Positions 1-64,000 of a stretch of DNA of 64,000 bases are shown in pieces. Position numbers and translations under genes: made by a program. The DNA comes from Gemmiger formicilis (GTDB lineage Bacteria > Bacillota > Clostridia > Oscillospirales > Ruminococcaceae), in assembly GCF_900167555.1 (NCBI RefSeq), contig NZ_FUYF01000003.1:1-64000 (forward strand), in the 5' to 3' direction. The notes beneath the pieces were generated by a model, which was not told the DNA's origin, searched no databases, and saw only the letters and a list, made by a program, of their open reading frames with translations. Positions within the stretch are counted from its first letter, which is position 1; each line of letters begins with the position of its first letter.

Positions 1-36
1 AAAAAGCCGCTTACCTCAAACGAGATAAGCGGCTTT
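1..36 (-). terminator. Rho-independent terminator of the tRNA operon
   Basis: Read on the minus strand, arms AAAAGCCGCTTA and TAAGCGGCTTTTT flank a 12-base loop and end in a T run. It lies one base past the CCA end of the tRNA-Trp gene, so it ends the Asp-Thr-Trp transcript. Confidence 0.9.
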
Positions 37-112
37 TGGCAGGGGTAGAAGGATTCGAACCCTCGGCACGCGGTTTTGGAGACCGCTGCTCTACCAACTG
101 AGCTATGCCCCT
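37..112 (-). tRNA. tRNA-Trp (anticodon CCA)
   Basis: The reverse complement folds as a cloverleaf. The anticodon stem GCGGT/ACCGC encloses loop CTCCAAA, giving anticodon CCA. The T loop GGTTCGAAT is present and the 3' CCA is encoded. The acceptor arm AGGGGCA/TACCCCT has one C-A mismatch. It is the last gene of a three-tRNA operon. Confidence 0.93.
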
Positions 113-120
113 ATACTAAT

Positions 121-155
121 GATGCCCACAATGCGTATCTTGCACTGTGGGCATC
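121..155 (-). repeat. Perfect 10-bp inverted repeat in the tRNA spacer
   Basis: GATGCCCACA at 121-130 and TGTGGGCATC at 146-155 can form a stem with a 15-base loop between tRNA-Thr and tRNA-Trp. There is no following T run, so it is not an ordinary terminator. A processing signal or transcript attenuator is possible; this is inference. Confidence 0.6.
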
Positions 156-160
156 AGCGC

Positions 161-236
<76 letters not shown>

Positions 237-239
237 GTA

Positions 240-316
240 TGGCGACCCGAATCAGGCTCGAACTGACGACCTCTAGCGTGACAGGCTAGCGTTCTAACCA
301 ACTGAACTACCGGGCC
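240..316 (-). tRNA. tRNA-Asp (anticodon GTC)
   Basis: Acceptor stem GGCCCGG pairs with TCGGGTC using two G-T pairs. The anticodon stem CTAGC/GCTAG holds loop CTGTCAC, giving anticodon GTC. CCA is encoded. It is the first gene of the operon, just downstream of the consensus promoter at 360-388. Confidence 0.94.
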
Positions 317-359
317 ATACCCAGCTTTGTGCGCTGCCGTGGCAGCTGCAACGTTGTTA

Positions 360-388
360 ATTATAGCGGCTGACACGCAAAATGTCAA
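360..388 (-). promoter_or_regulatory. Consensus sigma-A promoter for the tRNA operon
   Basis: On the minus strand, TTGACA (383-388) is followed by 17 bases and TATAAT (360-365). Both hexamers match consensus exactly. Transcription would start near 353, about 35 bases before tRNA-Asp. Confidence 0.92.
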
Positions 389-502
389 CACTTTTTTTGA
401 TATTTTTTGCCGATTTTTTCAGCTTTGATAAAATACAGCGCAGTTGCGTAAAAACCTAAAGAACATTGCATTCCGGGGCAGGGCGTGGTATGATAGATTA
501 TA

Positions 503-1108
503 TCAGAGTTTCGGGCGGAAGAACTGCAGCTCCTCGCCGCGATGTATCCGCTGCAGACCGGCCCAGTGCCGCGTGACCATGATAACTGCATTCAGGGCCA
601 GTACAGCACCGGCCTCGGTGCCGTATTGCAGCCAGCCCACCGGCACAGCCAGCGCGGCAATCAGCACCGCGCCTACCGGCAGATATCCGGTCAGCAGCAC
701 AGCCACGCCGCCCGCCAGACAGCACAGCACACCGGTGACGGGCAGGTACAGCATGAGCCACGCGCAGGTGACGGCCACGCCCTTGCCGCCCCGGCCCTTG
801 TACCAAATCGGCCAGTTGTGCCCGAGCACCGCGCCAAGCCCGCCGTACAGCAAAGCGGTAAGCCCCAGCTCCGGCGCAAGCTGGTGGCAGAACCAGCAGG
901 CCGCCGCAGTCTTGATGACGTCGCCCGCCAGAACCAGCAGCCCGGCCTTTTTACCAAGATGTGTCGCGATATTCGCCATGCCGGGGTTGCCGGTGCCAAT
1001 ATCCCGCGCACTGACGCCCGCCGTGCACCGCGCCACGACCTCCGCTGTCAAAAAACCGCCGAACAGATACCCCGCCAGCAGGCAGAGTCCCCGCAAAAAT
1101 AGTGCCAT
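503..1108 (-). CDS. PlsY-family acyl-phosphate:glycerol-3-phosphate acyltransferase (paralogue 1)
   Basis: This 201-residue integral membrane protein has the PlsY signatures GTGNPGMANI near residue 37 and GHNWPIWYKGRGGKGVAV in the middle. Such enzymes transfer an acyl group from acyl phosphate to glycerol 3-phosphate in phospholipid synthesis. The open frame runs far upstream, but the ATG at 1108 follows a clear AAGGAGGGG site and matches the family N-terminus (MALFLRGLCLLAGYLFG). A second, more typical PlsY lies at 43018-43695. This copy diverges more, and its C-terminus (HRGEELQFFRPK) resembles that of other PlsY proteins, so it may be an accessory acyltransferase. It is transcribed divergently from the uracil-DNA glycosylase gene. 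Confidence 0.85.
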   Translation of the reverse strand: MALFLRGLCLLAGYLFGGFLTAEVVARCTAGVSARDIGTGNPGMANIATHLGKKAGLLVLAGDVIKTAAACWFCHQLAPELGLTALLYGGLGAVLGHNWPIWYKGRGGKGVAVTCAWLMLYLPVTGVLCCLAGGVAVLLTGYLPVGAVLIAALAVPVGWLQYGTEAGAVLALNAVIMVTRHWAGLQRIHRGEELQFFRPKL

Positions 1109-1180
1109 ACGCCTGCCCCTCCTTTTCCTTACAGTATGGGTGCGCCGCGCCCGATTTAACCATGTCAGAGGAAGTATATT

Positions 1181-1747
1181 ATGGAACTGCAAGCATTGCA
1201 ACAGGAATGCCTGGCCTGCCGCCGCTGCGGCCTGTGCGAGACGCGCCACAGCGTCGTCTTTGGCCAGGGTGCCGCACACGCCGAGGTCATGCTCGTAGGC
1301 GAGGGCCCCGGTGCCAACGAGGACGAGCAGGGTCTTCCCTTTGTGGGCAAGAGCGGCCAGCTGCTGGACCACTATCTGGAGGCCGTCGACTTGAGCCGTG
1401 ACAAAAACGTCTATATTGCCAATATCGTCAAATGCCGCCCGCCGCAGAACCGCGACCCGCTGCCGGAAGAATCCGCCGCGTGCATGCCTTGGCTGCGCCA
1501 GCAATTTCAGCTGATCCGTCCCAAAATCGTTGTCTGTCTGGGCCGCGTGGCCGCGCAGCGGATGCTCGACCCGGGCTTCTCGATTTCCCGCGACCACGGT
1601 AAATTTTTCGACAAACAGGGCACACTGTTCATGGCAACCTACCACCCCGCAGCGCTGCTGCGCTACCCAGACAACAAGCCCGCTGTCTTTGGCGACTTTG
1701 TGGCCCTGCGGCAGAAAATCACAGAGGTCTGCGAACATACCTATTAA
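1181..1747 (+). CDS. Family 4 (type IV) uracil-DNA glycosylase
   Basis: This 188-residue protein removes uracil from DNA in base excision repair. The [4Fe-4S] ligand pattern of family 4 is visible: a cysteine cluster at residues 10, 13, 16 and 19, then C85 and C101 in the CRPPQNRDP segment. Motif A is GEGPGANEDEQG (residues 40-51), and the second active-site motif is HPAALLR near residue 161. Length fits the family. The ATG at 1181 is preceded by GAGGAAG. It is followed after 33 bases by a nuclease-helicase gene, which suggests a small DNA-maintenance unit. Confidence 0.92.
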   Translation: MELQALQQECLACRRCGLCETRHSVVFGQGAAHAEVMLVGEGPGANEDEQGLPFVGKSGQLLDHYLEAVDLSRDKNVYIANIVKCRPPQNRDPLPEESAACMPWLRQQFQLIRPKIVVCLGRVAAQRMLDPGFSISRDHGKFFDKQGTLFMATYHPAALLRYPDNKPAVFGDFVALRQKITEVCEHTY

Positions 1748-1780
1748 AAAGATACCACCGGATGCAAGGAGGGAAGCGGC

Positions 1781-4153
1781 ATGGAGCCTGAAACGTTGGC
1801 ACTGACGCTGCCCATACGGCGTCTGGTGGAGTTTTTGTTGCGCACCGGCAGCATTGACAGCCGCTTTACCGGCTTTGACCGCGCGCTGGAGGGTGCACGC
1901 CTGCACCGCAAATTGCAGCGTGCCGCCGTAAAAGAGTACCCGGACTACCAGGCCGAGGCGGCGTTGAAGCAGGACTACGCCTGTGCCCAAATCACCTACA
2001 CGCTGGAGGGCCGTGCCGACGGTATTTTTACCGATACTGACGGCATGCCGACTATTGATGAGATCAAAACCACAACTCTGCCGCCCGAGCTCATCACCGG
2101 TGAGCAAAGCCCGGAGCACTGGGCACAGGCGCAGATCTATGCGGCCATCTACGCGCGCCAGAACGGCCTGCCCGCTATGCGGGTGCGGCTGACCTACTTT
2201 CAGGTCGATGAAGAACTGGAATTTCGTTTCAGCCATGACTACACCGCCGACGCGCTGGACGCCGTTGTGACCGACCTGCTGACGCAGTACGCGCCGTGGG
2301 CCAAGCGTGCTGCCGAGTGGCAGCGCATCAGCCGCACGTCACTGGCGGCGCTGCAATTTCCGTTTCCCGGCTATCGTCCGGGCCAGCGGGCCATGATCGG
2401 CGCGGTGTACAAAATTTGCACCGAGGGCGGGCAGCTGCTCTGCCAGGCACCCACCGGCATCGGCAAGACGATGAGCGTGCTGTTCCCGGCGTTAAAGGCT
2501 GTGGGGCAGGGCGGCCCCGTCTTTTACCTGACAGCCCGCGGCACGACCCGTGCGGCAGCGGAGAACGCGCTGGCGTTGCTGCGGGCGTCCGACGCCGATT
2601 TAAAGCTGCGCAGCGTAACGCTGACGGCCAAAGACAAAATCTGTATGCAGGATCGGCGCGAGTGTACGCCCGAGGCATGCCCCTATGCCAAAGGCTACTA
2701 TGATCGCGTCAGGACGGCGCTGTGGGATGCGCTGGACACCCACGCTCTGACCGCTGACGCCCTACAGATGCTGGCTCGCAGACATAAGGTCTGTCCGTTT
2801 GAGCTGGGGCTGGATCTAAGCCTGTGGTGTGATGTAGTCATCGGGGACTACAACTACCTGTTTGACCCCGTCGTGCATTTGGAACGCTTTTTTGACACAG
2901 CGGGGGACTATCTGTTTCTGCTCGATGAGGCACATAATCTTCCGGACCGCGCCAGGAGCATGCACAGTGCCGTCCTTGCCAAAAGCGCCTTCTACGACGC
3001 CAAAAAGCGGCTGGGCAAGGGCAAAAGCAGCCTGAAAAACGCGCTGACAAAGGTCAACGACATCTTCATCGAGTGGCGGCACCGCTGCGAGGAAGCGCCC
3101 GGCGACAGCCGCTTTGGCCGCACGTTCTTTGAAAAGTCCCGCGCCGATGAGCTTGACCGCGCGCTGACAAGGCTCTGCGAGCCGCTGGAGATCTGGCTTG
3201 ACGAGCACCGCGACCCCGACGAGACCCACGAGGCACTGCTGCAATTATACTTTGACATCCGCGCCTGGCTGCGCGTGGCGGACACGTTCGACGATCACTT
3301 TGTACTGCAAATCTCTGCCCACGGCAATGAGGTCCGTGCCGCAATGCTCTGCCTGGACCCGAGTGACTTTCTGGCGGCGGACTTTGCCAAGGGCCGCGCG
3401 GCGGTGCTGTTCAGCGCGACGCTGGCTCCGGCAGGCTATTACAGAGATCTGTGCGGTCTGCCCGATGCCCGCGCTGTAGCGCTGCGCAGCCCGTTTGATA
3501 CGGAGCATCTGGGCCTGTGGTGCGCCCGCCACGTCAGCACCCGCTACAAGGACCGCGCGGACAGCATTGCCAAGGTCGCTGACCTGCTGGCCGTGATGTC
3601 CGGGGCGAGGGCCGGGCACTATCTGGCGTTTTTCCCGAGCTACAGCTATTTACAGCAGGTGTGGGAGGATTTCACCGCCCGCTACCCGGACCAGCCGACC
3701 CTCTGTCAGGAAAGCGCTATGGACGAGGGAAAACGCGCGGAGTTTCTGGCACAGTTTCAGAAATCCGACGGCAGACCGCTGTTGGGCTTTGCGGTGCTGG
3801 GCGGCGTTTTTGGCGAGGGCGTCGATCTGACGGGGGAGAGCCTCATCGGTGCAGCCATCGTCAGCCCGGGCCTGCCGCAGGTCGGCCCGAGGCAGGAGCA
3901 GCTGCGCGATTACTTTGAGCAGACGCGCGGCTCCGGCTTTGACTATGCCTACCGTTTCCCCGGCATGAACAAGGTTTTGCAGGCGGCAGGCCGGGTCATC
4001 CGCACGCCGGAGGACCGCGGTGTTGTCCTGCTTATTGATGACCGGTTCCTGGCCCCCGACACCAGCCGCCTGATGCCGCCGCACTGGGAGCAGCTGAAAA
4101 CCGTGGACTCGGCGCAGGCGCTGACAGCGGAGCTGGCCGCATTCTGGAAATAA
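1781..4153 (+). CDS. PD-(D/E)XK nuclease-DinG/XPD-type helicase fusion
   Basis: The 790-residue protein joins two DNA-processing modules. The N-terminal part (about 70-130) has a PD-(D/E)XK nuclease core resembling RecB/Cas4: GRADGIF, then TIDEIKTT, then QAQIYAAIYA. The rest is a superfamily 2 helicase of the XPD/DinG group: Walker A PTGIGKT near 224, DEAH near 382, and late motifs such as GRVIRTPEDRG. Four cysteines between motifs I and II (near 287, 294, 299 and 337) match the XPD-type iron-sulfur cluster. The probable role is unwinding and trimming damaged DNA; this is inferred. The start at 1781 follows AAGGAGGGAAGCGGC. It is co-directional with the UDG gene. Confidence 0.88.
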   Translation: MEPETLALTLPIRRLVEFLLRTGSIDSRFTGFDRALEGARLHRKLQRAAVKEYPDYQAEAALKQDYACAQITYTLEGRADGIFTDTDGMPTIDEIKTTTLPPELITGEQSPEHWAQAQIYAAIYARQNGLPAMRVRLTYFQVDEELEFRFSHDYTADALDAVVTDLLTQYAPWAKRAAEWQRISRTSLAALQFPFPGYRPGQRAMIGAVYKICTEGGQLLCQAPTGIGKTMSVLFPALKAVGQGGPVFYLTARGTTRAAAENALALLRASDADLKLRSVTLTAKDKICMQDRRECTPEACPYAKGYYDRVRTALWDALDTHALTADALQMLARRHKVCPFELGLDLSLWCDVVIGDYNYLFDPVVHLERFFDTAGDYLFLLDEAHNLPDRARSMHSAVLAKSAFYDAKKRLGKGKSSLKNALTKVNDIFIEWRHRCEEAPGDSRFGRTFFEKSRADELDRALTRLCEPLEIWLDEHRDPDETHEALLQLYFDIRAWLRVADTFDDHFVLQISAHGNEVRAAMLCLDPSDFLAADFAKGRAAVLFSATLAPAGYYRDLCGLPDARAVALRSPFDTEHLGLWCARHVSTRYKDRADSIAKVADLLAVMSGARAGHYLAFFPSYSYLQQVWEDFTARYPDQPTLCQESAMDEGKRAEFLAQFQKSDGRPLLGFAVLGGVFGEGVDLTGESLIGAAIVSPGLPQVGPRQEQLRDYFEQTRGSGFDYAYRFPGMNKVLQAAGRVIRTPEDRGVVLLIDDRFLAPDTSRLMPPHWEQLKTVDSAQALTAELAAFWK

Positions 4154-4259
4154 CACCTGTCAGGCGCCTGAAATCTGCCGCCGCTGCGCAAGAAAATACG
4201 CTTTTGCCATCCGGTGCTGTTTTGCCGAAAAGAACGCAAAATTTGTGTGGTCAGCCCTC

Positions 4260-4287
4260 TTGCATTTGTATCTGTGCGTGCTATAAT
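4260..4287 (+). promoter_or_regulatory. Sigma-A promoter for the MATE transporter gene
   Basis: TTGCAT (4260-4265), 16 bases, TATAAT (4282-4287). It lies in the 181-base gap after the helicase gene and about 48 bases before the ATG at 4335. Confidence 0.8.
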
Positions 4288-4334
4288 ACAATCCGCACGA
4301 AATTATGCACGTATATAATAGGGTATGAAAAATC

Positions 4335-5720
4335 ATGACAAAAGACCTTACGAGCGGCAGTCCGCTCAAAGTTATTCTCCTGTTCAGCTTGCCGCTGGTG
4401 CTGGGCAACCTGTTCCAGCAGTTCTATGCGCTGGCGGACACCATCATCGTTGGCCGGTTCTGCGGTGTCAGTGCGCTGGCCTCTGTCGGCGCTACCGGCT
4501 CGGTCAACTATCTGATCTTGGGTTTCGTCATCGGCGTCTGCAACGGCTTTGCGATCCCAATCGCGCAGCTGTTCGGCGCGCGGGATTACAGTGATCTGCG
4601 CCGCCATGTGGCCAACGCCGCCTGGCTCTGCATTGCAGCCAGTGTGGTGCTGACCATCAGCACCGTTGCGCTGACCCGTCCGATGATGCAGCTGATGCAG
4701 ACGCCCGACGACATCATTGACGGCGCGGTCATCTACATTGGCTGGATTTTTGCAGGCATCCCGTTCATCTTTCTGTACAATATGGTGGCGGCCATCATGC
4801 GCGCACTGGGCGACAGCAAGACGCCGCTGTACTTTCTGATCCTGACCAGTGCGCTCAACATCGGGCTCGACCTTTTGTTCATCATCCCGTTTCAGATGGG
4901 TGTTCTGGGGGCGGCGCTGGCCACTGACATCTCGCAGGTCATTTCCGGTGTGCTGAGCTTTATCTATCTGAGCCGTAAATTTGATGTGCTGAAGATGCAG
5001 AAATCTGACTTTGCCTACAGCAAAAAGGCCTGCGCACGTCTGCTGGGCATCGGTATACCCATGGGTCTGCAGTGCAGCATCACGGCCATTGGCAGCGTCA
5101 TCATGCAGTGGGCGGTCAATGTGCTGGGCAGCACCGCCGTTGCCGCCGTCACCGCAGCAGGCAAGACCCAGGGGCTGCTGACCGTTCCGATGGAGAGCGT
5201 CGGCACGGCCATGGCAACCTACGCCGGGCAAAACCTCGGCGCATCCCGGATGGATCGTGTGCGACAGGGCGTCAACAGCGCAATGCTCATTATTTTGATT
5301 TACGGTGTGGCATCGGCTTTCGTTCTGCATTTTACCGACGTGCAGATCATGTCGCTGTTCCTTGACACAGCCAAGGAGGTCGACATCGTTGCCATGGGCC
5401 GCGAGTATCTGTTCTGGAACAGCGTGTTCTTTGTGCCGCTGGGGGCATTGATCGTCTGGCGCTACACCATTCAGGGACTCGGCTTCTCGTCACTCGCTAT
5501 GCTGGCCGGTGTGGCCGAGATGGTCGCCCGCACGGCGGTGGCAATTGTACTGGTCCCGGTTCTGGGATACTTCGGCGCGGAGCTGTCCAATCCCGCCGCA
5601 TGGATCGCGGCCTGCCTGTTCCTGTACCCTGCGTACCGCTGGACCTGCCGTCAACTGGACAACCGCCTGCTGACCGCCAGACTCCACATTCAGGGCGACC
5701 ACGCGGAGACTGTGCTGTAA
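4335..5720 (+). CDS. MATE-family multidrug/cation antiporter
   Basis: The 461-residue protein has about twelve hydrophobic segments in two repeated halves, as in MATE exporters of the DinF/NorM superfamily. The N-terminus (LTSGSPLKVILLFSLPLVLGNLF) and the segments GRFCGVSALASVGATG and TYAGQNLGASRMDRVRQG, one in each half, are typical. It probably exports organic cations, drugs or metabolites using a Na+ or H+ gradient; the substrate cannot be read from sequence. It is a single-gene unit with its own promoter (4260) and a strong terminator (5728). Confidence 0.9.
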   Translation: MTKDLTSGSPLKVILLFSLPLVLGNLFQQFYALADTIIVGRFCGVSALASVGATGSVNYLILGFVIGVCNGFAIPIAQLFGARDYSDLRRHVANAAWLCIAASVVLTISTVALTRPMMQLMQTPDDIIDGAVIYIGWIFAGIPFIFLYNMVAAIMRALGDSKTPLYFLILTSALNIGLDLLFIIPFQMGVLGAALATDISQVISGVLSFIYLSRKFDVLKMQKSDFAYSKKACARLLGIGIPMGLQCSITAIGSVIMQWAVNVLGSTAVAAVTAAGKTQGLLTVPMESVGTAMATYAGQNLGASRMDRVRQGVNSAMLIILIYGVASAFVLHFTDVQIMSLFLDTAKEVDIVAMGREYLFWNSVFFVPLGALIVWRYTIQGLGFSSLAMLAGVAEMVARTAVAIVLVPVLGYFGAELSNPAAWIAACLFLYPAYRWTCRQLDNRLLTARLHIQGDHAETVL

Positions 5721-5727
5721 ATAGGAT

Positions 5728-5760
5728 AAAAGACCGTTCCGGTGCTGGAACGGTCTTTTT
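5728..5760 (+). terminator. Rho-independent terminator after the MATE gene
   Basis: Arms AAAGACCGTTCC and GGAACGGTCTTTTT with a 6-base loop and a T run, starting 8 bases after the stop codon. Confidence 0.92.
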
Positions 5761-5774
5761 CATTGTGGCTGCGC

Positions 5775-5864
5775 AGTAGGGGCGGGGCATGCCCCGCCCG
5801 CAGCCTTCCCAGTAGCATATGCTTGCCATACAGCCGCGGGCCGGACATGTCCGGCCCCTACAGC
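5775..5864. repeat. Pair of GTAGGGGC-type palindromic repeats (family A)
   Basis: GTAGGGGCGGGGCATGCCCC at 5776 onward is a near-perfect palindrome. About 30 bases later, GGGCCGGACATGTCCGGCC followed by CCTACA is a second palindrome in the opposite orientation. The same GTAGGGGC/GCCCCTAC units recur at five other gaps in the window. Confidence 0.8.
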
Positions 5865-5884
5865 GCTATTTTTCCCAAAGTCTC

Positions 5885-5913
5885 TTGCCGTCGCCTTACA
5901 AACCGTATATAAT
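5885..5913 (+). promoter_or_regulatory. Sigma-A promoter for the DAP decarboxylase gene
   Basis: TTGCCG (5885-5890), 17 bases, TATAAT (5908-5913). The inferred leader is about 34 bases, too short for a lysine riboswitch, and none is seen. Confidence 0.82.
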
Positions 5914-5953
5914 AAGCCTATACGAAGTATATAAAGGGAAAGGAAAGACCATC

Positions 5954-7216
5954 ATGCCGCAGAAAAAGCCGTTTATCACCCTTGCCCAGGCGAAGGAGAT
6001 CGCCGCCGATATTCCCACCCCGTTCCACCTCTACGATGAAAAGGGAATCCGCGAGAACGCCCGCAGGGTCAACGCTGCGTTCAGTTGGAACAAGGGCTTT
6101 AAAGAATATTTCGCCGTAAAGGCCACGCCCAACCCCTACCTGCTGAAGATTCTGCAGGAGGAGGGCTGCGGCGTTGACTGCTCCAGCTATACTGAGTTGC
6201 TCATGAGCGAGGCCTGCGGCTTCAAGGGCAGCGACATCATGTTTTCCTCCAACGACACGCCCGCGCAGGACATGAAGAAAGCCTACGACCTCGGCGCGTA
6301 CATCAATCTGGACGACCTGACCCACGTTGCGTTCCTTGAAAAGGTCGCGGGCGTGCCCAAGACCGTCTGCTGCCGCTTCAACCCGGGCGGTGTGTTCGAG
6401 CTGGGCAACGGTATCATGGACAACCCCGGCGACGCCAAGTACGGCATGAGCGAGGATCAGATGGCCGAGGCTTACACCAGGCTGATGGCTGCCGGTGCCG
6501 AGCAGTTCGGCATCCACTCCTTCCTGGCCAGCAACACCGTGACTGACGACTATTACCCGAAGCTGGCCGGTATCCTGTTTGAGCTGGCCGTTCGCCTGCA
6601 CAAGCGCACCGGCGCAAAAATCAAGTTCATCAACCTTTCGGGCGGCGTCGGCATTGCCTACCGCCCCGACCAGCGCAGCAACGACATTGCCGCCATCGGC
6701 GAGGGCGTGCGCAAGAAGTTTGAGGAGATTCTGGTGCCCGCCGGCATGGGTGATGTCGCTATCTTCACCGAGATGGGCCGCTTCATGCTGGCACCCTACG
6801 GCGCACTTGTCACCACTGTGCTGCACCAGAAGCATATTTACAAGGAGTACATCGGCGTTGACGCCTGCGCGGCCAACCTGATGCGCCCTGCCATGTACGG
6901 CTCCTACCATCACATCACGGTGCTGGGCAAGGAGGACACCCCCTGCGACCACAAGTACGACGTCACCGGCGGTCTGTGTGAGAACAATGACAAGTTCGCC
7001 ATTGACCGTATGCTGCCGGAAATCGACATCGGCGACATCGTCTACATCCATGACACCGGCGCACACGGCTTCTCGATGGGCTACAACTACAACGGCAAGC
7101 TGCGCAGTGCCGAGGTCCTGCTGAAGGAGGACGGCTCCCACCAGCTCATCCGCCGCGCCGAGACGCCGGAGGACTACTTTGCAACGTTTGATTTCAGCCC
7201 CTTCTTCAAAAAATAA
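5954..7216 (+). CDS. lysA: Diaminopimelate decarboxylase
   Basis: This 420-residue PLP enzyme of fold type III converts meso-diaminopimelate to lysine and CO2, the last step of lysine synthesis. The PLP lysine is in YFAVKATPNP (about residue 57). The family's conserved glycine-rich stretch NLSGGVGIAY and the GGLCENNDKF segment, corresponding to the C-terminal CES/D motif, are present. The frame is open from 5819, but the ATG at 5954 follows GGGAAAGGAAAG and the inferred transcription start lies near 5920, so the shorter form is chosen. It is followed 18 bases later by a small membrane protein gene that is probably co-transcribed. Confidence 0.88.
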   Translation: MPQKKPFITLAQAKEIAADIPTPFHLYDEKGIRENARRVNAAFSWNKGFKEYFAVKATPNPYLLKILQEEGCGVDCSSYTELLMSEACGFKGSDIMFSSNDTPAQDMKKAYDLGAYINLDDLTHVAFLEKVAGVPKTVCCRFNPGGVFELGNGIMDNPGDAKYGMSEDQMAEAYTRLMAAGAEQFGIHSFLASNTVTDDYYPKLAGILFELAVRLHKRTGAKIKFINLSGGVGIAYRPDQRSNDIAAIGEGVRKKFEEILVPAGMGDVAIFTEMGRFMLAPYGALVTTVLHQKHIYKEYIGVDACAANLMRPAMYGSYHHITVLGKEDTPCDHKYDVTGGLCENNDKFAIDRMLPEIDIGDIVYIHDTGAHGFSMGYNYNGKLRSAEVLLKEDGSHQLIRRAETPEDYFATFDFSPFFKK

Positions 7217-7234
7217 TTCCGGGAGGACACCCCA

Positions 7235-7567
7235 TTGTTTGAATTCCTTTTTGTTATCGGCATCGTGCTGGCGTTTTACGGCTACTCCGCAATGAAGAAC
7301 CCCAATGTCTGGGGCGACCAAGGCCGCGACGAGATCAAACCAGAAAACTGGAACGGCTATGTGGTGCACAACGGCCAGTTCATGATGTACGCCGGGTTCT
7401 TTCTGGCTGCGCTGGCCGCACTGGATGTGATTTTTGACTTTGCGGGCTGGCTGTACATCCTGATCCTGCTGGGCGGTCTGGCCATGATCTTCTATCCGCT
7501 CGCCCATTGGATGCACGAAAAAGAGGGTAAATGGTGGCCCTGGCCGAAGCATAAAAAGAAAAAGTGA
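7235..7567 (+). CDS. Small three-helix membrane protein of unknown function
   Basis: A 110-residue protein starting at TTG 7235, after GGGAGGAC. It has hydrophobic helices at about 3-18, 50-69 and 71-90. A polar loop, NPNVWGDQGRDEIKPENWN, lies between the first two. The tail is charged (HKKKK at the end). It is not recognised as a member of a named family. Its position 18 bases after lysA suggests co-transcription, but there is no evidence for a shared function. Confidence 0.72.
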   Translation: MFEFLFVIGIVLAFYGYSAMKNPNVWGDQGRDEIKPENWNGYVVHNGQFMMYAGFFLAALAALDVIFDFAGWLYILILLGGLAMIFYPLAHWMHEKEGKWWPWPKHKKKK

Positions 7568-7574
7568 AACTCTC

Positions 7575-7723
7575 AAAAGCCTTCCCCCTCGGGGGAAGGT
7601 GGCCCCGCAGGGCCGGATGAGGGCAAGGTGTATCTGACTACTCAAAAACGGGTCATTGCCACAAGTTTTGCCCTCATCAGTCAGTGGTCGGAGCCACTGA
7701 CAGCTTCCCCCGTGGGGGAAGGC
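7575..7723. repeat. Composite hairpin repeat of about 150 bp (family B, copy 1)
   Basis: The order is a GCCTTCCCCCTCGGGGGAAGG hairpin split across 7579-7599, GGCCGGATGAGGGCA, a variable centre, GCCCTCATCAGTC, a GTGGTCGGAGCCAC hairpin, and a CTTCCCCCGTGGGGGAAG hairpin. The GATGAGGGCA and TGCCCTCATC-like blocks pair over the centre. The second copy at 62624-62777 has the same architecture in reverse orientation. There is no coding frame with support. Confidence 0.82.
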
Positions 7724-7732
7724 AACGCAAAC

Positions 7733-7773
7733 AAAAATGCCTGTGCAGGCTTCAAACCTGCACAGGCATTTTT
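7733..7773. terminator. Bidirectional terminator
   Basis: AAAAATGCCTGTGCAGG and CCTGCACAGGCATTTTT form a perfect 17-bp stem with A/T runs on both sides. It separates the convergent lysA unit (plus) and the rnhA unit (minus). Confidence 0.92.
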
Positions 7774-7786
7774 GCTGTCGTAAGAT

Positions 7787-8182
7787 TTATTCCGCCGTAT
7801 CCGCCAGCATCTCCGCCACTTCTGCCTTGGTAAACTCGCCCAGCGGCAGCACCAGCTTAGCTAGCACTTCCTGCGGCAGACCTGCCAGCGCGGCACTCTG
7901 GTCTGCCTCGGTGTCCGCGGCGGGCAGCAGATGAGAAAGCCCCTCGCCGTCCACCTCGATGCGGGCATAGTGCCCGGTGGCAATGAACGCGCAGTCCAAC
8001 TCGGCGGCTTTGTCGGCCAGCAGCTGCAAAAGCCCGGCTGGCGTGACTTCGTGCTCAGCCGTGAATGTCTGCACTGCAAAGCCCTGCTGCTGCAAAATGC
8101 GCATGGCTGCTGCGGCGTCACTGCCGCTGTTCAGTCCCAGCAGGACCTTATCCTGCTTTTCAAATGTGTTAAAACCGTCCAT
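7787..8182 (-). CDS. Miniature, degenerate MnmA-like protein
   Basis: A 131-residue protein that reads like a condensed tRNA 2-thiouridylase (MnmA). It keeps LLGLNSGSDAAAAMRILQQQ where MnmA has its SGGVDSS PP-loop, then DCAFIATGHYARI, ADQSAALAGLPQE (MnmA: KDQSYFL) and LVLPLGEFTKAEVAEML (MnmA: FPLG..TK.EVR). The PP-loop is altered, both catalytic cysteines are absent (the protein has one Cys, outside those motifs), and the tRNA-binding C-terminal domains are missing. Thiolation activity is therefore unlikely. It begins after AAGGAGAG, 21 bases downstream of rnhA, so it is intact and translated rather than an obvious pseudogene remnant. Confidence 0.78.
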   Translation of the reverse strand: MDGFNTFEKQDKVLLGLNSGSDAAAAMRILQQQGFAVQTFTAEHEVTPAGLLQLLADKAAELDCAFIATGHYARIEVDGEGLSHLLPAADTEADQSAALAGLPQEVLAKLVLPLGEFTKAEVAEMLADTAE

Positions 8183-8203
8183 GCTTCTCTCCTTATGCCA
8201 AGG

Positions 8204-8665
8204 TCAGGCCTGACGCCCGCCGTATTTCTTGCTTTGCTCCACAGCCATGCGGTCACAGCGTTCGTTTTCGGGATGGCCGGCGTGGCCCTTCAGCCAGTGG
8301 TAGGTGATTTCATGCTTCTCGCTCTCGGCCAGCAGCGGGGCCCACAGATCCGGGTTCAGGGCGGGGGATTTGTCTGCTTTCTTCCAGCCGCGGGCGCGCC
8401 AACCCCTGGCCCAGCCCTTTTGCAGGCTGTCAATGACGTACTTGCTGTCGCTGTACAGATCAATGGCGCAGGGCTCCTTGAGCTGGCGCAGCGCCTCCAG
8501 CAGGGCGGTCATCTCCATGCGGTTGTTGGTCGTGTTGGCCTCGCCGCCGGAAAGCTCCTTCTCGTACACCTTCTGCGCCGTGCGGAACCGCAGGATCGCG
8601 CCCCAGCCGCCCGGGCCGGGGTTGCCGCTGCAGGCACCATCGGTATAAATTTCAATATGCTTCAT
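8204..8665 (-). CDS. rnhA: Ribonuclease HI
   Basis: This 153-residue enzyme cleaves RNA in RNA-DNA hybrids such as R-loops and primers. The four catalytic acids are visible: D9 in [15 protein letters not shown]51 in [10 protein letters not shown]73 in LYSDSKYV and D138 in NERCDRMA, together with H128. The basic-protrusion segment ([13 protein letters not shown]) is present, giving the full-length E. coli-type form. It is first in a two-gene minus-strand unit driven by the promoter at 8701-8729. Confidence 0.96.
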
Positions 8666-8700
8666 GCGTTGTACTCCGTATTCTGGTCTATAATACTACT

Positions 8701-8729
8701 ATTATAGCAAGCCGGGCTTCATAAGGCAA
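8701..8729 (-). promoter_or_regulatory. Sigma-A promoter for rnhA
   Basis: On the minus strand, TTGCCT (8724-8729), 17 bases, TATAAT (8701-8706). It lies back to back with the rnj promoter, the two -35 boxes being only 5 bases apart. Confidence 0.85.
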
Positions 8730-8734
8730 GATAT

Positions 8735-8763
8735 TTGACATAGACGCCATTTCCGATTATAAT
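8735..8763 (+). promoter_or_regulatory. Perfect-consensus sigma-A promoter for the RNase J operon
   Basis: TTGACA (8735-8740), 17 bases, TATAAT (8758-8763). Both hexamers are exact. Transcription should start near 8770. Confidence 0.93.
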
Positions 8764-8952
8764 AGAGTGTAATTGCATTGTGTGTTTTATCGGGCCTGGC
8801 CGCGTCTTTTCAGGCGGGCTTTCCGCGCCCATTCCATTAGGCATAGGAGCATCCGCTCTTAAAATACATAGATCGCAACCGCTTTTGAGGGGATCCGGTA
8901 CCTGCAGATGGCAGGCACCAGCCCGGAAATACGACGATTCGGAGGTTTTTCG
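8764..8952 (+). other. Long untranslated leader of the RNase J gene
   Basis: About 183 bases separate the inferred start site from the ATG. A stem formed by GGTACCTGC and GCAGGCACC (8897-8919) and a smaller GCCTG/CAGGC hairpin can be drawn. No known riboswitch or T-box pattern was recognised. An in-frame ATG at 8908 would fall inside the hairpin and lacks a ribosome site. Confidence 0.6.
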
Positions 8953-10953
8953 ATGGAAGAGTTCAAGCCAAAACGTAAAAATACCGCACAGCCTGCCCAG
9001 AACGGCCAGAGTGCGCCCCATACCCGCAAGCCGCGCACACCCAAGCCCCAGGGTGAGAACGCTGCCAACGCGCAGCACAAGCCCCGCCCCCGCCGCCCGC
9101 GCCCCGCGGCCCCGGCCACTGCCGAGCAGAACGCCGCCGCGCAGAGCATCCCGGCTCCGCGTCCGCGCCGCCCGCGCCAGAATCAGAACAGCGCTGCACC
9201 CCAGAACGGTCAGGCTACCGCACCGCGCCCCCAGGGCCAGCGCCGCGGACGCCGTCCTAAGAACCCGGAGCATCTTGAGATGACCCCGGCCATCCCGATG
9301 CACATCTGCCCGCTGGGCGGCCTCGGCGAGGTCGGCAAGAACATTACGCTGTATGAGTGCCAGGGCGACATGATCCTCGTTGACTGCGGCCTTGTGTTCC
9401 CGGATGCCGATATGTTCGGCGTCGATCTGGTCATCCCGGACTTCACCTACGTGCTCGAGAACAGGGACCGCATCAAGGGCCTGTTCATCACCCACGGTCA
9501 CGAGGACCACATCGGCAGTCTGCCGTACCTGCTCAAAAAATTCAATGTGCCGATCTACGCCGCCAAGCTGACGATTGGTCTTATCAAGAACAAGCTCGAG
9601 GAGCACGGCCTTGCGTCCAGCGCGATCTTCCATGAGATCCGCCCGCGCCAGAAGGTCACGCTCGGCTGCTTCACCGTTGAGCCGATCCACGTCAACCACT
9701 CCATCCCGGACTCGCTGGCCTTCGCCATCGACTGCCCGGCGGGCGTGGTCATCCACACCGGCGACTTCAAGGTCGACTACACGCCGCTGTCCGGCGACGC
9801 CGTGACCGACCTGCCCACGATTGCCGAGTATGGCCGCAAGGGTGTGCTGGCGCTGCTGGCAGATTCCACCAACGCAGAGCGCCCGGGCTTCACCGCCACT
9901 GAACAGACCGTCGCCGAAGGCGTGCGCCGCCTGTTCGCCAAGGCCGGTAAGCGCCGCATCATCGTGGCAACGTTCGCCTCCAACATCTACCGCGTGCAGC
10001 AGATCATCGACCTGGCGATTGAGTCGGGCCGCAAGGTCGCCGTCAGCGGGCGCAGCATGGTCTCCAACACCGAGATGGCCCGCGAGCTGGGTTACCTGCA
10101 CGCGCCGGATAATGTGCTTATCACGATTGACGAAATCAACAAGTACCCGCCGGAGAAGGTCGTGCTCATCACCACCGGCAGCCAGGGCGAGCCGCTGAGC
10201 GCGCTGTCCCGCATGGCGCAGGCCAGCCACCGTCAGGTGCGCGTCGGCCCCAATGACTTCATCATCATCTCGGCCCGCCCGATCCCCGGCAATGAAAAGA
10301 CCGTCACCAAGGTCGTCAACGGCCTGCTGACTCTCGGGGCCGAGGTCATCTACGAAAATATGTACGACACCCACGTGTCCGGTCATGCCTGCCAGGAGGA
10401 GCAGAAGCTCATGCTGACGCTGGCCCACCCGCAGTTCTTCCTGCCCGTGCACGGTGAGTTCAAGCAGCTCAAGCGCCACGCCGAGACCGCGGAGCATCTG
10501 GGCTATATCCCGAAGCAGAATATCTATATCGCCGAGAACGGCCAGAACATCCGCCTTTCCGCGGATGGCATGACCGTTGAGAACACTGTTACGGCGGGCG
10601 CTGTGATGGTCGATGGCTACGGCGTCGGCGATGTAGGCAATGTGGTCCTGCGGGACCGCCACCACCTGTCGGAGGACGGCATCATCATTGTGACCGCCGC
10701 CATCGACGGCAGCAACGGACAGGTTCTCTCCGGTCCCGATCTCGTCAGCCGCGGCTTTGTCTACGTGCGTGAGAGCGAGGAGCTGATGGAGGGAGCCCGC
10801 ACCCAGGTGGAGATGGCCCTAGACCGCAGCCTGGCCGACAACCTGCACGACTGGGCCAGCGTCAAAGCCCGCGTGCGCGAGGCGCTGTCGAGCTATATCT
10901 ACCGCCGCACCAAGCGCAGCCCCATGATCCTGCCAATTCTGCTGGAAGTGTAA
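8953..10953 (+). CDS. rnj: Ribonuclease J with a long basic N-terminal tail
   Basis: The 666-residue protein is a metallo-beta-lactamase/beta-CASP ribonuclease for mRNA decay and rRNA maturation. The catalytic core begins near residue 115 (HICPLGGLGEVGKN), with the metal motif THGHEDHIGS near 180, DSTNAERPG and the beta-CASP motifs after it. The C-terminal domain is complete. Residues 1-110 are Pro/Arg/Gln/Asn/Ala-rich with repeated RPRRPR blocks; they look disordered and RNA-binding, and are absent from Bacillus RNase J1. The start at 8953 follows GGAGG with ideal spacing. It heads a run with the c-di-AMP phosphodiesterase gene. Confidence 0.93.
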   Translation: MEEFKPKRKNTAQPAQNGQSAPHTRKPRTPKPQGENAANAQHKPRPRRPRPAAPATAEQNAAAQSIPAPRPRRPRQNQNSAAPQNGQATAPRPQGQRRGRRPKNPEHLEMTPAIPMHICPLGGLGEVGKNITLYECQGDMILVDCGLVFPDADMFGVDLVIPDFTYVLENRDRIKGLFITHGHEDHIGSLPYLLKKFNVPIYAAKLTIGLIKNKLEEHGLASSAIFHEIRPRQKVTLGCFTVEPIHVNHSIPDSLAFAIDCPAGVVIHTGDFKVDYTPLSGDAVTDLPTIAEYGRKGVLALLADSTNAERPGFTATEQTVAEGVRRLFAKAGKRRIIVATFASNIYRVQQIIDLAIESGRKVAVSGRSMVSNTEMARELGYLHAPDNVLITIDEINKYPPEKVVLITTGSQGEPLSALSRMAQASHRQVRVGPNDFIIISARPIPGNEKTVTKVVNGLLTLGAEVIYENMYDTHVSGHACQEEQKLMLTLAHPQFFLPVHGEFKQLKRHAETAEHLGYIPKQNIYIAENGQNIRLSADGMTVENTVTAGAVMVDGYGVGDVGNVVLRDRHHLSEDGIIIVTAAIDGSNGQVLSGPDLVSRGFVYVRESEELMEGARTQVEMALDRSLADNLHDWASVKARVREALSSYIYRRTKRSPMILPILLEV

Positions 10954-10980
10954 TTGTTTTCCTGAACAGGGGAGTGTACG

Positions 10981-12948
10981 ATGAAACACAAGGATGGATT
11001 GGATATTGCCGCTCTGCTGCTTTTGCTGCTGGTCGCCGTCGCCGCGATGGTCGTGCCGGTGGCCCTGACGCAGCCTGCCCTGCTGGCCGTGCCTGCGGTG
11101 CTGGTACTGATCGCGCTCTGTGTAGTGCTCTACCAGCGCCGCCGCCTGCGCGCGTTTCTGGCCAGGCAGCTTTGCAGCACCGATTTTGAGAACAGCCGTA
11201 TCCAGTACAGCCTGGCAAATCTGCCCATCCCCACGGTGCTTGTCAACGACGGGCGCATTTTGTGGTACAACCAGTATTTCAGGCAGGATGTGCTGGACGA
11301 TTACGACGCGGTGACTCGCCCGGTGAATCGCGTTCTGCCGGAGTTGGATCTGGCTGTCTGCTCCCGCCCGCACGGGCAGGACCTGAAAGTGGGGGAACGC
11401 CGTTTTACGGCCTATGCAGGCTCAGCCAAGGGCAGCCGCGGGGCCAGCCTTGTGTATCTCATCAATGATACGCTTTATAAAGAAACGCTCGACGAGTACA
11501 ACGAAAGCCGTCCGGCCTGTCTCATCATCGTCATCGACAGCTATGACGAGCTGTTTGACGATATGAAGGACAGTGAGCAGGCCAAGGAGCTGGAGGCTAT
11601 CAACAGCTTGCTGGAAGAGTATATCGGGCGCAGCACCGGCTTTTTGCGCAAGGTCACGAACAGCCGCTACATCGCAGTGGTGGAGGAACGTGACGTCCGC
11701 TGGATGCTGGCGGAGCGCTTTGACATCCTCGATAAGGTCCGTGCGCTGCATCCCGGCGGGCTGACCACGCTGTCCATCGGCGTCGGCCACGGCGGAAAGA
11801 CCCTGCAGGAATGCCACCAGATGGCACGCGAGAGCATCGACATTGCCTTGGGCCGCGGCGGCGACCAGGCCGCCGTTAAGACCGTTGACGGCTTTGAGTT
11901 CTACGGCGGTATCTCCCACGGCGTCGAGAAGCGCAGCCACGTCCGCAGCCGCATTATTGCCAACGCGCTGTGCGACCTCATCAAGCGCAGCGACAGCGTT
12001 ATCATCATGGGGCACCGCATGAGTGACCTCGACGCCGTCGGCTCCGCCATCGGCGTGCTGCGCATCTGCAAAATGTGTGATGTGCCCGCGGTCATCGCCA
12101 TCAACAGCGAGGCTACGCTCGCCGGGCCGCTGCTCAAGACTTTTCTTGATGCAGGCGAGGGCCACGACTTTATCGCACCCGATCAGACGCTCGACGTCAT
12201 CACGCCGAACACGCTGCTGATCGTCGTCGATACCTACCAGAAGCGCCTGCTGGAAAGCCAGCAGATCTACGAAAAGTGCAAGCGCGTCGTCGTCATCGAC
12301 CATCACCGCATGGCGGTGGGCCACATCGACAACCCAACGCTGATCTACCATGAGCCCTATGCGTCCAGCGCCAGCGAGCTGGTGTGTGAGCTTCTGCAGT
12401 TCATGCCGAAGGAAAACAACATCACCCCGCTGGAGGCCCAGGCACTTTTGGCCGGCATCATGCTGGACACCCGCAGCTTTGCACTGCATGTCGGCGTGCG
12501 CACCTTTGAGGCTGCCGCCTGGCTGCGCAGCCGCGGTGCCCAGACGGCTGACACCAAGCTGCTGTTCAACACCTCAAAAGAGGAGTACGAGGCCCGCGCC
12601 CACATTGTGGAGGCGGCCTACATATACAAGGGCTGTGCCATTGCCCTGTCGGACGAGCTTGAGGCCGGCATGAACGTTGTGCTGCCGATGGCAGCCAACG
12701 ATCTGCTGACCATCAACGGCGTCGATGCCAGCTTTGTGGCAGTCGCCAAAAATGACGGCGTCAATATCTCGGCGCGCAGCATGGGCGCGCTGAACGTGCA
12801 GGTCATTCTGGAGCCGCTGGGCGGCGGCGGCCATCTGATGATGGCGGGTGCTCAGCTCCAGAACTGCACGCTGCAGGATGCGGAGCGCCGCATCCGTGAA
12901 CAAATCGACCTTTACCGCGCGGCGCAAAAGGAAAATACTGCACGGTAA
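10981..12948 (+). CDS. gdpP: GdpP-type cyclic-di-AMP phosphodiesterase (DHH family)
   Basis: The 655-residue membrane protein hydrolyses c-di-AMP, a wall and potassium signal. Two N-terminal helices (about 8-45) are followed by a PAS-like region, a degenerate GGDEF domain (no GGDEF motif; DEYNESRPACLIIVIDSYDE begins it), a DHH domain (GHRMSDLDAVGSAIG, then VIDHHRM) and a DHHA1 domain (GGGGHLMMAG). This matches YybT/GdpP in order and length. The order gdpP-rplI-dnaB is conserved in Firmicutes. The ATG at 10981 follows GGGGAGTGTACG, 27 bases after rnj. Confidence 0.94.
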   Translation: MKHKDGLDIAALLLLLLVAVAAMVVPVALTQPALLAVPAVLVLIALCVVLYQRRRLRAFLARQLCSTDFENSRIQYSLANLPIPTVLVNDGRILWYNQYFRQDVLDDYDAVTRPVNRVLPELDLAVCSRPHGQDLKVGERRFTAYAGSAKGSRGASLVYLINDTLYKETLDEYNESRPACLIIVIDSYDELFDDMKDSEQAKELEAINSLLEEYIGRSTGFLRKVTNSRYIAVVEERDVRWMLAERFDILDKVRALHPGGLTTLSIGVGHGGKTLQECHQMARESIDIALGRGGDQAAVKTVDGFEFYGGISHGVEKRSHVRSRIIANALCDLIKRSDSVIIMGHRMSDLDAVGSAIGVLRICKMCDVPAVIAINSEATLAGPLLKTFLDAGEGHDFIAPDQTLDVITPNTLLIVVDTYQKRLLESQQIYEKCKRVVVIDHHRMAVGHIDNPTLIYHEPYASSASELVCELLQFMPKENNITPLEAQALLAGIMLDTRSFALHVGVRTFEAAAWLRSRGAQTADTKLLFNTSKEEYEARAHIVEAAYIYKGCAIALSDELEAGMNVVLPMAANDLLTINGVDASFVAVAKNDGVNISARSMGALNVQVILEPLGGGGHLMMAGAQLQNCTLQDAERRIREQIDLYRAAQKENTAR

Positions 12949-12979
12949 TTGTGATAAAAATTTCGGGAGGGAAACCCTT

Positions 12980-13426
12980 ATGAAGATCATTCTCAAACAG
13001 GACGTCAAGACCATCGGCAAAAAAGACGAGATCCACGAGGTTTCGGACGGCTACGCCCGCAACTTCCTGTTCCCGCGCAACCTGGCAGCCCCCGCGGATG
13101 CCGCAGCGCTGAACCAGGCCCGCACCAAGAGCGAGGCCAAGGCCCACCACGAGGCCGAAGCACGCGGCGCCGCAGAGGAGCTGGCCGCTAAGATCAAGGG
13201 CCAGGTCGTGACCGCCAAGGTCAAGGGCGGTGCATCCGGCAAACTGTACGGCAAGGTCACTGGCAAGGAGGTCGCCGAGCTGCTGACCGCCCTGACCGGC
13301 ACCGAAATCGACAAGAAGAAGGTCGAGCTGCCTTCCGCCATCAAGGAGTTCGGCAGCTATGACGCCTCCGTGCGCCTGTACGCCGGTATCGTCGCACCCT
13401 TCAAGCTGAAGGTCGAGGAGCTGTAA
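12980..13426 (+). CDS. rplI: 50S ribosomal protein L9
   Basis: A 148-residue protein with the L9 N-terminal domain (MKIILKQDVKTIGKKDEIHEVSDGYARNFL begins it), the long connecting helix and the C-terminal rRNA-binding domain ending in APFKLKVEEL. The frame extends upstream into gdpP, but the ATG at 12980 has CGGGAGGG before it and matches the family start. It lies between gdpP and dnaB, the standard Firmicutes context. Confidence 0.97.
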   Translation: MKIILKQDVKTIGKKDEIHEVSDGYARNFLFPRNLAAPADAAALNQARTKSEAKAHHEAEARGAAEELAAKIKGQVVTAKVKGGASGKLYGKVTGKEVAELLTALTGTEIDKKKVELPSAIKEFGSYDASVRLYAGIVAPFKLKVEEL

Positions 13427-13459
13427 TTTGTCGTCTGGCAGGGAAGGAGGATGTCCGCT

Positions 13460-14854
13460 ATGCCGAAAAATGAAGAAGTAAGCCTTGCCAGCCTGGGCAT
13501 CCAGATGCCCTACAGTATGCAGGCCGAGCAGAGCGTGCTGGGCGCGGCGCTGGTGGATGAAACGGTGCTGAACCGCCTCATCACCGACATGGAGCCCGAG
13601 ATGTTCTACTCGGACCAGAATCGCGCCATCTATGAGACGATGCGCTCGCTCTACACCGAGAGTGAGGCCGTTGACATTGTCACGCTTGTCAATGCGCTTG
13701 CCAGCAACAAGACGTTTGCCAGCGCCGACGACGCCAAGGTCTATCTGGCCCGCATCGCCGAGACGCTGCCCTCGGTCTCGAATGTTGATTCCTATTTTAA
13801 GATCGTCAAGGAGAAGTACCAGGGCCGCCGCCTGATCGACGCCGCCCGGTCCATCCTGAACGAGACCGCCTCCGGTGAGGACGCCGATCTTCTGCTCGAA
13901 AGCGCGGAGCAGAAGATCTACGACATCCGCTCCGGGCGCGACAAGTCGGGCGTCAAGACGATCCGCGAGTCCATTCTCGAGGTCATCGACACGATGCAGA
14001 AGCTGAGCGGCGCGGACCGCGACAAGTTCGCTGGTATCCCCACGGGCTTCAACTATCTGGACACGGTCCTGACCGGGCTGGGCCGCTCGGACCTGATTAT
14101 TCTGGCCGCCCGCCCCGGTATGGGCAAGACCTCGTTTGCACTGAACATTGCAACAAACGTTGCCCGCCAGCAGAAGGTGCCGACGATCATTTTCAGTCTG
14201 GAAATGACCTGCGAGCAGCTGACGGACCGCATTCTTTCCAGCACGGCGAACATCGACAGCCAGGCATTCCGCACGGGCCGTCTGAACAACTCCGACTGGA
14301 ACGATTTTGCCCAGGCCACGTCGCTGCTCTACAACGCTCCGATTTACATGGACGATTCCTCCGGTATCTCGGTGCCGGAGATCAAGGCAAAGATCCGCAC
14401 GATCAACCAGGATCCCAAGAAGGAAAAAATCGGGCTCGTTATCATTGACTACCTGCAGCTGATGCAGAGTGCCAAGCGCACCGAGAGCCGCGTGCAGGAG
14501 ATCAGTGACATTACCCGGAATCTCAAGATCATGGCCAAAGAGCTGAACGTACCGGTCATCGCGCTTTCCCAGCTGTCCCGTGCAGCGGAAAAGACGACGG
14601 GCCGCTCGGATCACCGGCCCCAGCTTTCCGACCTGCGCGACTCCGGCTCTATCGAGCAGGATGCCGACATCGTGCTGTTCCTCTACCGCGCGGCCTACTA
14701 CAATGCCCAGAACGGCGAGGAAAATCAGGCCAATGAGAATGAGGCCGAGTGCATCGTAGCCAAAAACCGCCACGGCGAGACGAGCGTTGTCCGTCTGGGC
14801 TGGGACGGCGCGCACACGCGCTTCAGCAATCTGGATGTGACCCATGAGTTCTGA
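13460..14854 (+). CDS. dnaB: Replicative DNA helicase DnaB (Bacillus DnaC)
   Basis: The 464-residue hexameric helicase unwinds DNA at the replication fork. The N-terminal primase-interacting domain (QAEQSVLGAALVDE) is followed by the RecA-like domain with Walker A RPGMGKTSF (about residue 220) and VIIDYLQLMQ as Walker B, then the motif H4 region with QLSRAAE. An ATG at 13451 directly abuts the GGAGG and is too close; the ATG at 13460 has 9-base spacing and is chosen. Its stop overlaps the start of tilS by 11 bases. Confidence 0.96.
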   Translation: MPKNEEVSLASLGIQMPYSMQAEQSVLGAALVDETVLNRLITDMEPEMFYSDQNRAIYETMRSLYTESEAVDIVTLVNALASNKTFASADDAKVYLARIAETLPSVSNVDSYFKIVKEKYQGRRLIDAARSILNETASGEDADLLLESAEQKIYDIRSGRDKSGVKTIRESILEVIDTMQKLSGADRDKFAGIPTGFNYLDTVLTGLGRSDLIILAARPGMGKTSFALNIATNVARQQKVPTIIFSLEMTCEQLTDRILSSTANIDSQAFRTGRLNNSDWNDFAQATSLLYNAPIYMDDSSGISVPEIKAKIRTINQDPKKEKIGLVIIDYLQLMQSAKRTESRVQEISDITRNLKIMAKELNVPVIALSQLSRAAEKTTGRSDHRPQLSDLRDSGSIEQDADIVLFLYRAAYYNAQNGEENQANENEAECIVAKNRHGETSVVRLGWDGAHTRFSNLDVTHEF

Positions 14855-16235
14855 CGCGGAAAAAACTGTACAGCGTATGGATGAGGCTCTGTTGGACAAC
14901 TGCCGCCGACAGGGTCTATTCAAGTCTGGCGACAGAGTCATTGCGGCCTGCTCCGGTGGGGCAGACTCGATGGCTTTGTTGCTTTTTTTACTGCGCCATC
15001 GCCGCACGCTGGAGATCGAGGTACTGGCGACCCACGTCAACCACGGCATCCGGGGCGAGACCGCCCGCCGCGATGCCGACTTTGTGGCGGACTTCTGCCG
15101 CCGGAACGGCGTGGAGCTGTTCCTGTATGACGCCGTGCAGGAAGGCATAGAGGTGCCGCCCCGCCCGAGCGAGGATTGGGCCCGCGGTCTGCGCTACGGC
15201 TGGTTCGATGAGCTGGCCGCGCGGGAGGAGGCCGTCATTGCCACGGCCCACACGATGTCCGACCAGGCTGAGACGGTGCTTTTCCGCATGGCGCGCGGCA
15301 CGGGTCTGCACGGGCTGACCGGCATCCCGCCGCGCCGCGGCTGCTATGTGCGGCCCTGCCTCTGCCTGACCCGCGCCGACACCGAGGCATACTGTGCCGC
15401 GCTGGGGCAACACTATATCCGGGATGAGACGAACGACCAGGACGTCTATGCGCGCAACCGCATCCGGCATGATGCCATCCCGGCGCTGCAATACGCCAAC
15501 CCCGCCGCCGAGCGCAGCATTGCGCGGCTCTGCCGCCAGATGCGCGCGCTGGACGACTGGCTGACCGGCGAGGCCGCCGCCCTTCTGCAGGCGGCCACTG
15601 TGCCGGGCGGCTATGATGTCACGGTCTTGCGCCGCGCCGAGGGACCTGTGCTGGACGCCGCGCTGCACGCGCTGGTCAGCCCCGTGCGCGACGCCGAGGA
15701 AAAGTATATCAGCCTGCTGCACTTCCTTGTTTTAAAGGGGGAGGGTGCTGTTCAGCTGACCCCGGACGTAAACTATAAAATACAGGACGGCCTGCTCGTC
15801 TGCCTGACGCGGGAGGGTTCTCAGACCCTTCCCGCGCCGCCGCAGCCCTTTGAACCGGGTGATTTTTACCTTCCGGGTGGTTATTTTGTGAAATTTCAGG
15901 TCGTAAAGTATGAAGATTTTCTAAAAAATCAACCAATTTTCAAAAAAGACTTAAACTGTTGCGCAGATTGTGCTAAAATACAGGGGAATGTTATTCTGCG
16001 CACACGGCAGCCGGGGGACTTCTTCCGCCCGGCAGGACGCCATCTGCGAAAAACACTCAAAAAATATTATAATGAACTTGGCATACCGCAGGCCGAAAGG
16101 CCGCTGCTGCCGCTGCTGGCTGACGGCAGTGAGGTGCTGTGGCTGTGGGGCTGCGGCTTTGCCGAGGGATGTGCCCCCGATGAGTACACCCACGAGGTAC
16201 TGACGGTGCGGACAGAAAAAACAGGGGAGGCATAA
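14844..16235 (+). CDS. tilS: tRNA(Ile)-lysidine synthase
   Basis: The 463-residue enzyme attaches lysine to C34 of the tRNA-Ile that reads AUA, using ATP. The PP-loop SGGADS is at 37-42, followed by the TilS core (HVNHGIRGETARRDADF, ATAHTMSDQAETVLFRMARG, RNRIRHDAIPAL). The C-terminal TilS domain (PAGRHLRKTLKKYYNELGIP) is present. It overlaps dnaB by 11 bases, so translation is probably coupled. A stretch near 15890-15980 is distinctly AT-richer than the rest of the gene. Confidence 0.95.
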   Translation: MSSDAEKTVQRMDEALLDNCRRQGLFKSGDRVIAACSGGADSMALLLFLLRHRRTLEIEVLATHVNHGIRGETARRDADFVADFCRRNGVELFLYDAVQEGIEVPPRPSEDWARGLRYGWFDELAAREEAVIATAHTMSDQAETVLFRMARGTGLHGLTGIPPRRGCYVRPCLCLTRADTEAYCAALGQHYIRDETNDQDVYARNRIRHDAIPALQYANPAAERSIARLCRQMRALDDWLTGEAAALLQAATVPGGYDVTVLRRAEGPVLDAALHALVSPVRDAEEKYISLLHFLVLKGEGAVQLTPDVNYKIQDGLLVCLTREGSQTLPAPPQPFEPGDFYLPGGYFVKFQVVKYEDFLKNQPIFKKDLNCCADCAKIQGNVILRTRQPGDFFRPAGRHLRKTLKKYYNELGIPQAERPLLPLLADGSEVLWLWGCGFAEGCAPDEYTHEVLTVRTEKTGEA

Positions 16236-16240
16236 CTCTG

Positions 16241-16795
16241 ATGTACAGCATGGACAATGATATTGACCACATTCTTGTATCGGAAGATGCGCTGAAAGCC
16301 AAGGTCAACGAGCTAGGCGCACAGATCAGCCGCGATTACGCGGGCAAAGACCTGCTTCTGGTCTCGATCCTGAAGGGTTCCGTCGTCTTTATGGCGGACC
16401 TGATGCGCGCGGTTCAGATTCCCTGCGCCATCGACTTTATGGTCGTTTCCAGCTACGGCGGTGCAAACACGTCCTCCACGGGCCTTGTCAAGATCATCAA
16501 GGACCTGGATGCCGACCTGACCGGCAGGGACGTGCTGATCGTTGAGGATATTCTGGACACCGGCATCACGCTGTCCAAGCTGGTTCCGGTGCTGAAAATG
16601 CGCAACCCCGGCAGCGTGAAGATCTGCACCATCCTCAGCAAGCCCAGCCGCCGCATGGCCGACATCGAGCCGGACTACTGCGGCTTTGAAGTGCCGGATG
16701 AGTTCGTGGTCGGCTATGGTCTGGATTACGACGAAAAGTACCGCAACCTGCCCTATGTGGGTGTTCTTAAGCCGGAAGTGTATTCCGGCGAATGA
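16241..16795 (+). CDS. hpt: Hypoxanthine(-guanine) phosphoribosyltransferase
   Basis: The 184-residue purine salvage enzyme makes IMP or GMP from base and PRPP. The PRPP-binding motif VLIVEDILDTG (about residue 101) and the N-terminal SILKGSVVFMADLMR match the family. The ATG at 16241 is preceded by GGGGAGG and lies 5 bases after tilS. The tilS-hpt-ftsH order is the same as in Bacillus. Confidence 0.95.
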   Translation: MYSMDNDIDHILVSEDALKAKVNELGAQISRDYAGKDLLLVSILKGSVVFMADLMRAVQIPCAIDFMVVSSYGGANTSSTGLVKIIKDLDADLTGRDVLIVEDILDTGITLSKLVPVLKMRNPGSVKICTILSKPSRRMADIEPDYCGFEVPDEFVVGYGLDYDEKYRNLPYVGVLKPEVYSGE

Positions 16796-16803
16796 TAAAA
16801 TGC

Positions 16804-16819
16804 CCGGTGTGCACACCGG
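16804..16819 (+). repeat. Perfect 16-bp palindrome upstream of the ftsH ribosome site
   Basis: CCGGTGTGCACACCGG reads the same on both strands. It ends one base before TAGGAG, the ftsH Shine-Dalgarno sequence. It could fold in mRNA or bind a protein; nothing decides between these. Confidence 0.6.
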
Positions 16820-16834
16820 ATAGGAGTTGATTTC

Positions 16835-18925
16835 TTGAAGCAAAAACAACCGAAATTCAGCGGCATCCTCGTGGTAGCCGTCCTGATGGTGTTGGTCCTG
16901 TTCATCGTCAGCCTTTCGCCGCTGCTGGCAGCGTCCGGCAGCAAGGACACGACCTACTCCGAGATTTACTATTACTTTGAAAATCAGCAGGTGACATCGT
17001 TCCGTCTGGACCTTGGCACCGGCAGCCTGGAGCTGTGGCTCAAGGAGGGTAAGGCTGCTCTGCCGGAGTCCAACGCTGCAGCCAGCCTGCCCACCGGCGG
17101 TCTGCTGACCGGCGTGTACAGCTCGGACGATAACGCCCTGCCCGCCAACGGCGGCACCGTCTATATGACCTACAAGCTGCCCTACGGCGGCGACTTCAAC
17201 ACCGGCAAGATCTCCGATTTTGTTGACGAGTACAATGCGGCCAACCCGGATGCGCCGATGGTGTTTGACTACGTCGCCGCCAAGACGAGCATTCCCTGGC
17301 TGGAGATCATCTTCTACGTCGCAATGATCGGCAGCATCGGTATGCTGTTCATGTCGATGTACCGCGGCGGCGCGGGCGGCGGCATCATGAATGTGGGCCG
17401 CGCCAAGGTCAAGGATCAGCAGGAGAACCAGCGCAAGGCAACCTTTGCCGATGTGGCCGGTGCCGATGAGGAAAAGGCCGAGCTCCAGGAGGTCGTTGAG
17501 TTTCTGAAGGCCCCGAACAAGTTCAACTCCCTCGGCGCACGCATTCCGCACGGCGTGCTGCTTGTCGGCCCTCCGGGTACCGGCAAAACGCTGCTGGCCC
17601 GTGCCTGTGCCGGTGAGGCCGGTGTGCCGTTCTATGCGATTTCCGGTTCCGATTTCGTCGAGATGTACGTCGGCGTCGGTGCCTCCCGTGTGCGCGACCT
17701 GTTTGAAAAGGCCAAAAAGACGATGCCTTCCATCATCTTCATCGATGAGATCGACGCGGTGGGCCGTCAGCGCGGCGCAGGTCTCGGCGGCGGTCACGAT
17801 GAGCGCGAGCAGACCCTGAACCAGCTGTTAGTCGAGATGGACGGCTTCGACGCCAACGACGGCGTCATCGTCATGGCTGCCACGAACCGCGCGGACATTC
17901 TGGACAAGGCGCTGCTGCGCCCGGGCCGCTTTGACCGTCAGGTCTACGTCGGTCTGCCTGACGTCAAGGGCCGCGAGGAGATTCTGCGCGTCCATACAAA
18001 GAATAAGCCTCTCGGCCCCGATGTGAGCCTGAAAACGATTGCCCGCTCCACGGCTGGCTTCTCCGGCGCTGATCTGGAGAACCTCGTGAACGAGGCTGCG
18101 CTGCTGGCCGCCCGTCAGGGCAAGAAGGCCATCACCGAAAAGGAGATCGAGGAAGCCTCCGTCAAAGTCATGATGGGCCCTGAGAAGAAGAGCCACGTCG
18201 TCACCGACGAGGAGCGCCGCTTGACTGCCTACCATGAGACAGGCCACGCTATCACAGGCTACTTCAGCAAGCACCATGATCCTGTGCACCAGATCAGCAT
18301 TATCTCCCGCGGCGGTGCGGGCGGCTACACAATGTACCTGCCCGAGAAGGACCCCAGCTACGTCACCAAGACCGCGATGTTTGAGAACATCGTCACCCTG
18401 CTGGGAGGCCGTGTGGCCGAGCAGCTTGTGCTGGAGGACATCTCCACCGGTGCGTCCAGCGACCTGCAGCGCGCCACCGATACGGCCCGCGCCATGGTCA
18501 CCCGCTACGGCTTCTCCGAGCGGATGGGGCCTGTCGTCTACGGCAGCGACCCCGGCGAGACCTTCCTGGGACGTGACTTCGGCCAGGGCAAGGGCTACTC
18601 GGAGGCTATCGCATCCGAGATCGACAACGAGATCCGCGACATTGTGGATGAGGCCTATGAGACCGCCCGCCGCACCCTGACCGAGCACATGAACGAGCTG
18701 CACAAGGTAGCAGGCGTTCTTATGGAGCGCGAAAAGATCAGCGGTGAGGAATTCAAAACATTGATGGAAGGCGGGACCCTGCCGCCTTATGACCTGGGCA
18801 GGGGCGAGACCGCCCAGCCTGAAGCACCTGCGCCGGATTCTGCCGCACCTGTGCAGCCTGCCGAACAGCCCGAAACCCAGCAGCCTGCCGAGCCGGCCAA
18901 CCCCCAGCCCGACACGCAAGAGTAA
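16835..18925 (+). CDS. ftsH: ATP-dependent zinc metalloprotease FtsH
   Basis: The 696-residue membrane AAA+ protease degrades damaged membrane and regulatory proteins. A TM helix (about 10-32), an extracytoplasmic domain and a second TM (about 152-172, [19 protein letters not shown]) precede the AAA domain with [17 protein letters not shown] and the second region of homology (RPGRFDRQ). The zinc motif HETGH lies near residue 467. The C-terminal 40 residues are Pro/Ala/Glu/Gln-rich. The start is TTG at 16835 behind TAGGAG. Confidence 0.96.
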
Positions 18926-18940
18926 AGAGTAGGTGTAACT

Positions 18941-20080
18941 ATGGATCAGAATTTTTCCCTGATGGCGCAGTCCCGCGCCAACTACTATACCGCCGGAAGT
19001 CCGGTGCAGTTCGTGCGTGTCGAACTGCTGAAGGGTGACACGACCGGTGAGGTCGCCGTCTGCCTGACCTTCAAGAATGTCGGCACCGAGCCGCTGACCG
19101 GCCTGGTCGTCCACTTCAAATGTAAGGATGCCGCCGGTCAGGTCCTGTGCGAGGATGACTTCTACTATGAGCAGCTCAACGCCCAGCCCGGTGCCGTGTT
19201 CGGCAGCGATGACGCTGTCTATGTCAGCGACACGCCGGTTTCCAGCGTGGAGGTCGAGCAGGATCGCGCGTTCCTCAATGGCCGCGGCGTCGACCTGCGC
19301 AATTACAAGCGCGTGCGTCTGAACATGCCCCGCGTACTGCCCGGCTCTATCGCCAAGACGCTGCAGCAGCGCACCGGCAATGTCCAACTGACCTGCGTGC
19401 CCCAGGACACCGAGTACGGCTGGTTTTGCGCCTGCGGTGCGTTCCATCCCAATGAGGAAAACACCACCGTCTGCTCCGAGTGCGGCGGTGACCGCGCCGG
19501 TATCAAGGCAACGCTGACCGCTATTCTGGAGGAGGCCCGCCAGGCCGCCGAGCGCCAGCAGCAGGAGGTCAACGCCGTCGCCAGCAGTGTGGCCCCGGCG
19601 CCCGCTCCCGCACCGCAGCCGCAGGCACAGCCTGCCCCGGCTGCCAGCGACCCGCGCGCCATGGCCAACGCCGTGCAGGCAGCCATCACCGGTCAGCAGG
19701 ACATCCCGCCGCAGAGCGCCTATGAGCCCGAGCAGGCAACCGCCGCGTTTGAGCCCCAAGGCAGCAGCTACGCCGATGACGACGAGGATGCCGAGGCCGA
19801 GCGCGTCCGCCGCTACGCTCCCAAGGGCCGCCTGTTCGACGATGATGAGGACGACGATGAGGGCACCCAGATGTACGATACCGATGACCTCGACTACGAT
19901 GATGAGGACGACGGTTACGACAAGAAGTCCAAAAAACGCGGCCGCTACGCCGATGACGACGAAACCAGTGAGGACGACGTCATGGCCGAGCGCATCATCC
20001 ACCTGGCCCCGCCCATCACGGCCATTGCCTGCGCCTTGATCGTGGCACTGTCTCTGGTCTATCACTTCGTTCTGGCGTAA
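18941..20080 (+). CDS. Tail-anchored zinc-ribbon protein of unknown function
   Basis: The 379-residue protein has a beta-rich N-terminal domain (1-155) and a four-cysteine zinc ribbon with CACG and CSECGGD near 166-185. Next come an Ala/Pro/Gln linker (about 215-270), a very acidic stretch of Asp/Glu runs broken by KKSKKRGR (about 285-350), and one hydrophobic helix at the C-terminus (about 355-378). The layout suggests a cytosolic protein held in the membrane by its tail. It begins 15 bases after ftsH and precedes a terminator, so it is probably in the ftsH operon. A link to membrane protein quality control is only a suggestion. Confidence 0.8.
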   Translation: MDQNFSLMAQSRANYYTAGSPVQFVRVELLKGDTTGEVAVCLTFKNVGTEPLTGLVVHFKCKDAAGQVLCEDDFYYEQLNAQPGAVFGSDDAVYVSDTPVSSVEVEQDRAFLNGRGVDLRNYKRVRLNMPRVLPGSIAKTLQQRTGNVQLTCVPQDTEYGWFCACGAFHPNEENTTVCSECGGDRAGIKATLTAILEEARQAAERQQQEVNAVASSVAPAPAPAPQPQAQPAPAASDPRAMANAVQAAITGQQDIPPQSAYEPEQATAAFEPQGSSYADDDEDAEAERVRRYAPKGRLFDDDEDDDEGTQMYDTDDLDYDDEDDGYDKKSKKRGRYADDDETSEDDVMAERIIHLAPPITAIACALIVALSLVYHFVLA

Positions 20081-20129
20081 AAAAATTGCCGGGCCGTTTC
20101 CCGAATGTGGGGAGCGGCCCGGTATTTTT
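20081..20129 (+). terminator. Terminator of the rnj-ftsH run
   Basis: CCGGGCCG and GCGGCCCGG with a loop of about 17 bases, followed by TATTTTT, immediately after the stop codon of the zinc-ribbon gene. Confidence 0.85.
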
Positions 20130-20148
20130 GATCTTTCGGCAATATCCC

Positions 20149-20213
20149 GCGGGTAGATATGGAATGCACCCCTACGGATAACAACATCGTCGCTTGCAGG
20201 GGCGGATGCTTCC
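20149..20213. repeat. Family A palindromic repeat pair
   Basis: GCGGGTAGATATGGAATGC then ACCCCTAC (20149-20175) is a reversed unit. GCAGGGGCGGATGC (20197-20210) is a partial forward unit. They lie in the gap between convergent genes. Confidence 0.7.
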
Positions 20214-20234
20214 AGCTGCCAGCCGTGGCAGAGC

Positions 20235-21203
20235 TTACTTTTCTGCCGTCAGTCGTTCGTACGTCTTTACAATTTCCGGGTCATTCAGCTTGATGACCCT
20301 GCCGGAAAGATACTGCAGCGTGTTTTCCTCGGGGATTCTGCCAAACGTCAGTCGCTGGGCGCAGAGAGCCTGTGTTTTCAGCCCGGTGCGCTCGTTCATC
20401 TTGTGGTTGCCGTACTTGATGTCGCCCAGTACCGGATGGCCCAGATACGCCAGATGCGCACGGATCTGGTGGGTGCGGCCCGTGATCAGCCCAATGCGGC
20501 AGAGCGCAAACGGCCCTGCCTGCCGGATGACCGTCACCTCGGTGATGATCTGCTTGTAACCCTCGCTCTCACGGGCGTGGATGCGCACCTTGTTATTTTT
20601 CTCGCTGTGCTGCAGCCATGCGACGAACCGCCCCTGCGGCGGTGCACCCACCGTGATGGTCAGATACTCCTTTTTCATCATGTCGTCGCGGATGATGGCG
20701 TTCAGGTCGCGCAGCGCGGCGTAACTCTTGGCGGCCAGCACCAGACCCTCGGTGCCGCGGTCCAGCCGGTTGCACAGCGCCGGGGCAAATCGCTTTTCTG
20801 CGTGGGGATCATACTCGCCCTTGGCCTCCAGATAGGCCGCAAAGGCGTCCACCAGATTGGCGTCGCCGGTGCGGTCACTGTGGCAGAGCAGGTGCGCGGG
20901 CTTGTAGAGCACCGCAAAATTTTCATCCTCATACACCACGGTCACAGGCGGCTGCCTGCGCGGCGGCTTGGCAGTCTTGGCAGCGGGCTTGCCCACGGGG
21001 AAGAACTCGTCGTTGATGTACAGTTCGATCAAATCGCCTGCGCTCAGGCGGGTATCCGGCTCGGCGCGCTTGCCGTTGACCTTGATGCGCTTGTTGCGGA
21101 ACGCCTTGTACATCATGCTGCGGGGCATATCCTTGGTCACGCCCTCCACAAAGCGGCTCAGGCGCACGCCGTTTTCATTGGGTCCTGCGGTAAAACTTTT
21201 CAT
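20235..21203 (-). CDS. RluA-family 23S rRNA pseudouridine synthase with S4 domain
   Basis: The 322-residue enzyme isomerises uridine to pseudouridine in rRNA. An N-terminal S4 RNA-binding domain (about 14-72, with KRIKVNGKRAEPDTRL) is followed by the RluA catalytic domain: CNRLDRGTEGLVL contains the catalytic Asp, and GRTHQIRAHLAYLGHPVLGDIKYG is the second signature. It resembles RluC/RluD more than RluA, but the target site cannot be assigned. The gene is convergent with the ftsH operon and divergent from radC. The start at 21203 is followed by MKSFTAGPNENGVRL; a Shine-Dalgarno-like AAAGAGGA precedes it. Confidence 0.9.
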   Translation of the reverse strand: MKSFTAGPNENGVRLSRFVEGVTKDMPRSMMYKAFRNKRIKVNGKRAEPDTRLSAGDLIELYINDEFFPVGKPAAKTAKPPRRQPPVTVVYEDENFAVLYKPAHLLCHSDRTGDANLVDAFAAYLEAKGEYDPHAEKRFAPALCNRLDRGTEGLVLAAKSYAALRDLNAIIRDDMMKKEYLTITVGAPPQGRFVAWLQHSEKNNKVRIHARESEGYKQIITEVTVIRQAGPFALCRIGLITGRTHQIRAHLAYLGHPVLGDIKYGNHKMNERTGLKTQALCAQRLTFGRIPEENTLQYLSGRVIKLNDPEIVKTYERLTAEK

Positions 21204-21237
21204 CGTGTCCTCTTTAAAAATTCATCAGTAAAAACGG

Positions 21238-21266
21238 TTGGCAAAAGTCTTTTTACAGTATATAAT
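21238..21266 (+). promoter_or_regulatory. Sigma-A promoter for radC
   Basis: TTGGCA (21238-21243), 17 bases, TATAAT (21261-21266). The inferred start near 21273 argues for the ATG at 21302 rather than 21287. Confidence 0.85.
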
Positions 21267-21301
21267 AAAACCAGCAGAACGTAAAGATGGGATGTGAAAA
21301 A

Positions 21302-22027
21302 ATGGCAGACGAAAATCTCCACGCGAAGCACCGCGCACGCATGCAGGAGCGCGTCGAGCGAGATGGACTGGACAGCCTGGCCGAACACGAGGCACTGGAA
21401 TATCTGCTGTTTCTCTCCATCCCGCGGGCAGACACAAACGCGCTGGCGCACAGGCTCATTCAGCACTTCGGCGATTTCTGCAAGGTGCTGGAGGCCGAGC
21501 CCGAGGAGCTGATGCAGGTCGAGGGCGTCGGCCCCAAAAGTGCGCGGCTGATTTCTACCGTCATGGCGTGCAGCCGCTATTATGAGCTGAAAAAGCGCAA
21601 GACCCGCCTGTCGCTGAACTCGGCAGAGACGGCCATCGCCTACGTAAAGCCGCTGTTCCGCGGTGTGCAGAATGAGCAGCTCTACCTGATTTTATTGGAC
21701 GACGCATGCCGCCCTGTGCAGGACCTGCGCATTGCCGAGGGCGTTCCCAACCGCGTGGCCGTGGACACCCGCAAGCTGCTGCGCGCCGTGGCCCGCACCA
21801 ACTCGACCTGCGGCATTCTGGCACACAACCATCCCACCGGGCTGGCCATTCCGTCCGAGGCGGACCGCCTGACGACCTACCATATTATGGAGGTCACCGG
21901 CCAGCTCGGCTTTACGATCATGGATCATATCATCATAGCGGGAGAGGATGGCTGTTCGATGCTGAACCGCGGCAGCCTGCCGGAATACCGCGTAAACAGC
22001 GGCGTGCTGCAGGCCGCCAGCCGCTGA
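21302..22027 (+). CDS. radC: RadC-family JAMM/MPN protein
   Basis: The protein (241 residues from ATG 21302; 246 if the ATG at 21287 is used) has an N-terminal helix-hairpin-helix region (QVEGVGPKSARLI) and a C-terminal JAMM metalloprotease-like domain with AHNHPTGLAIPSEAD. Despite the name, a direct role in radiation repair is not established for the family. The first ATG would leave a leader of only about 14 bases without ribosome site, so the second is preferred. It is a single-gene unit between its own promoter and terminator. Confidence 0.9.
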   Translation: MADENLHAKHRARMQERVERDGLDSLAEHEALEYLLFLSIPRADTNALAHRLIQHFGDFCKVLEAEPEELMQVEGVGPKSARLISTVMACSRYYELKKRKTRLSLNSAETAIAYVKPLFRGVQNEQLYLILLDDACRPVQDLRIAEGVPNRVAVDTRKLLRAVARTNSTCGILAHNHPTGLAIPSEADRLTTYHIMEVTGQLGFTIMDHIIIAGEDGCSMLNRGSLPEYRVNSGVLQAASR

Positions 22028-22036
22028 ACGCCGCCC

Positions 22037-22073
22037 ATGCGCCTTGCCGTGTCCCGGCAGGGCGCATTTTTCT
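22037..22073 (+). terminator. Terminator after radC
   Basis: ATGCGCC and GGGCGCAT with an inner TGCCG/CGGCA stem, followed by TTTTTCT, ten bases after the stop codon. Confidence 0.85.
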
Positions 22074-22104
22074 GCGGTTTGGGTACAAAATATCGGCAAA
22101 CCTA

Positions 22105-22133
22105 TTTACATTAAAAATTTGTCGTGTTATAAT
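22105..22133 (+). promoter_or_regulatory. Sigma-A promoter for uvrB-uvrA
   Basis: TTTACA (22105-22110), 17 bases, TATAAT (22128-22133), about 39 bases before the uvrB ATG. Confidence 0.85.
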
Positions 22134-22138
22134 CATTA

Positions 22139-22155
22139 TACAACTAATCGTTGTA
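22139..22155. promoter_or_regulatory. Candidate operator at the uvrBA start site
   Basis: TACAAC-TAATC-GTTGTA is a perfect 6-5-6 inverted repeat. It covers the expected transcription start (about 22140), a typical repressor position. uvrBA is commonly controlled by LexA, but the sequence is not the Bacillus CGAAC-N4-GTTCG box, so a variant LexA site is inference. Confidence 0.5.
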
Positions 22156-22171
22156 CACGAAAGGAACGACT

Positions 22172-24207
22172 ATGGACGAAGTCTTTCACTTAAAGGCACC
22201 GTTTCAGCCCACCGGCGACCAGCCGCAGGCGATAGAAGCGCTGATGCAGGGCATCCAGGAGGGTGACGACGCCCAGACGTTGCTGGGCGTCACCGGCTCC
22301 GGCAAGACGTTTACGATGGCGAACATCATCGCCCGGTGCAATCGCCCGACGCTGATTTTGGAGCCGAATAAGACGCTGGCCAGTCAGATCTGTACTGAGA
22401 TGCGCGGCTTTTTCCCCGATGATGCGGTAGAATATTTCGTCTCCTACTACGACTACTACCAGCCCGAGGCGTATATCCCGTCCACAGACACCTATATTGA
22501 GAAGGACAGTGCCATCAACGACGAGATTGACCGTCTGCGCCACTCGGCCACGGCGGCGCTGTCAGAGCGGCGCAACGTCATCATTGTGGCGTCGGTGTCC
22601 TGCATCTACTCGCTGGGCGACCCCATCGACTACCGCAGCATGGTCATCAGCCTGCGCCCCGGTATGCAGATGGAGCGCGACGAGCTTTGCAGCCGCCTGG
22701 TCAAGCTGCAATATGAGCGCAACGACATGAACTTCATCCGCAACAAGTTCCGCGTAAAAGGGGACACGGTGGACATCCACCTGGCCTACAACGACGAATT
22801 TGCGATTCGGGTCGAGTTCTTCGGCGACGAGATCGACCGCATTGTGGAGTTTGACCCGCTGACCGGCGAGCACAAGAACGTGGTGCGTCATGTTGCCATC
22901 TTCCCGGCCAGCCACTATATCGTCGGCCCCGAAAAGATGCAGGAGGGCCTGAAAAAGATTCAGGCCGAGATGGAGGAGCAGGTCAAAAAATTCACCGAGG
23001 AGGGCAAGCTCTTGGAGGCCCAGCGCATCCAGCAGCGCACCAACTACGACATGGAGATGCTGCAGGAGGTCGGCATGTGCAAGGGCATCGAGAACTACTC
23101 CGCTGTCCTGTCAGGCCGTGCGCCCGGCTCCACGCCCACAACGCTGCTGGATTATTTCCCGGATGATTTCCTGCTGATGGTCGACGAGAGCCACGTCATG
23201 CTGCCGCAGGTGCGCGGTATGTTCGGCGGCGACTACAGCCGCAAGAAAACGCTGGTCGAATACGGCTTCCGTCTGCCGTCGGCGTTTGACAACCGCCCGT
23301 TGAAATTTGAAGAATTTGAAGCCAAAATCCATCAGAAGATTTTTGTTTCTGCAACCCCCGATGAATATGAACGCCAGCATTCCAGCCGCGTAGCGGAGCA
23401 GGTTATCCGCCCCACCGGCCTGCTGGACCCGCTTATCATGGTGCGCCCGGTGGAGGGCCAGATTGAGGACCTGCTTGGCGAGATCCGCACCCGCATTGAC
23501 CGTGGCGAGCGCGCACTCGTCACAACGCTGACCGTCAAGATGGCCGAGGACCTGACGGATTATCTGGAGGAACACGGCGTCAAGACCAAGTATATGCACC
23601 ACGAGGTCGACACGTTTGAGCGCATGGAGATCATCAAGGACCTGCGCGTCGGCGCAATTGATGTTATTGTTGGCATCAACCTGCTGCGTGAGGGTCTGGA
23701 CCTGCCGGAGGTGTCGCTGATTGCGATTCTGGATGCCGATAAGGAAGGCTTCCTGCGCAGCGAGACAAGCCTGATTCAGACGATCGGCCGCGCGGCCCGC
23801 AACGCCAACGGCGTTGTGCTCATGTACGCAGATGAGGTCACGCCCAGCATGGAGCGTGCCATCATGGAGACCGAGCGCCGCCGTACCATTCAGGACGCCT
23901 ACAATAAAGAACACGGCATCACGCCCAAAACCATCGTCAAGGCCATCGGCGACGGGCTCGAAATCAGCATGAGCGAGGAAAACAAGCGGATGCGCCAGCA
24001 CCGCATGAGCCGCGCCGAGCGCCAGCAGACAATTGAACGGCTGACCAAGGAGATGAAGGAGGCCGCGCGGCTGCTGCAATTTGAGCTGGCCGCGCAGCTG
24101 CGCGACGAAATTCAGCGGCTGGAACGCGGAGAGGATCCCACCGCCGCCGACACCAGTGAACGCAAGGCCGCTGCCAAAACACGCAAGGGCAGGAGGAAAT
24201 ATAAAAA

Positions 24208-24211
<4 letters not shown>
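22172..24211 (+). CDS. uvrB: Excinuclease ABC subunit B
   Basis: The 679-residue UvrB verifies damage and loads UvrC in nucleotide excision repair. Visible are Walker A GVTGSGKT (about residue 43), the beta-hairpin region ([12 protein letters not shown]), the VDESH box, helicase motifs V-VI ([22 protein letters not shown]) and the C-terminal UVR motif ([20 protein letters not shown]). The start at 22172 follows AAAGGAAC. Its stop overlaps the TTG start of uvrA, so the two are translationally coupled. Confidence 0.97.
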
Positions 24212-27111
<2,900 letters not shown>

Positions 27112-27114
27112 CAC

Positions 27115-27142
27115 AAACGGCTCTCCTCCGGGAGGGCCGTTT
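27115..27142 (+). terminator. Hairpin after uvrA, probable terminator
   Basis: AAACGGCTCTCC and GGGAGGGCCGTTT form a GC-rich stem 4 bases after the stop codon. The trailing T run is weak (TTTGCTGTT). Confidence 0.6.
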
Positions 27143-27178
27143 GCTGTTGCATCGTACCTTTCTGCCAGACATTGGGGT

Positions 27179-27207
27179 TTGCATCACAGGGCGTTTTGTG
27201 GTATAAT
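27179..27207 (+). promoter_or_regulatory. Sigma-A promoter for the pseudouridine synthase-M23 unit
   Basis: TTGCAT (27179-27184), 17 bases, TATAAT (27202-27207). Confidence 0.82.
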
Positions 27208-27239
27208 ACCCTCATATAGGCTTTAAGGAGGGCGGTACT

Positions 27240-28163
27240 GTGACCGTTTTGCGTTATACCGTGCCGCCAGAAAACGAGGGCTGCAAGCTGGGGCTGTTCC
27301 TGCGCCTGCAGGGTGTTACGGCAGGACTGATCAAGTCCGTCAAATATGACGGTGACGGCTTTTACGCCGACGATCAGCCCATCCGCACGAATGAACCTGT
27401 GCACGCCGGGCAGTGCATCCGCTTTGCGCTCCCGCCCGAGCAGGAGACGAGTGTGACCCCGCAGCCCGTGCCGTTTTCCATCGCCTATGAGGACGATTTT
27501 GCCGCGGTGCTCAACAAGCCCGCGGGCATTGCCGTGCACCCCACGCTGAACTACCCTGACGGTACACTGGCCAACGGCTGGCTGTACTACCTGCAGCAAC
27601 GGGGGAAAAGCGGCATCTTCCGCCCGGTAAACCGCATTGACAAAAACACAAGCGGCCTGGTGCTGTGCGCGAAAAACGCCTTTGCCGCACCGCTGCTGGC
27701 CGGGTCTGCCCACAAGTGCTACCTTGCGATTGTGCAGGGGACAATGCCGCTGGGGCCGGGCCGGGTCGAAGCGCCTATCGCGCGGCGTGGTGACTCCATC
27801 ATTGGCCGCTACGTGTGCGCGGACGGCAAGTACAGCCTGACCGAGTACGCGGTGCTGGCCGCGGGGCCGGGCCACAGTCTGCTGGCCTGCTGGCCGCGCA
27901 CCGGGCGCACCCATCAGATTCGCGTACACATGTCCTATATCGGCCATCCGCTGGCGGGGGATACGCTGTACGGCGGGTCGGACATCCTTCTGCGCCGTCA
28001 CGCACTGCACTGCGGCATCCTTGCGTTTGCACACCCGCTGACAGGGGAGCCCCTCCGTGTGGAGTGTCCGCTGCCCGAGGATATGGCCGCCCTGGCCCGG
28101 CAGGAAAAGCTACTGACGGGCTGGCAGCTGCACAGTCTGCCCTGCGGTGCAGACCTCACGTAA
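27240..28163 (+). CDS. RluA-family pseudouridine synthase (second paralogue)
   Basis: The 307-residue protein has the RluA core: LNKPAGIAVHPT, then NRIDKNTSGLVL with the catalytic Asp, and GRTHQIRVHMSYIGHPLAGDTLYG. The N-terminal 75 residues are S4-like but weak. It starts at GTG 27240 behind AAGGAGGG. It differs clearly from the paralogue at 20235-21203, so the two should act on different uridines; the target is not readable. It is followed 32 bases later by the M23 protein gene. Confidence 0.88.
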   Translation: MTVLRYTVPPENEGCKLGLFLRLQGVTAGLIKSVKYDGDGFYADDQPIRTNEPVHAGQCIRFALPPEQETSVTPQPVPFSIAYEDDFAAVLNKPAGIAVHPTLNYPDGTLANGWLYYLQQRGKSGIFRPVNRIDKNTSGLVLCAKNAFAAPLLAGSAHKCYLAIVQGTMPLGPGRVEAPIARRGDSIIGRYVCADGKYSLTEYAVLAAGPGHSLLACWPRTGRTHQIRVHMSYIGHPLAGDTLYGGSDILLRRHALHCGILAFAHPLTGEPLRVECPLPEDMAALARQEKLLTGWQLHSLPCGADLT

Positions 28164-28195
28164 ATTTGCTTCACACGGAAAGGAGCTTCCGTATT

Positions 28196-30034
28196 TTGAA
28201 TCCCATCCAAACTGATCCCAATCCGAAAAACGATAGCATCACCGACCCCCCGGAGATGACCCCTGTAACGCGCTTTTCTCACTCATCGCAGGAAAAAAAG
28301 CGCAGCGATAACCGCCGCAAGGCAGCCCGTTACATGCAGGATCTGCACCGCCGCAACACTGTCGGCGATATGCTGTACATGGTCGGCTTCTGGGTCGAGT
28401 ATGTTTTTGTCTGCGTAGGCCGCAGAGTGGGGGCTGTTGTGCGCGGCATCGGTGATACCGTGCTGAATCTGCTGCTCATTGTCCTGCGCCCGATTCTGAT
28501 CGGTATTATCACGCTGATTGAGGACCTGACCAGCCCGTTCGTGCGGATGGCCTCGGGCATCCGTCATATCCGCGACATCCCCGATACCCTCGTGGAGAGC
28601 GAGGATGGAGATGTGCGCCGTGCCAAGAAAAAATACCTTGCCAGCGGCATCCGAAAATACTCCATCGTTGTCTGGAACGCTATCACTTACATACTCCCGG
28701 CAGTTGCCGCAGCGGGGCTTGTGGTCCTGGTGCGCAGCGGGCTGGGGCTGCGCTTTGTGCTGAATGTGCAGGTGAACGGCGAGAACGTCGGTTACGTGGA
28801 GAGCGAGCAGGTGTTTGAAAATGCCCGTGAGGACGTGCAGTCCCGTATCAACACGGCCAAGCGTATGCTGCAGGCCTCCGGCTCTGCGGTGGAGGACACA
28901 AGCTGGGATGTCTACCCGACCTACTCGCTTTCCATCGGCAACCAGACGATGACCGAGAGCGAGATCGCCAACGCCATCCTGCGCACTGCCAGTGATGAGA
29001 TCATCAACGGCACGGCTGTCTACGTAGACGATCAGTTGCTCTACGTCACCACCGAGGGCGACCACCTGCGCAGCTATCTGGAAAACATCAAGGCACCGTT
29101 TGAAAATGCGATGGACAGCAGCGTCTACACGGCGTTTGCCCACAACATCCGCCTCGTGGACGGCGTCTATCTGCAGGAGTCTGTCAGCTCCTATGCGGAC
29201 GTCATCAACGCCCTGACCGAGGGCGGCGGCATCCACACCTACACAGCCGTAGACGGCGACACCGTCGAGAGCGTCGTCAACACCACTGGCGTTTCGTTTG
29301 ACTCTCTGGCGCAGATGAACCCCGAACTGCTGACGCTCGACCAGGAGGTCCCTGCGGGCACGGTCATCACCACCGGTGCATCCTCGGCAGAGCTCATCAA
29401 GGTCAAGGTCGTCCGCCGCGACACCGAAACTGTCGCCATCCCGTTCGACACCCAGAACACCGAGTCCGACCAGTATGACTTCGGCAAGGTCGTGACCCTG
29501 CAGGAGGGTGCAGACGGCTCCGAGGAGATCACCTACGAGACGACGATGATCGACGGCGCGGTCACGGACCGCCAGGCCGTGGCCTACAATGTGCTGCAGG
29601 CCCCGACCCCGGAAATCACCGTCACCGGCACAAAGCTGAAGAACGGCATGATTGCCAAGGTCGGCTCCGGCTCCTTCATCTGGCCTGTGCCGAATTACAA
29701 GTACGTCAGCCGCTGGATGGGCAACGGCCACCGCGGCGCGGACATCTGCGCCGCCTACGGCACGCCGATTCTGGCCTCCGACTCCGGCACGATCATTGCC
29801 GCAGGCTGGCATTATTCCTACGGCAACTATGTGGAGATCGACCACGGCAACGGCTACAAGACGCTGTACGGTCACATGTCCAGCATCGCTGTTTCTCAGG
29901 GACAGGCCGTCACACAGGGGCAGGTCATCGGCTATGTCGGCTCCACGGGCAACTCCACCGGCAACCACTGCCACTTTGAGATGTCCTATAACGGCGCGCT
30001 GTTCAGCGCCTATTCGCTGTTCTCGGGTATGTGA
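28196..30034 (+). CDS. Membrane-anchored M23 peptidase with LysM and G5-like domains
   Basis: The frame is open from 27815, but TTG 28196 behind AAAGGAG is the likely start, giving 612 residues. A hydrophilic N-terminus with basic patches is followed by a long hydrophobic segment (about 60-110) and a clear TM helix (about 158-182). The outer part has a LysM-like repeat (TYTAVDGDTVESVVNTTG, about 350-395) and a G5-like region (LIKVKVVRRDTETVAIPF). A C-terminal M23 domain has GHRGADICAAYGTPI and HCHFEM. M23 enzymes cut peptidoglycan cross-links, and the domain set suggests a role in wall remodelling during growth or division. The M23 metal ligands (HxxxD, HxH) appear intact. Confidence 0.88.
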   Translation: MNPIQTDPNPKNDSITDPPEMTPVTRFSHSSQEKKRSDNRRKAARYMQDLHRRNTVGDMLYMVGFWVEYVFVCVGRRVGAVVRGIGDTVLNLLLIVLRPILIGIITLIEDLTSPFVRMASGIRHIRDIPDTLVESEDGDVRRAKKKYLASGIRKYSIVVWNAITYILPAVAAAGLVVLVRSGLGLRFVLNVQVNGENVGYVESEQVFENAREDVQSRINTAKRMLQASGSAVEDTSWDVYPTYSLSIGNQTMTESEIANAILRTASDEIINGTAVYVDDQLLYVTTEGDHLRSYLENIKAPFENAMDSSVYTAFAHNIRLVDGVYLQESVSSYADVINALTEGGGIHTYTAVDGDTVESVVNTTGVSFDSLAQMNPELLTLDQEVPAGTVITTGASSAELIKVKVVRRDTETVAIPFDTQNTESDQYDFGKVVTLQEGADGSEEITYETTMIDGAVTDRQAVAYNVLQAPTPEITVTGTKLKNGMIAKVGSGSFIWPVPNYKYVSRWMGNGHRGADICAAYGTPILASDSGTIIAAGWHYSYGNYVEIDHGNGYKTLYGHMSSIAVSQGQAVTQGQVIGYVGSTGNSTGNHCHFEMSYNGALFSAYSLFSGM

Positions 30035-30112
30035 TTTCCGGCGAAATTACGGTGCATGGTCAACATATCTTGTGCTGTTTCACAAAAATTTTGCAATTGC
30101 AGGGGACAGGCC

Positions 30113-30141
30113 TTTTCAATTAACGCAAAATGTTGTATAAT
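30113..30141 (+). promoter_or_regulatory. Probable promoter for murA
   Basis: TTTTCA (30113-30118), 17 bases, TATAAT (30136-30141). The -35 is weak but the -10 is exact. The leader to the TTG start is about 70 bases. Confidence 0.68.
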
Positions 30142-30217
30142 CTTAGAAAGTGTGTACTATAGGTCGGCCCTGTACAGAGGGTATACGAGCCGATTACCGC
30201 ACAAAGGAGAGCTACAC

Positions 30218-31501
30218 TTGGAAAAATACGTTATTCGCGGAGGGAAGCCGCTTGTTGGCGATGTCAACATTGGCGGCGCAAAGAACGCCGCGGTTGCCAT
30301 ACTCCCGGCCACGATCCTGGCCGGTGGGAAGTGCCTGATTGAAAACCTGCCCTGTATCAGTGACGTCATGGCGTCGCTGCAGATCTTGAGCGAGCTGGGT
30401 GCGAGCATCCGCATGGTCAGCCGCAGCACCTATGAAATTGACACGTCGCATCTGGACAGCACAGAGGTATCCAATGAGCTGTCCCGCCAGATGCGCGCAA
30501 GCTACTACTTCCTCGGCGCATTGCTGGGCCGCTTTGGTTCCGGTCAGGTCGCCATGCCGGGCGGCTGCAATCTGGGCCCGCGCCCGATTGACCAGCACCT
30601 GAAAGCCTTCACCGCCTTTGGTGCGGAGGATTCCGTGGAGTACGGTCAGATCCACGTCAGGTCGGAGCATCTGGTCGGCGGGCATGTCTTTTTTGACACG
30701 GTCTCCGTCGGTGCCACGATGAACGCCATGCTGGCCGCCGTCCTGGCCGAGGGCACGACGATTCTTGAAAATGTAGCCCGTGAGCCGCACATTGTCGATC
30801 TGGCCAATTTCCTGAATATGATGGGCGCAGACGTACACGGCGCCGGTACCGACGTCATCAAGATCCACGGCGTCAAGGAGATGCACGGCTGCAACTACTC
30901 CATCATTCCCGACCAGATCGAGGCCGGCAGCTATATGGTGGCCGCCGCTATCACGAAGGGCGACATCACGCTGCACAACGTCATCCCGAAGCACATGGAG
31001 CCCATCACCGCCAAGCTGCGCGCGGCTGGCTGCGAGGTGGAGGAATTCGACGACGCACTGCGCATCCGGCGCACCGGCGAGCTGAAACCGCTCAAGCTCA
31101 AGACGATGCCGCACCCCGGCTTTCCCACGGATATGCAGCCGCTGATGACTGCGCTGCTGACGCTGGCGAAGGGAACCTCCATCGTGACCGAGGGCATCTG
31201 GGAAAACCGTTTCCGCTATGTGGACGAGCTGATCCACATGGGCGCAAACATCCAGGTCGACGGCCAGGTCGCTGTCATTGAAGGCGTGAAGGTGCTGCAC
31301 CCCGCGCCGCTGCGCGCTACCGACCTGCGCGCCGGTGCCGCCATGGTCATGGCTGCTCTGGCCGCCAACGGCGTGAGCGAGGTCGACGAGACCATCCACA
31401 TTGAGCGCGGCTACGAGAACATCGTAGAAAAGCTGCAGGCCCTGGGCGCGGACATCCGCCGCGTCGAGATTCCGGCCAATGCAGTGAGCCGGGCAATCTA
31501 A
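30218..31501 (+). CDS. murA: UDP-N-acetylglucosamine 1-carboxyvinyltransferase
   Basis: The 427-residue enzyme transfers enolpyruvate from PEP to UDP-GlcNAc, the first committed step of peptidoglycan synthesis. The catalytic cysteine is in MPGGCNLGPRPIDQHL (about residue 117), so this form should be fosfomycin-sensitive in principle. GGAKNAAVAILPATIL at the N-terminus is a family signature. TTG 30218 behind AAAGGAGAG is the start; the longer frame upstream lacks similarity. A terminator follows at 31510, so murA is a single-gene unit. Confidence 0.95.
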   Translation: MEKYVIRGGKPLVGDVNIGGAKNAAVAILPATILAGGKCLIENLPCISDVMASLQILSELGASIRMVSRSTYEIDTSHLDSTEVSNELSRQMRASYYFLGALLGRFGSGQVAMPGGCNLGPRPIDQHLKAFTAFGAEDSVEYGQIHVRSEHLVGGHVFFDTVSVGATMNAMLAAVLAEGTTILENVAREPHIVDLANFLNMMGADVHGAGTDVIKIHGVKEMHGCNYSIIPDQIEAGSYMVAAAITKGDITLHNVIPKHMEPITAKLRAAGCEVEEFDDALRIRRTGELKPLKLKTMPHPGFPTDMQPLMTALLTLAKGTSIVTEGIWENRFRYVDELIHMGANIQVDGQVAVIEGVKVLHPAPLRATDLRAGAAMVMAALAANGVSEVDETIHIERGYENIVEKLQALGADIRRVEIPANAVSRAI

Positions 31502-31509
31502 AAGGACCC

Positions 31510-31540
31510 TTGGGCCGCTGACCGGGCGGCCCAATTTTTA
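31510..31540 (+). terminator. Terminator after murA
   Basis: TTGGGCCGC and GCGGCCCAA with a 7-base loop followed by TTTTTA. Confidence 0.9.
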
Positions 31541-31562
31541 TGGAAAGCGTTAGGATAAACGA

Positions 31563-32351
31563 ATGGCCTATTTTACCACCCTGTATTCCGGCTCCTCCGG
31601 CAACTGCGCGCTGATCCGCAGCGAGGACAAGTATCTGCTGATCGACATGGGCAAGAGCTGCCGCACAACTTTGACCGCGCTGAAATCCCTGGGCCTGGCG
31701 GTCAGCGACTGCGTTGGCATCCTCATCACGCACGAGCACTCCGACCACGTCTCGGGACTGGACACCTTTTTGAAAAAGCACCCCGTCCCGCTGTACGGCT
31801 GCGCCGATACACTGGATACGCTGGCCTCCCGCGGCACGATCCCGCCCGCGGTGGAGGCAATCCCCGTGGACGGGCAGACGCTGGAAATCGGCAGCTTCAC
31901 GGTGACGAGCTTTCCCACCAGCCATGATGTGCCCTGCTGCGGCTACCGCATTCGCACACCGGAAGGCCGCGTCATGGCGTTCGCCACCGACCTCGGCTAC
32001 CTGACGCCCGTTGTACAGGACAACCTGATGGGCTGCGATCTCGTCGCGCTGGAGGCCAACTATGACGCATTCAGCCTGCACGGCGGGCCGTACCCGTATT
32101 ATTTGAAGGTGCGCATTGCCAGTGACCGCGGCCATCTGGACAACAAGGCCTGCGCGGCGGAGATTCTGGACCTGATCCAGGACGGCTGCAAAAAGTTTGC
32201 GCTCTGCCATCTGAGCCAGACAAACAACTCGCCGGAGCTGGTCATGACCACCGTCTATAACGTGCTGCTGGCCGCGGGCATCCAGCCCGGGCGGGACGTG
32301 CTGATCCAGACCCAGTCCCGCAGCGAGGTCAGCCCGTACATTGAATTTTGA
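31563..32351 (+). CDS. walJ: WalJ/YycJ-type metallo-beta-lactamase-fold hydrolase
   Basis: This 262-residue MBL-fold protein starts with the family signature YFTTLYSGSSGNCALI and carries the metal motif THEHSDHVSG near residue 58. In Bacillus, YycJ sits by the WalRK genes and is linked to wall metabolism and DNA repair, possibly as a nuclease. No WalRK genes are seen here. It is followed after 12 bases by rlmH; walJ and rlmH share a neighbourhood in many Firmicutes. Confidence 0.88.
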   Translation: MAYFTTLYSGSSGNCALIRSEDKYLLIDMGKSCRTTLTALKSLGLAVSDCVGILITHEHSDHVSGLDTFLKKHPVPLYGCADTLDTLASRGTIPPAVEAIPVDGQTLEIGSFTVTSFPTSHDVPCCGYRIRTPEGRVMAFATDLGYLTPVVQDNLMGCDLVALEANYDAFSLHGGPYPYYLKVRIASDRGHLDNKACAAEILDLIQDGCKKFALCHLSQTNNSPELVMTTVYNVLLAAGIQPGRDVLIQTQSRSEVSPYIEF

Positions 32352-32363
32352 GCGAGGGAGTCT

Positions 32364-32849
32364 ATGCAGAATATTGATTTGATTGCCATTGGCAAGATGA
32401 ACGCCGCCTACTTTGCGCAGGGCGTGGCCGAATACCAGAAGCGCCTCGGCGGCTTCTGCAATTTCCGCATTATCGAATTGCCCGAGGCGCAGATTGCCGA
32501 CAAGAACGCCAGCGACAGGCAGATTGCCAAGGCGCTGCAAAAGGAGGGGGAGGCCATCCTGGCCAGCGTGCGCAAGGGTGCGTACCTCGTTGCGCTTTGT
32601 GTCGAGGGCAAGCAGGTATCCAGTGAGGATCTGGCGGCTATGATTGCAGACCGCGCCATGAGCGGCGCAGGGGATATGGCCTTTGTCATCGGCTCCTCCC
32701 ACGGGCTGGACGACAGCGTCAAGCGCACCGCACAGGCCCGCATCAGCCTGGGACGCATCACGCTGCCGCACCAGCTGGCGCGTCTTGTTTTGACCGAACA
32801 GCTCTACCGCGCCTGCACGATCAACGCGGGAATGAAGTACCACAAGTAA
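32364..32849 (+). CDS. rlmH: 23S rRNA (pseudouridine-1915-N3) methyltransferase RlmH
   Basis: The 161-residue SPOUT methyltransferase modifies helix 69 of 23S rRNA. Signatures are YLVALCVEGKQVSSEDLA, FVIGSSHGLDDSV and the C-terminal LPHQLARLVLTEQLYRA. The final HK of NAGMKYHK matches the conserved YHK end. Start ATG 32364, behind GAGGGAG, 12 bases after walJ. Confidence 0.95.
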   Translation: MQNIDLIAIGKMNAAYFAQGVAEYQKRLGGFCNFRIIELPEAQIADKNASDRQIAKALQKEGEAILASVRKGAYLVALCVEGKQVSSEDLAAMIADRAMSGAGDMAFVIGSSHGLDDSVKRTAQARISLGRITLPHQLARLVLTEQLYRACTINAGMKYHK

Positions 32850-32867
32850 GAAACGCTTTGCCGAATA

Positions 32868-32962
32868 GGTAGGGGCGGATTCCATATCCACCTGCGGACG
32901 TTTTCGCCGCTGCAAGCGGAAAATTTCACCCCTGTAGGGGCCGATGCTCGCATCGGCCCGCA
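32868..32962. repeat. Two family A palindromic repeats
   Basis: GTAGGGGCGGATTCCATATCC (broken at 32869-32889) followed by CACCTGCGG is one unit, and GTAGGGGCCGATGC-TCGCATCGGCCCGC (32934-32960) another. They fill the gap between rlmH and the terminator; no other feature was seen there. Confidence 0.8.
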
Positions 32963-32975
32963 AATCACCGCCAAC

Positions 32976-33020
32976 AAAAAATGCCCCGCATGGAGTTTGC
33001 ATCTCCATGCGGGGCGTTTT
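32976..33020. terminator. Bidirectional terminator between rlmH and the hydrogenase gene
   Basis: AAAAAATGCCCCGCATGGAG and CTCCATGCGGGGCGTTTT form a long stem with A and T runs on opposite sides, serving both convergent genes. Confidence 0.92.
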
Positions 33021-33041
33021 CATTTATAAAGCATTTATAAA

Positions 33042-34565
33042 TTAGTAGTGCAGCAGATCCAGAGAATCCTGATACGGGGTCTCGGTGGCAACCTTCATGG
33101 CGGCCTCGTTCTTGTACTTGTTCAGCATAGCCACACTCTTGGCGGGGTCAGCCAGCGTACCGGCACCAGCAATGCAGCCGCCCGGGCAGGCCATGCCTTC
33201 CAGCAGGTAGCCGTTGTACTTGCCGGCCTTGGCCATCATCATCATCTTCTTGCAGTCGGCCAGACCCTGGGCGCTCATGACCTTGACCTCGCGGTCCGGG
33301 TCCATCTTCTTGATGGCGTTGACAACCGCCTGGGCGACACCGCCGGAGGCAGCAAAGCCGCGGGCGTCGGCGCTGGCGCTGTTGAAGGAATCCTCCGGGT
33401 TGTCCGGCAGGTCGGCAAAGTTGACGGCCTTGGCCTCAAACAGACCCATCAGCTCCTCGAAGGTCAGGACGAAGTCGACCTCACTGCGGACGGAACGGCG
33501 GCTGGCCTCCAGCTTTTTGGCGGCGCAGGGGCCGATAAAGCAGATACGGGCGTTGGGCTTTTCCTTCTTGATGAGGCGGGCGGTCAGGACCATGGGGGTC
33601 ATGGCCATGCTGATGCACTCGGCCTGCTGGGGGAACAGCTTCTTAGCCATCACGCTCCACGCAGGGCAGCAGGACGTACCCATGAACGGGATCTTGGCGG
33701 GAACCTCTTCCATGAAGTCCTTCGCCTCGTCGATGGTGCACAGGTCGGCACCGATGGCGACCTCGGCCACATCGGCAAAGCCCAGCAGACGCATGGCCTC
33801 CTTCAGCTTGGAGGGGGTCATGCCGGGGAACTGGTTGATGAAGGCGGGGGCCACGATGGCAACGACCTCATCACCGCGCTTGATGGACTGGATCAGCTGG
33901 AAGATCTGGCCCTTGTCAACGATAGCGCCGAACGGGCAGTTGACCAGGCACATGCCGCAGGAAACGCACTTATCGTAATCGATCTCGGCACGGCCATGCT
34001 CGTCGGAGTGGATGGCACCCATGCCGCAGGCCGCGGCGCAGGGGCGCTCGGTCTTGACGATGGCGCTGTAAGGGCAGCTGTTGACGCAGCGGCCGCACTT
34101 GACGCAGAGGCTCTGGTCAATGTGGCTCTTGCCGTTGCGGAAGCTGATGGCGTGCTTCGGGCAGACCTCCTGGCAGGGGTGCGCCAGGCAGCCCTGGCAC
34201 ATGGCCGTGACCTTGATGACCTTCTCCGGGCAGGCGTTGCAGGCAAATTTGATGACATTGATCAGCGGCGGCTCGTAGTACTTGTCTGCAATGACGCTGT
34301 GCTCCAGACCCTCGCTGGCGGGCACGCTCTCATCCAGCGGACGCAGGGACATGCCCATGGCCAGACGGACGCGCTCGGAGATGATGGCTCTCTCCAGGAA
34401 GATGCTGCTGCGCAGAGATTTTTCCTCACCGGGAATGATCTTGAAGGGCAGCTCACGCATCAGCTTTTCGTAGTCGGAAAGCTCGTTGACCTCATAGGCC
34501 ATGCGGGCAACCTCAGTGAACACCTTGCGACGGATATCCGTTACGGGGGTGTAAATGCCTCTCAT
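33042..34565 (-). CDS. Group-B-type [FeFe] hydrogenase (4Fe-4S ferredoxin-fused)
   Basis: The 507-residue cytosolic protein carries the H-cluster motifs TSCCPAW (about 296-302), IGPCAAKKLE (near 345) and EGMACPGGCIAGAG (near 453). The Ala in TSCCPAW and the form of motif 2 fit group B (M2) enzymes rather than classical group A. The N-terminal half has cysteine clusters for several [4Fe-4S] centres: CQGC..PCQEVCP, CVKCGRCVNSCP, CVSCGMCLVNCP. It probably exchanges electrons between ferredoxin and protons during fermentation. The upstream frame is open, but ATG 34565 behind AAAGGAGC is the start. The gene has its own promoter and terminator; no maturases are in the window. Confidence 0.9.
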   Translation of the reverse strand: MRGIYTPVTDIRRKVFTEVARMAYEVNELSDYEKLMRELPFKIIPGEEKSLRSSIFLERAIISERVRLAMGMSLRPLDESVPASEGLEHSVIADKYYEPPLINVIKFACNACPEKVIKVTAMCQGCLAHPCQEVCPKHAISFRNGKSHIDQSLCVKCGRCVNSCPYSAIVKTERPCAAACGMGAIHSDEHGRAEIDYDKCVSCGMCLVNCPFGAIVDKGQIFQLIQSIKRGDEVVAIVAPAFINQFPGMTPSKLKEAMRLLGFADVAEVAIGADLCTIDEAKDFMEEVPAKIPFMGTSCCPAWSVMAKKLFPQQAECISMAMTPMVLTARLIKKEKPNARICFIGPCAAKKLEASRRSVRSEVDFVLTFEELMGLFEAKAVNFADLPDNPEDSFNSASADARGFAASGGVAQAVVNAIKKMDPDREVKVMSAQGLADCKKMMMMAKAGKYNGYLLEGMACPGGCIAGAGTLADPAKSVAMLNKYKNEAAMKVATETPYQDSLDLLHY

Positions 34566-34613
34566 TGTAATTGCTCCTTTGTTTTGCTCTGTTTGCTCCA
34601 AAAGTGACGTATC

Positions 34614-34629
34614 AGCGGGTACACCCGCT
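34614..34629. promoter_or_regulatory. Inverted repeat at the hydrogenase start site, candidate operator
   Basis: AGCGGGT-AC-ACCCGCT is a perfect 7-bp inverted repeat. It lies just after the inferred start (about 34632), in the 5' leader. It is not a Rex-type site. Either a repressor site or an mRNA stem is possible. Confidence 0.5.
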
Positions 34630-34638
34630 CCTGTTAAA

Positions 34639-34667
34639 ATTTTACCAAAAATCCATACTTTTTGCAA
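34639..34667 (-). promoter_or_regulatory. Sigma-A promoter for the hydrogenase gene
   Basis: On the minus strand, TTGCAA (34662-34667), 17 bases, TAAAAT (34639-34644). Confidence 0.8.
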
Positions 34668-34767
34668 GAGGGCAGGCAACAAAAAACAGGAAAATCTCTG
34701 TAAAATCCAGAGATTTCCCTGCAGAATGGATGCAATATCTCTTGCGGCGCGGCGGCATCTCCGGCTC

Positions 34768-34796
34768 GCAGGGGCGGATGCAGGCATCCGCCCGCG
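34768..34796. repeat. Family A palindromic repeat
   Basis: GCAGGGGCGGATGC-AG-GCATCCGCCCGC is a near-perfect palindrome between the hydrogenase promoter and the 3' end of mtaB. A degenerate unit (GGTCGATGCAAGCATTGCC) follows. Confidence 0.78.
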
Positions 34797-34860
34797 GGTC
34801 GATGCAAGCATTGCCTCCTACATCGAGCATGAATAACGGCGTTGCAACAATCAATACAAA

Positions 34861-36159
34861 TCAAACGATCTCCGCCCTGCACCGTTTCCCGTCCCAGGCA
34901 CCCAGCGTGACCTCCACAATGTCGCCGGTCTTGTGCCCGGGTGCGCTGACCAGCACAGGCAGGTACTGCTTCGTGTAGCCGGTGAACATTGTGGCGGACA
35001 GCGGCGTTTCCAGCAGCACGCTGGCTTTGCGGCCCTGCATAGCGGCTGCTTCGGCAGCGCGTACCTCCTCCACAGCGGCGGTCATGCGGCGGCTGCGTGC
35101 CTCCTTCTCATGCTCGGGCAGCTGGTCAGCAAAGTCGTAGGCTGCCGTTCCTTCACGGCGGGAGTAGGGGAACACATGCACCTTCAAAAACCTCATTCCC
35201 GTCACAAAGGCCATGCTGGCTTCAAAGTCATCCTCCGTCTCGCCGGGGAAGCCTACGATGACATCTGTGGTAAAGCTGACGTTGTCTGCACCGAATGCCG
35301 CGCGCAGCTTGGCTGCAATATCGGCGTACTGGGCCGTCGTGTAGGGGCGGCGCATGGCGCGCAGCGTCTTGTCACAGCCGCTCTGCAGGCTTAAATGGAA
35401 CTGCGGGCAGAGCTTCTTTACGGCGGCCATGCGGCGTATGTCGTCATCGTGCAGCATGTCGGGGTCAAGGCTGCCCAGCCGGATGCGCTCAATGCCGGGC
35501 ACCTCGGCGGCTTTTTCGATCAGCTCCACCAGGCTCGTGCCGCTGTCGGTGCCGTAGCTCGGCAGGCTGATGGCCGTCAGCACGACTTCCTTATACCCGG
35601 CGTCGGCCAGGCGGCGCAGCTCCTCCAGCACGCTCGCCTCATCGCGGCTGCGCACCGGACCGCGGGCGCGCGGAATAACGCAGTAGGCGCAGCGGCGGTT
35701 GCAGCCGTCCTCGACCTTGACAAAGGCGCGGGTGTGCTCGGCAAACTTATCCATGGGCAGTTCTTCAAAGCGCTCGCCCTTCTCGTGGGGGCGGATGTCG
35801 ACGACGCGCTCTTCCTCACCGTTCAGCACCTTCTGTACGTCGGTCAGAATCGCGTGACGGTTGCCGGAGCCGGTCACAACGTCCGCCTCGGCAATCTCGG
35901 CGGCCTCGTCCGGGAAGGCCTGCGGGTAGCACCCTGTCAGCACGGTCACAGCGCCGGGGTTCTCTCGCTTGGCACGGCGCAGCCATTTGCGGCTCTTCTG
36001 GTCGCCGAAGTTCGTCACGGTGCAGCTGTTGACGATGTAGACATCCGCACCTTCTTCATTGGAGACAACGGTGTAGCCGTTTTCCTCAAACAACTGGGCC
36101 AGCGCGCCCGTTTCATTCTGGTTTACCTTGCAGCCCAAGGTGTAAAAAGTTACCCGCAT
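34861..36159 (-). CDS. mtaB: tRNA t6A37 methylthiotransferase MtaB
   Basis: The 432-residue radical SAM enzyme adds a methylthio group to t6A37 of tRNA. The UPF0004 domain has three cysteines (TLGCKVNQNE, NSCTVTN, LTGCYPQ). The radical SAM motif is CNRRCAYCVIPRARG. A C-terminal TRAM domain ends the protein. CKVNQ near the N-terminus points to MtaB rather than MiaB or RimO. The ATG at 36159 follows AAAGGAATC; the longer upstream frame has no family similarity. It diverges from dacF. Confidence 0.92.
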   Translation of the reverse strand: MRVTFYTLGCKVNQNETGALAQLFEENGYTVVSNEEGADVYIVNSCTVTNFGDQKSRKWLRRAKRENPGAVTVLTGCYPQAFPDEAAEIAEADVVTGSGNRHAILTDVQKVLNGEEERVVDIRPHEKGERFEELPMDKFAEHTRAFVKVEDGCNRRCAYCVIPRARGPVRSRDEASVLEELRRLADAGYKEVVLTAISLPSYGTDSGTSLVELIEKAAEVPGIERIRLGSLDPDMLHDDDIRRMAAVKKLCPQFHLSLQSGCDKTLRAMRRPYTTAQYADIAAKLRAAFGADNVSFTTDVIVGFPGETEDDFEASMAFVTGMRFLKVHVFPYSRREGTAAYDFADQLPEHEKEARSRRMTAAVEEVRAAEAAAMQGRKASVLLETPLSATMFTGYTKQYLPVLVSAPGHKTGDIVEVTLGAWDGKRCRAEIV

Positions 36160-36205
36160 GGTGTACGATTCCTTTGCTTTTATAAATAGTAAACATATAT
36201 GATTC

Positions 36206-36234
36206 ATTATAATAGAATCCGGCCGAAAGCGCAA
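36206..36234 (-). promoter_or_regulatory. Sigma-A promoter for mtaB
   Basis: On the minus strand, TTGCGC (36229-36234), 17 bases, TATAAT (36206-36211). No equally good plus-strand promoter was found for dacF. Confidence 0.8.
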
Positions 36235-36298
36235 TACTAATTCCGCACAGAGCAGCATATCGTAGTACCAAAGCGATTTCCGCCGGAGGTGTGCTGCC

Positions 36299-37474
36299 AT
36301 GAAAAAACGTGCCGTGACCCTGCTGCTCTGCCTGGTGCTGGTGGTGCTTTCGCTGCTGCGCGGGTTTGCCGCGTCCGCTGCGGGCATCATCCCGGCGACC
36401 AACGCCGACTTTGACGTGCCCTGCGCGGCGGCCATCCTGATTGACGAGGACTCAGGCACGGTGCTCTATGAGAAAAACGCCGATGCCCGGCGCCCGATTG
36501 CCTCCATCACCAAGGTCATGACACTGCTGCTGGCGTTTGAGGCCCTCGAGGCGGGCAAGATACACCTTGACGATTTTGTCCCGGTCAGTGAGCACGCCTA
36601 CCACATGGGCGGCAGTCAGATCTGGCTAGAGCCCGGCGAGCAGATGACGCTGGACGATATGCTCAAGGCCATCTGCATTTCCAGCGCCAACGACGCCGCG
36701 GTGGCCGTGGCTGAGTATGTCGGCGGCAGCGAAACCGCTTTTGCGGAGATGATGAACGTCCGCGCGTATGAGCTTGGCATGACGAATACCCACTTTGTCA
36801 ACGCCTGCGGGCTGGACGAGGCAGGGCACCTTTCCACCGCGCGGGATGTCGCCCTGATGAGCCGGGAAATGCTTCTGCACCACACCGAGGTGCGGGACTA
36901 CTGCTCAATCTGGATGGACACACTGCGCGGCGGCGCGACCCAGCTCGTCAACACCAACAAGCTGCTCAAAAGCTACCGCGGCATCACGGGGCTGAAAACC
37001 GGCACCACCGGCAAGGCGGGCGTCTGTATCTCCGCCAGCGCCGAGCGCGACGGCCTGCGGCTGATTGCTGTTGTGCTGGGCTCTGCGTCGGGCAAGGAAC
37101 GCTTCCAGGCAGCCAGTACGCTGCTGGATTACGGCTTTGCCCACTATGAGAGCGCAGCCGCCGCGCTGCCCGGCGACGCACCGCAGACGCTGCCCGTGGA
37201 GCACGGCACGGCGGCGACAGTCCCGCTGAACTACGAAAGCCCCGGACACTGCCTGATGCCCAAGGGCGAGGGCGGCACCCTGGAAGCCGTCGTCGAGCTG
37301 CCCGCGTCGCTGTCTGCGCCCGTCGCGGCGGGGGAACAGGTGGGCCGCATTAAGATACTGCATCAGGGCACGGAAATGTGCAGCTATCCCATCACAGCAG
37401 CACAGAACGTTGATGCGTTAAGTTTCCGCTATTGCCTCCTCCTTCTTGCCCAAAGCCTGCTTCTCCGGAATTGA
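36299..37474 (+). CDS. dacF: D-alanyl-D-alanine carboxypeptidase (DacF-like)
   Basis: The 391-residue low-molecular-mass penicillin-binding protein trims the terminal D-Ala of peptidoglycan stems. A signal peptide (1-27, KKRAVTLLLCLVLVVLSLL) precedes the S11 peptidase domain: S69-I-T-K72, S129-A-N131 and LKTGTTG. A C-terminal beta domain follows, ending in a hydrophobic stretch (YCLLLLAQSLLL) that may be the membrane anchor. Start ATG 36299 behind GGAGG. Related dacF genes act in vegetative wall turnover or in sporulation; no sporulation genes are nearby. Confidence 0.92.
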   Translation: MKKRAVTLLLCLVLVVLSLLRGFAASAAGIIPATNADFDVPCAAAILIDEDSGTVLYEKNADARRPIASITKVMTLLLAFEALEAGKIHLDDFVPVSEHAYHMGGSQIWLEPGEQMTLDDMLKAICISSANDAAVAVAEYVGGSETAFAEMMNVRAYELGMTNTHFVNACGLDEAGHLSTARDVALMSREMLLHHTEVRDYCSIWMDTLRGGATQLVNTNKLLKSYRGITGLKTGTTGKAGVCISASAERDGLRLIAVVLGSASGKERFQAASTLLDYGFAHYESAAAALPGDAPQTLPVEHGTAATVPLNYESPGHCLMPKGEGGTLEAVVELPASLSAPVAAGEQVGRIKILHQGTEMCSYPITAAQNVDALSFRYCLLLLAQSLLLRN

Positions 37475-37522
37475 ATTTGTGCAAATTTCATGAAAAAGCC
37501 GAAAAAAGACCCCTACTTTTGC

Positions 37523-37551
37523 TTGACAATACCGACGTAAAACGGTATCAT
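37523..37551 (+). promoter_or_regulatory. Sigma-A promoter for pgi
   Basis: TTGACA (37523-37528), 17 bases, TATCAT (37546-37551). Confidence 0.88.
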
Positions 37552-37583
37552 GGGGATATAAAATCATAAAGGAGGAGCTAAAG

Positions 37584-38918
37584 ATGGCTGTTTCTTTTAA
37601 CGGCAAGCATCTTGCAAAATTCATCCGTCCTGAAGAATATGAGGCAATCTATCCGCAGGTCGAGTTGGCCCACAATCAGCTGGAATCCAAAACGGGTGCC
37701 GGCAATGATTTTCTGGGCTGGCTGGACCTGCCTGTTACTTATGACAAGGAAGAGTTTGCCCGCATCAAGGAGGCTGCGCAGAAGATCCGCTCGGATTCCG
37801 ATGTGCTGCTCGTCGCCGGTATCGGCGGTTCTTATCTGGGCGCACGCGCTGTGGTCGAGGCCGTCAAGGGCCTGTACCACAATGAGGCTGACGATGGCCT
37901 GAAGATTTATTTCTGCGGCAACACCATCAGCCCCACGGCCCTGAACGACATCATCAAGCTGACGAAGGGCAAGCGCTTCTCGATCAACGTCATCTCCAAG
38001 TCCGGCACCACCACCGAGACCGCGCTCGCGTTCCGCGTGCTGCGCAAGCTGCTTGAGGATTCTGTCGGCGCCGAGGAGGCCAACAAGCGCATCTACGCCA
38101 CGACGGACCGCGCCAAAGGCACGCTGAAGCAGCTTGCAACCGAGCAGGGCTGGCCGACCTTCGTCGTTCCCGACGACGTCGGCGGACGCTACTCCGTCCT
38201 GACTGCTGTCGGCCTGCTGCCCATTGCCTGCGCCGGTATCGACATCGACGAGCTCATGCAGGGCGCTGCCGATGGCCGCGAGAAGTTCGGCAAGCTGTCC
38301 CCGGACAACGACGCCTACCGCTACGCCATGACCCGCAACATCCTGTACCGCAAGGGCAAGAGCGTTGAGACGCTGGCCTGCTTCGAGCCTGACTTCACGA
38401 TGATGAACGAGTGGTACAAGCAGCTGTTCGGCGAGAGCGAGGGCAAGGACCAGAAGGGCCTGATGCCGACCTCCTGCATCTTCTCCACCGACCTGCACTC
38501 CATGGGCCAGTTCCTGCAGGACGGCGCACGCATCATGTTCGAGACCTACGTCGACGTCAAGCACACCCGCAACGACTTCTATATTGAGGAGCTTGAGGGC
38601 AACTTTGACGGCCTGAACTTCCTGGCCAACCAGAATATGAGCGTTGTCAACCGCAAGGCGATGGAGGGCACGATTCTCGCCCACACCGACGGCGGCGTGC
38701 CGCTGGGCCTGATCGAGGTCGACAGCCTGTCCGCCCACGATGTCGGTGAGCTGATCTACTTCTTCTGGCGTGCCTGTGCCGTCTCCGGCTATCTGCTGAG
38801 TGTCAATCCGTTCGACCAGCCCGGTGTTGAGAGCTACAAGAAGAATATGTTCGCGCTGCTGGGCAAGCCCGGCTATGAGGACCGCAAGGCTGAGCTGGAG
38901 GCCGCGCTGAAAGAGTAA
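37584..38918 (+). CDS. pgi: Glucose-6-phosphate isomerase
   Basis: The 444-residue glycolytic enzyme interconverts glucose 6-phosphate and fructose 6-phosphate. Short Firmicutes-type length. Signatures: VAGIGGSYLGARAV, VISKSGTTTE and the C-terminal NPFDQPGVESYKKNMFAL. Start ATG 37584 behind AAGGAGGAG. Codon use is strongly biased, as expected for an abundant enzyme. A small P-loop gene follows after 48 bases. Confidence 0.97.
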   Translation: MAVSFNGKHLAKFIRPEEYEAIYPQVELAHNQLESKTGAGNDFLGWLDLPVTYDKEEFARIKEAAQKIRSDSDVLLVAGIGGSYLGARAVVEAVKGLYHNEADDGLKIYFCGNTISPTALNDIIKLTKGKRFSINVISKSGTTTETALAFRVLRKLLEDSVGAEEANKRIYATTDRAKGTLKQLATEQGWPTFVVPDDVGGRYSVLTAVGLLPIACAGIDIDELMQGAADGREKFGKLSPDNDAYRYAMTRNILYRKGKSVETLACFEPDFTMMNEWYKQLFGESEGKDQKGLMPTSCIFSTDLHSMGQFLQDGARIMFETYVDVKHTRNDFYIEELEGNFDGLNFLANQNMSVVNRKAMEGTILAHTDGGVPLGLIEVDSLSAHDVGELIYFFWRACAVSGYLLSVNPFDQPGVESYKKNMFALLGKPGYEDRKAELEAALKE

Positions 38919-38966
38919 AGGAACTACGCGCACTGCGCGCTGACGAATATAAGGAGGTAACCCCCT

Positions 38967-39371
38967 ATGCTGAAACTGATTGTTGGAACCAAAGGCTCCG
39001 GTAAGACCAAGACCATGATCGATATGATCGACAAGGCCGTCAAGACCACCTCCGGCAACATTGTTGTCATTGAAAAGTGCATGAAGCTCACCACCGAGAT
39101 CAACCACTCCGCCCGTCTGGTAGACGTTGACGAGTACGGCGTTGCCGGTGCTGATATGCTGTACGGCTTTGTGGCAGGCGTGCTGGCAGGCAACTACGAT
39201 ATTACCGAGCTGTTCCTCGACGGCATCCTGCGCATCACCGACCACGATATGGCCGCTGCCGCCAAGGTCCTGAACGCCATCGACAAGATCACCTCCAACA
39301 TCGAGGTCGTCGTCACGGTTTCTGCCGATGCGGCTGACCTGCCGGAGGACCTGAAGAAGTTCGTCATCTGA
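38967..39371 (+). CDS. Small P-loop protein of unknown function
   Basis: A 134-residue protein with an N-terminal Walker A, VGTKGSGKT (residues 6-14), and a hydrophobic strand NIVVIEKC. A possible Walker B is EVVVTVSAD, but there is no classic D/E pair. No other domain is recognised. It has an excellent AAGGAGG site, 5 bases longer than the minimum spacing. It lies between pgi and a terminator, so it is co-transcribed with pgi. A nucleotide-binding role is supported only by the P-loop. Confidence 0.82.
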   Translation: MLKLIVGTKGSGKTKTMIDMIDKAVKTTSGNIVVIEKCMKLTTEINHSARLVDVDEYGVAGADMLYGFVAGVLAGNYDITELFLDGILRITDHDMAAAAKVLNAIDKITSNIEVVVTVSADAADLPEDLKKFVI

Positions 39372-39395
39372 ACCTTCTGAACCGCAAAAATTGAG

Positions 39396-39432
39396 ATTTC
39401 GGGGCGGGAAAGTGCTTCCCGCCCCGATTTTC
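39396..39432 (+). terminator. Terminator of the pgi unit
   Basis: CGGGGCGGGAA and TTCCCGCCCCG with a 5-base loop and ATTTTCT after it. Confidence 0.9.
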
Positions 39433-39475
39433 TGCGGAAAATCCAAAAAAATCTCAACTTTTTGTGTTTTACAGG

Positions 39476-39504
39476 TTGACAAGACCCTTTCGCTTGTGTA
39501 TACT
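39476..39504 (+). promoter_or_regulatory. Sigma-A promoter for yceD-rpmF
   Basis: TTGACA (39476-39481), 17 bases, TATACT (39499-39504). The inferred leader is only about 20 bases. Confidence 0.9.
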
Positions 39505-39530
39505 ATTTAAGCAACCTTTTGAGGTGTACT

Positions 39531-40031
39531 ATGCAATTTGATATTCGTTCTTTTCTGGAGAGTGGCCGCAAGCCGTTTGAGGCGCATTTTGAGGCTGATT
39601 TCTCCAAGGCGGATTTCGGGGGTTACAGCGTAAGCACCCCGGCAGTATGTGACTTTACGGCGACGCTGACCGAAGACGGCGCAGAGTTGCTCTTGTGTGT
39701 AAGGGCTCATATTGATGCCGAGTGCGCGCGTTGCCTGGAACCGCTGACCCGGGATTACGATTTTACACGCGAATACTTCGTGCGGGATCGTGATTTGGAG
39801 GATTCGGATTTTGAACTGCCGTGCAATGAGAACGGTTGTCTCGACCTCGAGGAGCTCGCCTATCAAGAGCTGATTTTTGAGGTGCCCGCAGTGCTGCTGT
39901 GCAGTGCTGATTGTCAAGGTCTATGCCCCATCTGCGGCAAGAAGAAGGCGGCAGGGTGTTCCTGCCAACCGGCAGACAATGCTGCCCCTGCAGATGCAAG
40001 GCTTAGCATATTAAAACAACTATTAAGTTGA
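39531..40031 (+). CDS. yceD: YceD/DUF177 family protein (23S rRNA accumulation)
   Basis: The 166-residue protein matches DUF177, which is encoded next to rpmF in most bacteria and needed for normal 23S rRNA levels in some. The hallmark CARCLEP is present. The C-terminus has the Firmicutes cysteine cluster (CSADCQGLCPICGKKK...CSCQ). The start is ATG 39531 behind GAGGTG; a TTG at 39519 lies too near the transcription start. rpmF follows after 24 bases. Confidence 0.92.
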   Translation: MQFDIRSFLESGRKPFEAHFEADFSKADFGGYSVSTPAVCDFTATLTEDGAELLLCVRAHIDAECARCLEPLTRDYDFTREYFVRDRDLEDSDFELPCNENGCLDLEELAYQELIFEVPAVLLCSADCQGLCPICGKKKAAGCSCQPADNAAPADARLSILKQLLS

Positions 40032-40055
40032 ATTTCACCAAGGAGGTGTCCGATT

Positions 40056-40241
40056 ATGGCTATCGTACCCAAGAGAAAGCATTCTCAAGCCCGCCGCGAT
40101 AAACGTCGCTCTAATGTCTGGAAACTGGAGGCGCCTACGCTGGTGAAGTGCCCGCAGTGTGGCGAACTGAAGGTTCCCCATAAGGTTTGCGGCAAGTGTG
40201 GCTACTACAAAGGCCAGGAAGTCATCAAGAAAGAGGCGTAA
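40056..40241 (+). CDS. rpmF: 50S ribosomal protein L32
   Basis: A 61-residue protein starting MAIVPKRKHSQARRDKRRSN with the zinc-finger pairs CPQC and CGKCG. It has the length and composition of the C+ form of L32. Start ATG 40056 behind AAGGAGGTG. Co-transcribed with yceD. Confidence 0.98.
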   Translation: MAIVPKRKHSQARRDKRRSNVWKLEAPTLVKCPQCGELKVPHKVCGKCGYYKGQEVIKKEA

Positions 40242-40251
40242 GTCTCTTGCG

Positions 40252-40281
40252 TGGGGAGGGCGATGCCTTCCCCATTTTTTA
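40252..40281 (+). terminator. Terminator after rpmF
   Basis: GGGGAGGGC and GCCTTCCCC with a 3-base loop (one G-T pair) followed by ATTTTTTATT. Confidence 0.88.
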
Positions 40282-40312
40282 TTGAACAACCATCGCAAAG
40301 GAGTGTGACACC

Positions 40313-41644
40313 ATGGCCCTGTATGTGACAGCGGTAGATGAAAATTCCCCCGCGGAGCGCTTCGGCCTTACCGTAGGCTGTGCGCTGCTGGCCATCGACG
40401 GTCATCCCCTGAACGATGCACTGGACTACCAGTTTTATACAACGCCCACCTCGTTCTCCCTGGAAGTGTGTGAGAACGAGCAGCACCGCACCGTACAGAT
40501 CACCAAGGCGGAGTATGAGCCGCTGGGCTGCAACTTCAAGACCTATCTGGGCGACGAAAAGCACAGCTGCGCCAATCACTGTATGTTCTGCTTTATTGAC
40601 CAGCTGCCGCCCGGTATGCGGGAGCCGCTCTATTTTAAGGATGACGACGAGCGGCTCTCCTTCCTGTTCGGCAACTATATCACGCTGACAAACCTGACCG
40701 ACCACGAAATTGACCGTATCATCCAGATGCATATCAGCCCGATCTTCGTCTCGGTCCACACGACAAACCCCGCACTGCGGGTACGGATGCTGGCCAACAA
40801 GCGCGGCGGCGAGGTGCTCGACTATCTGCCCAGGCTGGCGGCGGGCGGCATCGAGTTGAACTGTCAGCTCGTGCTCTGCCGCGGCGTCAATGACGGCGAC
40901 GAGCTGCGCCGCACCCTGACCGACCTGTTGGCCCTGCGCCCGCAGGTCGGCAGCATCGCCGCCGTGCCAGCCGGTGTGACCGATTACCGCAAGGGTCTGT
41001 ACAAGCTGACGCCCTACGATAAGGAAACCGCCGCCGCCACGCTGGATATTCTGGAAGAATTTGCACAGAAATGCCGCGCCGAGTATGGCCGCAGCGTCGT
41101 CTACCCCAGCGATGAGTGGTATCTGACCGCCGAGCGCCCGCTGCCTCCGGCAGAGTTCTACGATGCGTTCGCGCAGTTGGAGGACGGCGTCGGCATGTGG
41201 CGGCTCTACCACGACACCTTTTTGGAAGAACTGGAAAATTACACGTGTCTGGTGCTGCCCCACAGTATGGATGTGGTTACCGGCACGCTGGCCGGGCCGC
41301 TGATCCGGGAATGCGCCGATGCGCTGATGCAGAAGTATCCGCAGGTAAAGATCACCGTGCACGAAATCAAAAATGAGTATTTCGGCGGCAACGTCAGCGT
41401 GGCGGGTCTTGTCACGGGCACCGACATCATCAAGCAGTGCAGCGGCAAACTGCACAGTGACCTGCTGGCCGTGCCCGAGGTCATGATCCGCGACGAGAAG
41501 GGCCAGTTCCTTGACGACATCACGCTGGAGGAGCTTGGAAGGGCGCTGGGCTGCCGCGCCGTCAGTATCCCCACCGACGGCGGCGGATGCTGCAAGGCAA
41601 TGCTGAACACCCACAAGCGCAAAACGATAAAATTCAAACGATAA
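40313..41644 (+). CDS. DUF512 family radical-SAM-like protein with PDZ domain
   Basis: The 443-residue protein starts with a PDZ-like domain (ENSPAERFGLTVGCALLAIDG) followed by a radical-SAM-type cluster, CANHCMFCFIDQLPPGMR (about 83-100), and the DUF512 C-terminal domain. The family is widespread in Firmicutes and usually precedes der (EngA), as here. Function is unknown; ribosome-related roles are guessed from the neighbourhood. Start ATG 40313 behind AAAGGAGTG. der starts 26 bases later. Confidence 0.9.
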   Translation: MALYVTAVDENSPAERFGLTVGCALLAIDGHPLNDALDYQFYTTPTSFSLEVCENEQHRTVQITKAEYEPLGCNFKTYLGDEKHSCANHCMFCFIDQLPPGMREPLYFKDDDERLSFLFGNYITLTNLTDHEIDRIIQMHISPIFVSVHTTNPALRVRMLANKRGGEVLDYLPRLAAGGIELNCQLVLCRGVNDGDELRRTLTDLLALRPQVGSIAAVPAGVTDYRKGLYKLTPYDKETAAATLDILEEFAQKCRAEYGRSVVYPSDEWYLTAERPLPPAEFYDAFAQLEDGVGMWRLYHDTFLEELENYTCLVLPHSMDVVTGTLAGPLIRECADALMQKYPQVKITVHEIKNEYFGGNVSVAGLVTGTDIIKQCSGKLHSDLLAVPEVMIRDEKGQFLDDITLEELGRALGCRAVSIPTDGGGCCKAMLNTHKRKTIKFKR

Positions 41645-41670
41645 GAGAGTAGAGAGGGAGGAAGGCAGAC

Positions 41671-43014
41671 ATGGCAAAACCGATTGTAGCCATTGTGGGC
41701 CGCCCCAACGTGGGCAAGTCCACCATTTTTAATAAGCTGACCGGTCAGCGCCTCGCCATTGTCGAGGACACCCCCGGCGTCACCCGTGACCGCATCTTCT
41801 GCGACTGCGAGTGGTCCGGCCACAAGTTCCTGCTGGTGGACACCGGCGGCATCGAGCCGCGCATTGACGACGGCCTGCTGGCCCACATGCGCGAACAGGC
41901 ACAGCTGGCCATTGATTCCGCAGACTGCATCGTCATGGTGACCGAGCTGTCCGCGGGCGTCACACCGCAGGATCAGGACGTTGCCGGAATGCTTATGCGC
42001 AGCGGCAAGCCCGTTGTGCTAGCTGTCAACAAGTGCGATAAGGTCGGCGAACCCCCGATGGAGCTGTACGACTTCTACAGCCTCGGCCTCGGCGAGCTGA
42101 TTCCGGTTTCCGGCGTGCACGGCCACGGCACCGGCGACCTGCTGGACGCGGTCTGCGCCCACCTCAACTTTGAGGAGGACGAGGAAGACACGGATGACCG
42201 CATCACGGTTGCCGTCATTGGCCGCCCCAACGTCGGCAAATCCAGCCTCATCAACCATATTCTGGGCGAGAACCGTCTGATCGTCGCCAACGAAGCCGGT
42301 ACGACCCGCGATGCCATCGACACGATGGTGGAGAACAAGTACGGCAAGTTCATTTTTACCGATACCGCCGGCCTGCGCAAGCGCGGCAAGGTCGAGAGCG
42401 GCGTTGAGCGCTACAGCGTCCTGCGCAGTCTGGCTGCTGTCGAGCGTAGCCGTGTCTGCGTCATTATGATCGACGCGACGGTAGGCTTTACCGAACAGGA
42501 CTCCAAGGTCGCCGGCTACGCGCATGAGCAGGGCAAGGCCTGCATCATCGCCGTCAACAAGTGGGACGCCGTCGAGAAGGACAGCTACACGATGGACGCC
42601 ATGCGCAAAAAGCTGGAGGAGGACTTCAGCTTCATGTCCTATGCCCCCATCGTCTTTATCAGCGCCAAGACCGGTCAGCGCGTCGACAAACTGTTTGAGA
42701 CCATCCACTTTGTGGATGTCCAGAATGGTACCCGCGTGCCCACCGGCGCACTGAACGAGATGCTGGCCCGTGCCACCGCCAAGGTCCAGCCGCCGTCTGA
42801 CAAGGGCAAGCGCCTGAAGGTGTTCTATATCACCCAGATTTCGACCCGCCCGCCGACGTTCGTCTGCTTCGTCAACCAGAAAGCACTGTTCCATTTCTCG
42901 TACCAGCGCTATCTGGAAAACCAGATCCGTGAGACGTTCGGCCTGACCGGCACCCCCATCAAGATGATTACCCGCGAGCACGGCGACGGCGCGGTCAAAG
43001 CAGGAAAGGTGTAA
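41671..43014 (+). CDS. der: Ribosome biogenesis GTPase Der (EngA)
   Basis: The 447-residue protein has two tandem GTPase domains, each with a P-loop (GRPNVGKST near 9 and GRPNVGKSS near 186), DxxG and NKxD motifs (NKCDK, NKWDA), and a C-terminal KH-like domain. It acts in 50S subunit assembly. Start ATG 41671 behind GAGGGAGGAAGG. plsY follows after 3 bases. Confidence 0.97.
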   Translation: MAKPIVAIVGRPNVGKSTIFNKLTGQRLAIVEDTPGVTRDRIFCDCEWSGHKFLLVDTGGIEPRIDDGLLAHMREQAQLAIDSADCIVMVTELSAGVTPQDQDVAGMLMRSGKPVVLAVNKCDKVGEPPMELYDFYSLGLGELIPVSGVHGHGTGDLLDAVCAHLNFEEDEEDTDDRITVAVIGRPNVGKSSLINHILGENRLIVANEAGTTRDAIDTMVENKYGKFIFTDTAGLRKRGKVESGVERYSVLRSLAAVERSRVCVIMIDATVGFTEQDSKVAGYAHEQGKACIIAVNKWDAVEKDSYTMDAMRKKLEEDFSFMSYAPIVFISAKTGQRVDKLFETIHFVDVQNGTRVPTGALNEMLARATAKVQPPSDKGKRLKVFYITQISTRPPTFVCFVNQKALFHFSYQRYLENQIRETFGLTGTPIKMITREHGDGAVKAGKV

Positions 43015-43017
43015 CCC

Positions 43018-43695
43018 ATGGTGAAAAATATCCTTCTGGCCTGCGTGCTGACCGCAGCAGGCGGTTACCTGCTGGGCAGCATCCTGTTCGGCGTGCTGAT
43101 TTCTAAAGTCATGTACAATGACGATGTGCGCAACCATGGCAGCGGCAACGCCGGCATGACGAATGTTCTGCGTACCTACGGCAAGCTGCCCGCCGTGTTC
43201 ACTACCATTGGCGACGTGGGCAAGAGCGTGGCTGCTGTCAACCTGGGCCGCTTCATCTTTGATGCGATGCTCTCCGGCACGGGTGCGGCTTGGCAGAACC
43301 CGCTGGATCCCGTCTGCGGTGCGTATCTGGCCGCCATCTTCTGCATGATCGGCCACAGCCGCCCGATTTTCTTCGGCTTTAAGGGCGGCAAGGGTGTGTT
43401 GGTCGGCGCGGGCGCGGCTCTCGCCACCGAGCCCCTCGTCTGCGCCGTGCTGCTGGCCATCTTCCTGATTGAGGTCGCTGTCACCCGCATTGTCTCTCTG
43501 GGCAGCATCATCATTGCTGCACTGTACCCGGTGGGCACTCTCATCAACCTGATTGCCCGCGGTGCGAACCTGCCTACCATTCTTTTCAGCACGATTTGCT
43601 GCGTGATCATGGCCGCTATGGTCATCTGGCTGCACCGCTCCAACATTGAGCGCCTGAAAAACGGCACCGAGTACCGCTTTGGGCAAAAGAAATAA
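43018..43695 (+). CDS. plsY: Glycerol-3-phosphate acyltransferase PlsY (main copy)
   Basis: The 225-residue membrane enzyme has five or so hydrophobic helices. It carries the PlsY motifs HGSGNAGMTNVLRTYGK and GHSRPIFFGFKGGKGVL. It makes lysophosphatidate from acyl phosphate. der-plsY adjacency is conserved in Firmicutes, marking this as the main copy; the shorter paralogue is at 503-1108. Start ATG 43018, 3 bases after the der stop. Confidence 0.93.
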   Translation: MVKNILLACVLTAAGGYLLGSILFGVLISKVMYNDDVRNHGSGNAGMTNVLRTYGKLPAVFTTIGDVGKSVAAVNLGRFIFDAMLSGTGAAWQNPLDPVCGAYLAAIFCMIGHSRPIFFGFKGGKGVLVGAGAALATEPLVCAVLLAIFLIEVAVTRIVSLGSIIIAALYPVGTLINLIARGANLPTILFSTICCVIMAAMVIWLHRSNIERLKNGTEYRFGQKK

Positions 43696-43708
43696 ACTGT
43701 CCTAATGG

Positions 43709-43740
43709 CACCGCATGATTTTGGTCATGCGGTGTTTTTT
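43709..43740 (+). terminator. Terminator after plsY
   Basis: CACCGCATGA and TCATGCGGTG with a 6-base loop, then TTTTTT. Confidence 0.93.
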
Positions 43741-43791
43741 GTACATGGTGTGCAATAATAAAAATCTGTTATACTGAAGGCGTGATGTGAC

Positions 43792-44130
43792 ATGACAAAA
43801 ACCATAGAAGCCATCTGGCAGCTTTTGCAGCAGCACCAGGGCGAGACCTTCCACACCGCCAAGGGTCTGCCGTTCACCTATTCGATCCGCGGCGGCGAAC
43901 TTTTCGTGAACCGCCGCCGGAAGTCGATCACTGTCTCCACGGTTCGACGTGCGCTGGAAAAAATTACACTGCTCGAGGCCGCAGGGGAGGTCATCACCGG
44001 TCCCAAGAAAATCGGCTGCTACGGGGCCAGCTACCTTTACCCGGTGCTGTTGGCGCTGGACGTTCTGGAAAGACCGGCCCTGCCGGGGCAGGAAGAATTT
44101 ACCGATGCCGCAATTGTGAACAAGGTATGA
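43792..44130 (+). CDS. Small protein of unknown function
   Basis: A 112-residue basic protein starting at ATG 43792. GELFVNRRRKSITVSTVRRALE is a basic, partly helical stretch that could be a winged-helix or DNA-binding piece. The end (GCYGASYLYPVLLALDVLE) is hydrophobic. Not recognised. It has only a weak ribosome site (GTGATGTG) and a poorly matching promoter (TATACT at about 43770). It stands alone between plsY and the atp operon, so the call rests on frame length and codon use. Confidence 0.6.
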   Translation: MTKTIEAIWQLLQQHQGETFHTAKGLPFTYSIRGGELFVNRRRKSITVSTVRRALEKITLLEAAGEVITGPKKIGCYGASYLYPVLLALDVLERPALPGQEEFTDAAIVNKV

Positions 44131-44169
44131 AATCTGTACAAAATACACCCCATACGTGAAAAATAACTG

Positions 44170-44198
44170 TTGAAATACTCTGCAAACTGTTGTATACT
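44170..44198 (+). promoter_or_regulatory. Sigma-A promoter for the ATP synthase operon
   Basis: TTGAAA (44170-44175), 17 bases, TATACT (44193-44198). The inferred start is near 44205, 30 bases before the first gene. Confidence 0.88.
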
Positions 44199-44234
44199 GG
44201 TAGCATTAAGGCAGATAATGGAGGTCAGGCACCG

Positions 44235-44507
44235 ATGAAGGGTCTTTACGATGTGGCACGTCATCTTGTATGGCTGACGCAGTTTGGCCTGTCGGTGGTC
44301 GTACCGCCGACGCTCTGCATTGCCGGTTCGGTCTGGCTGCGGCATCGGTTCACATTGGGCGGCTGGGTCGTAGCTGTCGGCGTTGTGGTCGGGGTGCTGG
44401 CCGCGGCAAGCTGCCTGCGCTGCTCACTGCAGGCGCTGGACCGGCAGGGCCGCCCCGCCAAAAAAGACGGCGAAAAAACATCTCCTATATCCTTTGACCA
44501 ACATTAG
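44235..44507 (+). CDS. AtpZ/AtpI-like small membrane protein
   Basis: A 90-residue protein with two TM helices (about 8-28 and 38-58) and a polar tail. It resembles the AtpZ/AtpI accessory proteins that head F-type ATP synthase operons and may help c-ring assembly or ion supply. The start is ATG 44235 behind GGAGG; the longer frame begins before the promoter's expected start site. It is the first gene of the operon. Confidence 0.75.
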   Translation: MKGLYDVARHLVWLTQFGLSVVVPPTLCIAGSVWLRHRFTLGGWVVAVGVVVGVLAAASCLRCSLQALDRQGRPAKKDGEKTSPISFDQH

Positions 44508-44523
44508 AAAGGGGAGTCCACCC

Positions 44524-44958
44524 TTGCAAAAGCATCGTGATGTATTGCAGCAGGCAAGCCGCCTGGCTGTGGCCGTGGCGCTCTGCATTGCCGCTATGCT
44601 GGCGGTCTATGCGCTGACCGGGCACTTTACCAACGCTGTGCTTCTCGGCGCTCTGATTGGCTTTGTGATGGCGATGGGGAACTTCCTCTCGCTGAGCATC
44701 ACAGTCTCCAACGCCATGAATCGTGCCGCCAACGGCGGCAACCCGCAGAAGGCGCAGCTGGAGATTCAGACGTCGAGCGTCGTCCGCCCGGTCATTCTGG
44801 TCATCATTTATATCCTGCTGTTTCGTGCAGATTTGTGTGACCCGCTGGCAGCCATCCTGCCGCTGCTCTTTGCGCAGATCTGCATCAAGCTCATCGACTT
44901 TTTCCGCCCGGATTCCCAGGCGGCACAAAAGACAAAGGACGGTGATTCCACCCCATGA
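44524..44958 (+). CDS. atpI: ATP synthase subunit I (AtpI-like)
   Basis: A 144-residue membrane protein with about four TM helices, in the usual place before atpB. AtpI helps c-ring assembly in several species. It starts at TTG 44524 behind AAAGGGGAG, within a longer frame. Its stop overlaps the ATG of atpB by 4 bases (ATGA). Confidence 0.72.
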   Translation: MQKHRDVLQQASRLAVAVALCIAAMLAVYALTGHFTNAVLLGALIGFVMAMGNFLSLSITVSNAMNRAANGGNPQKAQLEIQTSSVVRPVILVIIYILLFRADLCDPLAAILPLLFAQICIKLIDFFRPDSQAAQKTKDGDSTP

Positions 44959-45818
44959 ATGGTCCGAAAATCTACTTTACCATCCCGTTGTTCGGCGGCA
45001 TCGGCATCACACAGACGACGGTCTCGTCGTTTGTTGTCATGCTGCTGCTTTGCATAGCGGCGGTCGTGCTGGGCAGTAACCTGCAAAAGCGGCCAAGCCG
45101 CCGTCAGGTGCTCGTCGAAAAAGGCGTGACGATGCTCTATGACATGGTCGAAAGCACGATGGGCAAGCACAACAGTTATTGGACACCCTACATCGGCGCG
45201 CTGTTCCTCAGTTCCATCTGCGGTTCGTTCATCGGCATGACGGGCATCTTCCGCTCGTCGACGGCTGATCTGTCCACGACGGTGACTTGGGCGCTGATGA
45301 CAAGCTTTATCTGCTGGGGCTGCTCCATCAAGCGCAACGGTGTCGGCGGCTGGCTGAAGGGTTTCACCGAGCCAATCGTTGTCATGACCCCAATGAACCT
45401 TGTTTCCGAGATCGCACAGCCGATCTCGATGGCCTTCCGTCACTTCGGCAACATTGCAGGCGGAAGCGTTCTGACAAGCCTTGTCTACTCGGCACTGGCG
45501 ACCGTTTCTGCGGCGGTGCTGGGGCTGGTCGGCAAGAGCGTCATTGTGGGAGTTCTCGTTCTGACAGTCGGCGCGGCGCTGTTGTACAGCGGCGTCAAGA
45601 CGAAAAAGCTGGTGCGCAAGATCTTCGGCATCGTTTTCGCCGTGACCGGCGCACTCTCCCTTTTGGGGCTGACAGGCGTACCGTATCTGGAGGTCGGTGT
45701 CCCCGGAATCCTGAGCCTGTATTTCGATATTTTCTCCGGCGGCGTACAAGCCCTTGTTTTCAGCCTGTTGACAATGGTGTACGTGGGCAATGCCTGCCCG
45801 CCCCCGGAGGAAGCCTGA
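44955..45818 (+). CDS. atpB: ATP synthase F0 subunit a
   Basis: The 287-residue protein forms the ion channel half-sites against the c-ring. The essential arginine is in SMAFRHFGN (about residue 162). The last helix has GGVQALVFSLLTMVYV. It is longer than usual: between FGN and the last helix are about 90 residues instead of roughly 45, with an additional hydrophobic stretch (about 190-240). Start ATG 44955 overlaps atpI by 4 bases. Confidence 0.92.
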   Translation: MNGPKIYFTIPLFGGIGITQTTVSSFVVMLLLCIAAVVLGSNLQKRPSRRQVLVEKGVTMLYDMVESTMGKHNSYWTPYIGALFLSSICGSFIGMTGIFRSSTADLSTTVTWALMTSFICWGCSIKRNGVGGWLKGFTEPIVVMTPMNLVSEIAQPISMAFRHFGNIAGGSVLTSLVYSALATVSAAVLGLVGKSVIVGVLVLTVGAALLYSGVKTKKLVRKIFGIVFAVTGALSLLGLTGVPYLEVGVPGILSLYFDIFSGGVQALVFSLLTMVYVGNACPPPEEA

Positions 45819-45837
45819 ATCCGTATTTATTATTTAG

Positions 45838-46089
<252 letters not shown>

Positions 46090-46117
46090 TTAAACTGCTG
46101 AATTGGAGGAATAGCTC

Positions 46118-46624
46118 ATGACGGGCTTTGAAAGTTTTGTAGGCGTCAACCCGTGGACTGCGCTGTTTACCTTCTGCAATATGCTCATCACCTTTGCAGT
46201 GCTGAAAAAGTTCCTTTTCAAGCCTGTGAAGAAGATGATCGATGACCGCCAGCAGGAGATCGATACGATGTATGCCGACGCGGATGCCGCCAAACAGAAG
46301 GCTGCGGATCTCGAGAAGGAGTACGCCGACCACCTGCAGAGCATCAAGGATGAACGCGACGCCATGCTGCGCGAGGCAACCGCCCGCGCCCAGAAGCGCG
46401 AGGAGGAGATCGTCGGCGAGGCCAGGGCCGAGGCGGCGTCCATCCGCGCTGCGGCGGAGGCAGACATTGCCCAGGAACGCAAGAAGGCTGTCAACGACCT
46501 GAAAAACGAGATCGGCGGCATGGCTGTCGAAATTGCCGGTAAGGTCGTGGAGCGCGAGATCAACGAGTCTGACCATCAGGCCCTGATCGATGAGTTTATC
46601 AGGAATGTGGGGGATGCCTCATGA
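46118..46624 (+). CDS. atpF: ATP synthase F0 subunit b
   Basis: A 168-residue protein with one N-terminal TM helix (about 12-32, LFTFCNMLITFAVLKKFLF) and a long charged coiled coil, the peripheral stalk. Start ATG 46118 behind TTGGAGGA. Its stop overlaps the atpH start (ATGA). Confidence 0.95.
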   Translation: MTGFESFVGVNPWTALFTFCNMLITFAVLKKFLFKPVKKMIDDRQQEIDTMYADADAAKQKAADLEKEYADHLQSIKDERDAMLREATARAQKREEEIVGEARAEAASIRAAAEADIAQERKKAVNDLKNEIGGMAVEIAGKVVEREINESDHQALIDEFIRNVGDAS

Positions 46625-47157
46625 CCGAGCTTGCAAAGCGCTACGGCGGCAGCCTGTATGAGCTGGCGGCAGAGGAAAATCTGACCGACGAGCTTTTGCA
46701 GCAGCTGCGCACCGCGGTAAACAGCATCGAAGCCGAGCCGCAGTACCTGCGTCTGCTCTCGACGCCCAGCGTTCCCAAAAAGGAGCGCTGCGCCCTGCTG
46801 GACAAGGCGTTCGAGGGAGCCCATCCCTACCTCGTCAACTTCCTCAAGCTGCTGTGCGGGGAGGATCTGCTGGGCGAGCTGCCGGGCTGTCTGCGCGCGT
46901 ATCAGGACCGCTACAATGTTGACCACAATATCCTTGAGGTCACGGCAGTATCGGCCATTGCGCTGACCGCGCCCAGCCGCGAAAAGTTACTGGCAAAATT
47001 GCAGAAAATGACAGGCAAAAACATCGTCCTGACTGAGACTGTGGACCCCGCCGTTTTAGGCGGTCTGCGGCTTGACATGGACGGCACACGCCTGGACGGC
47101 ACCGTGCAGCGTCATCTGGAGCGCCTGCGTACAGAAATCGACGGTGCAGTCCTTTAA
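46621..47157 (+). CDS. atpH: ATP synthase F1 subunit delta
   Basis: A 178-residue protein matching the delta/OSCP family: an N-terminal helical domain (LAKRYGGSLYELAAEENL) and a C-terminal domain with VDPAVLGGLRLDMDGTRLDGTVQRHL. It links the stalk to F1. Overlaps atpF by 4 bases. Confidence 0.94.
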   Translation: MTELAKRYGGSLYELAAEENLTDELLQQLRTAVNSIEAEPQYLRLLSTPSVPKKERCALLDKAFEGAHPYLVNFLKLLCGEDLLGELPGCLRAYQDRYNVDHNILEVTAVSAIALTAPSREKLLAKLQKMTGKNIVLTETVDPAVLGGLRLDMDGTRLDGTVQRHLERLRTEIDGAVL

Positions 47158-47200
47158 GTAAAATCGCACCCATTCTATAGATTGTGTGGTGAACCAAACA

Positions 47201-48721
47201 GTGCAACTGAAACCCGAACAGATTTCCCGCATCATCCGTTCCCAAATCAAGTACTACGAGAATGCCATTGAGCAGACCGAGACCGGAACGGTAACGATGG
47301 TGGGCGACGGTATTGCGCGCGCCGCGGGGCTTGACAACTGTATGGCCGGTGAACTGGTCCAGTTTGAGAGCGGCACCTACGGCATGGCGCAGAACCTGGA
47401 AGAAAACAGTGTCTCCATCGTCCTGCTTGGTGATGATGAAGGCATCAAGGAGGGCAGTACCATCAAGCGCACCGGCAAGGTCGTTTCCGTGCCGGTGGGC
47501 GAGGGTATGATTGGCCGCGTGGTCAACGCGCTGGGCCAGCCCATTGACGGCAAGGGCCCCATCGAGGCTGCCGACTACCGCGCCATTGAATCCCCGGCAC
47601 CCGGCATCCTGGACCGTCAGCCCGTCAAGCAGCCTTTGCAGACCGGCATTAAGGCCATCGACTCGATGATCCCGATTGGCCGCGGCCAGCGTGAGCTTAT
47701 CATCGGTGACCGCCAGACCGGCAAGACCGTCATTGCCACCGATACCATCATCAACCAGAAGGGCAAGGACGTTCTGTGCATCTATGTTGCCATCGGTCAG
47801 AAGCGCTCTACCGTGGCAACCCTGGTCGAGAATCTCGAGAAAAACGGCGCTATGGCGTACACAACCGTCGTCTGCGCCACCGCGTCCGAGCTGTCGCCTT
47901 TGCAGTATATCGCCCCCTACGCAGGCTGCGCCATGGGTGAATACTTCATGAACAAGGGCAAGCACGTCCTGATCATCTACGATGACCTGTCCAAGCACGC
48001 TGTCGCGTACCGTGCGCTCTCGCTGCTGATTCGCCGTCCCCCGGGACGCGAGGCTTACCCCGGCGACGTTTTCTACCTGCACAGCCGCCTGCTGGAACGC
48101 GCAGCCAAGCTGAGTGACGCCAAGGGCGGCGGCTCGCTGACCGCACTGCCCATCATCGAGACGCAGGCGGGCGACGTTTCCGCCTATATCCCGACGAACG
48201 TCATTTCCATTACTGACGGTCAGATCTTCCTTGAGACAGAGCTGTTCCACGCGGGCATCCGCCCCGCCGTCAACCCCGGCATCTCGGTTTCCCGTGTCGG
48301 CGGCAACGCCCAGATCAAGGCCATGAAAAAGGTCGCCGGTACGCTGAAGCTGATTTACTCTCAGTATCGTGAGCTGCAGGGCTTCGCCCAGTTCGGCTCT
48401 GACCTGGACGCCGACACCAAGTCCCGTCTGGCCCAAGGTGAGCGCATCGTCGAGGTGCTCAAGCAGGACCGGAACAGCCCTGTCGCCGTCGAAAAGCAGG
48501 TTGCCATCCTGTACGCGACCATTCACAGCTACCTGAAGGATGTGGCCGTTGCCGATATTGCAGAGTATGAGCGCCGCCTGTATGAGTACCTGGACGAGAA
48601 CGTCACCGCCGCGGGCGTGATGGAGACCATCCGCACGACGGGCGATCTGAAGCCCGAAACCGAGGAGCAGCTCAAGCAGGTGCTGGCTGACTTCACAGCC
48701 CAATTCCTCAAAGAAAAATAA
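47201..48721 (+). CDS. atpA: ATP synthase F1 subunit alpha
   Basis: The 506-residue nucleotide-binding subunit has Walker A GDRQTGKT (about residue 170) and the family signature [18 protein letters not shown] at 47186 opens the frame 5 codons earlier but has no ribosome site. GTG 47201 has GGTGA 8 bases before it and gives the usual N-terminus ([12 protein letters not shown]), so it is preferred. The 43-base gap to atpH is longer than elsewhere in the operon and the ribosome site is weak. Confidence 0.94.
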
Positions 48722-48742
48722 ACTGCAAAGGAGGTGCCGCCG

Positions 48743-49593
48743 ATGGCCGGTTCCATGAAGGAAATCAAGCTGCGTATCCGAAGCGTCGAAAGCACCATGC
48801 AGATCACCAAGGCCATGGAGCTTGTGGCATCCAGCAAGCTGCGCCGTGCCAAGGAGCGCGTCGAGGGCAGCCGCCCATATTTTGAGACGCTGTACAGCAC
48901 GCTGTATGACATTGTCAGCGCGGACTCGGGGTTCGACAGCCCGTATCTCGCCAGGCGGGATACGAACCGCCGCCTGTATATCGTTATCGCGGGTGACCGC
49001 GGTCTGGCGGGCGGCTACAACTCCAATATCCTCAAGGCCATCGAGGCGGACGCCGAGGGCGCGGAATATTGCGTACTGCCCATCGGCAAAAAGGCCGTCG
49101 AGCACTTTGAGCGCCGCAAGGCAGCCATCCTGACCACCGCCTTCGCGGAGGCAGGGGATTTGTCTGTCAGCGATTGCTTTGAGATTTCCCGCCTCGTCTG
49201 CCAGAAATTCCTGGCAGGGGAGTTTGACGAGATCCGCCTTGGTTTTACGCAATTTGTCTCTATGCTGACCCAGACGGCCACCGTGCTGCCGGTCCTGCCC
49301 TTTGACGCTCAGCGCCCCGAGCCGGGCCACGAGCGCGAAAGCCTGATGATGTATGAGCCGGACGGAAAGACCGTCTTTGACGCCATTATCCCCGAGTATC
49401 TCGCGGGCGTCGTCTACGGTGCCCTGTGCGAGAGCGTTGCCAGTGAGCAGGGCGCGCGCCGTATGGCGATGGACGCCGCCACCAAGAACGCAGGCGAGAT
49501 GATCGACCATCTGAACCTGTACTACAACCGTGCGCGTCAGGCCGCTATCACCCAGGAAATCACCGAGATTGTGGCCGGTGCCGATGCGGAGTC

Positions 49594-49597
<4 letters not shown>
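48743..49597 (+). CDS. atpG: ATP synthase F1 subunit gamma
   Basis: The 284-residue central stalk protein has the N-terminal coiled coil (MKEIKLRIRSVESTMQITKAME begins it) and the C-terminal MDAATKNAGEMIDHLNLYYNRARQA segment. The start is ATG 48743 with GGAGG 8 bases before; the GTG at 48734 lies inside the ribosome site. Its TAA stop falls within the left end of the inverted-repeat element at 49594-49773. Confidence 0.96.
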
Positions 49598-51197
<1,600 letters not shown>

Positions 51198-51209
51198 GGC
51201 GGTGGGAGT

Positions 51210-51623
51210 ATGGCAACTTTCCCGCTCAAGATCATGACGCCGGACGGCGTTGCGTTTGATGGCGCGGTCACGTCGGTATCCTGCCGAACCATCAACGGCC
51301 AGCTTCAGCTGCTGGCGCGGCATATCGACATCTGCACGGCGCTGGGCATGGGCGAGGCTCATATTAAGCTGGAGGACGGCACGGTCCGCCGCGCAGCCTG
51401 TATGGGCGGTATGCTGAGTATGCTTGGCGGCGAGTGCCATCTGCTGGCAACGACCTTTGAATGGGCCGATGCCATTGATGCCGAGCGCGCCGCCCGCAGC
51501 AAGGCCCGTGCCGAAGTGTTGCTGGCCCAGAAGAATCTGGACAAGCGCGACATGCAGCTTGCCGAGGCCCGCTTAAGGCGTGCCTTGGTGCGCAGCAGCG
51601 TGGCCGCCCGCAAGGATATTTGA
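51210..51623 (+). CDS. atpC: ATP synthase F1 subunit epsilon
   Basis: The 137-residue protein has the N-terminal beta barrel (PLKIMTPDGVAFDGAVTSVSC begins it; GMLSMLGGECHLLATT) and the C-terminal helix pair. It couples rotation and can inhibit ATP hydrolysis. Last gene of the operon. Start ATG 51210, 12 bases after atpD. Confidence 0.94.
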   Translation: MATFPLKIMTPDGVAFDGAVTSVSCRTINGQLQLLARHIDICTALGMGEAHIKLEDGTVRRAACMGGMLSMLGGECHLLATTFEWADAIDAERAARSKARAEVLLAQKNLDKRDMQLAEARLRRALVRSSVAARKDI

Positions 51624-51631
51624 ATCCGACT

Positions 51632-51661
51632 GCCCTCGCCGTTTGGCGGGGGCGTTTTATT
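51632..51661 (+). terminator. Terminator of the atp operon
   Basis: GCCCTCGCC and GGCGGGGGC with loop GTTT (one T-G pair), followed by GTTTTATTTTT. Confidence 0.87.
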
Positions 51662-51714
51662 TTTCGAACCCGCCGCAAAGCACTGTGGTCAGTGTCTCAA
51701 ACGCCCCGCCGCGC

Positions 51715-51743
51715 TTGCCTTTTGCGCCCGCACACGGTATAAT
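51715..51743 (+). promoter_or_regulatory. Promoter placing the start at an ATG
   Basis: TTGCCT (51715-51720), 17 bases, TATAAT (51738-51743). The ATG at 51750 is 7 bases after the -10 box, where transcription should begin. Confidence 0.8.
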
Positions 51744-51749
51744 ACAGAT

Positions 51750-52010
51750 ATGAATACTGCAATGATTTACATCCTTATTATGAATGTCATCGGCTTCTGC
51801 CTGATGGGGCTGGACAAGCATCGCGCCCGCACACGGCAGTGGCGCGTGCCGGAGAAGATCCTGTTTGGCGCGGCTCTGCTGGGCGGCAGTGCCGGTGCGT
51901 GGGCCGGTATGTACGTGTTCCATCACAAGACGCGCCACTGGTATTTTGTAGTGGGCATACCGCTGATCCTTGCGGCCCAGCTGGCGCTGGCTGTTTATTT
52001 TACGCGCTGA
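51750..52010 (+). CDS. DUF1294 membrane protein
   Basis: An 86-residue protein with three TM helices matching DUF1294 (LMGLDKHRARTRQWRVPEKILF; GGSAGAWAGMYVFHHKTRHWYF). The family function is unknown. There is no Shine-Dalgarno site and the promoter lies 6 bases upstream, so translation is probably leaderless. The small gene at 52035 follows after 24 bases. Confidence 0.85.
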   Translation: MNTAMIYILIMNVIGFCLMGLDKHRARTRQWRVPEKILFGAALLGGSAGAWAGMYVFHHKTRHWYFVVGIPLILAAQLALAVYFTR

Positions 52011-52034
52011 ACCAGGCAGGGGAGGTGTCCCGCC

Positions 52035-52280
52035 GTGTCATTTTTTACCGCGCTGTTCTCCGGGCACAAAAAGTCTGCCGCTCTGCTGACGCCGCCTGAC
52101 GGCATGCGGGAGACGGATATTGCGCTGGAAAGCAGTACCTGCACCGGAGAGACGGTCATCGGCTTTCGCAGCAAAGCGGACGGTCATCTGCTGAACGCCG
52201 TTGTCGTGCGCAGCCGTGCGGATATTGAGACATTTTACAAAAGCTACGGCTTTGTGTACGCAGGCAAATTTGATAAATAA
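52035..52280 (+). CDS. Small protein of unknown function
   Basis: An 81-residue soluble protein starting at GTG 52035, behind GGGGAGGTG. It has SSTCTGETVIGFRS in the middle and DIETFYKSYGFVYAGKFDK at the end. Not recognised. Codon use is like its neighbours and the ribosome site is strong, which supports translation. Probably co-transcribed with the DUF1294 gene. Confidence 0.68.
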   Translation: MSFFTALFSGHKKSAALLTPPDGMRETDIALESSTCTGETVIGFRSKADGHLLNAVVVRSRADIETFYKSYGFVYAGKFDK

Positions 52281-52384
52281 TCCACAAACTACGCTTGATA
52301 TTTTATTAACTTTATGAAATATATTGCCTTGCCTTCTCTATTCGCACATATATTGCACAGATTTCTGCCATTTCGCACGTTTTC

Positions 52385-52413
52385 TTTGCAAAGCGCAAAA
52401 TGGGTGCTATAAT
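52385..52413 (+). promoter_or_regulatory. Sigma-A promoter for pta
   Basis: TTTGCA (52385-52390), 17 bases, TATAAT (52408-52413). The upstream stretch 52281-52384 is AT-rich and holds no gene; it may act as an UP-element-like region. Confidence 0.8.
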
Positions 52414-52470
52414 AGCAGTGTAAGTGCTAAGCAGCTATGTGCTGCATAAATACTGGAGGAGTGTCAGACT

Positions 52471-53436
52471 ATGTCCATTTTCGAAAATTTTGAGAAGAAG
52501 CTGCAGGCTGAGCCGAAGTCCATCGTCTTTACCGAGGGTACCGACGCCCGTATTCTGTCCGCTGCAAGCCGTCTGCTGGCAGGCAAGACCCTGAAGGTCA
52601 TCCTGCTGGGCGAGGTCGAAGCCGTCAAGAAGGCCGCTGCTGACGGCAGCTTTGACATCACCGGTGCCGAGATCATCGACCCTGCCAACTACGAGGGCTT
52701 TGATGAGATGGTCGCCAAGATGGTCGAGCTGCGCAAGGGCAAGATGACCGATGAGCAGTGCCGTGCCGCTCTGTCCAAGGGCAATTACTTCGGCACCATG
52801 TTGGTCAAGCAGGGCAAGGCTGACTGCCTGCTGGGCGGCGCAACCTACTCCACCGCTGACACCGTCCGCCCGGCTCTGCAGCTGATCAAGTGCAAGCCCG
52901 GCATCAAGTCTGTCAGCTCCTGCTTCATCCTGACCCGCGGCGAGGAGAGCATCGCCATGGGCGACTGTGCCATCAACATCGATCCCTCCGAGGACGAAAT
53001 CGTCGAGTCCACCGTCGAGACCGCTCACACCGCAGAAATTTTCGGCATCGACCCCCGTGTTGCACTGCTGTCCTACTCCACCAAGGGTTCCGGCAAGGGC
53101 GAGACCGTCGACAAGATGCGCAACGCTACCGCCCGCGTTCAGGAGGCTCACCCTGAGCTGAAGGTCGACGGTGAGCTGCAGTTTGACGCTGCCGTTGCTC
53201 CCGAGGTCGGCCAGCTGAAGGCCCCCGGCTCCAAGGTCGCCGGCTATGCCAACACCTTCATCTTCCCCAACATCAACGCCGGCAACATCGGCTACAAGAT
53301 CGCCCAGCGCTTGGGCGGCTTTGAAGCCTACGGCCCCATTCTCCAGGGCCTGAACGCCCCCATCAACGACCTGTCCCGCGGCTGCAATGCCGAGGAGGTC
53401 TACAAGATGGCCCTGATCACCGCCGCGCTGATCTGA
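52471..53436 (+). CDS. pta: Phosphate acetyltransferase
   Basis: The 321-residue enzyme converts acetyl-CoA and phosphate to acetyl phosphate for acetate formation. It is the short form without the DRTGG domain. Signatures: FTEGTDARILSAA, YSTKGSGKGETVDKM and FPNINAGNIGYKIAQRLGGFEAYGPILQGL. Strong codon bias suggests high expression. No ackA lies beside it. Start ATG 52471 behind TGGAGGAG. Confidence 0.95.
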   Translation: MSIFENFEKKLQAEPKSIVFTEGTDARILSAASRLLAGKTLKVILLGEVEAVKKAAADGSFDITGAEIIDPANYEGFDEMVAKMVELRKGKMTDEQCRAALSKGNYFGTMLVKQGKADCLLGGATYSTADTVRPALQLIKCKPGIKSVSSCFILTRGEESIAMGDCAINIDPSEDEIVESTVETAHTAEIFGIDPRVALLSYSTKGSGKGETVDKMRNATARVQEAHPELKVDGELQFDAAVAPEVGQLKAPGSKVAGYANTFIFPNINAGNIGYKIAQRLGGFEAYGPILQGLNAPINDLSRGCNAEEVYKMALITAALI

Positions 53437-53452
53437 GTTAAAATCCCTACAT

Positions 53453-53498
53453 AAAAAGCAACCGCCGCCCGCGATATAGAAAACGGGCGGCAGTTTTT
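53453..53498 (+). terminator. Terminator after pta
   Basis: ACCGCCGCCCG and CGGGCGGCAGT, one mismatch, followed by TTTTTG. Confidence 0.85.
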
Positions 53499-53502
53499 GT
53501 GT

Positions 53503-53605
53503 GGCAGGGGGCGCATATAGAATGCCCCCCTGCGGAAATTGCAATTTTCTTATGATATAACTAAATTTTCTACGTGTCGGGGTCGATGCTTGCATCCGCC
53601 CCTAC
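53503..53605. repeat. Two family A palindromic repeats
   Basis: GCAGGGGGCGCATATAGAAT followed by GCCCCCCTGC (53504-53533) is one unit, and GGGTCGATGCTTGCATCCGC then CCCTACA (about 53580-53605) is one in reverse orientation. The AT-rich DNA between them shows nothing else. Confidence 0.72.
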
Positions 53606-53647
53606 AAAAAATGTCCGCTGCAATTTTTACCGCAGCGGACATTTTTT
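53606..53647. terminator. Bidirectional terminator between pta and luxS
   Basis: AAAAAATGTCCGCTG and CAGCGGACATTTTTT form a 15-bp stem with A and T runs on opposite sides. Confidence 0.92.
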
Positions 53648-53659
53648 ATGAACTACCAA

Positions 53660-54121
53660 TCAATAGTGCAGCTTTTCCGCATCCAGCCCCTCCAGCACGG
53701 GCAGCATGGCGGCGGCCTCGGCGCGGGCGGCAATGGGGTCCATCATCAGGTAGTTGCCGCACTCGACGGCGGATGCGCCGGGAATCTCTCCCTCGTACTC
53801 CGCCATCCAGGCAAAGGCGCTGCGGGTCAGGTCAAGCGCCTCGGCGGGCGTCAGGCCGGTGGTCAGCAGGTAAAAGCCGGTCAAACAGCCCATGGGGCCG
53901 ACATAGACAACACCCCTGCTGTACTTGCTGTTGCGCGCATAGGTTGCGAACAGATGCTCCAGCGTGTGAGCCGCGGCGGGGGAAAGATAGCTGCCCTTGT
54001 TGGGCTGCTTCATGCGGATGTCCCAGGTCAAAATCTCGCCGTCAGCACCATCCTGGCGGGACAGGTACATACCCGGCAGCAGCCTGGTGTGGTCAACACA
54101 GAAGCTCGCGATACGTTCCAT
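53660..54121 (-). CDS. luxS: S-ribosylhomocysteine lyase LuxS
   Basis: The 153-residue enzyme splits S-ribosylhomocysteine into homocysteine and the autoinducer-2 precursor. The metal ligands H52, H56 (HTLEH) and C121 (ECGNY) and catalytic C79 (GPMGCLTGFY) are present. The frame opens 5 codons earlier, but the ATG at 54121 has GAGG with 9-base spacing. It lies 11 bases after pyk, so the two form an operon. No pfs gene is in the window. Confidence 0.95.
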   Translation of the reverse strand: MERIASFCVDHTRLLPGMYLSRQDGADGEILTWDIRMKQPNKGSYLSPAAAHTLEHLFATYARNSKYSRGVVYVGPMGCLTGFYLLTTGLTPAEALDLTRSAFAWMAEYEGEIPGASAVECGNYLMMDPIAARAEAAAMLPVLEGLDAEKLHY

Positions 54122-54132
54122 CGTGGTCCGCC

Positions 54133-55878
54133 TCACTTCGCCATCGCCTGCACAACACCGCGGGCGCAGTCCATGGAAATCGTCATGCCGTCCTTCAGCG
54201 TGCGGGTGGCATTGGTAGCACCAACGATAACGGCCTTATCCAGCGTCAGACCGACAATGGCGGAATGGCTGTTCGTACCAGCCTCCTCGGTGATGATACC
54301 GGCAGCCTCACGCATGAAAGGCAGCGTGTCGTTGGTGGTAAAGGGTACGACCAAAATCTGGCCGGGTTTGAACTTCTTGGCGGCCTCGGTGGCGTTGCGG
54401 CACACGCAGACCTCACCCTTGGCGTTGTGGCTGCCGATGCCGACACCGGCCAGCAGGGAATCGCCGACCATGTGGACCTTGATCATGTTGGTGGTGCCGG
54501 AGATGCCGACGGGAACACCGGCGGTGACGACGACGAGGTCGCCGTCCTGCACAAGGCCCGCGCTCTTGGCCTTCGCAACCGACATACTGATGAGCTCATC
54601 CGTGGAGGTCGCGTAGTCCATCAGCAACGGGGTAACGCCGCGGTAGACGTTCAGCTGGCAGCGGGTCGTTTCATCCAGCACACAGGCGATAATTTGGGTG
54701 TCAGGACGGAAGCGGCTCAACAGGCGGGCGGTCTCACCGCTCTTGGAAGCCGTGATGATGGCGGAAGCGCCGATGTCTGTAGCGGTGGTGCAGGCGGCAT
54801 GGCCGACGGCAGCGCTGATGTTCAGGCGGCTGTTGTCCGTACCGGAGTGGTGGACCAGACTGTCAAAGCTGGAGTCTGCCTCGGTGGTCTCGGCAATCGT
54901 AGCCATGGCCTTCAGCGCCTCGACGGGGTACTTGCCCGCGGCGGTTTCACCGGAGAGCATGACCGCGCCGGTGCCGTCGTAGATGGCGTTGGCCACGTCG
55001 GTGATTTCGGCACGGGTCGGGCGGGGATTGACGATCATGGAATCCAACATCTGGGTAGCGGTAATGCAGATCTTACCGGCGCTCATGGCGCGGTCGATCA
55101 GGTGCTTCTGGATGGCCGGGATCTCGGCAAAGTCGATCTCAACGCCCATATCGCCGCGGGCAACCATGATGCCGTCGGCCACGGTCAGGATCTCGTCGAT
55201 GTTGTCGATGCCCTCCTGGTTTTCGATCTTCGCGATGATGCGGATCTTGGAGTTGTGCTCGTCCAGGATGTGGCGGATATCCATAATGTCCTGCGCGTTG
55301 CGGGCAAAGCTGGCGGAGATCAGGTCAAAGCCCTGCTCGACACCAAACAGAATATCGCTCGTGTCGCGCTGGCTCATATACGGCATGGACAGATGCACGC
55401 CGGGGACGTTGACGCCCTTCTTGGTCTTGATGATGCCGTCATTGCAGACCGTGCAGACAATGTCGGTGTCGCCGACCTCGTCAATGCGCAGCTCGATCAG
55501 ACCGTCGTCCAGCATGATCCGGCCACCGGGCTTGACGTCGTGGGGCAGCTCCTTGTAAGTGACGGAGCTGATTTCGTTCGTGCCCTCTACGCTGCGGGAG
55601 GTCAGGGTGAACTTCTGGCCGGTGGTCAGCTTCTCTACACCGTTCTTGAACTCACCCAGACGAATCTCGGGACCCTTGGTGTCCAGCATACAGGCAATGG
55701 GCAGGTCCAGCTCCTTGGACAGTGCGCGTACCTTGTCAAAGCGGCCCTTGTGCTCCTCGTAGTCGCCATGAGAAAAGTTGAAACGCGCGACGTTCATGCC
55801 GTTCTCCATCAGCTGGCGCAGAATGCCCGGCTTATCGGTGGACGGACCCATAGTACAGACGATCTTGGTTTTACGCAT
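54133..55878 (-). CDS. pyk: Pyruvate kinase with C-terminal extra domain
   Basis: The 581-residue glycolytic enzyme makes pyruvate and ATP from PEP and ADP. The N-terminal catalytic core has NVARFNFSHGDYEEH, DTKGPEIRLG and IIAKIENQEGIDN with the catalytic Lys; MVARGDMGVE follows. After the regulatory domain a PEP-utilising-like extra domain covers about 480-581 (GTNSHSAIVGLTLDKAVIVG), as in Bacillus. Start ATG 55878 behind GGAGG. luxS follows. Confidence 0.97.
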   Translation of the reverse strand: MRKTKIVCTMGPSTDKPGILRQLMENGMNVARFNFSHGDYEEHKGRFDKVRALSKELDLPIACMLDTKGPEIRLGEFKNGVEKLTTGQKFTLTSRSVEGTNEISSVTYKELPHDVKPGGRIMLDDGLIELRIDEVGDTDIVCTVCNDGIIKTKKGVNVPGVHLSMPYMSQRDTSDILFGVEQGFDLISASFARNAQDIMDIRHILDEHNSKIRIIAKIENQEGIDNIDEILTVADGIMVARGDMGVEIDFAEIPAIQKHLIDRAMSAGKICITATQMLDSMIVNPRPTRAEITDVANAIYDGTGAVMLSGETAAGKYPVEALKAMATIAETTEADSSFDSLVHHSGTDNSRLNISAAVGHAACTTATDIGASAIITASKSGETARLLSRFRPDTQIIACVLDETTRCQLNVYRGVTPLLMDYATSTDELISMSVAKAKSAGLVQDGDLVVVTAGVPVGISGTTNMIKVHMVGDSLLAGVGIGSHNAKGEVCVCRNATEAAKKFKPGQILVVPFTTNDTLPFMREAAGIITEEAGTNSHSAIVGLTLDKAVIVGATNATRTLKDGMTISMDCARGVVQAMAK

Positions 55879-55938
55879 AAAGCTTATCCTCCGTTTTACA
55901 TTTCTACCTATTTATATACTTTAGCAAACCTCAGCGGT

Positions 55939-55968
55939 ATTATACTACAAGTCCGCCGTGGGAGACAA
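55939..55968 (-). promoter_or_regulatory. Sigma-A promoter for pyk-luxS
   Basis: On the minus strand, TTGTCT (55963-55968), 18 bases, TATAAT (55939-55944). The leader is about 55 bases. Confidence 0.75.
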
Positions 55969-56150
55969 GAGGAAAACGGCTTTCGTCTGAAAAAAACCGC
56001 ACAAAAATTGTTTCCTTTCTGCCCGCTAATTTTTACACAATTTCAGCTCGTTCCGTGCAAATTCTGCCACAGCCCGGGTACAGCCCGACTTACAGGCCAC
56101 CGGCGTTCTTCTGTGCCCGGCGGGTCCGATTTGCAAGCATGGATTGCATG
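55969..56150. other. Gap between divergent pyk and deoB promoters
   Basis: This 182-base stretch between two divergent promoters is partly AT-rich (55985-56050). I see no gene, strong hairpin, repeat unit or recognisable operator in it. Confidence 0.5.
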
Positions 56151-56179
56151 TTTACTTTTTGCGGTGTTTACGGTATAAT
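56151..56179 (+). promoter_or_regulatory. Sigma-A promoter for deoB
   Basis: TTTACT (56151-56156), 17 bases, TATAAT (56174-56179). Confidence 0.8.
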
Positions 56180-56225
56180 AAAGCCATGAATAGTCCTTTA
56201 CCACTTACTATACAGGAGAAGCATC

Positions 56226-57401
56226 ATGGCAAAACGTGTATTTCTGATTGTGCTCGACAGCTTCGGCGTCGGAGCAGAGCCGGACGCGCCCCTTTTCGGC
56301 GATGTCGGCACCAACACACTGGGGGCCATTGCAGGGCATCCCAATTTCAGGGGTGATAACCTTGCCAGGCTCGGCATGTTCAATCTGGACGGCGTGACCT
56401 GCGGCACCCCCGCAGCCGCCCCCATCGGCAGCTATGCCCGCCTGCGTGAGGCCAGTGCCGGCAAGGATACGACCATCGGCCACTGGGAAATCGCGGGTCT
56501 GCTGAGTGCCGAACCGCTGCCCACCTTCCCGGACGGTTTCCCGCAGGAGCTGCTGGATGCGTTCACCGCCAAAACCGGCTATAAGGTTCTGTGCAACAAG
56601 CCCTATTCCGGCACCGACGTCATCCGCGACTACGGCGAGGAGCACATGAAAACCGGCGCACTCATCGTCTACACCTCCGCCGACAGTGTGTTCCAGATCG
56701 CTGCGAACGAGGCCATTGTCCCTGTGGAAAAGCTGTACGAGATCTGCGCACAGGCGCGGGAGCTGCTGACCGGCAAATACGGCGTGGGCCGCGTCATTGC
56801 CCGCCCGTTCGTGGGCGACTGCGCCGCCAACTTCACCCGCACACCGCGCCGCCATGACTACAGTCTGGTCCCGCCGCACGACACGATGCTCGATGCCATC
56901 CTGGCCGCAGGCAAGCAGACCATCGGTGTCGGCAAGATCCACGACATCTTTGCGGGCAAGGGCATCGGCGAGACCATCCGCACCTCCGGCAACACCGAGG
57001 GTCTGCAAGTCACGCTGGAGCTAGCGGACCGCGATTTTGAGGGTCTGGCCTTCGTCAACCTCGTCGACTTTGATATGCTCTACGGCCACCGCCGCGACAT
57101 TGCGGGCTACGCCGCCGCCGCTGCCGAGTTCAACGACTGGCTGCCCGGCTTTATGGCAAAAATGCGCCCGGGTGACATCCTGATGGTCACGGCGGATCAC
57201 GGCTGCGACCCCAGCTACACCAAGACCACCGACCACACCCGTGAGCACGTGCCGTTCCTGATTTACGGCGACGAGGTCAAGCCCGGCGTCAACCTGCACA
57301 CCCGCTACAGCTTCGCCACGATTGCCGACACTGTCTGCAAGGCGCTGGGCGTTGACTACTGCCCGGCGGGCTGCGGTGTTTATGATGAAATTGCCCGCTA
57401 A
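56226..57401 (+). CDS. deoB: Phosphopentomutase
   Basis: The 391-residue alkaline-phosphatase-fold enzyme interconverts ribose/deoxyribose 1- and 5-phosphates in nucleoside salvage. Signatures: VFLIVLDSFGVGAEPDA with a metal Asp, DTTIGHWEIAG, and TADHGCDPSYTKTTDHTREHVPFL with the metal ligands. Start ATG 56226 behind CAGGAGAAG. Its end overlaps the next gene by 20 bases. Confidence 0.97.
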   Translation: MAKRVFLIVLDSFGVGAEPDAPLFGDVGTNTLGAIAGHPNFRGDNLARLGMFNLDGVTCGTPAAAPIGSYARLREASAGKDTTIGHWEIAGLLSAEPLPTFPDGFPQELLDAFTAKTGYKVLCNKPYSGTDVIRDYGEEHMKTGALIVYTSADSVFQIAANEAIVPVEKLYEICAQARELLTGKYGVGRVIARPFVGDCAANFTRTPRRHDYSLVPPHDTMLDAILAAGKQTIGVGKIHDIFAGKGIGETIRTSGNTEGLQVTLELADRDFEGLAFVNLVDFDMLYGHRRDIAGYAAAAAEFNDWLPGFMAKMRPGDILMVTADHGCDPSYTKTTDHTREHVPFLIYGDEVKPGVNLHTRYSFATIADTVCKALGVDYCPAGCGVYDEIAR

Positions 57402-58218
57402 GGTGGGCGTTCTTGTGCTGGACCTGCTGGCCGCAGTGCTGGTCCTCTATTCGGTTTCGCTGATTTTTCTGTCCAACTTCAACATGGGCAACCTGATGGT
57501 CTGGCTGCTGACGGTCTGCGTGGCCGGGTACGCCGTGTTCCGCCGCCCGCTCAGCCTGTGGTTTTCCGCGGGCGCAGGACGGGTCGTTTTCTGGGTGCTG
57601 GCCGTTCTGGCCGGGGTGTATCTGGCGCTGATTGCCTTTGTGTCGGTCAGCGGCTATATGAACCCGCCCACGGGGGACGAAAGGGTCATCATCGTGCTGG
57701 GGGCCGGGCTGCATAAGGATAAGCCCAGCAAGCTCCTGCAATGCCGCCTGAATAAGGCGTATGACTACGCCGCAGCCCACCCGGAGACACTGGTCATCAC
57801 CAGCGGCGGGCAGGGCCGCGACGAATGGCGGCCCGAGGGCGACGCCATGCGGGACTACCTGATTGCCAAAGGACTGCCTGCGGATCGCGTGCTTGCCGAA
57901 TCCGGCTCGACCTCCACCGAGGAAAACTTTGCCTTCTCACTGACCATCCTGCGGGAGCATGGCTTTGATGAGACAACGCCCATCGTCTACGTTTCCAATG
58001 CGTTCCACTGCTACCGCGCCGGAAAATACGCCGCCCTGGCGGGCTTCACCCAAGCCACGGCGCTGCCCTCTGCAACGCCGTGGCGCAGTGTGCTGCCATG
58101 CTATCTGCGGGAGGCACTGGCACTGCTCTACTACTGGGTATTCAAAACGTCCGCCAGCGGACCGATGCATGCGATGGTCGGCCTGCTGGAGCTGAATAAA
58201 AATTTCTTTTATAAATAG
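57382..58218 (+). CDS. YdcF/SanA-type DUF218 membrane protein
   Basis: A 278-residue protein with three N-terminal TM helices (about 8-28, 38-55, 68-88) and a DUF218 domain (VIIVLGAGLHKDKPSKLLQCRL, ITSGGQGRDEW, STSTEENFAFS, IVYVSNAFHCYRA). Family members are linked to envelope and polysaccharide metabolism, but the reaction is not known. ATG 57382 overlaps deoB by 20 bases, which suggests translational coupling; ATG 57385 is the next codon and cannot be excluded. Confidence 0.85.
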   Translation: MMKLPAKVGVLVLDLLAAVLVLYSVSLIFLSNFNMGNLMVWLLTVCVAGYAVFRRPLSLWFSAGAGRVVFWVLAVLAGVYLALIAFVSVSGYMNPPTGDERVIIVLGAGLHKDKPSKLLQCRLNKAYDYAAAHPETLVITSGGQGRDEWRPEGDAMRDYLIAKGLPADRVLAESGSTSTEENFAFSLTILREHGFDETTPIVYVSNAFHCYRAGKYAALAGFTQATALPSATPWRSVLPCYLREALALLYYWVFKTSASGPMHAMVGLLELNKNFFYK

Positions 58219-58230
58219 GAGGGGACTGCC

Positions 58231-58992
58231 ATGCAGATCCGCTATTACAAGGAGTACAGCCGGTTTCTGAACCGTTTTATGGAGTTTAAGGTCTACGGCC
58301 ATGCCGGACGTCCCATCGTCATTTTCCCGTGCCAGAGTGGCCGCTTCTTCGACTGGGAGGACCGTAATATGTGCAACGCGGCGGCCCCCTGGATCGACAG
58401 CGGCAAGCTGCAGATCTTCACCGTCGACAGCATCGACCCCGAGAGCTGGGACAATAACGGCCCCGAACGCCCGCGCATCGAGATGCAGGAGCGCTGGTAC
58501 AACTATATCTGTGAGGAGTTTGTCCCCCGTCTGCTGGAGATCAACCGCGAGCAGGGCGAGGACCACACAGGCTGCATTCTGACCGGCGGTGCCAGCATGG
58601 GCGGCGGCCACGCCGTCAACTTCTACCTGCGCCGCCCCGACATCTTCAACGGCACGATTGCCCTGAGCGGCCTGTACTCCTCCGGCATGTTCTTCGGCAG
58701 CTACATGGACGACCTTGTCTACCGCAATTCTCCCTGCGATTATATGCGCAACTTCCCGACGACTCACCCCTACATGAAGCTGTTTGAGAAGGCCGACAAG
58801 TTCATTATGTGCTGCGGTCAGGGCGCGTGGGAAGCTGACCTGCTGGCCTCCACGAAGGAGCTGCAGGCCATTCTCGAGAGCAAGGGCATCCATCCCATCG
58901 TGGACATCTGGGGCCAGGACGTCTCCCACGACTGGTACTGGTGGGAGAAGCAGTGGGTCTACTTCCTGCAGATGACCCTGGGCGACGCATAA
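58231..58992 (+). CDS. Alpha/beta-hydrolase esterase family protein
   Basis: The 253-residue cytosolic protein matches the esterase family with nucleophile elbow GGASMGGGHA (Ser near residue 119). A catalytic His is probably in QDVSHDWYWW near the C-terminus. FPCQSGRFFDWEDRNM near residue 30 is a family feature. The substrate is unknown. Start ATG 58231 behind TAGGAGGGG. It follows the DUF218 gene after 12 bases, likely in one operon. Confidence 0.85.
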   Translation: MQIRYYKEYSRFLNRFMEFKVYGHAGRPIVIFPCQSGRFFDWEDRNMCNAAAPWIDSGKLQIFTVDSIDPESWDNNGPERPRIEMQERWYNYICEEFVPRLLEINREQGEDHTGCILTGGASMGGGHAVNFYLRRPDIFNGTIALSGLYSSGMFFGSYMDDLVYRNSPCDYMRNFPTTHPYMKLFEKADKFIMCCGQGAWEADLLASTKELQAILESKGIHPIVDIWGQDVSHDWYWWEKQWVYFLQMTLGDA

Positions 58993-59017
58993 CGAATACA
59001 GTAAGGAACACGATTCT

Positions 59018-60526
59018 ATGGATTTTTGGCACGATGCAGCGGCGCAAAAGCGCTGGCTGCGCCGCTTTGCGCTGCTGACGGGCGTGCTGCTGCTGCCCGT
59101 GCTGGTGCTGGCGGTCTTTGCGCGCCCCTCGGCAGATGATTTCATCTACGCCGCCCGCACCCATGCCGTGGTGCAGCAGTACGGTCTTGACCTGCCGCGT
59201 CTGCTGCGGGCCGCGTGGGACACCAACGCCTACTACTATGAGAACTGGCAGGGACTCTACGTTTCCGGCTTTACGCTGGCGTTTCAGCCCGCCATCTTCG
59301 GCAACAGATATTATGGTGCCACGCTGGTCTGCGTGCTGCTGCCGCTGTTTTTCTGCCTGTATGGGCTGGCACGGTGCGTGGTGCTGCGTCTGGACGCGGC
59401 GCAAAGGCGTCTGCCCTGGGCACTGGCGCTGCTGCTGACCTTCGCCTTTATCGAGGGCATGCCCGCCCCCGTGGAGGGATTGTACTGGTTCAACGGTGCC
59501 ATGAACTACCTGCCGTACTTTTCGCTGGCCATGCTGAACGCCGGGCTGGCGTTTGCGCTCTGCTTTGCCGATAAGCTGCCGACCCGCCGCAAATTTTTCT
59601 ATGCGGCAGCGGGCTGTGTGTGCAGTCTTGTCATCGGCGGCGGGCATCAGGTGGCCGGGCTGCTGAACGTGCTGGTCCTGCTGTTGGCCGCGGCGCTCTG
59701 CGCTGTGCGCCGCCGTAATTTCTGGCAGGTCCCCGCGCTGGCCGCGGCCATGGCGGGGCTGCTTTTGAATGTGTTGGCCCCCGGCACGCAGGTGCGTACT
59801 GCAGGCTTTGCCGGTGCGGGCTTTGCGGAGGCTGTCGTCAAGAGCTTTATCCTCGCCGCCATGGAGTGGATCCGCTGGCTGGATGTGCCGCTGCTCTGTC
59901 TGCTGGCACTGCTTGTACTGCCGCTTTTGCATCTGACCCGCAGCGCCGTGCTTTCGGACCGGGTGTTCCGCCATCCGTGGCTCGGCGCGGCGGTCACCTT
60001 CGTGCTGATGTGGGCCATGATCTTTCTGCCGTCCTACACAATGGGCGGCATCGGTGCCGGGCGGCTTTTGAACGTTGTCTGGATGACCTTTGTGCTGGGT
60101 CTGGCTGCCACCGAGTTTTTACTGCTCGGCTGGCTCGAGCGCGTGCGCGGCGTTTCTCTGCATGGTGCAGAGCAGTTCTGCCGCCGCCAAGCCCGCCGTC
60201 TGCCGCTGTTTGCCGCCGCTATGCTCCTCTGCATGGCCTGCATCGGCAGCCACACCGTAAAGGAGGGCCAGGACAACTACTTCGCCACCAGTCTCGAGGC
60301 CGCCTATGAGTTGGCCAATGGCAGCGCCAGGCGCTACGCCGACGCCCTCGACGCGCGGGAGGCACTGCTGAACGACGCCGCCCAGCCGGATGTTTCCATC
60401 CGCCCGCTGAACGATGACGAACGCCCGTGGCTGCTGTTCTATACCGATGTCGCGCCCGGCCCCGATATGTGGGGGCTAACGCCGTACTTTGGCAAGCAGT
60501 CTGTCACAATTTCGGATTTTGAATGA
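59018..60526 (+). CDS. Polytopic membrane protein (DUF6056-like)
   Basis: The 502-residue protein has about ten TM helices. The N-terminal outer loop FARPSADDFIYAARTH and the ENWQGLYVSGF segment resemble GT-C-fold membrane glycosyltransferase-like proteins (DUF6056). Acceptor and donor are unknown. The C-terminal 80 residues are soluble. Start ATG 59018 behind AAGGAAC. It precedes a clear terminator, ending the deoB-led run. Confidence 0.75.
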   Translation: MDFWHDAAAQKRWLRRFALLTGVLLLPVLVLAVFARPSADDFIYAARTHAVVQQYGLDLPRLLRAAWDTNAYYYENWQGLYVSGFTLAFQPAIFGNRYYGATLVCVLLPLFFCLYGLARCVVLRLDAAQRRLPWALALLLTFAFIEGMPAPVEGLYWFNGAMNYLPYFSLAMLNAGLAFALCFADKLPTRRKFFYAAAGCVCSLVIGGGHQVAGLLNVLVLLLAAALCAVRRRNFWQVPALAAAMAGLLLNVLAPGTQVRTAGFAGAGFAEAVVKSFILAAMEWIRWLDVPLLCLLALLVLPLLHLTRSAVLSDRVFRHPWLGAAVTFVLMWAMIFLPSYTMGGIGAGRLLNVVWMTFVLGLAATEFLLLGWLERVRGVSLHGAEQFCRRQARRLPLFAAAMLLCMACIGSHTVKEGQDNYFATSLEAAYELANGSARRYADALDAREALLNDAAQPDVSIRPLNDDERPWLLFYTDVAPGPDMWGLTPYFGKQSVTISDFE

Positions 60527-60529
60527 CAC

Positions 60530-60556
60530 AAACCCCTGCCGTGCCGCAGGGGTTTT
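60530..60556 (+). terminator. Terminator after the DUF6056-like gene
   Basis: AAACCCCTGC and GCAGGGGTTTT with a 6-base loop. In the following 70 bases only a small GCAGGT/ACCTGC hairpin is seen. Confidence 0.88.
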
Positions 60557-60628
60557 GCATGAATGCAATTCCTATTGAGCAGGTAGGAAACCGCACCTGC
60601 CATACTGATTCTATAAAGAGGCTTCCGC

Positions 60629-61759
60629 ATGATCTATCTTGACTATACCGCCAACACCCCGGCAGACCCCGAGGTTCTGGACGCATACCTTGCGGCGGAG
60701 CGCCGTTATATCGCCAACCCCAACTCTACCCACATTGCCGGGCAGGAGGCCCGCGCCGAGATGGAGCGGGTGACCCAATCCATTGCGCAGCGCCTTGGCG
60801 TGCAGCCCGCCGAGATCATCTACACCTCGGGCGCGAGCGAGGCGAACAACCTTGCCCTCAAGGGTATTGCCCATGCGTCGCGGCACATCGGCAAGCACAT
60901 CATCTCCACCCAGCTGGAGCACTCCTCGGTGGGCGCGTCGCTGTCGGCTTTGCAGCAGCAGGGGTACGAGATCGACCTGCTGGACATTGGCCGCGACGGC
61001 AGGGTAGACCTGGACCAGCTGCGGGAGCTGATGCGCGACGATACGATCCTGGTCGCCGTCTGCGCTGTGGACAGTGAGCTTGGCACGATCCAGCCCATCC
61101 GGGAGATTGCCGGAATCGTCAAGCCGTACCCCGGCTGTCGCCTGCACGTGGACGCCACCCAAGCCGTCGGCAAGACCGACCTCTGGCTTGACGGCGTCGA
61201 TACGATGAGCTTCACCGCCCACAAGTTCTACGGCCCCAACGGCATCGGCGCGCTGTACAAGCGCCGCGGCCTCGTCATTGAGCCGCAGATTTCCGGCGGT
61301 GCCAGCACCACGATCTACCGCAGTGGCACGCCGACGCTGGGTCTTGCCGTCAGCCTGGATGCCGCACTGACCAAAGCACTGGCCGGGCAGGACGCCCGCA
61401 ACGCCCGTGTGCAAAGGCTGCATGACCGCCTGCTGGCGGGCTTGCAGCAATACAGCCTTGTGCGCGTCAACAGCCCCGCGCATGCTGTGCCGCATATCGT
61501 CAATGTCAGCGTGACCGGCGTCAAGGGCACGCGGTTTCAGCAGGCGCTGAGCGAACAGGGCGTCTGCGTGTCGGTCAAATCGGCCTGCTCGTCGGATGGT
61601 CTGCCGTCCAAGGCCGTGTTCGCCGTCAGCCGGGATCGCCGCAACGCGCTGTCCAGCTGGCGCATCAGCATCAGCCACCTGACCACCGACGCAGAGATCG
61701 ACGGCTTCCTGCAAGCCTTTGACACCTGCTACAAAACCCTGACGAATAAGGAGAATTGA
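60629..61759 (+). CDS. Cysteine desulfurase (NifS/IscS family)
   Basis: The 376-residue PLP enzyme takes sulfur from cysteine as an enzyme-bound persulfide. Signatures: LDYTANTPADPEVLDA at the N-terminus, TSGASEANNLALKG, HVDATQAVGK, SFTAHKFYGPNGIG with the PLP lysine, and the catalytic cysteine in KSACSSDGLPSKAV (about residue 319). TtcA follows after 3 bases, which suggests this enzyme supplies sulfur for tRNA thiolation. Start ATG 60629 behind AAAGAGG. No scaffold gene iscU is near. Confidence 0.93.
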   Translation: MIYLDYTANTPADPEVLDAYLAAERRYIANPNSTHIAGQEARAEMERVTQSIAQRLGVQPAEIIYTSGASEANNLALKGIAHASRHIGKHIISTQLEHSSVGASLSALQQQGYEIDLLDIGRDGRVDLDQLRELMRDDTILVAVCAVDSELGTIQPIREIAGIVKPYPGCRLHVDATQAVGKTDLWLDGVDTMSFTAHKFYGPNGIGALYKRRGLVIEPQISGGASTTIYRSGTPTLGLAVSLDAALTKALAGQDARNARVQRLHDRLLAGLQQYSLVRVNSPAHAVPHIVNVSVTGVKGTRFQQALSEQGVCVSVKSACSSDGLPSKAVFAVSRDRRNALSSWRISISHLTTDAEIDGFLQAFDTCYKTLTNKEN

Positions 61760-61762
61760 CCC

Positions 61763-62668
61763 TTGGAACGCCAATTAGAGACCTATCAAAAAATCGAGCG
61801 CAGCATTATCAAAAAATTCCGCAAGCAGCTTTGGACGCCCTTCATCGTGGCCGTCAAGCGGTACGAGCTGATCCAGGCCGGGGACAAGATCGCCGTCTGC
61901 ATCTCCGGCGGCAAGGATTCGATGCTTATGGCCAAGCTCCTGCAGGAATTGCAGCGCCACAGCGAGGTTCCGTTTGAGCTCGTCTACCTCGTCATGGACC
62001 CCGGCTATAATGAAATCAACCGCCAGAAGATCGAGAGCAACGCCGCGCTGCTGCACATTCCCATCACAGTATTTGAGACGAACATCTTTGATGTTGCCAA
62101 CAACAGTGATAAGTCGCCCTGCTACCTCTGCGCCCGCATGCGCCGCGGCCACCTGTACAAGAAAGCGCAGGAGCTTGGCTGCAACAAAATCGCGCTGGGA
62201 CATCATTTTAATGATGTCATCGAGACGACAGTCATGAGCATGTTCTACGGCTCCCAGCTGCAGGCCATGCCGCCGAAGCTGCACAGCACGAACTTTCCGG
62301 GCATGACGCTGATCCGCCCGATGTACTGCATCCGCGAGGATGACATCATCGCGTGGCGCCGCTACAATGAGCTGGAATTTATCCAGTGCGCCTGCCGTTT
62401 TACCGAGGCCTGCACGATCTGCGACAATGGCGGAGGCGGCTCCAAGCGGCAGGAGGTCAAGGTCCTGCTGCGCCGCCTGATGCGCGACAACCCGAACATC
62501 GAAAACAGCATCTTCCGCAGCATCCACGCTGTATCGCTCGACACAATGCCCGGCTACAAGTCCGAGGGTGTGGAGCATTCGTTCCTGGAGCGGTTTGACA
62601 GGGTCGAGGAAGAACTGAAAACAAAAAAGGCTTCCCCCGAGGGGGAAGCTGTCCGCGAAGCGGACTGA
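61763..62668 (+). CDS. ttcA: TtcA-type tRNA 2-thiocytidine synthase
   Basis: The 301-residue PP-loop ATPase probably thiolates C32 of tRNA. The PP-loop SGGKDSM is near residue 51, with PCYLCARMRRG (CxxC, cluster binding) and KIALGHHFNDVIET after it. A further pair, CACRFTEACTICDNGGGG, carries more cysteines. It starts at TTG 61763 behind AAGGAG. The last 12 codons (ASPEGEAVREAD) and the stop come from a family B repeat, so the native C-terminus is replaced or extended. Confidence 0.9.
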   Translation: MERQLETYQKIERSIIKKFRKQLWTPFIVAVKRYELIQAGDKIAVCISGGKDSMLMAKLLQELQRHSEVPFELVYLVMDPGYNEINRQKIESNAALLHIPITVFETNIFDVANNSDKSPCYLCARMRRGHLYKKAQELGCNKIALGHHFNDVIETTVMSMFYGSQLQAMPPKLHSTNFPGMTLIRPMYCIREDDIIAWRRYNELEFIQCACRFTEACTICDNGGGGSKRQEVKVLLRRLMRDNPNIENSIFRSIHAVSLDTMPGYKSEGVEHSFLERFDRVEEELKTKKASPEGEAVREAD

Positions 62669-62777
62669 TGAGGGCGGAGCTGCTGTGGCAGCCCGTTTAC
62701 CGGGCAGCTTCGGTAGCTTGCCCCTCATCCGGCCTCGCTGCGCTCGTCCACCTTCCCCCACAGGGGAAGGCTTTTTT
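62624..62777. repeat. Composite hairpin repeat (family B, copy 2), also a terminator
   Basis: AAAAAAGGCTTCCCCCGAGG and GGGGAAGGCTTTTTT bound the unit. Inside are CTTCCCCC-GAGG-GGGAAG, GTCCGCGAAGCGGAC, TGATGAGGGCGG, a variable centre, CCCTCATCCGGCC and CCACCTTCCCC. The order matches copy 1 (7575-7723) in reverse. It overlaps the end of ttcA, and its outer stem with T run can stop transcription from both sides. Confidence 0.85.
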
Positions 62778-62784
62778 ATTATCC

Positions 62785-63645
62785 TCACCACTGCCGCCGG
62801 TATTCCCCCGGCGTCGTGCCCTCTACTTTTTTAAATAAGCGGGAAAAATAATTTGCGTCGTTCAGCCCGCATTCCTGCGCAACGTTCTCCACGCTTTTGT
62901 CCGTGAACCGCAGCAGCCGCTTGGCCTGCGTAATGCGCAGCTGCGTCAGGTAGCTCGTCACCGAAAGCCCGAACTGCTCCTTGAACACCCGCGTCAGGTA
63001 AAACTTGTTGATGTAAAACCGCTCGGCCAGCGCGTCCAGCGTGATCTTCTCGGCAAAATGCAGGTCAAGATAGTCCTTGATTTCCTGCACATTCTGTCGC
63101 TTCGTGCCCGCAGTGCGCACAATTTCGGGGTGCCAGCTCTCCTGCATCAGAAGGGTCAGCAGGGCAAACAGCCCCTCGCAGATCTGCATATCCCGCACGT
63201 AATTGTCAGAGGCCGCCAGCGTGTACAGTGCTTCGAGACGGCGGGTGTAGGGTGCGGTATTTTCCGGGTGAAAGCTCGGCTGGCCGCCGCGCTCACGATA
63301 TTTTTTGTAGATGGCTGCCATATTCGGGCCGTAAAAGTGCGCCCACCGCAGCTGCCACAGGTCGTCGCCCGTATAATGGCGATAGGGGCGGCGGCAGTCG
63401 AGAAACACACAGTCCCCGGCGCATAGCACGCGGGTCTCGCCCTCATATTCCAGCGTGCCGCTGCCGCTTTCAACCACAAAAAACAGGTAGGAGGCCAGCC
63501 CCTGCCGGGTGCTGGCATGGGGGCTGCGTGCCTGCAGCTGCCCGACCTCCTGCAGATGCACAAGGTTCGATTTTGCAAACGCCGACGGCGTGTAGATCAT
63601 GCGCCGGGCATGCACAAGCTCACCGTCAAACAGCGGGGTATCCAT
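62785..63645 (-). CDS. AraC-family transcriptional regulator
   Basis: A 286-residue regulator with an N-terminal cupin-like sensor domain (SGTLEYEGETRVLCAGDCVFLD) and two C-terminal helix-turn-helix motifs. The C-terminal segment has LDALAERFYINKFYLTRVFKEQFG, split here by the turn, and NVAQECGLNDANYFSRLFKK, the AraC signature. The ligand is unknown; such proteins often control sugar use. The start is ATG 63645, 8 bases after GGGAGG; a GTG three codons earlier overlaps that site. It is divergent from gmd. Confidence 0.9.
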   Translation of the reverse strand: MDTPLFDGELVHARRMIYTPSAFAKSNLVHLQEVGQLQARSPHASTRQGLASYLFFVVESGSGTLEYEGETRVLCAGDCVFLDCRRPYRHYTGDDLWQLRWAHFYGPNMAAIYKKYRERGGQPSFHPENTAPYTRRLEALYTLAASDNYVRDMQICEGLFALLTLLMQESWHPEIVRTAGTKRQNVQEIKDYLDLHFAEKITLDALAERFYINKFYLTRVFKEQFGLSVTSYLTQLRITQAKRLLRFTDKSVENVAQECGLNDANYFSRLFKKVEGTTPGEYRRQW

Positions 63646-63809
63646 CCGCGTCACCTCCCGGAAACCAGTATACCAAAAAAGTCAATATAATGCTAGTCTT
63701 TTGCAAGATTCCCACTGCCCAAGCACAAAATAATGCGGTACAATAACAAACAAGATACGAAAATCCGCGCAGTACGCTGCGCAAGATACAGATGAAAGGG
63801 TAGTAACCT

Positions 63810-64000
63810 ATGAAAAAAGCACTCATCACCGGCATCACCGGCCAGGACGGCAGCTATCTGGCTGAGTTCCTGCTGGAAAAGGGCTACGACGTCCACGGCG
63901 TCATCCGCCGTTCCTCCGTCGATTACCGCGAGCGCATCGCCCATCTGGAGGGTCACCCGCACTTCCACCTGCACTACGGCGATCTGAGCGACTCCATGAG
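63810..64000 (+). CDS. gmd: GDP-mannose 4,6-dehydratase (start only)
   Basis: The first 63 codons run off the window end. [20 protein letters not shown] is the NAD(P)-binding GxxGxxG of the short-chain dehydrogenase fold, and [21 protein letters not shown] is typical of Gmd (GDP-fucose and related sugar synthesis). Start ATG 63810 behind GAAAGGG. The neighbouring gap 63646-63809 holds no clear promoter. Confidence 0.88.

Follow-up and report, generated by a model that had tools for sequence, protein, structure and literature searches.

The 131-codon gene next to rnhA in Gemmiger formicilis encodes, with a probability of about 0.92, a conserved non-catalytic pseudoenzyme of the MnmA family. 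It occupies positions 7787 to 8182 of the minus strand of the window, by which we mean the whole 64,000-nucleotide stretch of DNA that was analyzed, and its translation runs over 131 residues free of stop codons. The evidence strongly supports a real gene that descends from an ordinary full-length MnmA adjoining rnhA. We refer to that enzyme as type A, to a distant MnmA encoded elsewhere in the genome as type B, and to the short protein as the mini. A displaced enzyme is expected to vanish; here it has been trimmed to the bare fold, probably twice, and yet is kept under selection.

We compared the mini with profiles, structures, and full-length relatives. An earlier note on this DNA had recognized the order of the MnmA landmarks, a lost PP-loop, missing catalytic cysteines, and the absence of about 200 residues, and all of this is borne out. 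The Pfam tRNA_Me_trans HUP domain PF03054 matches the mini with 68 bits (E 1.2e-18, cut-off 20.6), which places it among homologs of the MnmA catalytic domain, and MnmA chains in the PDB match at E 4.6e-12 to 1.9e-11. Four MnmA equivalog models, which describe the whole protein, also match, at 59-66 bits and thus far under their cut-offs (66.2 of 284 bits for NF001138, 59.3 of 236.95 for TIGR00420). By the Pfam cut-off alone the mini would be labeled an MnmA-domain protein, masking that a role as the enzyme is impossible. In the alignment, the mini retains the first strand and helix, ATGHYAR, DQS, and LPLGEFTK. The first-cysteine segment (TPNPC) has been deleted, and the protein ends after the LPLGEF..EM helix, shortly before the second-cysteine segment, with the ICF cysteine gone. 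The PP-loop reads NSGSDA in the mini versus SGGVDS in the sister full-length proteins; the three known Gemmiger minis have NSGSDA or NSGNDA, and SGGVDS is found in none of 14 minis from Faecalibacterium. The central and C-terminal domains that follow the catalytic fold are absent from the gene. As full-length type A measures 348-351 residues in five Gemmiger/Subdoligranulum records (357 in a sixth, more distant record titled Gemmiger), some 217-220 residues are gone.

We next consider catalysis. The residues in question are Asp99, Cys102, and Cys199 in E. coli numbering. Both cysteine segments are deleted in the mini, and the putative counterpart of Asp99 is gone along with the Asp/Cys catalytic segment. 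Eight of the 17 genomes with a mini were searched with the C-terminal half of type A, and type B was the sole match, which speaks against an enzyme split into two separately encoded halves. All three residues are required in E. coli MnmA, according to the available text of PMC11784392. With both cysteine segments absent, and with nothing but type B matching the lost half in those eight genomes, the mini cannot act catalytically as MnmA and should be unable to make 2-thiouridine.

The coordinates of the locus are collected in Table 1. The ribosome site, called good in the earlier note, is indeed close to the start codon, and 21 nt separate the end of rnhA from the start of the mini in the window (21, 22, and 31 nt in the Gemmiger minis). 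The promoter-like site agrees with the consensus at 10 of 12 positions, and the region holds four such sites against a shuffle mean of 0.6, as judged by a consensus scan alone. The same kind of scan found one terminator-like hairpin against a shuffle mean of 1.9, a count that is not significant by itself; the hairpin is taken as terminator-like because of its position and stem length. Since the two elements bracket the pair, rnhA and the mini are likely to share one transcript. No Rfam model for a structured RNA matched at gathering score between positions 7200 and 9000 of the window. A 152-bp repeat with inverted ends lies at 7574-7725, between the hairpin and an ORF at 7235-7567. It has at least 61 matches in the genome at E <= 0.001 (40 of 168 candidates scored) and recurs near full length in at least 28 other places at 72-81% identity, and it resembles a miniature mobile element. 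The repeat is not evident in the sequence downstream of the two sister minis.

Table 1. Features of the rnhA-mini locus, in window coordinates
Feature	Position	Strand	Basis
Mini-MnmA coding sequence, 131 aa, type-A MnmA remnant without catalysis	7787..8182	-	open frame; PF03054 68 bits; dN/dS; model
GFNTFEKQD motif, N-terminal, codons 3-11, common to full-length type A and minis	8150..8176	-	conservation
Degenerate PP-loop NSGSDA, residues 18-23, replacing SGGVDS	8114..8131	-	alignment; S18, S23, S24 lost
Ribosome-binding site AAGGAG, 6 nt 5' of ATG	8189..8194	-	sequence; AAGGAG precedes both sister minis too
rnhA (RNase HI), upstream gene of likely shared transcript	8204..8665	-	PF00075 E 6.2e-42
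Promoter-like site of rnhA-mini, TTGCCT-17-TATAAT, TG before second hexamer	8701..8729	-	consensus scan
Terminator-like hairpin 3' of mini, 20 pairs, T-rich tail	7732..7774	-	consensus scan

We surveyed 35 Gemmiger genomes, one per species and many of them incomplete. Full-length type A is present in 25, one of which (G012) also has a full-length type B. A mini together with type B occurs in three, namely in the genome of the window (G000), in G. formicilis DFI.6.10 (G014), and in MCC627 (G013), and three further genomes (G028-G030) have type B only. MnmA is in fragments on several contigs in G011 and was not found in G010, G017, and G021; these four were counted neither as mini nor as full-length. 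Full-length type A lies beside rnhA at 19 of its 25 loci within a 1.5-kb flank, in the gene order rnj, rnhA, mnmA, lysA where the flank reaches, and rnhA was not seen in the available flank of the other six (L022, L023, L026-L029). The Gemmiger minis all have 131 residues without any indel, the two sisters being 79-83% identical to that of the window. One genome with a full-length type A (G027) carries a reduced type B, an in-frame gene of 160 codons at L171:6567-7049 that aligns to residues 8-138 of the type-B query, PP-loop included, and then to its last 31 residues.

A search of 396 genomes of the family uncovered a short relative in a second genus, Faecalibacterium. Here 14 of 31 genomes have a mini of 170-180 residues, all 14 with a type B and all 14 with rnhA adjoining. 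The other genomes comprise 14 with full-length type A only, two with full-length type A and type B, and one (G436) with a fragment at a contig end that was counted in neither class. Among the named Faecalibacterium loci, rnhA and the mini share 4 nt at their stop and start codons in eight of eight cases; between rnhA and type A the spacing is -1 to +3 nt for 13 genes, and another four have at least 54 nt. Our searches of the 396 family genomes and of 297 genomes of the order report stop-to-stop frames, which can far exceed the protein (321 versus 172 residues in G203). Strikingly short frames among the matches listed are those of G058, G356, and G600, and minis may occur in further genera.

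We asked whether the mini arose once or twice. A tree of minis and MnmA proteins was calculated from 126 shared columns for the window and 35 of the 36 named loci (the two genera comprise 66 genomes), and an rnhA tree for the window and all 36. In the former, there are two groups of minis, each within its own genus (support 100/100 and 100/99), and not one of 200 bootstrap trees unites the minis. The two sets are likewise apart in the rnhA tree, where the branch above those of Gemmiger lacks a star (92/93) and two Faecalibacterium-titled rows with full-length type A (L141, L148) group with Gemmiger. The deletions differ as well, in that the Gemmiger minis are missing some 35 residues following the second strand that those of Faecalibacterium have retained. 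Because both trees split the sets and the deletions differ, it is likely that Gemmiger and Faecalibacterium miniaturized the protein separately. A single origin with transfer between the genera is disfavored by both trees and by the deletion ends, and is not quite rejected by an AU test for a single mini clade (p 0.0545). The mini is unusual among pseudoenzymes in having probably arisen twice, independently, at one and the same locus. The branch to the Gemmiger minis has 0.99 changes per column and the tips have 0 to 0.15; the Gemmiger mini has gone through a burst of change followed by constraint.

All 17 mini genomes have a type B with SGGVDS and SQDICF intact, which makes it look as if thiolation had passed to type B and had not been lost. 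Each of these cells thus combines a mini lacking catalytic residues with a catalytic relative. In the genome of the window, the full-length MnmA that the earlier note had proposed to look for is this type B, on contig C58. We take its neighbor to be an Rrf2/IscR-like gene in Gemmiger and a CCA-adding-enzyme-like gene in Faecalibacterium at the loci looked at. In a type-B tree, which omits the truncated gene of G027, the genes are not grouped by genus, and type B has therefore been gained or lost more than once; those of the 17 mini genomes cluster together (90/86). Three genomes have both full-length genes, G012 (L018, L032), G437 (L110, L066), and G443 (L111, L081), and every mini found shares its genome with a type B, from which we infer that type B was there before type A shrank. 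The mini is not a necessary consequence of type B, because no type-A remnant was found at rnhA in the type-B-only genomes G029 (L119, within 1.5 kb) and G030 (L121). In G030, about 80 nt separate the ends of the matches to rnhA and lysA, and the type-B genes of both genomes form another branch of the type-B tree. As it stems from about two evolutionary events, the co-occurrence of mini and type B is weak statistical evidence for a link.

We determined which positions are conserved in 11 minis and 22 full-length type-A rows. Of the positions conserved in full-length type A, 20 survive in no more than a fifth of the minis, among them three of the PP-loop, and 34 survive in at least 90% of the 11; three positions are fixed in minis only. 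Gly-3, Phe-4, Thr-6, Glu-8, Gln-10, and Asp-11 are invariant in 11 minis and reach 90% or more in a set of 33 sequences, and this GF-T-E-QD motif is absent from the four type-B rows aligned. AlphaFold models calculated with 33 sequences each have a mean pLDDT of 81.5 for the window mini and 81.8 for a Faecalibacterium mini, two of the five window-mini models being far worse (57.8 and 52.7). The model of the window mini fits MnmA 2hma at a Z score of 15.1 (124 residues, 1.7 A), E. coli MnmA at 12.2-13.0, and other PP-loop enzymes at 9.3 and below; the predicted fold is that of a trimmed MnmA catalytic domain. The single HUP-like domains of M. jannaschii 3k32, QueC, and Cap9 (9nto) resemble it in size (about 180-220 residues), but they are weaker structural matches (Z 7.6-8.5), are not among the PDB sequence matches, and have another origin. 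Residues 1-8 of the window model have a pLDDT under 50, and because they are predicted with low confidence and yet include or adjoin the conserved Gly-3, Phe-4, Thr-6, Glu-8, Gln-10, and Asp-11, the model suggests that GF-T-E-QD may be a binding motif in a flexible tail. This motif and the L..LP...L..L.LPLG.F block are candidate contact sites. We considered a motif for binding RNase HI, as the locus might suggest, and rejected it. The motif is also found in type-A genes away from rnhA (L132, L138, L153, L154; 1.7-2.9 kb), and L158, near rnhA, lacks it. As motif and adjacency do not go together, the position beside rnhA gives no support to RNase HI binding.

The best reading of the sequences is that the mini would work by binding something, because its nucleotide-binding motifs decay whereas core and tail are retained. 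There is strong support that a full-length type A beside rnhA lost the catalytic-cysteine segment and its whole central and C-terminal tRNA-binding part, changed rapidly for a time, and then came under purifying selection as a single-domain protein of 131 residues, Faecalibacterium having probably followed the same course independently. Type B, encoded elsewhere, would make the modification, the loss of type A following the presence of type B. The mini itself may act through protein binding, as a non-catalytic companion either to type-B MnmA or to its cysteine desulfurase. Taken as a whole, this account, in which the mini would be a companion of the U34 thiolation pathway in the manner of Ctu2/Ncs2, is the best explanation that we can offer, and we hold it tentatively, at somewhat under even odds. 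The available text of PMC10067955 describes Ctu2 as a PP-loop homolog without cluster cysteines that is required together with its catalytic relative for U34 thiolation, so that Ctu2/Ncs2, the partner of Ctu1/Ncs6, is like the mini a homolog of a catalytic subunit without the catalytic cysteines. Ctu2 belongs to another PP-loop subclass, however, and its association with Ctu1 has been shown whereas the partner of the mini is presumptive, which makes this an analogy and not a shared membership. Compared with MnmA/TrmU, the mini sits at the locus of the full-length enzyme of most sister species and shares its domain and fold, but it has neither the PP-loop, the Asp/Cys catalytic segment, and the second cysteine nor the domains after the catalytic fold. 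Counting against the companion are the E. coli findings that MnmA and IscS suffice in vitro and that holo-MnmA is monomeric (available text of PMC11784392). The type-B-only genomes G029 and G030 and the three genomes with both full-length genes argue against a strict need for it. By the same analogy, two related genera of gut bacteria might independently have turned a displaced MnmA into the dead subunit of a bacterial two-component U34 thiolase comparable with Ctu1/Ctu2, which we consider doubtful.

A serious but still minority possibility is that type A had a second job, unrelated to thiolation, in its catalytic-fold domain or N-terminal motif. Type B would have taken over thiolation, the parts not needed for the second job would have been lost, and the mini would be the minimal module for it. 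The two, probably independent, trimmings spared the same two blocks, and the retention of 34 type-A-conserved positions and the confinement of GF-T-E-QD to type A and the minis fit this idea. The core blocks might, however, be kept merely for the integrity of the fold, and the job would have to be dispensable or otherwise done in G029 and G030. A second MnmA function was not found in the literature searched, mostly at abstract level. Between them, the companion and the second job frame what the mini may mean: either MnmA has an unrecognized second function in its catalytic domain, or bacteria build a two-part thiolase.

It is unlikely that the mini is a decoy or inhibitor, an idea of the earlier note, competing with type B for the sulfur donor or the tRNA and so damping thiolation. 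Such a protein would be expected to keep the MnmA fold without its catalysis and to be found solely alongside type B, as the mini is in the genomes searched, but the domains after the catalytic fold and the sulfur-receiving cysteine are gone. The earlier note had also entertained a repurposed nucleotide-binding fold, and this has lost ground, because the PP-loop is lost or variable and ATGH varies in Faecalibacterium. A protein that binds AMP or ATP would have the HUP-type fold of the mini, and ATGH.AR is indeed kept in the Gemmiger minis and His-71 in at least 90% of the 11 minis. Several different sequences occupy the PP-loop position among the Faecalibacterium minis, however, and six of the 14 have ATAH, ATTH, ATPH, ASGH, or ASGR in place of ATGH, which renders this role improbable.

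We then investigated whether the protein is under selection. Pairwise dN/dS ratios, mainly by the Nei-Gojobori method, are 0.089, 0.110, and 0.138 for the three Gemmiger minis, at dS values of 0.83-1.13 that near 1 are partly saturated. The three pairs differ at 15/8/60, 18/9/56, and 19/9/51 first, second, and third positions of 131 codons, which corresponds to 39-46% of third, 11-15% of first, and 6-7% of second positions. Full-length Gemmiger pairs (n = 10) have ratios of 0.08-0.27. In Faecalibacterium, the median is 0.223 for minis (28 pairs) versus 0.193 for full-length type A (78 pairs). Ten mini pairs with dS 0.17-0.47 have ratios of 0.04-0.16, a near-identical pair with two changes has 0.33, and the ratio climbs to about 0.4 in more distant Faecalibacterium pairs and up to 0.56 between genera. 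Every mini has an open frame, all three from Gemmiger and all 14 from Faecalibacterium, the latter with small in-frame differences in length (170-180 residues). In a neutral simulation with 4000 triples, the number still open was 28 at 0.2 substitutions per site, four at 0.3, and zero at 0.4 and at 0.5, and drift at 0.4 substitutions per site predicts 24% pair identity versus the 79-83% observed. Selection thus acts on the mini protein, as judged from dN/dS, the third-position bias, and the simulation, and there is strong support for purifying selection similar to that on the full-length enzyme.

A decaying fragment on its way to being lost would account for the large deletions, the lost catalytic residues, and the 0.99 changes per column on the branch leading to the three Gemmiger minis. 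It would also be expected to show stops, frameshifts, or indels among relatives and a relaxed dN/dS near 1. Instead, the low ratios in Gemmiger and in the closer Faecalibacterium pairs, the open frames of all 17 minis, and the simulation effectively rule decay out, and none of the signs that the earlier note would have read as decay (absence from all relatives, high dN/dS, frameshifts) was seen. Hardly credible is a frame kept just for a role in cis, such as translation protecting the rnhA transcript, which the 4-nt overlaps in Faecalibacterium and the short gaps in Gemmiger would allow but which would leave the amino acid sequence unkept, while the Gemmiger differences concentrate in third codon positions.

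We found no description of a mini-type protein in the literature searched, mostly at abstract level, where PMC7492273, as far as its available text goes, is the sole paper with both Faecalibacterium prausnitzii and MnmA. The records with minis are those of F. prausnitzii, F. hattorii, F. longum, other Faecalibacterium isolates, and G. formicilis. Many of the full-length type-A genes, by contrast, are from records whose titles name chicken or poultry, and a link of mini versus full-length type A with habitat is possible.
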